DNA of 39,095 nt from Thermoanaerobaculia bacterium (GCA_027061805.1 JAMOWA010000042.1:1-39095), one strand, 5' to 3'; shown: positions 1 to 39,095, counted from the first letter of the stretch. Numbers and translations: made by a program. Notes: generated from the sequence alone by a model not told the origin.

Positions 1-374
1 TTGCTGTCTTCTTCCTGATCCGATCAATCCGTGGAATCCGTGGTCCATTTTCCCGGGTGTGTGGGGGCCGATGCGGCAAGAATCCTCCTCGATCCAGGAC
101 TCTTGCAACAGGCTCAGGCAGGAAGCGAGGAACACCGGGGTCCGTGACTGTGACCGTATCCCTGCCTGGATCAAGGTCGCGGTCCGTATCATGGAGGGAA
201 TCCCCCGGCCGTCGATCCTGCGAATGTCCGGGTGACAAGATCCACGGTGGGACGCCTCCACCACGCACCGGTGATGCCCGGGCGCCTCCATCTCCCACCC
301 GAAGGGTTCGAGTGCCGCCCCCCGTTCCATGGCCCCCCAGCCGTGATCCGCCGTGATGTCCTCGTCGGTCTCCC
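1..374. other. Intergenic stretch downstream of the HerA-type gene
   Basis: I find no convincing gene here. The left third holds copy A of a dispersed repeat (7-116). The remainder is GC-rich, with no T-tract terminator for the minus-strand gene that ends at 375. Open frames on the plus strand here have low-complexity Arg/Pro/Ser composition and run antisense into the ATPase gene, so they look like GC-bias artefacts. Confidence 0.6.
7..116. repeat. Dispersed intergenic repeat, copy A (partner at 31490-31600)
   Basis: About 110 bases align without large gaps to 31490-31600, by eye at well over 80 percent identity. Shared blocks are AATCCGTG twice in short succession, TTTCCCGGGTG, GTGGGGGCCGATGC, and a final perfect block of more than 20 bases that begins TCGATCCAGGACTC and ends GGCTCA. 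Both copies are intergenic and have the same orientation. No protein is encoded. The GGGTGTGTGGGGGCC box at 55-69 is the reverse complement of the GC box seen repeatedly near 31.0 kb and 36.8 kb. Confidence 0.85.
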
Positions 375-2717
375 CTACTCCCAGACCAGAGCCACACGCT
401 GCACCACCACGTCCGCCCGGCGGGGCTTGACGGGGATCTCCTCGATGCGTCCCGCCTTCTCCTCGGATTCGGCAGCGATCCTCTCGATCTCCTCCACGAG
501 CTCCTCCTCGAGCTCCTCGAGCTCCTCCTCCAGCCGGCGGATCTCGGAGACCGACTCCTCCACGGCCGCCTCGGCCCGCTGGCGCATGCGCCGCTTCGTG
601 GCCGCGCTGCGGGTCTTCGAGCCCGCCCTCCGGGCCGCGCCGCGGAGACCCCCGGATCCCAGCAGCACCGACATGAGCCCGTCCACGATGCCCATCTTCT
701 CCTCGGCCTTCCGGGCGTCGAGCTCCCGCCGGTCACGGGCCAGTTCCTCCCGCTCCCGTTCCAGGCGCCGGCGCAACGTCTCGATCCGCCGTTCGAACCG
801 GGCCCTGACCCTGTCCTGTGCCGTGTCGTCGGCACGGTCCGCCACCTCCAGACAGCGCGCGAGGAACGCCTCGCGGTCCTCTCCGGGCTCCGCGGTGAGC
901 TTGAGCGCCCTGTTGGCGAGCACCGGCACGGGGTTCCTGGCGCGCCACGCCGCCACGTCCCTCTCGGCCCGCTCCACCGACCGGGCCAGCCCCCGGGGCA
1001 CCGAGGGCGGGAATGTCATGCCCTCCGGCGGCGTCTCCTGGAGGCCCGGCGGCTCCCCGAGGAGCTCCGCGCCGTCCCAGTCGGGCCGGCCCCCATCGTC
1101 GAACGGGATCCTCCAGCGCTCCTCCAGCTCCCTGCGAAGGTTGAGGCTGCGGCGCTCCACCGCCAGCGAGAGCTCGGCCAGGAGCCAGGGCCTCGCGGTC
1201 CCCGCACCCGGCGGCGCGAACAGCTGGCGCACCGCGGCGTCCAGGACGGGCGGGTGGTCCTGTGCGCCGGTTTCATCCCGACGGTCTTCGGCCGGCGGGC
1301 CTACCCGCTCCGGTGCAGGTCCCGTGGCGTCCCCCTCCCCCGATCCGGCCGCCACCGGTGCGAACCGCTCCACCAGGGGCCCCAGCTCGGCAGCCGCCAC
1401 AGGCCCGCGCAGGTAGCTCATGGCCCAGCGGCTCGAGAAGACCCTGACCCGTTCCTTCGCCCGGACGTCGAAGAGCAGGAACTGGCGCTTGTCCAGGCCG
1501 GCCACGAGGTCGTCCGCATCGGTGCCGTCGTCCAGGGCCGTGAGACCGAGCCCCTCCAGGGCCCGCCCCCGGTCCCGATCCGTGATGAGCCGCCCGACGA
1601 CCTTCACGCCGGCGTTGCCGAGGGCCTTGTAGTCCAGGTCCACGGGGTTCTGGGTGGCCAGCCATGCCCCCACCCCGAAGGCCCTGCCCTGCTTGAGCAG
1701 GGTCAGGAGGGGACGCTTGGTGGGAGGGTCGTGGGGGTGGGGAGGCAGGATCCCCTGCACCTCGTCCACGTAGAGCAGCGCGCGCAACGAGCCCGAGGCC
1801 GGCTGCCGCCGGGTCCACGCCATGAGCTCGGCGAACAGGAGGGTCAGGACGAAGAACCTCTGGGTATCGTCCAGGTGGGCCAGCGCCACGATGGTGGCCC
1901 GGGGTTCCCCCGGCGTGCCGAGAAGCCCGTCCATGTCCAGTGGAGCACCCTTCGTCCAGGCCCCGAAGGCCGGGCTCGCCAGGAGCGTGTTGAGGGCGAG
2001 AACCAGCTCCATGCGGTCCTTCCTGGGATACATGGTCTCCAGGGGCAGGACCCCGAGGCGCTCCATGGGCGGATCGGCCAGGGCGGCCAGGAGCCTCGCC
2101 AGGTCCACCCGCTCGCCGCGGCTCCAGAGCTCGAGGAGCACCGACGACAGCAGGACCATGTCGCGGTCCGTCAGGGGATCGCCCCCCCTGTCCACCAGCG
2201 AGAGGAGGGCGCCTGCGAGGCTCTGCACCCGTTCCCTGGTCCCGTCGGGATCGTCGCCCGGGCGCCACTCCCGGGGCGCCGAGAGGCTCGGCAGGACATC
2301 GAGCGGCGCCCCCGACTCCAGGCCGGGCGTCACGAGCTGCCATCGGACCCCGGAGGCCACCGCCCGGAGGTCCTCCGGCCCCAGGCCGGAACCCTCGAGG
2401 CCGCGGCGCCACAGCGAGGCCACATCGGCCGCACCCGTCTCAGGGTCCTCGCGGGCCAGGTCCGGCGGAAGCCACGGGCGGAAGTCCCCCGGCCGGAGAT
2501 CCGGGAAGTTGAGCAGCAGGTCCAGCATGTCACCCTTGAGATCGATCACCAGCAGCGAGGTCCCCCGGCGGGCCAGCTCCTCCAGCACCACGATTCCCAG
2601 ACCCGTCTTTCCCGAGCCTGTCATGCCGAGGCACACGGCATGGGTCGTGAGGTGATCGGGGTCCAGCGTGACCCTTCCGGCTTCACCGGAACCGATGTGG
2701 AGCTCGTTCGTCGTCAT
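375..2717 (-). CDS. HerA/DUF853-family ATP-binding protein
   Basis: This 780-residue protein belongs to the HerA-like FtsK/VirB4-type P-loop ATPases (bacterial DUF853 branch). Those proteins are thought to act as hexameric DNA or polymer motors; the true substrate here is unknown. Walker A is GMTGSGKT at residues 31-38. A hydrophobic strand ending in Asp (LLVIDLKGD) follows, then a Walker B-type LLYVDEVQG. The block ATQNPVDLDYKALGNAG is typical of this family. The C-terminal quarter is a long charged segment rich in Glu/Arg, probably coiled coil. I start at 2717 because GGAGG lies five bases upstream; an ATG four codons earlier overlaps that same GGAGG and is less likely. It stands alone on this strand, divergent from the gene at 2892. 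Confidence 0.85.
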   Translation of the reverse strand: MTTNELHIGSGEAGRVTLDPDHLTTHAVCLGMTGSGKTGLGIVVLEELARRGTSLLVIDLKGDMLDLLLNFPDLRPGDFRPWLPPDLAREDPETGAADVASLWRRGLEGSGLGPEDLRAVASGVRWQLVTPGLESGAPLDVLPSLSAPREWRPGDDPDGTRERVQSLAGALLSLVDRGGDPLTDRDMVLLSSVLLELWSRGERVDLARLLAALADPPMERLGVLPLETMYPRKDRMELVLALNTLLASPAFGAWTKGAPLDMDGLLGTPGEPRATIVALAHLDDTQRFFVLTLLFAELMAWTRRQPASGSLRALLYVDEVQGILPPHPHDPPTKRPLLTLLKQGRAFGVGAWLATQNPVDLDYKALGNAGVKVVGRLITDRDRGRALEGLGLTALDDGTDADDLVAGLDKRQFLLFDVRAKERVRVFSSRWAMSYLRGPVAAAELGPLVERFAPVAAGSGEGDATGPAPERVGPPAEDRRDETGAQDHPPVLDAAVRQLFAPPGAGTARPWLLAELSLAVERRSLNLRRELEERWRIPFDDGGRPDWDGAELLGEPPGLQETPPEGMTFPPSVPRGLARSVERAERDVAAWRARNPVPVLANRALKLTAEPGEDREAFLARCLEVADRADDTAQDRVRARFERRIETLRRRLEREREELARDRRELDARKAEEKMGIVDGLMSVLLGSGGLRGAARRAGSKTRSAATKRRMRQRAEAAVEESVSEIRRLEEELEELEEELVEEIERIAAESEEKAGRIEEIPVKPRRADVVVQRVALVWE

Positions 2718-2891
2718 CGGATCCTCCATGGGGCCAGACTAGCAAACCACGGGGCGACATGGCCTCGTCCGTCCCGACAGGGCCGGATCCTGCATTCCGC
2801 GGACTCTGGCACACCTTGTTGCGATCTGGTACCATTCCGGAAACACATTTCAGAGGGTTCTGGAACAGCCCGATGAACGGGAGGAAATCGC

Positions 2892-3278
2892 ATGGATCTG
2901 AATCTCGACGCACTTCTCGCTGCGGTGCAGGACACGGGGGTCTCGAGGCTCCAGGACACGTTCGGGCTGGATGCCGGGCAGGCCGCCGGTGCCGTGGAGG
3001 CCACCGTCGCCTCACTCGTGGGACAGGCCACCTCGAGCGCCGCCTCTCTTCCCGCACTGATGTCCTCCCTCGCCTCCGGTGGAGGTACCAACATCCTGGA
3101 AGGGCTCGCCGATCCCTCGGCCATGGTCTCCGCCGTGGTGGAAAGACTGGGTGTGAATTCCGAGATGGCCTCGGGAATCGTCCAGACCCTGCTCCCGGTC
3201 CTGCAGGAGGCGCTCGGCAAGCTCCTGTCCGGTGGGTCCGGCGTCTCCGGGATGCTCGGCGGACTGTTCGGCGACTGA
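2892..3278 (+). CDS. DUF937/YidB-like small protein
   Basis: This 128-residue protein is rich in Ala, Gly, Leu and Ser and has no signal peptide or Cys. The C-terminal half (ASGIVQTLLPVLQEALGKL followed by SGGSGVSGMLGGLFGD) resembles the helix-plus-glycine tail of DUF937/YidB-type proteins, whose function is not established. A ribosome site GGGAGG lies seven bases before the ATG. It is first in a same-strand series with a DUF481 barrel, a BON-LysM protein and MscL, which suggests an envelope-related role by context only. The family call rests on the pattern of the C-terminus. Confidence 0.65.
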   Translation: MDLNLDALLAAVQDTGVSRLQDTFGLDAGQAAGAVEATVASLVGQATSSAASLPALMSSLASGGGTNILEGLADPSAMVSAVVERLGVNSEMASGIVQTLLPVLQEALGKLLSGGSGVSGMLGGLFGD

Positions 3279-3343
3279 TCCCGGACGACCCGGGCTCTTG
3301 CACTGTCCGGAAAACAGACCACACAGACCCAAGGAGGATGAAC

Positions 3344-4129
3344 TTGAGGCACGAAACACCGGTATCACGCTCCCGCAGGCGGCCATGGGGCCCTGCACTC
3401 ATTGTCGCCCTGATGGCCGTACTGCTCACCATGAACCCACGTGTCATCATCGCCCAGGAGCAGCAGGAGGAGCCTCCCCCACCTCCCTGGTCCGGAAATC
3501 TCGGGCTCTCCTACCTCGCCACCGGCGGAAACTCGGACACGAGCTCCTTCGGTTTCGACGGCGAGGTCACGCGGATCCCCGATCCCTGGGGACTCGTGTT
3601 CACCGCCAATTACCTGAAGGCCAGCGACTCCGGGGAGACCACGGCCGAGCGGTACGGGCTCACCTTCCGTGGCACCCGCAAGATGAGCGAGCGGTGGGAG
3701 CTCTTCACCGGAGCCGGAGTCGGACGCGACCGGTTCGCCGGCTTCGATCTGAGAGCCCTTCTGGAGAGTGGGGCCTCCTACCACGTCCTCCTGGGACCGA
3801 AGACCTTCCTCCGCCTCGATGGAGGCCTGACCTGGACCAAGGAGGACCGGATCGGCGAGGAGGACCGGGACTACCTGGGAGCCTTGCTGGGGCTGGACTT
3901 CGCCTGGAAGCCCCGGAAAGGCACCGCGGTGACCCAGAAGCTGTCCTACTACCCGGATTTCGACCAGACCAGCAACTGGCGGGTCTGTTCGGAGACCGCC
4001 TTCCAGTCAGAGGTGGCCGGGCCGCTCGCCGTGAAGCTGAGCTACGAGGTCCGCTACCAGAACCTGCCGGTGCCGGGCTTCAAGAAGACCGACACCACGG
4101 CCAAGGCGTCGCTGGTCCTGAGCTTTTGA
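3344..4129 (+). CDS. DUF481 family outer-membrane beta-barrel protein
   Basis: About 261 residues: a basic N-terminus, a hydrophobic signal segment (ALIVALMAVLLTM), a probable cleavage after VIIAQ, a Pro-rich linker, then alternating aromatic and polar strands ending in ...LVLSF with the terminal Phe typical of outer-membrane barrels. Strand motifs such as GNLGLSYLATGGNSDTSS and the YPDFD...WRV block match DUF481 (YdiY-like) proteins of about 250 residues, which have no firmly known function. AAGGAGG directly abuts an ATG at 3338, leaving no spacer. The in-frame TTG at 3344 has a six-base spacer, so I prefer it; the two choices differ by two codons. Confidence 0.82.
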   Translation: MRHETPVSRSRRRPWGPALIVALMAVLLTMNPRVIIAQEQQEEPPPPPWSGNLGLSYLATGGNSDTSSFGFDGEVTRIPDPWGLVFTANYLKASDSGETTAERYGLTFRGTRKMSERWELFTGAGVGRDRFAGFDLRALLESGASYHVLLGPKTFLRLDGGLTWTKEDRIGEEDRDYLGALLGLDFAWKPRKGTAVTQKLSYYPDFDQTSNWRVCSETAFQSEVAGPLAVKLSYEVRYQNLPVPGFKKTDTTAKASLVLSF

Positions 4130-4158
4130 CGACCGGATGAAGGAAAGGAAGGAAGACC

Positions 4159-4620
4159 ATGGGACTGTTCGGATTTTTCGGCAACTCACTGAAGGACAAG
4201 GCAAGGAAGGCGCTGGACAGGGTGCGTGACGCCGTACGTGGCGTGACCGACCTCGACGCCACCGTGGAGGGCACGACGATCACGCTGTCGGGCACCGCCG
4301 AGAGCATGGAGGCCAAGACCCGGGCCATGGATGTCTTCTGCCAGCACGTGGGCGACGCCAACGTGATCAACACCATCCGCGTGAAGGAGGAGGCACGGCC
4401 CGCCGCTTCGGCACCACCTGTCACCGAGGCCCCGCGGGAGGCACCGGAGGTCACCGAGGTACGGATTCATGTGGTCGTCGCCGGGGACACCCTCGGCGCC
4501 ATCGCCCAGAAGTATTACGGCAAGGCAAGCGCCTACATGAAGATCTTCGAGGCCAACCGGGACATCCTGGACAACCCCGACCTCATCAAGGTGGGCCAGA
4601 AGCTCCGGATCCCGGAGTAG
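4159..4620 (+). CDS. BON-LysM domain protein, Kbp/YgaU-like
   Basis: This 153-residue protein has a short N-terminal helix (GLFGFFGNSLKDKARKAL) and a BON-type domain (about 25-80, including TVEGTTITLSGTAESMEAK). A Pro/Ala/Glu linker follows, then one LysM domain (about 103-152, VVAGDTLGAIAQKYYGKAS through VGQKLRIPE). Order and length match E. coli Kbp (YgaU, 149 residues), a cytoplasmic potassium-binding protein. There is no signal peptide, which agrees with Kbp rather than a cell-wall LysM protein. The next gene is mscL, 30 bases on, so a joint osmotic-response role is plausible but inferred. Confidence 0.87.
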   Translation: MGLFGFFGNSLKDKARKALDRVRDAVRGVTDLDATVEGTTITLSGTAESMEAKTRAMDVFCQHVGDANVINTIRVKEEARPAASAPPVTEAPREAPEVTEVRIHVVVAGDTLGAIAQKYYGKASAYMKIFEANRDILDNPDLIKVGQKLRIPE

Positions 4621-4650
4621 TTCGCCACTCTTTCCAGAAAGGAGCATGAC

Positions 4651-5094
4651 ATGATCAAGGAGTTCAAGGAATTCGCCATGCGCGGCAACGTCATGGACAT
4701 GGCCATCGGCATCGTCCTCGGCGCCGCCTTCGGCAAGATCGTCTCGTCGTTTGTCAAGGACATCCTGATGCCGCCCCTGGGGTACCTCATGGGCAACGTG
4801 GACTTCACCAACCTCTTCATCGATCTCTCGGGGAAGGGGTTCGCCACGCTCGAGGAGGCCCAGAAGGCGGGCGCCCCCACACTCAACTACGGCATGTTCC
4901 TCAACACCGTGGTGGACTTCGTCATCATCGCCTTCGCCATCTTCCTGGTGGTACGGCAGATGAACCGCCTCAAGAAGGCCGAGGAGCCGGCCCCCTCCGA
5001 ACCCACCACGAAGCCCTGCCCCTACTGCCTCTCGGAGATCCCTCTCGAGGCCACGCGCTGCCCGCACTGCACCTCGCAGCTCGAGGCCGCCTGA
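4651..5094 (+). CDS. mscL: Large-conductance mechanosensitive channel MscL with C-terminal zinc ribbon
   Basis: This 147-residue inner-membrane protein opens a pore under membrane tension to release solutes during hypo-osmotic shock. The N-terminal amphipathic helix and first membrane helix ([28 protein letters not shown] in pieces) are canonical MscL, and TM2 spans about residues 83-103. In place of the usual short cytoplasmic helical bundle, the C-terminus ends in a zinc-ribbon-like segment with CPYC (123-126) and CPHC (137-140), which may bind zinc and assemble or regulate the cytoplasmic end. AAAGGAG lies before the ATG. A strong GC hairpin follows at 5111-5143. Confidence 0.95.
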
Positions 5095-5110
5095 TTCCGC
5101 AGCCGGAACC

Positions 5111-5143
5111 GGCGGTGGATGGCCTGGCAGGCCATCCGCCGCC
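5111..5143 (+). terminator. GC-rich hairpin after mscL, no clear T-tract
   Basis: Arms GGCGGTGGATGGCCTG and CAGGCCATCCGCCGCC are complementary apart from one G-T pair, giving a long stem with a tiny loop. The run after it is TCTGCCTCTCC, so this is not a textbook intrinsic terminator, but it may end or stabilise the mscL transcript. It also argues against any long upstream start for the next gene inside this hairpin. Confidence 0.5.
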
Positions 5144-5231
5144 TCTGCCTCTCCTCCGCCACCGGTTCCTCCCGAGATCTCCGCACGTGCCAGGCGTTGA
5201 CGCCGGGCGGCCGAGGCTCCATCATCGCCCG

Positions 5232-5570
5232 GTGCACCGCAGATACCCCCTCGCCGCGGCGGGCCTCGCACTCCTCTGGATCGCAGCAGCCCTTTCTGCC
5301 TCCCGGCCCCTCCTCCTCGTGACCACCGTGATGAGCCTCCTGGCCCCTGCCCTCCCCGCGCTGCACCGCAGGAACCCGGCCCGGCGCAGATTTCTCGTCA
5401 CCGGCCTCGTCCTCCTGGGGAGTCTCCTCGGTGGTTTCCTGGGCTTCCTGATGTGGGGTCCGGCTTCCGGAGGTGGGGCCCTGACGGCAATGGCGGTCCT
5501 GGTCGCCACGGCCGGCGTCACGGCACCCCTGATCTACGCGATGACCTTCGGCGACGGAGCAGGGTCATGA
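5232..5570 (+). CDS. Small inner-membrane protein, unknown
   Basis: About 112 residues starting at a GTG (MHRRYPLAAAGLALLWIAAALS). It has three or four hydrophobic segments: LAAAGLALLWIAAAL, LLLVTTVMSLLAPALPAL, FLVTGLVLLGSLLGGFLGFLMW and TAMAVLVATAGVTAPLIYAM. I do not recognise the family. Longer starts exist back to 5115 but would translate the mscL hairpin and give an unlikely Pro/His-rich leader. The reading frame is supported by its stop, which overlaps the ATG of the symporter gene as ATGA. That overlap suggests co-translation and possibly a small partner subunit, as in some solute symporters. No strong ribosome site is seen before the GTG. Confidence 0.6.
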   Translation: MHRRYPLAAAGLALLWIAAALSASRPLLLVTTVMSLLAPALPALHRRNPARRRFLVTGLVLLGSLLGGFLGFLMWGPASGGGALTAMAVLVATAGVTAPLIYAMTFGDGAGS

Positions 5571-6994
5571 CCGTGGGGCCGCTCGTCGCGGCAGTGGCGG
5601 CCTGCATCCTCCTGGCGGCGTGGGGCTGGACCCGGACCCGGGACGACGAGGGGTTCTTCGCCGCATCCCGCTCCGCAGGCCCGGTGCTGGCAGGGCTCGG
5701 GGGCACGGCGGCAGGGCTCTCCGCCTTTGTCTTCGTGGGCGGACCGGGGCTCATGGCCTCGCTGGGCATCGCCAGCCTGTGGATCGTCCTTTCCGCCCCC
5801 ATCACGGGAGCGCTCCAGTGCTGGGCCGTGGGTGAGCCCCTGACGCGCCTCGCCCGGACACACGGTTGCCTCACCATACCGGGCGTGGTGGCCTCCCGGT
5901 TCGGGGAGGGGGCCCCCAGGGCCCTGGCCGCCCTGGCCATCGTCGCCGGCGGCGTGGCCACCCTCGCCGTCCAGGTCAAGGGCATCGCCATCCTGGGAGG
6001 GGTCCTCACCGGACGACCGGGCTGGGTCTCCGCCGTGGTGCTGGTGGCACTCACGGCAACCTACACCGCCGCAGGCGGCATGCGTTCCGGGCTGCTGGCG
6101 GAGGCCTTCCAGGGTCTGCTCATGGGCTCTGCCGCCCTCCTTCTTGCGGGGGTGGCCCTGGGAAGGGCGGGAGGGCCGCAGGCCGCTCTGGCCACGGTGG
6201 CCACACTTCGTACCGAGCTGCTGGATCCCTTCAATGGCATCGGGGTCGCGGGCGCTGTGGGCTGGCTGCTGCTCTTCGGTCTCGGCACCTGTGCTCAGCC
6301 CCACTACCTCCAGAAGTTCCTGCTCCTGCGGGGTCCGGACTCCCTGCGGTGGATGCCGGCGGTCATGACCGTGGCCCTCCTGGCAGTGCTCACCGTCTGG
6401 TTCGGCGTGGGCCTTGGGGCGACGGCGCTCTGGCTCGACGGCGGCCTGAACGCGTCGGTTCCTGACGAGGTGGCCCCCGCCCTGCTCCGGACTCTCCCTC
6501 CGGCACTGATGGCCCTGGCAGCGGCGGCCATCGGGGCGGCGGTCATGTCCACGGCCACCTCGCTGCTGAACCTGGTGGCCGCGGCCCTGACCCGGGACCT
6601 TCCCCGTGCCATGGGACGGGGGGAGGCATCCGGCCTCCTGGCTCCGAGGCTCGCAACCGTGGGTACCGCGCTCGCGGCGCTCGGCCTGGGTCTGTCTTCG
6701 AACCGTCCCCTCGCGCTTCTGGGCGTGCTGGGCTGGGGAATGTTCACGGCGGCGCTGCTGCCCGTGATCGTCCTGGGGCTCAACTGGGAGGGGGCCACCG
6801 GGACCGGCGCCGTGGCGGCCATGCTCGTGGGGCCCGCCGTCCAGGTCGCCCTGGAGCTCGGGAGCCGTGGATCGGCCCTCCGGGCACTGGAGCCCGGCCT
6901 CGCCGGTGCCGCCATGGGGACCCTCGCCCTGGTGGGCCTCTCCCTCGCCCGCCCGGGCCGGTCCTCCGTGACTCCAGTGGAGGTGGAACCATGA
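5567..6994 (+). CDS. Sodium:solute symporter (SSS) family protein
   Basis: About 475 residues and roughly 12-13 hydrophobic segments. Matches to the SSS/LeuT-fold family include the early block FFAASRSAGPVLAGLGGTAAGLSAF, the TYTAAGGMRSGLLAEAFQGLLM block typical of these sodium symporters, and AAIGAAVMSTATSLLNLVAAALTRDL near TM8-9, where the sodium-site Ser/Thr residues sit. The substrate cannot be told; candidates for the family are proline, pantothenate, acetate or sugars. It is translationally coupled by 4-base ATGA overlaps to the small membrane protein before it and to the nth gene after it. Confidence 0.88.
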   Translation: MTVGPLVAAVAACILLAAWGWTRTRDDEGFFAASRSAGPVLAGLGGTAAGLSAFVFVGGPGLMASLGIASLWIVLSAPITGALQCWAVGEPLTRLARTHGCLTIPGVVASRFGEGAPRALAALAIVAGGVATLAVQVKGIAILGGVLTGRPGWVSAVVLVALTATYTAAGGMRSGLLAEAFQGLLMGSAALLLAGVALGRAGGPQAALATVATLRTELLDPFNGIGVAGAVGWLLLFGLGTCAQPHYLQKFLLLRGPDSLRWMPAVMTVALLAVLTVWFGVGLGATALWLDGGLNASVPDEVAPALLRTLPPALMALAAAAIGAAVMSTATSLLNLVAAALTRDLPRAMGRGEASGLLAPRLATVGTALAALGLGLSSNRPLALLGVLGWGMFTAALLPVIVLGLNWEGATGTGAVAAMLVGPAVQVALELGSRGSALRALEPGLAGAAMGTLALVGLSLARPGRSSVTPVEVEP

Positions 6995-7656
6995 AACCGT
7001 GGACCGGGGTCCAGATCCGGGAGCTCGTGGCCAGGATGGAGACCGCCAGGGCCGGCTGGCGCCCCACCACTCTCACCGAGGTGGAGCGGAGCTCCAGGTC
7101 GCCGTTCCGCCTGTTGATCTCCTGCGTCATCTCCCTGCGGACCAGGGACCAGGTGACCCACGAGGCCTCCAAACGGCTCTACGCCCTGGCGGACACCCCC
7201 GGGGGCATCGCCTCCCTGGACGAGAGCGTGATCGCGCAGGCGATCTACCCTGCCGGCTTCCACAACACCAAGGCCCGGCAGATCCGCGAGATCTGCCGGA
7301 TCCTCGAGGAGGAGCACGGGGGGGCCGTTCCCCCCTCCGAGGAGGCCCTCCTCCGCCTGCCCGGGGTGGGACGCAAGACAGCCAACCTGGTCCTCGGCCT
7401 GGGTTTCGGCATTCCGGCCATCTGCGTGGACACCCACGTCCACCGCATCTCGAACCGCCTCGGACTCGTGGACACGAGGACGCCCGAGGCCACCGAGCGC
7501 GCCCTGCAGCAGGTCCTCCCCACGGACCTCTGGGTCCCCGTCAACGACCTCATGGTGACCTTCGGCCAGAACCAGTGCCACCCCACCTCGCCGCGCTGCT
7601 CCACCTGTACCCTGGCGGACCTGTGCCCGCGGATCGGCGTCACCAGGAACCGTTGA
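6991..7656 (+). CDS. nth: Endonuclease III, DNA glycosylase/AP lyase
   Basis: This 221-residue protein removes oxidised pyrimidines and nicks the abasic site in base-excision repair. The helix-hairpin-helix LPGVGRKTANLVLG carries the catalytic Lys (K129). VDTHVHRISNRLG carries the catalytic Asp (D147). The C-terminal 4Fe-4S loop has C196, C203, C206 and C212 with the classic spacing of 6, 2 and 5. It is full length for the family. The start overlaps the symporter stop as ATGA. The pairing with a transporter is probably incidental coupling. Confidence 0.96.
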   Translation: MKPWTGVQIRELVARMETARAGWRPTTLTEVERSSRSPFRLLISCVISLRTRDQVTHEASKRLYALADTPGGIASLDESVIAQAIYPAGFHNTKARQIREICRILEEEHGGAVPPSEEALLRLPGVGRKTANLVLGLGFGIPAICVDTHVHRISNRLGLVDTRTPEATERALQQVLPTDLWVPVNDLMVTFGQNQCHPTSPRCSTCTLADLCPRIGVTRNR

Positions 7657-7665
7657 GGAGAGGTC

Positions 7666-7691
7666 CCACCAGGCGTCGCGCCGACCGGTGG
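7666..7691. terminator. Hairpin in the gap between convergent genes
   Basis: CCACC-A-GGCG-TCG-CGCC-GACC-GGTGG forms a two-part stem that fills the 37-base gap between nth and the TPR gene. There is no T-run on either side, so it is only a candidate bidirectional terminator. Confidence 0.4.
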
Positions 7692-7693
7692 CT

Positions 7694-10468
7694 TCAGTTG
7701 GCCTGGCGCTGCTGCTGGAGCCCGGCCACCCGCTGGAGCACGTCCCGGTAACCGGGATCCAGGGTGGCGACCTTGCCGAAGGCCTCGGAGGCCCCGTTCT
7801 GATCGCCGGAGGCCTCCAGTGCCGAGGCCAGGTCGTAGAGGATGGCCAGGCGGGCCTCCGTGGAAAGGTTCTCGATCTCCAGGGCCTTCCGGTACCAGGA
7901 GACGGCCTCCTCGTGCAGGCCCTGCTCCGTGTAGCACACCCCGATCATGGAGCAGGCCTCCAGCCGGAAGTCCGGATCCCTCGAGGCGATCTGGAATTCG
8001 CCGATGGCCTCGGCCAGCAGCCCCATCTCCTTGTAGGCGATCCCCAGGTTGAAGTGGGTGTCGGAGTCCTCCTCCGAGAGCTGCTCCGCCACGCCCCTCT
8101 GGAACTCCCGGAACACCTCCTCCAGGAGGGCCTCGTCCTTCCCCTGGCCCGTGGCCTCCTCGACCATGGCCTCCTCCTCGGCAAGCTCCTTCTCCAGCTC
8201 GCTGGCCAGGTCGATGTACTCCTCCTCCTCGGCGAAGAGCTTCTCCTCCGGTTCCACCTCCGGAGCCTCGGGCTCCACCAGGATGACACCCTTCTCCTTG
8301 AGCGTCAGGCGCCTCTGCGCCAGGTCGGGGTCCTCGGGGTAGGTGACCTCCAGGTCGGCGAGGATCCGTGCGGCATCCTCGTACAGCTCCTGCGCGATGA
8401 AGAAGTCGAGCTGTTCGAGCTCCGAGGAAGATGGTCCGCCGATGGTCTCCGTGATCTCCACGAGATCCGCGGCCTCCATCTCCATCGGAACCTCGGGTAT
8501 CGTGGGTGACACCACCTCGTCGGTTTCCCGGACTCCGGCAGCCACCTCCTCGGCCACCGGCTCCGCGAGATGGTCCACGACCTCCGGAGCTCCGGTTTCC
8601 GTGGTGCTCTTCGGCATCTCCACGAGATCGCCGAGCTCGGAGAAGATGATCTCGTCCACCCCCGCGTCCCCGGACCTCGCCGTACCTCCGGGTTCCGGCC
8701 GGACCTGCCCCGGCTCCTCGAAGAGCAGCTCGCTCCCGGCGAGCTCTCCCGGGGTCTCCGGCTGTGGCACCTCCTCGAGCACGGGAAACTCGCCGGACTC
8801 CGCCAGCACCTCGTCCACGTCCAGGAGAAGAATCTCCTCCTCTCCAGCCTCCTCGGCGCCCCCCCCTGCCACCATCTCCCCGGCGCCCGGTGATACGAGC
8901 CCCCTGACCCATGCGGCCTTCCGCTCGTTGCCCGTGGCCTCGTAGTGCGCCAGCAACGGCTCCGCCACGGCCGCGGCCCTGCCGGCCTCGCCCTCCTCCT
9001 CGAGAATCTCCACCAGGCGCTCCCGGGCCTCGGCGAACTCGGGATGCGTCTCCAGGATCTCCTCCAGGTGGTGGACGGCCTTGTCCACGAGCCCGTACTT
9101 GGCAAAGACGTTGGCCTCGGTGAGTCGCTCCAGGGCCTCGGGAGGGGGCTCCCCCGGAATCGGGACACCGGCCGGAGGCATGGGAATCGCCGGGGATGGT
9201 GTCGCTCCCGGGGACCGCGGTGTCCCCTCCACCGGCCTGGCCGAGCTGAGCTCCAGGTGCCTCCGACGGAACAGGTCGTTCTCGGGATCGAGATCCACGA
9301 GCTCCATGTAGAGGCGCCGCGCGGCCTCCTCGTTTCCATCCCTGAAGTGCCGGTCCGCCAGCGCGCCCTTGATGGTGATGACCATCTCGTCATCTCCACT
9401 GGCCTCGAAGGCCCGCAGGGCCCGCGCCAGGATCTCCGGATCGTCGGGCAGCACCTCCAGGAGATCCCGGGAGATCGTCTGGGCCTCCCCCAGCTCGCCC
9501 CGGCGGAGCAGGTTGTCCAGCAACGGCAGGAGCACGCTCCGGGCCCTCTCCCCGTCTCCCGCCTTCAGGCAGGCCCGTCCCACGGCCAGCTGCAGCTCGG
9601 GGTTGTCCGGGTCGCCCCGCAGCAGCTCGAACGCCTCCTCGAGCGAGAGCTCGGCCGTGGGCCGGGACGGCATGACGGCCGGAGCGGTGGTCTCCCGGGA
9701 GGGCGTCGCGGCCCCGGCAGGGGCAGCTCCACCCGCCATCTCCCGCTGCAGGGCCGTGAGGGCCGGGTCGCCGGGGACCACCCCGAGCCCGGCCTCCAGG
9801 AGCTCCGCAGCGGCGGCTCCCTTGCCGGCCTCGGCGAGGGCCTGGCACACCGGCACCAGGAAGCTGCAGGAGGGTGGCCTTGCCTCCAGGACGTGCCGCG
9901 CCAGCCGCTCCGCCTCGTCGAGCTTGGACCGTCCCAGGAGAACCGAGATGAGACGGTTGAAGGTCTCCACGGCCTCGTCGAGCTCACCTGCCTGGACGAG
10001 GGCATCGGCCAGCCGGAGCTGGACCATGTGGTTGCCGGGATCCAGCTCGGCCAGCTTCCGCTGGACGTGGAGAGCCCTCTCCATGTCGCCGTTCCTGGCG
10101 TGCCACTCGGCGAGGATCTCGTACTGGCTCCTCGCCTCCACCATGAGGCCCTGCTGGACATAGAGCTCGCCAAGCTTCTCGAAGATCTCGAGACGCTGCG
10201 GCATCAGCCTGTTGATCTTCTTGAGGATCGCGATGGCCTTGTTGGCAAAGCCATCCTGGCTGAAGTGGTCGGCCAGGCGCTCGTAGAGCTCGACGGCCTC
10301 CTCCACCCTGCCCAGGCGGCCGTAGAGATCCCCGATCCTGTTGATGGCGACGGCGTCGTTCGGATTGACCTTGAGGAGTTTCTTGTACTCGCGGATTGCC
10401 TGCTCAACCTTGCCCTTCTGGACAAGCTTTTCCGCTTCCCGCCGGACCCTGTCGCGATTGATGGCCAT
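7694..10468 (-). CDS. Large tetratricopeptide-repeat (TPR) protein
   Basis: This 924-residue soluble protein has no signal peptide or membrane span. Helical TPR units fill the N-terminal third (for example AIREYKKLLKVNPNDAVAINRIGDLY, AVELYERLADHF and the following units). A very acidic, low-complexity Glu/Val/Pro central region lies at about 500-730, with TPRs again at the C-terminus (DTHFNLGIAYKEMGLLAEAI, AVSWYRKALEIENL). Such proteins scaffold complexes; partners are unknown. It starts 38 bases after rnhB on the same strand, so it may share the rplS promoter. The acidic middle probably is a flexible spacer between two TPR superhelices. Confidence 0.85.
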   Translation of the reverse strand: MAINRDRVRREAEKLVQKGKVEQAIREYKKLLKVNPNDAVAINRIGDLYGRLGRVEEAVELYERLADHFSQDGFANKAIAILKKINRLMPQRLEIFEKLGELYVQQGLMVEARSQYEILAEWHARNGDMERALHVQRKLAELDPGNHMVQLRLADALVQAGELDEAVETFNRLISVLLGRSKLDEAERLARHVLEARPPSCSFLVPVCQALAEAGKGAAAAELLEAGLGVVPGDPALTALQREMAGGAAPAGAATPSRETTAPAVMPSRPTAELSLEEAFELLRGDPDNPELQLAVGRACLKAGDGERARSVLLPLLDNLLRRGELGEAQTISRDLLEVLPDDPEILARALRAFEASGDDEMVITIKGALADRHFRDGNEEAARRLYMELVDLDPENDLFRRRHLELSSARPVEGTPRSPGATPSPAIPMPPAGVPIPGEPPPEALERLTEANVFAKYGLVDKAVHHLEEILETHPEFAEARERLVEILEEEGEAGRAAAVAEPLLAHYEATGNERKAAWVRGLVSPGAGEMVAGGGAEEAGEEEILLLDVDEVLAESGEFPVLEEVPQPETPGELAGSELLFEEPGQVRPEPGGTARSGDAGVDEIIFSELGDLVEMPKSTTETGAPEVVDHLAEPVAEEVAAGVRETDEVVSPTIPEVPMEMEAADLVEITETIGGPSSSELEQLDFFIAQELYEDAARILADLEVTYPEDPDLAQRRLTLKEKGVILVEPEAPEVEPEEKLFAEEEEYIDLASELEKELAEEEAMVEEATGQGKDEALLEEVFREFQRGVAEQLSEEDSDTHFNLGIAYKEMGLLAEAIGEFQIASRDPDFRLEACSMIGVCYTEQGLHEEAVSWYRKALEIENLSTEARLAILYDLASALEASGDQNGASEAFGKVATLDPGYRDVLQRVAGLQQQRQAN

Positions 10469-10506
10469 CCGTGAATCGTTCCCCTAGCGGCAACTGCCCG
10501 CTCAGC

Positions 10507-11091
10507 TCATGGTAGCACAGGACTCCAGCCGAAACTCCGCCGGTGAAGGAACCCCGGACCGTGTTTCTGGAGGGCCTCCCGGTGCTCCCGGGTCCCGTAG
10601 CCCTTGTTGCGCTCCCAGCCCCAGAGGGGGTGCCGCCCCGCCAGCCGGCGCATGATCTCGTCCCGGTGGACCTTGGCCACCACGGAGGCCGCTGCCACAC
10701 AGAAGTACCTCGAGTCGGCCTTCACCTCGGAGACGATCGCGATCTCCTCCAGGTCCAGCTCCATGGCGTCCACCACCGTGACGGTGCCGGGCACGAACAG
10801 GTCACGGGCCACCACCCGCATGGCGAGCCGGGTGGCGGGAACGATGCCGACCCGGTCGATGCTGGGCGGCCAGACCTCCACCACGGACCACGCGTCGGCA
10901 CGCTCCCGGATCCGGACACTGGCACGCTCCCGGCTCCGTGCCGTCATCTCCTTCGAGTCCCGGATGGCGAGCTCCCCGGGCACGGAGCTCCAGGCCACGC
11001 CACACACGACGACGGGGCCCGCCAGCGAGCCCCGTCCAACCTCGTCGATCCCGACGATCCTCGGTGCCTCCCCGAGGATGCACCGGTCCAG
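10507..11091 (-). CDS. rnhB: Ribonuclease HII with non-canonical (probably CTG) start
   Basis: RNase HII cleaves the RNA strand of RNA-DNA hybrids and single ribonucleotides in DNA. Catalytic motifs are all present when read from a CTG at 11091: IVGIDEVGRGSLAGP (Asp16, Glu17), DSKEMT, AAASVVAKVHRD, and the C-terminal GYGTREH...HGP...HRRSF. The first ordinary start codon in frame is a GTG at 11007, after the essential DEVGRG motif; starting there would give a dead enzyme. No ATG, GTG or TTG lies between 11007 and the in-frame stop TGA inside rplS. CTG gives a natural N-terminus (MDRCILGEAPRIVGIDE). An ACG nearer a GGAGG is the alternative. It follows rplS closely, a common gene order. Confidence 0.85.
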   Translation of the reverse strand: MDRCILGEAPRIVGIDEVGRGSLAGPVVVCGVAWSSVPGELAIRDSKEMTARSRERASVRIRERADAWSVVEVWPPSIDRVGIVPATRLAMRVVARDLFVPGTVTVVDAMELDLEEIAIVSEVKADSRYFCVAAASVVAKVHRDEIMRRLAGRHPLWGWERNKGYGTREHREALQKHGPGFLHRRSFGWSPVLP

Positions 11092-11102
11092 CGGCCAGTC
11101 CG

Positions 11103-11450
11103 CTACTTCCGTGCCGCCTCCCGGATCCGTGCGGCCTTGCCGCGCAGCTCACGGATGTAGTAGAGCTTGGCCCGCCGCACCCGGCCTCTCCGGGTCACCT
11201 CGATCTTGGCCACGCTGGGAGCATGGAGCGGAAAGGTCCGTTCCACGCCGATGCCCGATGAGATCTTGCGGACCGTGAAGGTCTCCGAGATGCCGCCGTG
11301 CTTGCGCGCGATCACCAGGCCCTCGAAGACCTGGATCCTCTCCTTGCTGCCCTCCTTGAGCCGGACGTGGACCCTGACGTTGTCGCCCGGACGGAAGTCC
11401 GGGATATCGGAGCGCAGCTGATCCTGTGTAACCTCGCGGATGATGTCCAT
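11103..11450 (-). CDS. rplS: 50S ribosomal protein L19
   Basis: 115 residues, full length for bL19, which sits at the 30S-50S interface. Recognisable blocks are [22 protein letters not shown] in pieces, [32 protein letters not shown]-type [20 protein letters not shown], and [26 protein letters not shown] lies before the ATG. It is the first gene of rplS-rnhB-TPR, with a promoter at 11498-11526. Confidence 0.97.
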
Positions 11451-11497
11451 TGTCTCCTCCCGTGGAAGCCGGTCCCGGAGTGGTCCCGGGAGCGCGG

Positions 11498-11526
11498 AGT
11501 ATACACACCTCCGCCCTCCCCGGCAA
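11498..11526 (-). promoter_or_regulatory. Sigma70-type promoter for rplS
   Basis: On the minus strand, TTGCCG (-35, at 11526-11521), a 17-base spacer and TATACT (-10, at 11503-11498) precede rplS by about 48 bases. Four of six and five of six positions match the consensus, and spacing is ideal. Transcription would begin near 11491, giving a leader of about 40 bases that contains the GGGAGGAG site. Confidence 0.7.
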
Positions 11527-11552
11527 GTCCCTCTCCCTGAAGGGCTACGGGT

Positions 11553-12119
11553 TCACTGCTCCGTCCCCTCCTCCGGCATCGGGGTCCCGACGAGATACAG
11601 CCTGCCCCCGAACGGGACCACCACCACCCGCCCGTGCCGGTCCAGGGCGGCATCGTCCGGCCAGGGAGCCCCATCGTCCTTCCGGTACCCGCGGAACCCG
11701 AAGGGGACCTCCGCACCGTCGGGAGCGAGCCAGTCCGGGACCACGAGGTCCCAGCGCTCCTCGTCCTCCTGCACCGCCCGGAACTCCACGGCGCCCTCGT
11801 CGAGATCGTCGAGCCAGACCGCGTTCTCGAGCTCCGCCGCGGCCTCCTCGAAGAACTCCGCGAGCGCCTCCTCGGTGAAGTCCCGGATCAGCTCGTCACC
11901 CCCATCACCCTCGAACTCGGCGACGATGAGCAGCCGGTAGGTCCCCTCCTCCATCTCGTCACCGCAGTGGTAGTCCACCTCGAACTCCGCGGGCGGATCC
12001 TCCGATTCCACGTCGAAGGAGGCCCCGTGGAGCCTGTCCCGGACCAGCAGGCCGAGGCAGACGTCCTCCCTGCTCTCCACCGGAATGTCCAGGCCCATGG
12101 CCTCTTCTTTCCTGTCCAT
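11553..12119 (-). CDS. Acidic hypothetical protein
   Basis: About 188 residues, very rich in Asp and Glu, with no membrane segment or signal peptide and only two Cys (one in VCLGLLV, one in YHCGDEM). I do not recognise the family. Features are an EEALAEFFEEAAAEL helix and a C-terminal beta-rich part (RVVVVPFGGRLYLVG). The start at 12119 has GGAG seven bases upstream; an ATG eight codons earlier lacks a site. The acidic helix-sheet composition could suit a binding or inhibitor protein, but no function can be assigned. It lies between the rplS unit and the prsW end of the tat unit, all on one strand. Confidence 0.65.
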   Translation of the reverse strand: MDRKEEAMGLDIPVESREDVCLGLLVRDRLHGASFDVESEDPPAEFEVDYHCGDEMEEGTYRLLIVAEFEGDGGDELIRDFTEEALAEFFEEAAAELENAVWLDDLDEGAVEFRAVQEDEERWDLVVPDWLAPDGAEVPFGFRGYRKDDGAPWPDDAALDRHGRVVVVPFGGRLYLVGTPMPEEGTEQ

Positions 12120-12171
12120 GACGATCTCCTTTCGTCCGAACACGGGTCCCGGCCAGCGGCCACCGGACCCC

Positions 12172-13164
12172 TCAGATCACCCTCTCGTTCAGGAAGGCGG
12201 CGTCGCCCCCCTCCCAGCTCTTGGCCGCCAGGACGGCCATCACCAGCACCAGGTAGGACACCCCCCCCACGAGGACCGCCAGGATGGGAACGGCGGCCAC
12301 GGTGTCGTAGGTCCCATGGAGCAGCGTCGCGAGCACGAGGCCGGGAGCGGCGATCCGGGCCGTCCGGAGGACGCCGAGACTTCCGCTCACGTTGACCAGC
12401 CCGAGCGTGAATCCCATCAGGCCCGCCCAGAGGGAGTGGAGGAAGGGCGTCATGAGAAGGCGGGAGAGCACCACGTCGGGCCGGGTGAAGTCGATGCCCC
12501 AGATCCTCGCCCCGAACTGCCGGGAGAAGAGGATGTTCTCGAACCCCGCGAAGGCCAGGCCCGCCGCGATCCCGAGGAGAAGGGAGGCCTGGAGCCCGAG
12601 CCGCCGCCCCTGCCGACGGGCCAGCGCCAGGACGAGGAACACGGGCAGGGCCTTGGTGACCTCCTCCGTCACCCCCACGCCCCAGACGAACCCGAACCAC
12701 TGGAACGGGAGGAACGGCAGCTCCACCATGGCGTAGAGAGGACCGAGCAGCAGCCTGAGGATTGGCAGCACCACGGTGAGCCCCGGGAAGACCACGAGTG
12801 CGATCACGAGCGACACGTCCCAGGGGCGGCTCCGCCGCAGCTCCAGCCGGAACAGCCGGAGGAAGAGGAAGAACCACAGGAACGCGAAGTAGAGGATCAT
12901 CCCCTCCTCCGGTGACACCCCGAGCGCGGCCAGCAGGAATGGCATCATGGCCAGCAGGAGCACCACCCAGAACACCTGGGACCGGAGGATCCGCCCCACG
13001 GCCAGGGGATCCAGGTGCAGGACGGCGCCGAGTCCCTCCTCCTCCACGGCCTGTCGCCGGAGCTCGGCCTTGAGCCGCGCCACCTGCCGCTCGTACTCCT
13101 CCGGGCTGATGATGCCAGCCCTGAAGAGACGCTCGTACTCGGCCAACATCTCGTGGGGGTTCAT
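12172..13164 (-). CDS. PrsW-family intramembrane metalloprotease with SHOCT-like N-terminus
   Basis: This 330-residue multi-pass membrane protein has the PrsW/CPBP-type catalytic set: TEEVTKA (EE pair, about 167-168), FAGFEN (about 205-210), HSLWAG, and a final LLHGTYD His. PrsW of Bacillus cuts an anti-sigma factor; here the substrate is unknown. Residues 5-36 (MLAEYERLFRAGIISPEEYE and on) look like a SHOCT-type oligomerisation helix pair, ahead of the first membrane helix. The ATG overlaps the stop of the TtcA-like gene as ATGA, so it is the last gene of the tatA-tatC-ttcA-prsW run. Confidence 0.85.
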   Translation of the reverse strand: MNPHEMLAEYERLFRAGIISPEEYERQVARLKAELRRQAVEEEGLGAVLHLDPLAVGRILRSQVFWVVLLLAMMPFLLAALGVSPEEGMILYFAFLWFFLFLRLFRLELRRSRPWDVSLVIALVVFPGLTVVLPILRLLLGPLYAMVELPFLPFQWFGFVWGVGVTEEVTKALPVFLVLALARRQGRRLGLQASLLLGIAAGLAFAGFENILFSRQFGARIWGIDFTRPDVVLSRLLMTPFLHSLWAGLMGFTLGLVNVSGSLGVLRTARIAAPGLVLATLLHGTYDTVAAVPILAVLVGGVSYLVLVMAVLAAKSWEGGDAAFLNERVI

Positions 13165-13937
13165 TCCCGGCTCACCGTACCACAGTCCCCCGAGGTGACG
13201 GGCGCCTCCTCGAGCCGTCGAACCACCTGCCAGAAGAGGTTCCTCCGGACCAGCCGCTCCTCCCGGCCCAGCGCCCCGAGGACCCTCCGGACCGTCTCGC
13301 GCGAGGTGGAACCGTCCAGCGGGCACGCGTTCTCCACCACCGGAACGCCGCAGATCCGGCCCATGCGCCGGATCTCCCCGGCCCTGAGCTCGTACAGCGG
13401 TCGCACCACCGTGATCGCGCCGTCGAAGTAGCCCCTCGAGGGTGGCAGGACATCGGGGCTCCCGCTGAAGAACAGGCCCATGAGCCAGGTCTCCACCACG
13501 TCGTCCGCATGATGCCCCAGGGCCACCCTGCGGAACCCCAGCCCGTCGGCGGTCTCCAGGAGTGTCCGCCTCCTGATCCTCGCGCAGCGGAAGCAGCTCT
13601 CCGGAACCTTCTCCATGGTGTCGAACCGGGGCGGGACCGACCGCACCTCCACGCCGAAGCCCTCCGCCCACCTGAGCACGTGGTCCGGCAGCCCCGGGGT
13701 GGTCCCCCGGGCATCCAGCGTCACGTGGAGCCCGAGCAGACGGATCGGGGGGCTCACCGTCCTGGCGTGCTCCGCCACGAGCCGGAGCATCACGAGGCTG
13801 TCCACGCCACCCGAGATCCCCAGGACCACGCTCGAGCCAGGTGGCAGCAGGTCCCACCGCCGGATCGCCCGCCGCATCTTTCCCATGAGGCGCCCGGCCG
13901 AGGCCCGGCAGCGGACGGGATCAGCGGCCGGAGTCAT
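13161..13937 (-). CDS. TtcA-like PP-loop tRNA thiolase
   Basis: About 258 residues. The PP-loop GISGGVDS (42-47 for SGGVDS) binds ATP to adenylate a tRNA base. CFRC (C115, C118) plus C205 in NACPLDGS match the three Cys that hold the 4Fe-4S cluster in TtcA/TtuA enzymes, which insert sulfur at C32 or U54 of tRNA. LGHHADDVVETWLMGLFFSG and RPLYELRAGEI are typical of the TtcA branch rather than TilS. The start at 13937 overlaps the tatC end by 17 bases; a second ATG at 13886 is possible. It is coupled to prsW by ATGA. Confidence 0.82.
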   Translation of the reverse strand: MTPAADPVRCRASAGRLMGKMRRAIRRWDLLPPGSSVVLGISGGVDSLVMLRLVAEHARTVSPPIRLLGLHVTLDARGTTPGLPDHVLRWAEGFGVEVRSVPPRFDTMEKVPESCFRCARIRRRTLLETADGLGFRRVALGHHADDVVETWLMGLFFSGSPDVLPPSRGYFDGAITVVRPLYELRAGEIRRMGRICGVPVVENACPLDGSTSRETVRRVLGALGREERLVRRNLFWQVVRRLEEAPVTSGDCGTVSRE

Positions 13938-14715
13938 CGTCCTCGCGCTGCCGGGGCGCAAAGATCCACGCGATGATCACCCCCAGGAGGTAGAGGAGGA
14001 TCATGGGCACGGCGAAGACGGTCTGGGTCGCCACGTCGGGCGTGGGCGTGATCACCGCCGCCACCACGAAGATGGCGAGCACCGCCCAGCGGAACCACCT
14101 CAGGAGCTGTCCCGCGGTCACGAGGCCGAACCGTGCCAGGAAGAAGATGAGGATGGGCAGCTCGAAGACCAGACCGAGGCCCAGGAGGATCTTGGACATC
14201 ATGGCGAAGTAGGTCTGGATCGTGATCACCTGGCGGAAGTCCTTCCCCACCTCGAGGAGGAACTTGACCACCATGGGGAACGCCACCCTGTACCCGAAGT
14301 ACCCCCCGGCCACGAAGAACAGCGTGGTGAACACGATGAACGGCCCGGCGAGCCGCCGCTCGTGGAGGTAGAGCCCGGGCCGGATGAACAGCCACAGCTG
14401 CCACAGGACCACCGGCGAGGCCAGGAAGATCCCTGCCAGGAGGGCCACCTTGATGTAGAGCATGAAGGGATCCACCAGCCCGGTGAACGCCAGCTTCTCG
14501 CCCTCGGGCAGGTACTGGAGGATCGGCTCCTCGAGCCAGTGGAAGATGGTGGGGGCGAAGTACCAGCACGCCAGGAAGCCCACGAAGATCGCCACGACGC
14601 TCACCACGAGCCGGTGGCGGAGCTCCTCCAGGTGCTCGAGCAGCGTCAGCCGGGGAAGCTCCTCGTGCTCCGCCTCCAGTGCCGCGTCCGTGGGCCGCGC
14701 CGTTTCCGGGCTCAC
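13921..14715 (-). CDS. tatC: Sec-independent protein translocase TatC
   Basis: 264 residues with six membrane helices, the receptor subunit that binds the twin-arginine signal of folded exported proteins. Family blocks visible are LLEHLEELRHRLV near the N-terminus (with the Glu that contacts the RR signal), FMLYIKVALLAGIFLASP, and LWLFIRPGLYLHERR, with AVITPTPDVATQ before the last helices. It starts at a GTG that overlaps the tatA stop as GTGA. Likely substrates in this window are the RR-bearing DUF362 protein and the polyferredoxin. Confidence 0.96.
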   Translation of the reverse strand: MSPETARPTDAALEAEHEELPRLTLLEHLEELRHRLVVSVVAIFVGFLACWYFAPTIFHWLEEPILQYLPEGEKLAFTGLVDPFMLYIKVALLAGIFLASPVVLWQLWLFIRPGLYLHERRLAGPFIVFTTLFFVAGGYFGYRVAFPMVVKFLLEVGKDFRQVITIQTYFAMMSKILLGLGLVFELPILIFFLARFGLVTAGQLLRWFRWAVLAIFVVAAVITPTPDVATQTVFAVPMILLYLLGVIIAWIFAPRQREDDDSGR

Positions 14716-15005
14716 GCGCCCCCGCTCTCCGGACCCGATGCCCCCCTCGCAGGGTCATCGTCCTTCGTGCCCTTCTCGCCCGCCGGTTCCGTGCCCAGGC
14801 CCTTGAGATCGCGCTCCACGGCACGGATCTCGTCGGCGGCCACCTCTTCCTCGATGGTCCTCTTGAACTCGTTGGAGGCCCGCCGGAACTCACCCAGGGC
14901 CCTCCCCAGGGACTGGCCGATCTTCGGAAGCTGGCGGGGCCCGAACAGGATCAGGGCGATCACCAGGATGAACATGAGCTCGGGGAACCCGAGAGAACCA
15001 ATCAC
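14712..15005 (-). CDS. tatA: Sec-independent translocase subunit TatA/TatE
   Basis: 97 residues: a single N-terminal membrane helix (PELMFILVIALILF), the FGPRQLPKIGQSLGRAL hinge and amphipathic helix, and a long charged tail. TatA oligomers form the transport path recruited by TatC. The GTG start has GGAGG five bases upstream; longer frames upstream have no such site. A tatB is not seen in the window, so this may serve both roles. An AGTATA (minus-strand TATACT) at 15022-15027 is too near the start to be the -10 of a normal leader. Confidence 0.92.
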   Translation of the reverse strand: MIGSLGFPELMFILVIALILFGPRQLPKIGQSLGRALGEFRRASNEFKRTIEEEVAADEIRAVERDLKGLGTEPAGEKGTKDDDPARGASGPESGGA

Positions 15006-15115
15006 GTCGACCTCCGGGGGTAGTATAGACCGATACCGGGTCCGAGCGTGTACACTGACCCGGCACCGTGGGGGTCTCGTCCCGGACGGTCCGCCACGAG
15101 GGGAGTATCGCTTCA

Positions 15116-16705
15116 ATGTCACGACGCCGTTCTGTCGCCACCATCGTCGCCGTCACCATCATCGGGATGGGGGCCCTCGTGGGTACCCTCTGGGGTGAAC
15201 GAAGCCGCCAGGTCGAGGAGGAGGACGTGGCGGCCCGGGCCGGTGCCATCGCCTCCACCGTCCTGGAGTGGCTCCCCGAGGAACGCGAGCCCGACGAGCT
15301 CATCTACGACGGGATCGACGGCATGCTGGAGAAGCTCGACCCGCACTCCAACTTCCTCCGGCCCAAGGCGTTCCTCAAGATGAAGGAGCGCCACCAGGGT
15401 TCGTTCTTCGGGGTGGGCATCATCATCTCGCGGCGGGGCGGCAAGGTGACCGTCATCGCGCCCATCGCCGGGACCCCCGCCGCCCGCAAGGGCCTCCGGG
15501 CCGGCGACGTCATCTCCGCCGTGGACGGAAAGCCCACGGAGGACCTCTCCCTGGACAACGTGGTGGAGCTTGTCCGCGGCCCGGAGGGATCCGAGGTCAC
15601 GCTCACCATCCAGCGGCCGGGCCTGGAGCGGCCCCTGGAGATCTCCATCACGCGCACCCGCATCCCGACGAACTCGGTGCGGTTCGCCTTCATGATCCGT
15701 CCCGGCGTGGGCTACGTGCGCCTCACCGAGTTCTCGGGCACCAGCAGCCGGGAGGTCCACGAGCACGTGCAGCGCCTGGTGGATGCGGGCGCCCGCTCCC
15801 TGATCTTCGACCTGAGGGACAACCCCGGGGGCTCGCTCGACGCGGCCGTGAACGTCTCGGACACCTTCCTGCGGCCGGGCCAGCTCATCGTCACCACGCG
15901 CGGCCGGACGCCCGAGAGCGTCTCGAGCTTCTCGGCACCGGGCAGGGGCTTCCGCTTCGAGGGCCCCCTCGTGGTGCTCGTCAACGCGGGCTCCGCGTCG
16001 GCCTCGGAGATCGTGGCGGGAGCCGTCCAGGACCACGACCGCGGCCTGATCGTCGGCGAGGTGACCTGGGGCAAGGGCCTCGTCCAGACGGTGTTCACCG
16101 TGCGCGATGCGGGCCTGGCCCTGACCACGGCCCGCTACTACACGCCGTCGGGACGGTGCATCCAGCGGGACTACCACTCCTTCATCGACTACATCACCCA
16201 CCGCAACGCCGGGAACAACGGTGGCGACGAGGCGACCCCCTACCACTCGGACAACGGCCGGCCCCTGAGCGGGGGCGGAGGGATCGTGCCCGACGTGGAG
16301 GTGGAGGCCCGGCTGCTCGCCGAGCCCGTGGCCCGTCTCTACGGCCAGTCCGCCTTCTTCAGGTTCGCGGTGAACCTGCTCAAGGACGTTCCCGAGGAGC
16401 AGCAGCGGGAGATGGCCATGGCGTTCCGGGTGGACGACGCGATCCGGAAACGGTTCCTCGACTGGGTACGGTCCGAGAAGCTCCTGGACGAGGAGCAGAT
16501 GAGCAAGCTTCTGGAGGATCCACAGGCCCTGGCCGACGTGGACCGGAGCCTCCGCATCGAGGTCCTCAACGGTGCGGTGGGTCTCGAGGCGGGCTACAAG
16601 GTCGCCGCGGAGGGGGACAACCAGATCGCGGCCGCCCTTGAGCACGTGGCCGACGCGGAGCGCATGTGGCAGGCCTGGACGAAAGTCACAGAACCGGCGA
16701 GGTGA
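15116..16705 (+). CDS. Carboxy-terminal processing protease (S41, CtpA/Prc type)
   Basis: About 529 residues, exported: N-terminal basic stretch and hydrophobic anchor (SVATIVAVTIIGMGALVGTLW), then a PDZ domain (about 97-180, GVGIIIS...GLRAGDVISAVDG), then the S41 domain. The nucleophile Ser is in NAGSASASE (about 293-297) and the general-base Lys is K320 in GEVTWGKGLVQT. A C-terminal helical region follows. These proteases trim or degrade periplasmic proteins. The ATG at 15116 sits ten bases after GGGGAG; a GTG at 15068 is less likely. It is divergent from tatA, separated by about 110 bases. Confidence 0.92.
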   Translation: MSRRRSVATIVAVTIIGMGALVGTLWGERSRQVEEEDVAARAGAIASTVLEWLPEEREPDELIYDGIDGMLEKLDPHSNFLRPKAFLKMKERHQGSFFGVGIIISRRGGKVTVIAPIAGTPAARKGLRAGDVISAVDGKPTEDLSLDNVVELVRGPEGSEVTLTIQRPGLERPLEISITRTRIPTNSVRFAFMIRPGVGYVRLTEFSGTSSREVHEHVQRLVDAGARSLIFDLRDNPGGSLDAAVNVSDTFLRPGQLIVTTRGRTPESVSSFSAPGRGFRFEGPLVVLVNAGSASASEIVAGAVQDHDRGLIVGEVTWGKGLVQTVFTVRDAGLALTTARYYTPSGRCIQRDYHSFIDYITHRNAGNNGGDEATPYHSDNGRPLSGGGGIVPDVEVEARLLAEPVARLYGQSAFFRFAVNLLKDVPEEQQREMAMAFRVDDAIRKRFLDWVRSEKLLDEEQMSKLLEDPQALADVDRSLRIEVLNGAVGLEAGYKVAAEGDNQIAAALEHVADAERMWQAWTKVTEPAR

Positions 16706-16925
16706 GCCGGGCCAGGTTGACGCCGAGACGGAACCAGAACGGGCGCTGTTCGGTCTCACCGGGCCGCATCTCGCGGGAGACCGCGACGTCGTCGAGGAAC
16801 ATGCGCTCCACCTGCGAGGCGAACCCCCGATCGGCCACCAGGGCCGTGATCTCGAAGTTGAGCCTGAACGAGCGGTTGTCGAAGTTGGCCGTTCCCACGG
16901 ACGCCACGATGCCATCCGCAGGCAT
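16686..16925 (-). pseudogene. C-terminal stump of cardiolipin synthase (phospholipase D family)
   Basis: The frame reads DGIVASVGTANFDNRSFRL and continues to a typical Cls C-terminus (EITALVADRGFASQVERMFLDD). This is the end of the second HKD domain of cardiolipin synthases. The HxK half of that motif, the whole first HKD domain and the membrane anchors are missing. Upstream of about 16930 the frame reads into unrelated sequence that ends near the dtd stop (16964). It overlaps the ctpA 3-prime end by 20 bases on the opposite strand. I infer a deletion that joined dtd to the tail of a lost cls gene. Confidence 0.8.
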
Positions 16926-16963
16926 CGCCCACCGATCCGGATCGGCGGAACCACGTGGCCATC

Positions 16964-17419
16964 CTACTCCCCCTCCCCCGGGGGATCGTCCCAGAGGAGG
17001 GTCACCGGACCCTGGTTCACGAGCTCCACCTCCATCATCGCACCGAACACACCGGTCTCCACGGGGAGGCCCGTCCCCCTCAGCCGTTGGACGAACCGGT
17101 CGAAGAGGGGCTCCGCCTTGAGGCCGGGCAGGGCACGGTCGAAGCCCGGCCTGCGCCCCCTCCGGATGGAGCCGGCCAGCGTGAACTGGGACACGGCCAG
17201 CACCGCGCCGCCCACGTCGGCCAGGTCCCGGTTGAGCCTGCCCCGATCGTCCTCGAAGGCACGAAGCCCGGCCACCTTCGCGGCGGCCCTGTCCACCTGC
17301 TCGGTTCCGTCACCCCTCTCCAGACCCACCAGGACGAGGTAGCCCGTCCCGATGCGGCCCACGGTCTCGCCCTCCACGCGCACCTCGGCCCGGCTCACCC
17401 TCTGGATGACCATCTTCAT
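16964..17419 (-). CDS. dtd: D-aminoacyl-tRNA deacylase
   Basis: 151 residues, normal for Dtd, which removes D-amino acids (and Gly) mischarged on tRNA. The motifs SQFTLAGSIRRGRRP and NQGPVTLLW (the Gly-cisPro element) are present, and the N-terminus MKMVIQRVSRAEVRVEGE is canonical. GGAGG lies six bases before the ATG, which overlaps the murJ stop as ATGA. Confidence 0.96.
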   Translation of the reverse strand: MKMVIQRVSRAEVRVEGETVGRIGTGYLVLVGLERGDGTEQVDRAAAKVAGLRAFEDDRGRLNRDLADVGGAVLAVSQFTLAGSIRRGRRPGFDRALPGLKAEPLFDRFVQRLRGTGLPVETGVFGAMMEVELVNQGPVTLLWDDPPGEGE

Positions 17420-19110
17420 GCCGTACCTCCCCCTCCGTTCCCGCTCCTCCGGCCCAGGGCCGCCCTCAGGATCCCGAGCTCCCGCCCTCCGAGCAGGTGG
17501 ACCAGGACCAGGTACGCCGTCCCCCCGGCCGCCAGGACCACAGCCATCTTCCCGGCCCCCACGAGGCTGGTGGTCCGGACATCCCCGAGCCAGGGGCCGA
17601 GGGCGACCAGGACCCCGGCCAGGCCCACGCTCCCGGCCGCCTGCCGGCCCAGTGCCAGCCACCGCTGCCCCGGGCCTCCGAAACCGTGCCGCTGCACGTA
17701 GAGCACCGTGAGGAAGGCGGCGTAGCCCAGCATGGCGATGGTGTTGGCGAGCCCGATGCCGGGGGTCCCCAGCGGCCCCACCAGCAGCGCGCACCCGGCC
17801 GTGAAGGCCCCGAGAAGCACCATGCTGCCGAACATGGGGGTCCGGGTGTCCCGGTGGGCGAAGAAGGCGTTGGCCATGACCTTGGCGTGCCCCGTCCCGA
17901 CGATGCCGAAGGCGTAGGCCGTCAGCGTCGCGCCCGTGAGGGTCACGTCGCGGGCGTCGAAGCGGCCGCCCCCGAAGAGGAGCCCCACGATGGGGGTGCC
18001 GATGAGGGCCAGGGTCACCGCGGTGGGCAGGGTCACGAAGCTCACCAGGGAGATGGTCTCCCCCAGCGTCTCGCCCGCGAGCCCGGTGTCCTCTGCCAGG
18101 TGCCGGGACAGGGTCGGCAGGAGCACCGTGGTCAGCTGGACCACCACCGCCCCGAACACCAGCTCGGTGACACGATAGGCGGCGAAGGTGTAGACCACGC
18201 CACCGTCGCCCGCCGTGGAGGCGAAGAGGTTGGAGACCAGCTGGTTGAGCTGGTTGATGCCCAGCATGGGGATGCCGGGGAGCATGAGCAGGAGCACCCG
18301 CCTCACCCCCGGGCTCCGCACGAGCCTCCAGGCGGGCCGCAGGCTGTATCCCAGCCGCCGGACCGCGCCCGCCTGAACCAGGAACTGGAAGGCGCCACCC
18401 AGCAGCACGCCCCCGGCCAGCCAGGGCACCGGGTCCCCCGAGCCCCGCACCAGCCACCACACCACCCCGACGATGGTGAGGTTGTACAGGATGGGCGCCG
18501 CCGCGGGGAGCACGAAGCGATCGTGGCTGTTGAGCACCCCCTGGCAGAGCGCCGCCAGCGAGACCAGGATGAGGTAGGGGAACACCAGCCGGTTGAGCAG
18601 GACGGCCAGCTCCATCTTGCCCGGCGTGCCGGAGAAGCCCGGCGCGAAGGCCCCCACCAGGAGCGGCGAGGCCAGGATTCCGAGCGCCACCACCACCGAG
18701 AGGATCAGCAGCAGGGCGGCCAGGACACCGCGCACGAGCTCCCGGGCCTCCCTGGCGTCCGCACCCGACGCCCGGAGGCGGGCCAGGGAGGGGATGAAGG
18801 CCGCGTGGAGCGCTCCCTCGCCCAGGAGCATCCGGAAGGTGCTCGGGATCCTCGTGGCCGTGATGAAGGCGTCGTACATGACCCCGGCGCCGAGCACGTA
18901 GGAGAGGGCCTTGTCCCTGAGATACCCCGTCAGGCGGCTTCCCAGGGTCACCACGGCCATCCTGGAGGCGTGATGGACCATCCGTTCGGCGGGGGACGCC
19001 GCGGTCCCGGATCCCTCCCCGGCATCCTGCTTCAGGCCACCACCGCTTTCGACGTCCTGCACGGTCCCAAGCGTACCATCCGCCGGGTGTCCCCGGGCCC
19101 GCGCCGCCAT
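17416..19110 (-). CDS. murJ: MurJ (MviN) lipid II flippase
   Basis: About 564 residues with 13-14 membrane helices. MurJ flips lipid II across the inner membrane for peptidoglycan synthesis. Typical blocks: LGSRLTGYLRDKALSYVLGAG, DAFITATRIPSTFRMLLGEGALHAAFIPSL, and LASPLLVGAFAPGF. The sequence before the first helix is unusually long (about 45 Gly/Ala-rich residues) if the start is 19110, which has GGGGAG nearby. An ATG at 18981 would give the usual N-terminus but lacks a ribosome site. It is coupled to dtd and divergent from ssb. Confidence 0.9.
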   Translation of the reverse strand: MAARARGHPADGTLGTVQDVESGGGLKQDAGEGSGTAASPAERMVHHASRMAVVTLGSRLTGYLRDKALSYVLGAGVMYDAFITATRIPSTFRMLLGEGALHAAFIPSLARLRASGADAREARELVRGVLAALLLILSVVVALGILASPLLVGAFAPGFSGTPGKMELAVLLNRLVFPYLILVSLAALCQGVLNSHDRFVLPAAAPILYNLTIVGVVWWLVRGSGDPVPWLAGGVLLGGAFQFLVQAGAVRRLGYSLRPAWRLVRSPGVRRVLLLMLPGIPMLGINQLNQLVSNLFASTAGDGGVVYTFAAYRVTELVFGAVVVQLTTVLLPTLSRHLAEDTGLAGETLGETISLVSFVTLPTAVTLALIGTPIVGLLFGGGRFDARDVTLTGATLTAYAFGIVGTGHAKVMANAFFAHRDTRTPMFGSMVLLGAFTAGCALLVGPLGTPGIGLANTIAMLGYAAFLTVLYVQRHGFGGPGQRWLALGRQAAGSVGLAGVLVALGPWLGDVRTTSLVGAGKMAVVLAAGGTAYLVLVHLLGGRELGILRAALGRRSGNGGGGTA

Positions 19111-19178
19111 CCCTCTCCCCTGCCGTCCGGAGGGGTCCGGTGTGGTAGAGTGAAGGCGCATCCACGCGGGAGGTCCAC

Positions 19179-19598
19179 ATGGGCATCAACAAGGTGATTC
19201 TGGTCGGCAACGTTGGACGTGACCCCGAGACGAGGGCGCTCCCCAGCGGGACCACCATGTGCAAGTTCAGCCTCGCCACCAGCGAGCCCCGCTTCAAGGA
19301 CCGCGAGACCGGCGAGGCCCACACCGAGTGGCACAACATCGTGGTGTGGGGCAAGCTGGCAGAGTTCTGCGAGCGGTACATCCAGAAGGGGAAACAGCTC
19401 TACATCGAGGGGCGGATCCGGACCCGCCAGTACGAGAAGGACGGGCAGACCAGGTGGTTCACCGAGGTCCACGCGGACGTCATCGAGCTTCTGGGGCGCC
19501 GCGGCGATGGTGGCCCCGGCGGGGGCGGTCCCGGCGGGGGCGGTGGAGCATCGTCCGGTGGCGGATTCCCGGCCGACGAGGACGACGTCCCGTTCTGA
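19179..19598 (+). CDS. ssb: Single-stranded DNA-binding protein
   Basis: 139 residues. The OB fold (about 1-105) begins MGINKVILVGNVGRDPETRA and includes TEWHNIVVWGKLAEFCERY and KGKQLYIEGRIRTRQYEKDG. A Gly-rich linker and the acidic tip DEDDVPF follow; the tip recruits repair and replication proteins. GGGAGG precedes the ATG. An intrinsic terminator follows at 19624. Confidence 0.97.
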   Translation: MGINKVILVGNVGRDPETRALPSGTTMCKFSLATSEPRFKDRETGEAHTEWHNIVVWGKLAEFCERYIQKGKQLYIEGRIRTRQYEKDGQTRWFTEVHADVIELLGRRGDGGPGGGGPGGGGGASSGGGFPADEDDVPF

Positions 19599-19623
19599 GA
19601 TCCCGATCCAGACCACCATCGAA

Positions 19624-19645
19624 GGGGGGCTCCGGCCCCCCTTTT
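19624..19645 (+). terminator. Intrinsic terminator after ssb
   Basis: GGGGGGC-TCCG-GCCCCCC is a perfect 7-bp stem with a tetraloop, followed by TTTTCTTCG. It lies 26 bases after the ssb stop. Confidence 0.85.
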
Positions 19646-19713
19646 CTTCGTCCCGGCGATCCCGTATCCTCGGCAGGCCTCCGGGCACGACCGTTTCGAG
19701 GGAGGACCCCGGC

Positions 19714-19893
19714 ATGAGCGGACCCGTCTGGCAATACCGTACCGATGGCCCATTCACCTGCGACGAGTGTCTCGCCACCGTCGACGAGGCCTACATCCTG
19801 GGACGGGTGGAGGATGGCGAGCTCCGGCCCGAGCGGACCCTCTGCGAGGCGTGCTACCTGGAGAACGCCTCCCTCATCCAGAAGACCAGCTGA
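19714..19893 (+). CDS. Mini zinc-ribbon-like protein, unknown
   Basis: 59 residues, MSGPVWQYRTDGPFTCDEC at the start. Two CxxC pairs (CDEC and CEAC) about 30 residues apart suggest one zinc site. No signal peptide. GGGAGG lies eight bases before the ATG, and it sits after the ssb terminator, so it probably has its own promoter. The function is unknown; such mini zinc proteins are often conserved partners of nucleic-acid or ribosomal machinery. Confidence 0.7.
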   Translation: MSGPVWQYRTDGPFTCDECLATVDEAYILGRVEDGELRPERTLCEACYLENASLIQKTS

Positions 19894-19956
19894 CCCGCAT
19901 CGCTCCGGTGGTGCGGCCAGCGGGCGGAGGCAGGAGAAACCCGGCGGGAGGGAGGC

Positions 19957-20033
19957 TGGCGGGGCTGGAGGGACTCGAACCCCCGACCAATGGTTTAGGA
20001 AACCACTGCTCTATCCGCCTGAGCTACAGCCCC
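19957..20033 (-). tRNA. tRNA-Arg (anticodon CCT)
   Basis: The minus strand folds as a full cloverleaf: acceptor GGGGCTG/CAGCCCC, D stem GCTC/GAGC, anticodon stem GTGGT/ACCAT around the loop TTCCTAA, five-base variable loop, and T arm GGGGG-TTCGAAC-CCCTC. The anticodon CCT reads AGG (Arg). The 3-prime GCCA is encoded. It lies antisense between two plus-strand genes. Confidence 0.95.
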
Positions 20034-20212
20034 ACGGCCCCGGAATCCTACGTTCCGGCCCACGGGCTGTCAATGCCCCGGCCCGGCCCGTTCCCGACCC
20101 CTGTTCCACATCGGAACGTCCGTCCCACAATGGTGCATCACCCGGTCCCCGGAGCGTTTCCGAAGCTGGCATCGGAATTGCTGATGGAACGGACGGACAA
20201 GGAGAACAGCCG

Positions 20213-20614
20213 ATGAACGAACGCCGCCGGGAAAGACGAGCCCTCCTCCAGACCGAGGTCAACGCCAGGACGCGCAGCACCTCGACGGTCCGGATCCTCG
20301 ACATCTCCACCACGGGCATGGGTGTCCAGTGCACCGAGCCGCTCCCGCCCAACAAGAACATCATCGTGTGGGTTCCCACGGCATCCGGCGACCTGAAGCT
20401 GCGGGCCAACGTGAGGCGATGCCGCCTCGAGATGGCCCCCAGCGGCAACGGCAACGGCAGCTCCCTCGTCTACAGGGCGGGCCTCGAGTTCCGTGACGTG
20501 GACGACATGATCCGCAAGATCCTCCTGGAGACCTACCTGGAGCCCGGCGCCCCGTCGGTACCGGGTGGGCCAGTGACAGGATCGATCGGCCTTTCCATGA
20601 CCAACACCGCCTGA
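20213..20614 (+). CDS. PilZ domain protein
   Basis: 133 residues. The cyclic-di-GMP-binding signature is present: an RxxxR in ERRRERR near the N-terminus and DISTTGMG (DxSxxG) about 25 residues on, followed by the PilZ barrel (IIVWVPTASGDLKLRANVRR, YRAGLEFRDVDD). No other domain is present. AAGGAG lies eight bases before the ATG. It probably transmits c-di-GMP level to an unknown partner. A second PilZ protein is at 27380. Confidence 0.9.
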   Translation: MNERRRERRALLQTEVNARTRSTSTVRILDISTTGMGVQCTEPLPPNKNIIVWVPTASGDLKLRANVRRCRLEMAPSGNGNGSSLVYRAGLEFRDVDDMIRKILLETYLEPGAPSVPGGPVTGSIGLSMTNTA

Positions 20615-20662
20615 CGGCGCGGCGGGGCATCCACGCAGGTCCCGTCCCTCCTCCTTCGTCCC

Positions 20663-20694
20663 GCCCGCGGTCCCCCGACCGCGGGCGCCTTTCT
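20663..20694 (+). terminator. Intrinsic terminator after the PilZ gene
   Basis: GCCCGCGGTC-CCCC-GACCGCGGGC is a perfect 10-bp stem, followed by GCCTTTCTG. It lies between the PilZ gene and the convergent gene ending at 20735, and may serve both. Confidence 0.8.
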
Positions 20695-20734
20695 GTCAGG
20701 AGCCGCTCCCCGGGCCCGATCCTCCCCGCCACCC

Positions 20735-23713
20735 TCAGCTCTCTCCGGGAAGGATGACGCCCCGCCCGGTCCGGCCGTCCACGAGCACCCGGAGCGGCTG
20801 CTCCAGGCGGATCCGGCGGATCACGCCGTCCATGGCCGTCTCCACGGGTGGAAGCCCCATGAACCACTCCCAGTCCACCAGGCCCGCTCCACGGCCCTCG
20901 TGGACGGTGAAGTACGGGATCCCGAAGCACGAGAGGTTGTGGAAGAAGTGGGAGCCCTGGGACGGCTCCACCTCCAGGTCGGAAAAGTCGGTCTCGACGA
21001 TCACCCGTCCCGAGGAGATCTGCGACCACGCCACGGGAATCCCCAGCCACTGGTCCCTGGAGCCCCACCGGCCGGGCCCCACCAGGAGGAACGGGCGGTC
21101 CTCGGAACGGAGCTGCTCGTTGAAACGGGAGATCACCGTGGCCGCCTGCGGCGTCATGGACCGGTCGAAGTGCCGGGAGTCCACGATCACCACGTCGCGG
21201 ATCTCCTCGCGGACGCCGTGCCCGAGAACCTGCTCGGAGTACACCACCGCCTGCTCCGCGAGGTCGCTGGTGACCTCCACCTGGTGGGCGAACTGCTCCA
21301 CCACCATGGGCCGGACCTGGAGCACGTGCAGCGTCGGGGCCTCGGACTCCTGGGCACCGAGCTCCACGGCGAACTCGATCTCCACCGGGGTGCCCATCCC
21401 CTCGGACACCAGGCCCAGAAGGCGGTCCAGGACCTCGGGCAGGGGGAAGAAGAGCCCCTTCAGCAGCGGCCCGAAGGTGATCAGCGGCGTACCCCCCGGT
21501 TCCAGCCCGCTGGAGATGGTGTCGTTGGCCGGGTTGTAGGTGGAGGCGATGAGGTTGACCGCGGGGTCGCCCACCGCCTCGGTGATCTCCAGGTGCAGGA
21601 GGTTGGCGTCGGGGTCCATGCCGGGGATCACGTCGTCGTTGGCGAGGTCCAGGGCGTAGAAGCGCCTCTGGGCGTTGCGGAGGATGTCCTTGACCGCCGA
21701 GAACTGGGGCAGGACCCTCGGGTACCGGGGACAGAAGCGGAGCGCCTCGAAGCCCTCCACCACCGACTTGCCCAGTCCGAGGGCCACGAGGGCCACGCCG
21801 TCCTCCGGCTTCATGTCCCGGAAGGGGTAGAAGTTGTAGGAGGAGGCGACCCCCGAAAACGTGGGGTAGAACCTGTCCCCGTGGGCGGAGCCCACCAGGG
21901 TCTGGAGCAGCACCGCCATGCGCTCCTCCTCCGCCCGGTGCGGGGTGTTCTCCAGGTACCGCCGTGCGCCCACCTGGAAGGTGGAGGCGTAGACCACCTT
22001 GATGGCCTCCAGCAGCTGGGCCAGGCGGATGTCCAGGGAGGGATGGTTGTTGGGAAGCATCACCGTCGTGTAGACGCCGGCAAAGGGCTGGTAGAGCGAA
22101 TCCTCCAGGATGCTCGACGAGCGGACGGCGATGGGGGCCGTGACCGTCTCCAGGAAGGCGGCGAGCTCCGCCCGCCGCTCGTGGTTGAAGCGTCCGCCGC
22201 GGAAGACGTCCAGGACCTCGGGATCCGTGAGCCCTCCGGCGTCCCGGACCATGCCCCCCAGCTCGTTCTCCTCCAGGAACTCCTCGAAGACATCGCTGGC
22301 CACGACCACCGTCTGGGGAACCTCCACGTTCACCCCGGGAACCAGCGAGTGCTCCCGGGCGAGGAGCTTGAGGACGAACGCCAGTCCCCTCCCCTTGCCG
22401 CCGAGCGAGCCGGAGCCGATCTTGGCGTAGGCCACGAGATCGTCGAACCGCTCGGCATCGAAGTCCGCGATCACGTGACGCTGGATCTCCCGGAGGTAGC
22501 TGGCCAGGGTGGAGGTGAGGAACTCCCGGAGCGCCCTGACCGACTCGAACTCGCCCACCTGTCGCGGCCGGAGCAGGGTGGCCAGCTCGAACTCCGTCCG
22601 TGCCTTCAGCCACGCGGAGAAGTGGTTTCGCCCGGCGTGGTAGATCAGCGACTCGTCCGGAACGGTGGGCAGCACCCGCAGAAGCTCCCGCATGTCGCGG
22701 GCCCGGGCCACCTCGGTGCCGTCCGCGAGCTTGAACACGAAGTCCCCGAACCCGAAGTTGTCCAGGATGTACCGCCTGAGATCCTCGAGCAGCGTGGGCG
22801 ACTGCTTGTGGAGGAAGGCCGCCCCCACGTTGCCGGCCTCCTTCTCGTGGCGCTGGTCGGTGGACTGGAGGAGGATCGGCACGTCGGCGTCCCTGTGCCG
22901 CACCCTCCGGGCCAGCTCGATGCCCGCGAGCGGATCCACCTTCCCCTCCCGGGGAAAGCTGACGTCCGAGATGATCCCCAGCAGGTTCCCGGAGTACCGT
23001 TCGAAGAGCTCCCAGGCCTCCTCGAAGGTCTGGGCCAGGAGGATCTTGGGCCGTGCCCGGATCCTCAGGAGCCGGTGGGACAGGTTGAGCCCCTCGGCCA
23101 TCAGGCGGGAGGTCTGGGTGGTCACCTCGGTGTAGATGTGGGGCAGGTAGGCCGAGTAGAAGCGGACCTCGTCCTCCACCAGGATGATGGCCTGGACCCC
23201 GCCCTCCAGCACGTCGTGGTCGGCGTTCCGCCGGTCCTCCACCTGCTTGATCATGGCCAGCAGGGCCTTCACGTCCCCCTGCCACAGGAAGAGCCAGTCC
23301 ACCTCCCCCGTGTTCTGGAGCCGCTCGAGGTTCGGCAGGTCCCAGGCGTGGGCCGCCAGGACCCCGATGGGAAGGTCGGCGTTGTCCTTCTTGATCTTCC
23401 GGGCGAAGGTCCTCAGGTCCGTGTCGGGGAGCCGCGGCGTGGCCACCACCAGGTCGAAGGAACGCTTGCCCAGCATCTCGAAGGCCTCGGCGGCGTCGTG
23501 GGCCCTGGTGAACCTGGGGGCGTACCGGAGGTTCAGGTCCAGGTTCCGGTACTCCTCGAAGATGAGCTCGGTGAGCTGCCCGTCCTCCTCGAGGACGAAG
23601 GCGTCGTAGCGGGAGGCGACCAGGAGGATCTCCCGTACCCGTCTGGACATGAGAGAGGAGAACTCCTCGGTCCTCATGCCGTATCTGCTTCGGAGCTCGA
23701 GATGCTGCGCCAT
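20735..23713 (-). CDS. Two-receiver PEP-synthase-like ATP-grasp protein
   Basis: 992 residues. A degenerate receiver-like domain (about 28-160) is followed by a canonical receiver (about 175-312) with VEDE (180-181), the phospho-acceptor Asp D250 in ISDVSFP, and K303 in LHKQS. From about 430 comes the PEP-synthase/PPDK N-terminal ATP-grasp (GSGSLGGKGRG 433-443, IAVRSSS near 530-534, LYQPFAGVYTT). The phospho-His swivelling domain and the PEP-binding barrel are absent. A C-terminal block with VGPGRWGSRDQWLG and PSQGSHFFHNL is known from similar uncharacterised proteins. I infer a phosphorelay-controlled ATP-dependent phosphotransferase of unknown substrate. AAAGGA precedes the ATG at 23713. 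Confidence 0.85.
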   Translation of the reverse strand: MAQHLELRSRYGMRTEEFSSLMSRRVREILLVASRYDAFVLEEDGQLTELIFEEYRNLDLNLRYAPRFTRAHDAAEAFEMLGKRSFDLVVATPRLPDTDLRTFARKIKKDNADLPIGVLAAHAWDLPNLERLQNTGEVDWLFLWQGDVKALLAMIKQVEDRRNADHDVLEGGVQAIILVEDEVRFYSAYLPHIYTEVTTQTSRLMAEGLNLSHRLLRIRARPKILLAQTFEEAWELFERYSGNLLGIISDVSFPREGKVDPLAGIELARRVRHRDADVPILLQSTDQRHEKEAGNVGAAFLHKQSPTLLEDLRRYILDNFGFGDFVFKLADGTEVARARDMRELLRVLPTVPDESLIYHAGRNHFSAWLKARTEFELATLLRPRQVGEFESVRALREFLTSTLASYLREIQRHVIADFDAERFDDLVAYAKIGSGSLGGKGRGLAFVLKLLAREHSLVPGVNVEVPQTVVVASDVFEEFLEENELGGMVRDAGGLTDPEVLDVFRGGRFNHERRAELAAFLETVTAPIAVRSSSILEDSLYQPFAGVYTTVMLPNNHPSLDIRLAQLLEAIKVVYASTFQVGARRYLENTPHRAEEERMAVLLQTLVGSAHGDRFYPTFSGVASSYNFYPFRDMKPEDGVALVALGLGKSVVEGFEALRFCPRYPRVLPQFSAVKDILRNAQRRFYALDLANDDVIPGMDPDANLLHLEITEAVGDPAVNLIASTYNPANDTISSGLEPGGTPLITFGPLLKGLFFPLPEVLDRLLGLVSEGMGTPVEIEFAVELGAQESEAPTLHVLQVRPMVVEQFAHQVEVTSDLAEQAVVYSEQVLGHGVREEIRDVVIVDSRHFDRSMTPQAATVISRFNEQLRSEDRPFLLVGPGRWGSRDQWLGIPVAWSQISSGRVIVETDFSDLEVEPSQGSHFFHNLSCFGIPYFTVHEGRGAGLVDWEWFMGLPPVETAMDGVIRRIRLEQPLRVLVDGRTGRGVILPGES

Positions 23714-23809
23714 CTGCGGGTCCTTTCCACGTGACCTTAGCAAATCCCGGGTCCCGCGGGGCTGACGGTGCCTCGCAGACGGGCTATCCTCGGCCAGGAG
23801 GGGCACGCC

Positions 23810-24802
23810 ATGGACCATGACGGAAAGAACGGGGACACCCCCTACGGCCGGATCGGCAGGCGGGAGCTGCTCAGGACGTGGGCGCCCCCCGCCGCTGCGG
23901 CCCTCGCGCTCGGCGGTACCGGCTGGATCTTCAGGGACCGGCGGGGCCGTCACCACACCTCCGCCACCACGGCTGCTCCGCGCCCCCGGGACTGGAGGCG
24001 CGTGGCGACGGCCCTCCCCCTTGCCGTGTCCCGGGGGAAGGGGCCCGCGGGCAATCTCAGGGCCGCCCTGGAGGCTGTGGGCGGCATCCGGGCCCACGTG
24101 GGGGCCGGAGAGACCGTACTCGTCAAGCCCAACTGCGCCTGGGACCGCACCCCGGAGCAGGCGGCCAACACCGATCCCGAGCTGGTGGCCGAGCTCGTGA
24201 GGCTCTGCCTCGAGGCTGGCGCCGCGAAGGTGATCGTGGCCGACAACACCTGCCACGACCCCCGGCGCTCCTTCACCAGGTCCGGCATCGGCCCGGCGGC
24301 ACGGGCCGCCGGTGCGGAGGTCCTCCACCAGGACACGGCGGGCTCGGCCGAGCTCGACCTGGGGGGCAGCGTCCTGGGCGTCTGGAGGGTCCTGCATCCC
24401 CTGGCCGAGGCGGACCGCGTGATCAACGTCCCCGTGGTGAAGCACCACTCGCTGGCCAGGGCGACCCTGGGGATGAAGAACTGGTTCGGCGTGCTGCTCG
24501 GCCCCCGCCCGCGCCTCCACCAGCGGATCGACCAGTCGGTGGCCGAGCTCGGGGTGGCACTGAAGCCCACGCTCACGGTCATGGACGCCACACGGATCCT
24601 CACGGGTGGCGGCCCCACGGGCGGCTCCCTGGACCTGGTCCGGGCCGAGGACGCCGTGGCCGTGTCCCTGGACCCCGTGGCGGCCGATGCCTGGGGCGCC
24701 CACCTGCTCGGCCTCGCCCCGGAGGACCTCCCCTTCCTCGCCATCGCCCGGCGCCTGGGAGCCGGCACGCCCGACTGGCGCTCCCTCCTCGTGGAGGTCT
24801 GA
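23810..24802 (+). CDS. Tat-exported DUF362 domain protein
   Basis: About 330 residues. The N-terminus carries a twin-arginine signal (GRRELLRTWAPPAAAALALGG), which implies export as a folded protein by the TatA/TatC encoded at 13.9-15.0 kb. The rest is a DUF362 domain (VLVKPNCAWDRTPEQAANT, VIVADNTCHDPRRSF, NVPVVKHHSLARATLGMKNWFG), found in redox-associated proteins of uncertain function. AGGAGG precedes the ATG. The next gene begins at the base after its stop, so the two are probably co-translated. Confidence 0.87.
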   Translation: MDHDGKNGDTPYGRIGRRELLRTWAPPAAAALALGGTGWIFRDRRGRHHTSATTAAPRPRDWRRVATALPLAVSRGKGPAGNLRAALEAVGGIRAHVGAGETVLVKPNCAWDRTPEQAANTDPELVAELVRLCLEAGAAKVIVADNTCHDPRRSFTRSGIGPAARAAGAEVLHQDTAGSAELDLGGSVLGVWRVLHPLAEADRVINVPVVKHHSLARATLGMKNWFGVLLGPRPRLHQRIDQSVAELGVALKPTLTVMDATRILTGGGPTGGSLDLVRAEDAVAVSLDPVAADAWGAHLLGLAPEDLPFLAIARRLGAGTPDWRSLLVEV

Positions 24803-26347
24803 GTGCACCTCCGGGCACGGCACCTCCGGATCGCGAGCCAGGCGCTGTTCCTCCTGGTCTTCCTCGCCTCCTTCTGGGCCGTGGCCGCACAGGGTTTCCG
24901 GGGCCTCACCGCCACGGTGCTCCTGGCCCTCGACCCCCTGACCGCCACGGGCTCGCTCCTGGCGGACTGGACGGTGCCGCGGTGGGCGTGGCTGGGCCTC
25001 GGCGTGCTGGCGCTCTCGGCCCTCGCCGGGAGGTTCTTCTGCGGGTGGGTGTGCCCCCTGGGCACCCTTCAGCAGCTGGCCTCGTGGTTGGCCGCACCGC
25101 GCGGGAGGCTCCGCAGGAACCGGAACCGGTACCGGCCCTGGTTCGCCGCGAAGTACCTGGTCCTGACCTTCCTGCTGGCCTGGGCCGCGGGCGGGGCGCT
25201 CCACACCGGGTGGCTGGCACCCCTTCCGCTCCTGGAACGTGCCGTGGCCGGCGGCCTCCGCCCACTCTGGCACGGCGGAGCCTCCCCGGCGGGATGGGTC
25301 TCCCTCTTCCTGGTGGGGCTGATCCTCGTGCTCTCCACGTGGATCCCCAGGCTGTACTGCAGGGCCGTGTGCCCCGCCGGGGCGCTCATGGGCCTCCTCG
25401 CCCGCGCGGCGCCCCTCCGCATCCGCAGGAGCGACACCACCTGCACGGGGTGCGAGCTCTGTCTCATGGCGTGCCAGGGCGCGGACGAGCCGCTGACGGA
25501 GCACCGGGTCTCGGAGTGCCACGTCTGCCTGAACTGCCTCCCGGCCTGCCCCGAGAGCGGCCTCTCCTGGGGCCTCGCCCCCGTGCCCTCCAGGCCACCG
25601 TCGCCGCCGCTCGACGTGGGCCGGCGCCGCTTTCTCGTCACCGCCGCGGCGGGGCTGGCCGCGGCGCCCGTGGCGGCCGTCTCCGGCGGGGGCCGGGAGG
25701 CCTCGGCCGCGGATGCAATCCGCCCACCGGGCGCCCTGGCCGAGGACCAGTTCCTGGCACGGTGCATCACCTGCGGGGCCTGCGTGGCCTCCTGCCCCAC
25801 CGGCGCCCTCGTGTCGGACCTGGGGCGCACGGGGCTCGACGGGCTGTTCACCCCGGTCCTCGTTCCCCGCCGGGGGTGGTGCGAGCCCTCCTGCACCCGC
25901 TGCGGCGAGGTCTGCCCCACCGGCGCCCTGGAGCTCCTGTCACCCCGGGAGAAGCAGGCCATCGGAGGCCCCGCCGACGTGGTCATCGGAACCGCCTTCG
26001 TCGACCGCGGACGGTGCCTCCCCTGGGCCATGGCGGTCCCCTGCATCGTCTGCGAGGAGATGTGCCCCACCTCGCCCAAGGCCATCTGGCTGGAGGAGGT
26101 CACGGCCACCGACCGGAAGGGTCGCGCCGTCACCCTCCAGAGGCCCCACCTGGATCCCGAGCTGTGCACGGGATGCGGCCTGTGCGAAAACCGGTGCCCT
26201 GTGGGCGAGGAGGCAGCCATCCGCGTCTTCTCGGTGGGTGAGAGCCGCTCCGCCACGAACCGGCTCCTCCGGCAGCTCCCGCCCCCGAACAGGCCGGAAC
26301 CGCCGGTCCCCGGGCCTGCGGGGGAGCCCTCGGGACCCCGGGGATGA
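24803..26347 (+). CDS. NapH-like/NapG-like polyferredoxin fusion with internal Tat signal
   Basis: 514 residues in two halves. The first (1-255) is NapH-like: about four membrane helices, CGWVCPLG (C80, C84) and CRAVCPAG (C186, C190) at the membrane face, and a cytoplasmic 2x4Fe-4S ferredoxin (C214-C224, C239-C249). The second (about 270-475) begins with an internal twin-arginine segment (GRRRFLVTAAAGLAAAP, RRR at 274-276) and carries four 4Fe-4S sites (C321-C331, C360-C371, C405-C421, C455-C465), as in NapG/MauM. NapH and NapG are usually separate genes. Electrons could pass from the cytoplasm through the membrane to periplasmic clusters. The start is GTG, and it is coupled to the VWFA gene by ATGA. 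Confidence 0.88.
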   Translation: MHLRARHLRIASQALFLLVFLASFWAVAAQGFRGLTATVLLALDPLTATGSLLADWTVPRWAWLGLGVLALSALAGRFFCGWVCPLGTLQQLASWLAAPRGRLRRNRNRYRPWFAAKYLVLTFLLAWAAGGALHTGWLAPLPLLERAVAGGLRPLWHGGASPAGWVSLFLVGLILVLSTWIPRLYCRAVCPAGALMGLLARAAPLRIRRSDTTCTGCELCLMACQGADEPLTEHRVSECHVCLNCLPACPESGLSWGLAPVPSRPPSPPLDVGRRRFLVTAAAGLAAAPVAAVSGGGREASAADAIRPPGALAEDQFLARCITCGACVASCPTGALVSDLGRTGLDGLFTPVLVPRRGWCEPSCTRCGEVCPTGALELLSPREKQAIGGPADVVIGTAFVDRGRCLPWAMAVPCIVCEEMCPTSPKAIWLEEVTATDRKGRAVTLQRPHLDPELCTGCGLCENRCPVGEEAAIRVFSVGESRSATNRLLRQLPPPNRPEPPVPGPAGEPSGPRG

Positions 26348-27333
26348 CACCCATGCAGGTCCTCCGCTCTCTCCTCATCCCCACCACCCGGCTGGCGCTG
26401 GCCCTGGCGCTGGGCGCGTCCGCCACGGCCGCGGTGGCAGGCGCCCAGGAGGCCAGGTTCTCCGGCTCGGTGGAGATGAACAACGTCACGGTGGAGGTGG
26501 AGGTCACGCGCCGGGGAAAACCGGTCACGGGGCTGCGCAAGGAGGACTTCCAGGTCCTCGAGGACGGCCAGGAGCGGGAGATCACCAACTTCGCCTGGAT
26601 GGGTGGGGGCGCCGCGGTGGAGGGCACCACCACGGCCGGCGGGACGTCCCCCTCCCCCACCGCGGCCCGGGAACCCCACGTGGTCCTCCTCTTCGACGTC
26701 AACGGCCTCGAGAGGCCCCGGCTGGTCCGCGCGGTGGAAGCTGCCCGCCAGTGGGTGGACCGCCACGCCGGCCAGGGTATCCTGTGGTCGGTGGCGGTGG
26801 TGGGCACCAGACCGGTGGTCCTCGCACCCTTCACTGCAGACCTCGAAAAGATCCGGGTGGCGCTGGACGCCGGCACCTCCCTGTCCCTGGCGCTCCTCAC
26901 CGCACCACCCGGTGCCACACAGGTCCTCCCCATCGTGGTGAGAACGAACCTCGAGAAGATGGAGCGGTTCTACCCGTGGACCACGAACCTCTTCGGTGGC
27001 AACAGCCTCGAGGTGCGCCCCGGGGGCCGGTTCCTTCCCGGGGAGGAGCTGGTCTTCTTCTTCGTCGTGATCAACCCGCCCCGCCCCGCCGGAGCCCCTC
27101 CCGCTACCGACGTGAAGGTCGCCGTCCTCCGGGACGGCCAGCCGGTGGCCCGGGGCCAGTGGCTGGACGAGGACCTGTCGATGATGGCTCCCCGGACCTT
27201 CCTCTTCGGGTCCTCGTTTCCCCTCGCCGCTCTGGACGGCGAGGGACCCCACTCCCTCCGTTTCCGGGTCGAGATCCACGGCTCCGAGGTGGCCCGGACC
27301 CTGACGCTCCCCCTTCTCGTGGGAAACCCGTGA
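26344..27333 (+). CDS. VWFA-related (acidobacterial type) exported protein
   Basis: 329 residues with a signal peptide (LALALALGASATAAVAGAQ). The domain resembles the VWFA-related family described from Acidobacteria: the N-terminal beta block VTRRGKPVTGLRKEDFQVLEDGQ with the typical LRKEDFxVLEDG motif, then HVVLLFDVNGLERPRL. The usual metal-site DxSxS is not seen (DVNGL), so metal-dependent ligand binding is doubtful. It overlaps the polyferredoxin stop as ATGA, and is the last gene of the redox operon. A role as an exported binding partner of that complex is inferred from position only. Confidence 0.85.
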   Translation: MTPMQVLRSLLIPTTRLALALALGASATAAVAGAQEARFSGSVEMNNVTVEVEVTRRGKPVTGLRKEDFQVLEDGQEREITNFAWMGGGAAVEGTTTAGGTSPSPTAAREPHVVLLFDVNGLERPRLVRAVEAARQWVDRHAGQGILWSVAVVGTRPVVLAPFTADLEKIRVALDAGTSLSLALLTAPPGATQVLPIVVRTNLEKMERFYPWTTNLFGGNSLEVRPGGRFLPGEELVFFFVVINPPRPAGAPPATDVKVAVLRDGQPVARGQWLDEDLSMMAPRTFLFGSSFPLAALDGEGPHSLRFRVEIHGSEVARTLTLPLLVGNP

Positions 27334-27379
27334 CGGCACTCACGGACTCCCCGCGGGCCCGTCGGGGTAGGATGAGGCG

Positions 27380-28069
27380 ATGGAAACGCACGGAGACGTC
27401 CTGCTCGTCGGCCACGAATCATCACTCCTGGAGACGGTCGTCCCCCTGCTGCGCAGGTCGGGTCATGCCGTCCACAGGTCCCCCGCCACGTCCGCCTGCG
27501 TGGAGCTCTTCCAGGCGACCCCGTTCCAGCTCCTGGTGATGGAACATCCCCTCTCGGATCTCGACACCGGGGGGGTGGTGGCCGCTCTCAGGACAAGGAG
27601 CTCGGCCAGCCGGTCGGCCGGCCTGGTGGTGGTGGCTCCGGACGATGAGGCCGGACCCCTCGTGACCATGCTGGGACGGGGCGTCAACCGGCTGGTCCGC
27701 CGTTCCGACGCGGCCGAGCTCATGGTCGCCGTGGCCGATCTCCTGGCGGTGGCGCCGCGCCGCGCCCTGCGGACCGTGGTGCAACTCGAGGTCACCCTCG
27801 GGGGCCGGCCGAACCGGACCCTCGTCCAGACCGTCAACCTGTCGCGATCGGGCATGCTGATCCGGGGCACCGGCCGGCACTTCCCCGTGGGGTCCACGAT
27901 CCGCTTCGAGCTCATCCTCCCCGGCCAGCCCACGCCGATCCGGGGCATCGCCGAGGTGGTGCGCCACGCCGAGAGGCGTCGTGAACGGATCGACGGCTTC
28001 GGGGTGAGGTTCCAGAAGCTCGAGAGTGACGGTGAACCGAGGCTGGACCAGTACCTGACGCAGCGCTGA
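27380..28069 (+). CDS. Degenerate receiver-PilZ protein
   Basis: 229 residues. Residues 1-120 have a response-regulator fold (VLLVGHESSLLETVV, FQLLVMEHPLSDLD, GLVVVAPDD), but the acidic pair is GH (11-12) and the phospho-acceptor is Glu (E55), so phosphorylation is unlikely. A PilZ domain follows, with RRALR (RxxxR) and NLSRSG (N/DxSxxG), the c-di-GMP-binding residues. It therefore looks like a c-di-GMP-controlled pseudo-receiver. It lies 46 bases after the VWFA gene and converges with the export gene wza-like at 28086. Confidence 0.85.
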   Translation: METHGDVLLVGHESSLLETVVPLLRRSGHAVHRSPATSACVELFQATPFQLLVMEHPLSDLDTGGVVAALRTRSSASRSAGLVVVAPDDEAGPLVTMLGRGVNRLVRRSDAAELMVAVADLLAVAPRRALRTVVQLEVTLGGRPNRTLVQTVNLSRSGMLIRGTGRHFPVGSTIRFELILPGQPTPIRGIAEVVRHAERRRERIDGFGVRFQKLESDGEPRLDQYLTQR

Positions 28070-28085
28070 CCCTCCGGAGCCGGTT

Positions 28086-28949
28086 TCAGAACACGCGGCG
28101 CTTGACGACGATCACGTCACGGGCCTGGATCTCCGGGTCCCTCTCCTTCCCATGCCGGATCCTCCGCAGGTTGAAGGTCAGGACACCGCCTTCGCCCTCA
28201 CCCGCACTGCCGCGGTGGATCTCCACCTCGCTGGACGCAAACTTGGCCAGGCCGCCGGCCTTCGACAGGGCCTGCATCAGCGTCTCACCGGGGTTGAGCT
28301 CGTACTGCCCGGGGCTGGCCACCTCCCCCGTGACGAAATAGAGGGCCTTGGGGGGCACGGAGATGACGTCGCCTGCCTGGAGCACCACGTCCTCGATCCC
28401 GCCAGTGAGGAGCTCCTTGCGCGGGATGAGCCGGACCGTCATCCTGGCGTTCTTTCCCTCCCCCATCCGGCGGCGCAATTCGATGGACCGCCCGGCACCG
28501 GACCTGAGCCCCCCGGCGTCCGCCAGGAGCTGCGTCAGGGTCGTGCGTCCCTCCAGGTAGTAGGTTCCGGGCTTCCCAACCTCGCCGATGAGCGTCACCG
28601 GCTTGGAGCGGTACTCGGCCACCTCGACCTGGAGCTGGACATCGACGTAGTAGTCCTTCTCGAGGGCAGCCTCGAGCTTCCGGGCCACCTCCGCCGTGGT
28701 CAGCCCCGCCACGGCGACCCGGTCCAGGTAGGGGTAGGTGATGGTTCCGTCGTCCTTCACGGGAAACTTCCCGCTGATCTCGTCGTGACGGTAGACCTGG
28801 ACATCGAGCACGTCTCCAGGCCCGATGGTGTACCCGGCACTGGCGGTGGAACCTCCCTCCTCCTGGGCGAGGCCGGACACCGGGACCAGGAGGAGAAGCA
28901 CGGTGAGCAGACGGAACAGAGAACCTCTCATGAAGGAGGAGACTAGCAC
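28086..28949 (-). CDS. Wza-type polysaccharide export protein (PES-SLBB)
   Basis: 287 residues with an N-terminal signal (LFRLLTVLLLLVPVSGLAQ). The PES domain has the family motif YTIGPGDVLDVQVYRHDE and DGTITYPYLDRVAVAGLT. Two SLBB-like units follow (PVTLIGEVGKPGTYYLEGR, YFVTGEVASPGQYELNPGE). Such proteins form the outer-membrane channel for capsule or exopolysaccharide. No lipobox Cys is seen. The GTG start at 28949 has GAGGG upstream; an ATG at 28931 is preceded by CCTCC rather than a site. It lies 22 bases after the barrel gene. Confidence 0.93.
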   Translation of the reverse strand: MLVSSFMRGSLFRLLTVLLLLVPVSGLAQEEGGSTASAGYTIGPGDVLDVQVYRHDEISGKFPVKDDGTITYPYLDRVAVAGLTTAEVARKLEAALEKDYYVDVQLQVEVAEYRSKPVTLIGEVGKPGTYYLEGRTTLTQLLADAGGLRSGAGRSIELRRRMGEGKNARMTVRLIPRKELLTGGIEDVVLQAGDVISVPPKALYFVTGEVASPGQYELNPGETLMQALSKAGGLAKFASSEVEIHRGSAGEGEGGVLTFNLRRIRHGKERDPEIQARDVIVVKRRVF

Positions 28950-28971
28950 ATTCCCGCCCTCGGAAAGGGCC

Positions 28972-30216
28972 TCAGAACCCCCATGTCAGGCCGATGAGGA
29001 ACATGTTGGCCTTGTAGCTGTACCGGTAGAAGGAGTCCCTCTTCTGGTAGGCGTAGCTTCCCCGGAGCGAGAGGGACGGCATCAGCCGGTATCCGATTCC
29101 CAACCCGAAGTCGGTGATGTCATCCGAGCGGGCCGAGCCCTCGATGGGATCCGGGCGATCGTACTCGTTGTTCTGGTACCTGGCCCGGATGTGGCCGAAG
29201 AGCCGCTCCCGTTGCAGCCGGTAGATCAGGCCGAGCCCCTTGGCGATGTAGTGGGTCTGATCCACGTAGTTGGACGGAAAATCCTGCCGCAGGAGATCCA
29301 GCGACAGGACAGAGCCGTGGGCGAGCGTCCACGACAGCGAGCCCCGGAGCACCAGCCCGGAGGCATCGTCCGCCCTGGGGTATCCCGGCACGTCCTCGTA
29401 ACTGGTGGTCCGCCAGCCCACCTCCACGGCACTCGAGAACACTGGGCTCACCTTTCCGTCGAAGGCCACCGTGACCTCGTCGGAGCTGGACTTGCGGTAG
29501 CGGTCAGCGCTCCCCTTGGGCTCGAACGTCTCGTGACGGTACATGAAGTTCGAGGTAAGGGTCGGGCTCAGCTGATGCACCCAGCCCATGCCACCCCTGA
29601 GTCGATCGTAGTCATAGAAATAGGCCCGGTCCCGGTCGTCGTATCGGATGGTCACGTAGGACATATCCGCGGAGAGCCCGTTGGTGGGCGAGAACCAGTA
29701 TTGCAGATCGGCACCGACATCGTTCTTGTTGAACTGCTGGTCGCCGAAGATCAGCTCGCCGCCGGGATCCACCTCCCGCGTCTCCAGGTTTCCCGAAACG
29801 AAGCGGTAATCGAAGCCGAGCTTGACGCCCGAGGAGAACTCGAAATCACCGGAAAAATCGACGAAATGGGACCACTTATTCTCGAGATCATACTTCGCAT
29901 AATCCCGGTACTGAGGCGTGTAGGAAAAGCGGAGGTAGGATTCGTAGACGGGAAGCTCGAACATCAGTCGGGCCCTGGCCAGCCAGACATTGGAGCTCAC
30001 CTCGTTGCCCGGCGTGAAGAAGATGTTGTCCCGGTACTCCCAGGTCAGGTCCACTGCGGGGCTGAAGATGAATGGACCCAGGGCGATCCCCTCGTGCTGG
30101 CCGAGGGGAATCGTTCCCGACGGCTCGTCGAGCGTCTGGCCTGACTGGGCCAGGCATGGGACACTCGCAAGGACACTCCCCAGGACGACAGCAATGACAA
30201 GACTTCTACGAATCAT
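28972..30216 (-). CDS. Outer-membrane beta-barrel protein of the polysaccharide export unit
   Basis: About 414 residues: signal peptide (LVIAVVLGSVLASVPCLAQ), then long alternating aromatic strands (YLRFSYTPQYRDYAKYD, LSADMSYVTIRYDDRDRAY) and a terminal LIGLTWGF with the C-terminal Phe. It fits the BBP2-type beta-barrels found beside exopolysaccharide genes in many Gram-negatives. AAGGAG precedes the ATG at 30216 by six bases. It has its own promoter at 30265-30293, and the export gene follows in the same direction. Confidence 0.87.
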   Translation of the reverse strand: MIRRSLVIAVVLGSVLASVPCLAQSGQTLDEPSGTIPLGQHEGIALGPFIFSPAVDLTWEYRDNIFFTPGNEVSSNVWLARARLMFELPVYESYLRFSYTPQYRDYAKYDLENKWSHFVDFSGDFEFSSGVKLGFDYRFVSGNLETREVDPGGELIFGDQQFNKNDVGADLQYWFSPTNGLSADMSYVTIRYDDRDRAYFYDYDRLRGGMGWVHQLSPTLTSNFMYRHETFEPKGSADRYRKSSSDEVTVAFDGKVSPVFSSAVEVGWRTTSYEDVPGYPRADDASGLVLRGSLSWTLAHGSVLSLDLLRQDFPSNYVDQTHYIAKGLGLIYRLQRERLFGHIRARYQNNEYDRPDPIEGSARSDDITDFGLGIGYRLMPSLSLRGSYAYQKRDSFYRYSYKANMFLIGLTWGF

Positions 30217-30264
30217 TTTCGACTCCTTCACGGAACTTCTCGTGAGTGAATCATGTCGTTATTG

Positions 30265-30293
30265 AGAATACACGCTGTCCCAGCACTTGACAA
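30265..30293 (-). promoter_or_regulatory. Sigma70-type promoter for the export unit
   Basis: Minus strand TTGTCA (30293-30288), 17 bases, TATTCT (30270-30265). The -35 matches five of six and the -10 four of six. Transcription would start near 30258, about 42 bases before the ATG. Confidence 0.65.
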
Positions 30294-30427
30294 GCCCCAA
30301 CTCCGCACGGAACACCCCGCCGGGACAACTGCCGATGCACCCTCGCAGGAACAGGCCTTTCAAATCCCCCGATTCTCAGGGACGGGGAATCTGGAGGCCC
30401 ACTCCCCCCCCCCAGGGAGACCGTCGA

Positions 30428-30982
30428 TCATCCCTTGCCAAGCAAACCGTTCTTGAGGTCCTCGGTGGGTGGATTCGGTCCGATGAAAACCTTCAGAATG
30501 CCCTGGCCGAACCCGTCGCCCTTGATGACCCCCTTCTCGACACCGTTGACCACCACGTGGGTCCCCTCCTCGGGCACGATGGTCAGCTCGATGACGTCAC
30601 CCTTCTTCATGTCCCCGAAGAACGCCTTGAACCGGTCCACCTGGTCCGCCGGCACCTCGGGAGCGTTGGCCTCGAACCCCTCGTCCCACGCGGCGTCCAT
30701 CTTCTTCTTCGTGGCCTTGTTGGTAAGGAAGTGCATCACCAGCCGCTTCGGCTCCGGGGCGGAGACCGCCTCGTTGGCGTCACTGGTCTTGTTCTCGAGG
30801 TAGAGGCCCGCCACGTACACCTTGACCCACAGCTTCTTCCGAAGCCCCATTCCGTTGAGCTGAAGGGTCTTTCCAGCCACGGTCACCTGGTCCGGCATCG
30901 ACACCCCAGCGAGCTCCCCGGCGGTGACAACCACGGGCAGGGCCAGCATGGCCACCAGCGCCACGACGATCATTCTGCGCAT
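30428..30982 (-). CDS. Chalcone-isomerase-like periplasmic protein
   Basis: 184 residues with a signal peptide (MIVVALVAMLALPVVVTAG). The core GMGLRKKLWVKVYVAGLYL and KRLVMHFLTNKATKKKM match the bacterial chalcone isomerase-like family (CHI-fold, PF16036 type), which bind hydrophobic ligands; enzyme activity is usually absent. AGGAGG lies five bases before the ATG. It is alone; the next plus-strand gene is 850 bases away. Confidence 0.88.
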   Translation of the reverse strand: MRRMIVVALVAMLALPVVVTAGELAGVSMPDQVTVAGKTLQLNGMGLRKKLWVKVYVAGLYLENKTSDANEAVSAPEPKRLVMHFLTNKATKKKMDAAWDEGFEANAPEVPADQVDRFKAFFGDMKKGDVIELTIVPEEGTHVVVNGVEKGVIKGDGFGQGILKVFIGPNPPTEDLKNGLLGKG

Positions 30983-31156
30983 CCCGGCCTCCTTTCACTC
31001 CACATCGATCGCCCCATTGTAACCGAGGCTCGACGGTTCATCCCCCGCCCACCCGGTGAAGAGGTGAGAGTCACGGTGTGGCGCCCCCACTCACCTTCGG
31101 TCTTCGAGACCACGGACGTAATCGGGCAGCCACACCGCTCCCCGCCTTGTTTCGGT

Positions 31157-31228
31157 GGGGGCACTGCCCCCGGCTGTGGAGTTGTGGAGAACGGGGCCCC
31201 TTCCCCGTTCCCCACAGCCTCCACAGCC
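31157..31228. repeat. Hairpin plus long imperfect inverted repeat
   Basis: GGGGGC-ACT-GCCCCC at 31157-31171 is a perfect small hairpin. Directly after it, the 25-base arm at 31172-31196 (GGCTGTGGAG...AACGGGG) pairs with 31203-31228 (CCCCGTT...CTCCACAGCC) with about four mismatches or bulges and a six-base loop. No coding or T-tract is seen beside it. It could be an RNA structure or a mobile-element trace. Confidence 0.65.
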
Positions 31229-31489
31229 ACGACGACGATCCCGACTTCCAGTCATCAAGAACAACATACAAGGACGTGAAGAGGTGGAGAGTGGAGCCCG
31301 GGTCGTCTGTCGCATCCCGCATGCCTGCCTTGCATGGGATCCAGAATGGACGCCCAGACGCCCCCACCTCCCAACGTCCCACCCCTCATTCGATTCACGT
31401 TTCACCTGAGCCATCTGCAAGACTCTCTGAAGGTCATACCCATTTGCACGGCGTGACATCGTACGTTACGTATGTCAGGGTTTCTTCTA

Positions 31490-31600
31490 TCCTTCTTCTT
31501 GATCCAATAAATCCGTGTAATCCGTGGTTCACTTTCCCGGGTGGGTGGGGGCCGATGCCGCAGGTATCCACCTCGATCCAGGACTCTTGCAACAGGCTCA
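31490..31600. repeat. Dispersed intergenic repeat, copy B
   Basis: Partner of 7-116. The block ATCCGTGTAATCCGTGG is a nine-base-period doublet. GGGTGGGTGGGGGCC at 31539-31553 is the reverse complement of the GC box found near 36.8 kb. Immediately after it, CGTTTCACGTTTCACG (31601-31616) is the reverse complement of the CGTGAAA tract at 36788-36816. Confidence 0.85.
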
Positions 31601-31702
31601 CGTTTCACGTTTCACGGATGGGCGCGCGGCGCCGTCACGGTCACCGGCTCCGGCACGTTCACCCGCTCTCCGGTGAGCTCCCCCTTCACCGGACCGGACC
31701 CC

Positions 31703-31730
31703 TTGCTATTTCGGAAGGTTTGGGTAAAAA
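31703..31730 (+). promoter_or_regulatory. Probable promoter for fadN-fadA
   Basis: TTGCTA (31703-31708), 16-base spacer, TAAAAA (31725-31730). Each hexamer matches four of six consensus bases. The operator palindrome begins at the next base, where RNA polymerase would start, so a bound repressor would block initiation. Confidence 0.5.
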
Positions 31731-31748
31731 TGAATGAGTGTTCATTCA
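31731..31748. promoter_or_regulatory. FadR (YsiA)-type operator palindrome
   Basis: TGAATGAGTGTTCATTCA is an inverted repeat with arms TGAATGA and TCATTCA. The Bacillus FadR site is of the form TGAATGA-N4-TCATTCA, so both arms match exactly. It overlaps the start region of the promoter for fadN, the same gene FadR controls in Bacillus. The regulator itself is not in the window. Confidence 0.75.
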
Positions 31749-31830
31749 CCGTCCTCCGCCCGGGACAGCAGCGCCTCCGCGAAGTCCGGGACGAGTCAAC
31801 GTAAATCACACGAATACGGGAGGTTGATCC

Positions 31831-34254
<2,424 letters not shown>

Positions 34255-34269
34255 GAAAGGAGCGACACG

Positions 34270-35436
34270 ATGCGAGAAGCCGTCATCGTTTCCGTCGCCC
34301 GCACGCCCATCGGCAAGGCCAAGAAGGGCAGCCTCCGGGACACCCGTCCCGAGGAGTTCGCCGCCGAGGTCCTCAAGGCGCTCATCGAGCGTACCCCCGG
34401 CCTCGAGCCGGTCATGGTGGAGGACGTGATCTTCGGCTGCGCCATGCCCGAGGGCGAGCAGGGCATGAACGTGGCCCGTCTCATCTCCCTGCTGGCGGGT
34501 TTCCCCACCTCGGTGCCCGCCATGACCGTGAACAGGTTCTGCTCCTCCGGGTCCCAGACCATCGCACTGGCCGCCGACACCATCAAGGCCGGCAACGCCG
34601 ACATCGTCATCGCCGGCGGCGTGGAGTCCATGTCCATGGTGGCCATGGGCGGCAACAAGCTCATCGCCGACCCGGCACTGGTGGACGTGATGCCCACGGC
34701 CTACACGGCCATGGGCACCACCGCCGAGATCGTGGCCCGCCGTTACAACATCTCCCGCGAGGACCAGGACGAGTTCGCCTACCAGTCCCACATGAAGGCC
34801 TCGAAGGCCATCGCCGAGGGGAAGTTCGTGGACGAGATCGTCCCCCTCGAGGTCCGCAAGCGTGAGAACGGCTCCTGGAAGGAGTTCGTCTTCGACACCG
34901 ACGAGGGCCCGCGTCCCGACACCACGGTGGAGGCGCTCGCCAAGCTGCGCCCCGTCTTCGACCCGAAGGGCACCGTGACCGCCGGCAACGCCTCACAGAC
35001 CAACGACGGCGCGGCCGCCGTGGTGGTCATGTCGGAGGAGAAGGCGAAGGAGATGGGGCTCGAGCCCATCGCCCACATCCGCCAGTGGGCCGTGGCCGGC
35101 GTGGATCCCGACGAGATGGGCATCGGCCCCTCCGTGGCCGTGCCCCTGCTCCTGAAGAAGGCCAACCTCACTCTCGACGACATCGACCTCGTGGAGATCA
35201 ACGAGGCCTTCGCCAGCCAGTCGGTCTACTGCGTCCGGAAGCTCGAGCTCGATCCCGAGAAGACCAATGTCAACGGCGGCGCCATCGCCACGGGGCACCC
35301 CCTGGGGGCCACCGGCGCCGTGCTCACCGTGAAGCTTCTCGGAGAGCTCAAGCGCCGCAAGGCACAACGTGGCATCGTCACCATGTGCATCGGCGGCGGC
35401 ATGGGCTTTGCCTACCTCCTGGAGATGGCGCAGTAA
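34270..35436 (+). CDS. fadA: Acetyl-CoA acyltransferase (3-ketoacyl-CoA thiolase)
   Basis: 388 residues, full-length thiolase, the last step of beta-oxidation. The acyl-accepting Cys is C91 in NRFCSSGSQ. The other conserved blocks are [21 protein letters not shown] (active-site His) and TMCIGGGMG (second Cys). AAAGGAG precedes the ATG. The pair fadN-fadA follows the Bacillus order; an acyl-CoA dehydrogenase (fadE) is not found here. Confidence 0.96.
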
Positions 35437-35462
35437 CCGGCGTCATCCACCGACGAGAACAG

Positions 35463-35486
35463 ACCCCCGGGCCCTGGCCCGGGGGT
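35463..35486. terminator. Strong GC hairpin after fadA
   Basis: CCCCCGGGC-CCTG-GCCCGGGGG is a perfect 9-bp stem extended by an A-T pair, 27 bases after the fadA stop. There is no T-run, but it lies between convergent genes and may stop or protect transcripts from both. Confidence 0.55.
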
Positions 35487-35515
35487 GCTGCTTCCGGGTC
35501 ACCAGAGAAAACCGG

Positions 35516-35638
35516 TCAGCCAATCAGCTTGCGGAGCCCTTTCCTGTCGGGCCTGCCCACGCCGGCCTCGGACAACTCGTTCCCCTTGCCATCCCGGAGG
35601 CGAAGGCCCACCAGCGGGACCGGGCAGGGATCCGTCAT
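35516..35638 (-). CDS. Possible 40-residue small protein
   Basis: The frame begins MTDPCPVPLVGLRLRDGKGN and ends in GLRKLIG. Its ATG overlaps the stop of the AI-2E gene as ATGA, as in other coupled genes of this window. It is short, Gly/Arg-rich and of unknown family. It could be chance. Confidence 0.35.
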   Translation of the reverse strand: MTDPCPVPLVGLRLRDGKGNELSEAGVGRPDRKGLRKLIG

Positions 35639-36711
35639 CCTCGGGCATCCCGGGTCTCGAACGCCCGCTCGTCCTGTTCCTCGGGTGGCCTGGAGTCCAG
35701 CAGGATGGCCACCCACCGCAGGTCGGGATTGCTCTCCAGGGAGATCTTCACGATCATGGTGAGCGGCACCGAGAGCAGCATGCCCATGGGCCCCCAGAGC
35801 CAGCCCCAGAAGACCATGGAGAGGATCACCACCAGCGGTGAGAGCCCCAGGCTCTGTCCCATGAGCTTCGGCTCGATGAAGTTCCCGATCACGGTGTTCA
35901 CCGCCAGGTAGCCCAGGGCCGCCAGGAGCGCCCTCCCCGGTCCCAGCTGGATGAGCGCCAGCAGGACGGCGGGCACCGCGGCGATGATGGAGCCGATGTT
36001 GGGGATGAAGTTCAGCGCGAACGCGATCAGGCCCCACAGCACCGCGAAGTCCACTCCCAGGATGGCCAGCCAGGCGGCGATCAGGAGCCCCGTGGCGAGG
36101 CTGAGCAGCGTCTTGATCCCCAGATACCTCTGGACCTCCGTGGACATGCGGTCCAGGCGCTCGTTGCGGAACTCGCCATCGGCGAAGGCCGCCCGGACCT
36201 TGGCCGGGAAGTCGGTCCACTCCATGAGCATGAAGATCACGATCAGCAGGATCATGAAGGTGTTGGAGAGCACTGCCGCCATGCCCTTGAGCGTCCCTCC
36301 CAGCATGGAGAAGATCGAGTCCGGCCTCACCAGCTCGAAGACCGTGGAGCCGCTGAGCTCCAGGTCGTATCGCTCGAGCCAGGAGCCCACCGACTCGTTG
36401 AGGGCCTCGAACCTGGCCTGGTAGGTGGGCAGCTCCTTCGTGAAGCCGTTCACCGCGTTGCCCACCACGGCCCCCGCCACGGCGATCACCCCGATGGCCA
36501 CGGCGATGAGCACCAGGATGGCCAGGAAGCGCGGCACGTGGTGGCGGACCAGCCAGGTCAGCGCCGGCACCAGGACAATGGTCACGAACAGCGCGATGAT
36601 CACCTGGATCAGGATGGTCTGGATGGCCTCGAGCCCCGCCACCACGACCACGAAGGCCGCCGCACCCACGAGCCCCCGGAAGGCACTGCTGCGTGTTCTG
36701 CTTTCGTTCAT
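35635..36711 (-). CDS. AI-2E/PerM family membrane protein
   Basis: About 358 residues, seven to eight membrane helices. The family block FALNFIPNIGSIIAAVPAVL and IEPKLMGQSLGLSPLVVILS near the C-terminus are diagnostic (PerM/TqsA/YdgG). Members export autoinducer-2, sodium/proton or are of unknown role. The ATG at 36711 lacks a clear ribosome site; an ATG at 36729 lacks one too. It converges with fadA. Confidence 0.9.
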   Translation of the reverse strand: MNESRTRSSAFRGLVGAAAFVVVVAGLEAIQTILIQVIIALFVTIVLVPALTWLVRHHVPRFLAILVLIAVAIGVIAVAGAVVGNAVNGFTKELPTYQARFEALNESVGSWLERYDLELSGSTVFELVRPDSIFSMLGGTLKGMAAVLSNTFMILLIVIFMLMEWTDFPAKVRAAFADGEFRNERLDRMSTEVQRYLGIKTLLSLATGLLIAAWLAILGVDFAVLWGLIAFALNFIPNIGSIIAAVPAVLLALIQLGPGRALLAALGYLAVNTVIGNFIEPKLMGQSLGLSPLVVILSMVFWGWLWGPMGMLLSVPLTMIVKISLESNPDLRWVAILLDSRPPEEQDERAFETRDARG

Positions 36712-36767
36712 GGAACAAGGATAGCGCATGAGGGGGTAAGGGAGTGAGGACGCGAGGAAGTGGGGAC

Positions 36768-36965
36768 GGCCCCCGCCCGCCCGTTCGTGAAACGTCAAAC
36801 GTGAAACGTGAAACGAAGGAGCCCCCGCCCACCCTGTTGGCGCAGAGGAGCAGGGGGGCAGGGGCGAGGGGGGGAGCCCCGGAACGGGCGAGGTCGTCTG
36901 GAGTAAGAGTGAAGAGTGAAGGCCCCCGCCCGCCCGGAAACGCGGAGGCGCAAAGGCGCAAGGGC
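36768..36965. repeat. Cluster of GC boxes with short-period tracts
   Basis: Box GGCCCCCGCCCGCCC recurs at 36768-36782, with variants at 36820-36834 and 36921-36935 (a further one at 31041-31054). The first is followed by a CGTGAAA seven-base-period tract (four units), the second by a GCAGGGG-type G-rich tract, the third by a GGCGCAAA eight-base-period tract. A GAGTGAA tract (36908-36920) precedes the third. Each tract has only a few imperfect units. Confidence 0.75.
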
Positions 36966-37006
36966 GGCCTTCAGGAAGGTTCCCTCACCGCTGCGATCTC
37001 CGCGCC

Positions 37007-37054
37007 CTCTGCGAGAGCACTTCGTCTCCTCCACGAAGACTTCCTCTCGCAGAG
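37007..37054. repeat. Two-tier inverted repeat
   Basis: Outer arms CTCTGCGAGAG (37007-37017) and CTCTCGCAGAG (37044-37054) are perfect complements. Inside, CTTCGT (37020-37025) pairs with ACGAAG (37033-37038) around CTCCTCC. There is no T-run. It lies just after the short-period tracts. Confidence 0.75.
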
Positions 37055-37162
37055 CACGCAGAGGCCGCCGGGGAGGAAGGGACGTGGAGGAGTCGCAGCG
37101 GAGGACCTCCGGGGTGCAGGCCGGGAGCATTCCAGAGGATCCGGTATCACGGGCATCGCCCT

Positions 37163-37491
37163 CTCTTCCAGGCCCACCTCCTCAAAGAAGATCTCCGCCG
37201 CTTCTGGTCCATGCCTTCCCGAAAGGCTGCCAGGCAGTTCCTCGGAGCCTGGATCGCTCGCGCCTTTGCCTCCAACCTCGAATCCATGGTCCGCCTCGCC
37301 AAGACCCTCCGCGCTCACCGCCATGGCCTCCTCGCGTGGTATGACCCCACCCCGTCTCCACCGGCCCCCTCGAGGGCATGAACAACAGGATCAAGGTCCT
37401 CAAACGCCAGGCCCGTGGCTTTCGAGATGTCGGGTATTTCAAACTCCGACTCGCCTTCATCCATGAGTCAACCCCGGCACTTGCGGGATGA
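37163..37491 (+). pseudogene. ISL3-family transposase remnant, frameshifted
   Basis: The frame from 37163 reads LFQAHLLKEDLRRFW, then ...RLAKTLRAHRHGLLAWYD, and hits a stop. Two bases on, a new frame reads STGPLEGMNNRIKVLKRQA and RDVGYFKLRLAFIHES. Together this is the C-terminal part of ISL3-type transposases (the TGPLEG.NN.IK.LKRQ block is diagnostic). Reading GAC-(CC)-CAC-CCC-GTC restores the expected Y-D-H-P-V-S-T-G, so two extra bases broke it. The N-terminal two-thirds, including the first catalytic Asp residues, are absent. No IS ends were recognised. Confidence 0.85.
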
Positions 37492-37497
37492 GCCCGA

Positions 37498-37534
37498 TTG
37501 ATAACGGCGGTGCCTGGTGATACATTGTACTCAC
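37498..37534 (+). promoter_or_regulatory. Promoter with overlapping palindrome for the AbrB-Doc pair
   Basis: TTGATA (37498-37503), 17-base spacer, TACATT (37521-37526) with an extended -10 TGA just before it. The -35 matches five of six, the -10 four of six. The arms GTGATAC and GTACTCAC (37517-37534) form an imperfect inverted repeat across the -10, a likely autoregulatory operator. Confidence 0.65.
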
Positions 37535-37562
37535 GAAGAACGCCGATACTGGAGGTGTTGTC

Positions 37563-37790
37563 ATGGTCAAGCGTCTGACGAAACATGGGAACAGCATGGC
37601 GCTCGTCATCGACCGGCCGATACTTGAGCTGCTCAAGATCGACGCAGACACACCGCTCGAGATCTCCACTGACGGGCAGGTATTGATCGTCTCTCCGGTC
37701 CGTGACGCCGAGCACCAGAAGAAGTTCGAGAAAGCCCTGGACAAGGTAAACCGGAAATACGGTCGTGCCCTCAAGCGCCTCGCGGAATGA
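37563..37790 (+). CDS. AbrB/MazE-type antitoxin
   Basis: 75 residues. The N-terminal SpoVT/AbrB swapped-hairpin motif (MVKRLTKHGNSMALVIDRP) binds DNA, and the charged C-terminal helix (EKALDKVNRKYGRALKRL) would wrap the toxin. GGAGG lies eight bases before the ATG. Its stop is three bases from the Doc start, so the two form a toxin-antitoxin operon. Doc toxins are more often paired with Phd-type antitoxins. Confidence 0.9.
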   Translation: MVKRLTKHGNSMALVIDRPILELLKIDADTPLEISTDGQVLIVSPVRDAEHQKKFEKALDKVNRKYGRALKRLAE

Positions 37791-37793
37791 TCC

Positions 37794-38180
37794 ATGTCCC
37801 CCGTTTTCCTGAATCTCAGCGAGGTGTTGTGCATCCACCGCGACCAGATCGAACGCTACGGCGGTGAGCCCGGTATCCGGGACCTCGGTCTCCTGCAATC
37901 GGCACTCGCCATGCCGGCCGCGGGGTTCGGGGGCCGTTTCCTGCACAACGACCTGTTCGAAATGGCTGCAGCCTACCTCTTCCACATCACCAGGAACCAC
38001 CCCTTTGTGGATGGGAACAAACGGACCGGCGCCGCCTGCGCGCTGGTTTTCCTCGAACTCAACGACATCGAGATCAATGCAAGCGAGGACGCGCTGGTGG
38101 AGATGGTCACCGCCGTGGCCGAAGGCAGGGCGGAGAAGGAGGCCATAGCCGATTTCTTCCGCAGGCACGTTTACAGGTGA
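37794..38180 (+). CDS. doc: Doc-type Fic-fold toxin
   Basis: 128 residues, full length for Doc (death on curing). The active motif HPFVDGNKRTG (69-79) matches HxFxDGNKR. Doc kinases phosphorylate EF-Tu and stop translation. The start LSEVLCIHRDQIERYGG and the ALAMPAAGFGG region fit the Doc group. It follows the antitoxin by three bases. Confidence 0.92.
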   Translation: MSPVFLNLSEVLCIHRDQIERYGGEPGIRDLGLLQSALAMPAAGFGGRFLHNDLFEMAAAYLFHITRNHPFVDGNKRTGAACALVFLELNDIEINASEDALVEMVTAVAEGRAEKEAIADFFRRHVYR

Positions 38181-38617
38181 TCCCCTCCCAGTCGCCAGGA
38201 CTGTTCTGACACGCCTGCACCCTCTCACGCATAAACCCCGCACCCTGACCGGCTGTCCAGGGCTGGTGCCACCCCATCACAATCATTATCCAGGCCGTCA
38301 CACAACTCCTGGTGCGGCGTCACCTCACCAACGCACGCACCCCACGAACCATCAGAACAGTTCATGAGGCCTGCACGGCAGATCCCGACCCCCATCGTGC
38401 CCTGAGGCCCGGTATAACACGCGGTCGTGTTCCCATTAATGCACGCACACCCCGGATCAGCCACCCCATCACAATCATCATCAAGACCATTGCAGACCTC
38501 TGGCGCGCCAGGATGGACCTGGCTGTTCTGATCATCACAATCACCACTCGTCAGCACGCCCTGGCTGCACGCAACAACCATCACACCCCCATACCCGTCA
38601 TTGTCGCGGTCCTCATA

Positions 38618-38742
38618 CTAAGGCGAAGGAAAGCATCCCGACACAGACAACTGGCAATCTCAAGACTGCCGGGGCGTTCTTGCACCGATGACTGGCCATC
38701 GGAGCCTTGGTGGCTCAGTCTGGTGCGTTTCGTTCCCCTTAG
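38618..38742. mobile_element. 125-bp MITE-like element, copy 1
   Basis: Ends CTAAGGCGAAGGAAAGC and, reversed, CTAAGGGGAACGAAACG form imperfect terminal inverted repeats. TA flanks both sides (38616-38617 and 38743-38744). It differs from copy 2 at four positions and is the same length. It carries no gene. TA duplications are typical of IS630/Tc1-type transposition. Confidence 0.9.
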
Positions 38743-38883
38743 TAACAAGCAGCAGCGCAGGAGCCATTCAGACAAGTGCCAGGACCCCCATCATCACGAG
38801 TGCAGGTCGCGCCCTCATTCGCCGCAGTGTAAGAACAGACCCCGGTCTCGACCGTGCAATGGTCTGCAGTGCAGATACTATTA

Positions 38884-39008
38884 CTAAGGCGAAGGAAAGC
38901 ATCCCGACACAGACAACTGGCAATCTCAAGATTGCCGGGGCGTTCTTGCACCGATGACTGGCCATCGGAACCTTGGTGGCTCGGTCTGGTGCGTTTCGTT
39001 CCCCCTAG
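38884..39008. mobile_element. 125-bp MITE-like element, copy 2
   Basis: Same element with TA at 38882-38883 and 39009-39010. It contains a perfect hairpin GGCAATCT-CA-AGATTGCC (38919-38936; one mismatch in copy 1) and CCGATG-ACTGGC-CATCGG (38951-38968), so the transcript would be highly structured. Orientation is the same as copy 1. Confidence 0.9.
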
Positions 39009-39095
39009 TATCATCGCACGAGAGATCATTCACACACCCGTCGACGCACGTCGCAGTCCCAGGATCGCACCGGCCATCAGTGCAGGTCTCCCAGT

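Follow-up and report, generated by a model that had tools for sequence, protein, structure and literature searches.

DUF362, MEMO, AMMECR1 and AmrS are widespread protein families without an agreed function, and human relatives exist for two of them (MEMO1 and AMMECR1). At the locus described below, a DUF362 protein is encoded beside a fused iron-sulfur protein. Fusions of NapH and NapG have been described as "polyferredoxins" (Tooke et al., 2017; PMC5449189). In the part of that paper drawn on here, the 4Fe-4S clusters of the MLMS-1 protein Q1NSB0 were counted as three inner plus four outer, reporter fusions gave Tat-dependent export of the part of a homologue that follows its twin arginine, and the characterised NapGH was cited as passing electrons outward. 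DUF362 and the lactate racemase LarA are members of one Pfam clan (PMC11770544), and Lys184 and His200 of LarA hold its nickel-pincer (NPN) cofactor (PMC11770544, PMC9283937). Among open-access papers, none was found to connect DUF362 with either NapGH or AmmeMemoRadiSam; as far as this literature tells, neither the gene pair reported here nor its link to an exported AmmeMemoRadiSam system seems to have been described before.

The window, i.e., the whole stretch of DNA that was analysed, comprises 39,095 nucleotides from a Thermoanaerobaculia bacterium (GCA_027061805.1, JAMOWA010000042.1:1-39095). Three consecutive open reading frames on the same strand, and the features within them, are as follows.

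23810..24802, + strand: DUF362a, a Tat-signal protein of 330 aa (PF04015, Pfam E 2e-47)
23858..23863, + strand: twin-arginine codons of the DUF362a signal (R17 R18), invariant in the alignment of 68 relatives
24446..24520, + strand: span with invariant H213, K223 and H237 of DUF362a, proposed counterparts of lactate racemase His174, Lys184 and His200 (invariance, hhalign, VIA offset)
24803..26347, + strand: polyferredoxin (PFD), a NapH-NapG fusion of 514 aa with a GTG start and 28 Cys (NCBIfam matches of the halves)
24803..25582, + strand: NapH-like half, with four hydrophobic segments, two CxxxC pairs and two 4-Cys sets, i.e., three possible clusters (hydropathy, Cys positions, TIGR02163)
25622..25627, + strand: internal twin arginine of PFD (R274 R275) before the fifth transmembrane segment, 277-295 (conservation, hydropathy, and Tat dependence of a homologue in the part of PMC5449189 drawn on here)
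25703..26272, + strand: NapG-like half with four 4-Cys sets, predicted to lie outside the cytoplasm (PRK09476, TIGR00397, invariant Cys)
26344..27333, + strand: VWFA-related gene, a weak TIGR03436 relative

The GTG start of PFD abuts the stop of DUF362a with 0 bases between them, and the ATG of the VWFA-related gene overlaps the stop of PFD (ATGA). An earlier note on this DNA had described near-zero spacing throughout, which holds for the first junction, while the second is an overlap and not a gap. Pfam and NCBIfam domain searches found no known terminal reductase in the operon, in agreement with the same note.

PFD residues 9-255 match NapH (TIGR02163) and residues 271-478 match NapG (PRK09476), with RR at positions 274-275 between the two halves, which bears out the fusion with an intervening RR motif that had been read from the sequence. 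R275 is invariant and R274 is kept in more than 90% of an alignment of 67 relatives. Hydropathy segments were found at residues 10-28, 66-84, 115-133, 163-181 and 277-295, four of them before the RR and one after it. PFD contains exactly 28 Cys, 27 invariant and one near-invariant in the 67 relatives. Two CxxxC pairs lie in its membrane region, and of the six 4-Cys sets the NapH half has two and the NapG half four. Judged by their number, the cysteines would be enough for seven 4Fe-4S clusters, and not the six that had been proposed. Both halves missed the cut-offs of NapG and NapH (TIGR00397, TIGR02163 and the PRK equivalogs), with scores against cut-offs of 91/178.85, 85.9/213.05, 107.2/269 and 71.1/234 bits. 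The structure model of PFD (pLDDT 87.9, pTM 0.88) had no match by fold in the PDB at E <=0.001, and by VIA it matched ferredoxin domains only (best Z 7.8); thus, these searches gave no solved structure related to the membrane half.

When 84,980 species genomes were scanned, 80 PFD loci were obtained, which were distributed over Acidobacteriota, Zixibacteria, Gemmatimonadota, Calditrichota, Gammaproteobacteria, Magnetococcales, several deltaproteobacterial lines, Bacteroidota, Ignavibacteria, Nitrospirae and others. The NapH and NapG halves formed a single open frame in 79/80 loci from many phyla, whereas separate genes in relatives had been named in the earlier note as a refuting outcome; the sole interrupted frame (L010) may be a sequencing frameshift. 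A DUF362 gene lay directly upstream of PFD on the same strand in 70/80 loci, downstream in five and about 2.8 kb away in one, and the four remaining loci had no DUF362 in view, most of them ending near a contig edge. In none of the other loci fetched, those of same-family relatives included, did a VWFA gene stand beside the pair. Even in L005, both flanks of which match those of the window (PPDK-like, PilZ, EpsE and porin genes), it is missing. The operon is therefore a conserved pair of DUF362 and a NapH-NapG fusion and not the trio of the earlier note, whose synteny across genomes does not extend to VWFA. The VWFA-related protein itself scored 73.0 bits against TIGR03436, below the cut-off of 81.25 and with its N-terminal part only, and the DxSxS metal-site motif was absent by eye.

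The fusion is already of a known kind, since Tooke et al. (2017; PMC5449189) described the same architecture in the part of their paper drawn on here; of the features of the family given there, the window protein has the order of the halves, the five transmembrane segments with the RR, and the Cys sets divided 3+4. Given that the fusion frame is conserved, that DUF362 is its constant companion and that no classical reductase adjoins, the previous reading of the locus as an electron-export module is a fair one. The module was also called unrecognised, which it is not, as the family had been described and its Tat dependence tested (PMC5449189, in the same part).

The strongest clue lies outside the window: the pair is linked to, and co-occurs with, an AmmeMemoRadiSam system of the exported type. 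Clustering of neighbouring genes revealed a recurrent set near the pair, i.e., a MEMO-AMMECR1 fusion with a signal peptide, a further DUF362 protein (DUF362b) and a radical SAM protein AmrS with a Tat signal. MEMO-AMMECR1 and/or AmrS occurred within the fetched flanks of the pair in 21/80 loci from at least two phyla and in differing gene orders. The Acidobacteriota order is colinear downstream (e.g., DUF362a, PFD, MEMO-AMMECR1, DUF362b and AmrS in L150), the Zixibacteria order is rearranged and mostly convergent downstream of the pair, and in L042 the set lies upstream. In the window's own genome, MEMO-AMMECR1, DUF362b and AmrS are consecutive on another contig (C13:5435-9086). All three components encoded there exceeded the cut-offs of TIGR04336, TIGR04335 and TIGR04337, with 213 vs 26 bits for MEMO, 150 vs 99 for AMMECR1 and 357 vs 220 for the radical SAM protein.

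An AmrS relative was found in 39/39 PFD genomes queried across phyla, only about half of which have the Tat type. When exported-type AmrS was defined by a score against profile A3 of 500 bits or more, it was present in 52/82 genomes with PFD and in 7/215 without PFD among 297 genomes of the phylum (odds ratio 51, Fisher p 7e-29, a test that ignores the kinship of the genomes). By a hand count from family labels, PFD is also present in 25/26 of the families that have exported-type AmrS. At this threshold exported-type AmrS is missing from 30/82 PFD genomes and present in seven without PFD; thus, the two are not strictly interdependent. In a tree of 89 AmrS sequences, 32/33 Tat-flagged rows fell into one clade of 37 (support 97/87), and the one exception, L132, was probably flagged in error. 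The CxxxCxxC radical SAM motif is intact in full-length Tat-type AmrS.

The pair also has a second kind of neighbour. An aldo/keto reductase with a Tat-like signal adjoins it in L009, L011, L031, L035, L046, L048 and L078, and such a reductase, likewise with a Tat-like signal, directly follows DUF362a-PFD in L159, L160 and L161; most of the pair-adjacent reductases carry Cys sets near the C-terminus. A TIGR04337 search found no Tat-type-scoring AmrS in G075 and G084, two of the genomes of L159-L161. That an aldo/keto reductase follows the pair, in two cases in genomes without a Tat-type-scoring AmrS, speaks for a pair that supplies exported redox enzymes in general and does not belong to one system only.

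DUF362a scored 162.3 bits against PF04015, for which the gathering score is 24. In the alignment of 68 relatives, RR17-18 and some two dozen further positions do not vary, which confirms the Tat-type signal noted before. No iron-sulfur, heme or flavin motif was found in DUF362a. Its sole well-conserved Cys is the single C133, which rules it out as a ferredoxin-like acceptor, and its redox role is unproven because it lacks an iron-sulfur motif. Its structure model (pLDDT 92.6) has the fold of the N-terminal domain of LarA (VIA Z 17.5 over 207 residues, rmsd 3.0; next fold 5.6). The suggestion that DUF362 is itself the electron-accepting reductase thus finds no support in its motifs or in its predicted, LarA-like fold. 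The Lys lies 10 residues after the His in DUF362a (H213/K223) and likewise in LarA, and a local hhalign profile alignment, weak at E 0.056, paired these residues with the His and Lys of LarA. The offset of the VIA structural ranges is compatible with H213, K223 and H237 as counterparts of His174, Lys184 and His200, so that K223 may stand for the Lys tether and H237 for the His that is a nickel ligand. Global hhalign against LarA gave nothing useful, and searches of PDB chains by phmmer or profile gave no sequence match, so that the relation to LarA is by fold alone. We conclude that a LarA-like pocket is predicted to be retained in DUF362a. A genome search found no larC, a gene required for synthesis of the NPN cofactor, in the window's own genome, and larC was also absent from the PFD carriers G003, G004, G005, G007, G008, G009 and G013, of which G008 and G009 are 99-100% complete; its absence from several carriers weakens the case for DUF362a as an ordinary NPN enzyme.

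The best explanation, and one that we consider moderately probable, is that DUF362a and PFD form a two-gene electron-transfer module serving exported redox enzymes. PFD would span the membrane with four Sec-inserted helices and one Tat-inserted helix, and Tat-dependent placement of the outer domain has been shown by others on a homologue (PMC5449189, in the part drawn on here). The three clusters on the cytoplasmic side would be fed by quinol or by cytoplasmic ferredoxin, and the four outer clusters would hand electrons to exported clients. DUF362a, exported by Tat, would be the constant outer companion of PFD, and its LarA-like pocket suggests an adaptor or an enzyme at the outer end. The commonest client would be the exported AmmeMemoRadiSam system with its MEMO-AMMECR1 fusion, DUF362b and Tat-signal AmrS, and in some lineages the client may be the Tat-signal aldo/keto reductase. 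We infer the outward direction, the source of the electrons, the contact with AmrS and the reaction. It should be noted that in the window's own lineage the pair and the AmmeMemoRadiSam operon are on different contigs, which counts against this explanation. For a radical SAM cluster, SAM and a very low potential are both required and, to our knowledge, neither is available outside the cytoplasm. Menaquinol alone is too weak a reductant for such a cluster and, therefore, cytoplasmic ferredoxin may be the source; alternatively, AmrS outside the cell may put its cluster to a different use. It is also possible, though less likely than not, that the whole AmmeMemoRadiSam system, in which the CxxxCxxC of AmrS is intact, works outside the cytoplasm and is reduced via PFD, with the LarA-like DUF362 proteins as cofactor-bearing partners. 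We know of no exported radical chemistry in any characterised system.

The pair could instead be a self-contained respiratory enzyme, as the earlier note had it, with PFD as a quinol dehydrogenase and DUF362a as the terminal reductase of an external acceptor. DUF362a is the only constant neighbour of PFD, the pair occurs in genomes that lack exported-type AmrS, and the predicted pocket is well formed, with an invariant His and Lys. We nevertheless regard this enzyme as unlikely, given a DUF362a devoid of iron-sulfur, heme and flavin motifs and a linkage and co-occurrence with AmmeMemoRadiSam and the aldo/keto reductase that it would leave unexplained. Inward flow, in which exported enzymes would oxidise an external substrate and PFD would pass the electrons to the quinone pool or a cytoplasmic acceptor, is about equally improbable. 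A wire of this sort is symmetric in principle and sequence does not fix its direction; moreover, LarA-like and aldo/keto reductase proteins handle alcohols, the oxidation of which yields electrons. Radical SAM clusters, however, require reduction and not oxidation, and the characterised NapGH moves electrons outward (PMC5449189, in the part drawn on here).

Less probable still, and in our view very unlikely, is that DUF362a is an NPN racemase or oxidoreductase outside the cytoplasm that PFD keeps active. The LarA N-domain fold (Z 17.5), the invariant residues proposed as counterparts of LarA His174, Lys184 and His200, and the Pfam clan common to DUF362 and LarA (PMC11770544) would all fit such an enzyme, but LarC, the nickel-inserting protein, is missing from the window's own genome and from seven or more further carriers, among them G008 and G009. 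The overlap of the PFD stop with the VWFA start in the window is what speaks for a true three-gene operon with the VWFA-related protein as a functional subunit. This reading is largely refuted and extremely improbable, and VWFA is rejected as a subunit for its absence beside the pair at every other locus fetched, syntenic and same-family relatives included.

A two-gene module that serves exported enzymes would tie an exported, fused lineage to a transmembrane iron-sulfur wire, and this provides a concrete and testable setting for the chemistry of DUF362, MEMO, AMMECR1 and AmrS. Together with its exported partners, the pair suggests that bacteria export electrons to drive unusual chemistry beyond the cytoplasm. 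If AmrS does work there, the question is raised of how it is supplied with SAM and low-potential electrons.

Compared with known systems, the window PFD is most like Q1NSB0 in the part of Tooke et al. (2017; PMC5449189) drawn on here. Both are NapH-NapG fusions with five transmembrane segments and an RR directly before the fifth, both would hold seven 4Fe-4S clusters split 3+4, and the family is widely distributed. The likeness is in the described architecture, and the window protein is the shorter of the two; neither DUF362 nor AmmeMemoRadiSam nor any client enzyme is mentioned in that part of the account. The NapG and NapH proteins of periplasmic nitrate reductase share with PFD the two kinds of domain, matching cluster motifs and a quinol dehydrogenase role outside the cytoplasm, which for PFD is a putative one. 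They are, however, two separate proteins and not one fused chain, the window halves score far below their NCBIfam cut-offs (TIGR00397/PRK09476 and TIGR02163/PRK09477), and, in contrast to nitrate reductase NapGH, the window pair has no nap genes beside it. DUF362 and the LarA superfamily (DUF2088) belong to Pfam clan CL0471, and DUF362a resembles LarA in its predicted N-terminal fold and keeps residues that may correspond to the NPN-binding positions. Unlike LarA, it lacks the C-terminal domain, carries a Tat signal and has no second catalytic His apparent, and several of its carriers are without larC. The linked operon resembles the known AmmeMemoRadiSam system (TIGR04335, TIGR04336 and TIGR04337) in that all three components exceed the cut-offs. 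It departs from that system in the fusion of MEMO with AMMECR1 in one protein with a signal peptide, in the Tat signal of AmrS, and in being accompanied by DUF362 proteins and by a polyferredoxin.

Genes near the DUF362-polyferredoxin pair in the window include the following:

20735-23720, minus strand: long coding region adjoining the pair, labeled PPDK-like by eye
26344-27333, plus strand: gene for a VWFA-related protein with a signal-like start, scoring below the TIGR03436 threshold
27380-28069: PilZ-domain protein, adjoining the exopolysaccharide export genes
28086-30231, minus strand: exopolysaccharide export genes, which encode a Poly_export/SLBB protein together with an outer-membrane barrel resembling EpsL

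Among the loci seen, the VWFA-related gene adjoins the pair in the window's genome only, and inspection by eye found no DxSxS metal-site motif in its product. The PPDK-like region is also kept beside the pair in the related locus L005. At ten loci (L009, L011, L031, L035, L046, L048, L078, L159, L160, and L161), the pair is adjoined by an aldo/keto reductase with a Tat signal, and most of these reductases carry cysteine sets at the C-terminus. In a second polyferredoxin copy (G234:C551:14980-16636), the halves lie in separate frames, which possibly reflects either a natural split or a frameshift.

In L041 and other Zixibacteria loci, a gene for a large membrane protein weakly related to polyamine aminopropyltransferase (L041:7686-9818 and its equivalents) is positioned between the polyferredoxin and AmrS genes.

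The window's own genome also contains an exported AmmeMemoRadiSam operon:

5435-9086 of L147 (G000:C13), plus strand: MEMO-AMMECR1 fusion with a signal peptide, and DUF362b and AmrS, each with a Tat signal

Apart from this operon sits an AmrS relative of another, divergent class (G000:C9:5959-6975; 290 bits to TIGR04337).
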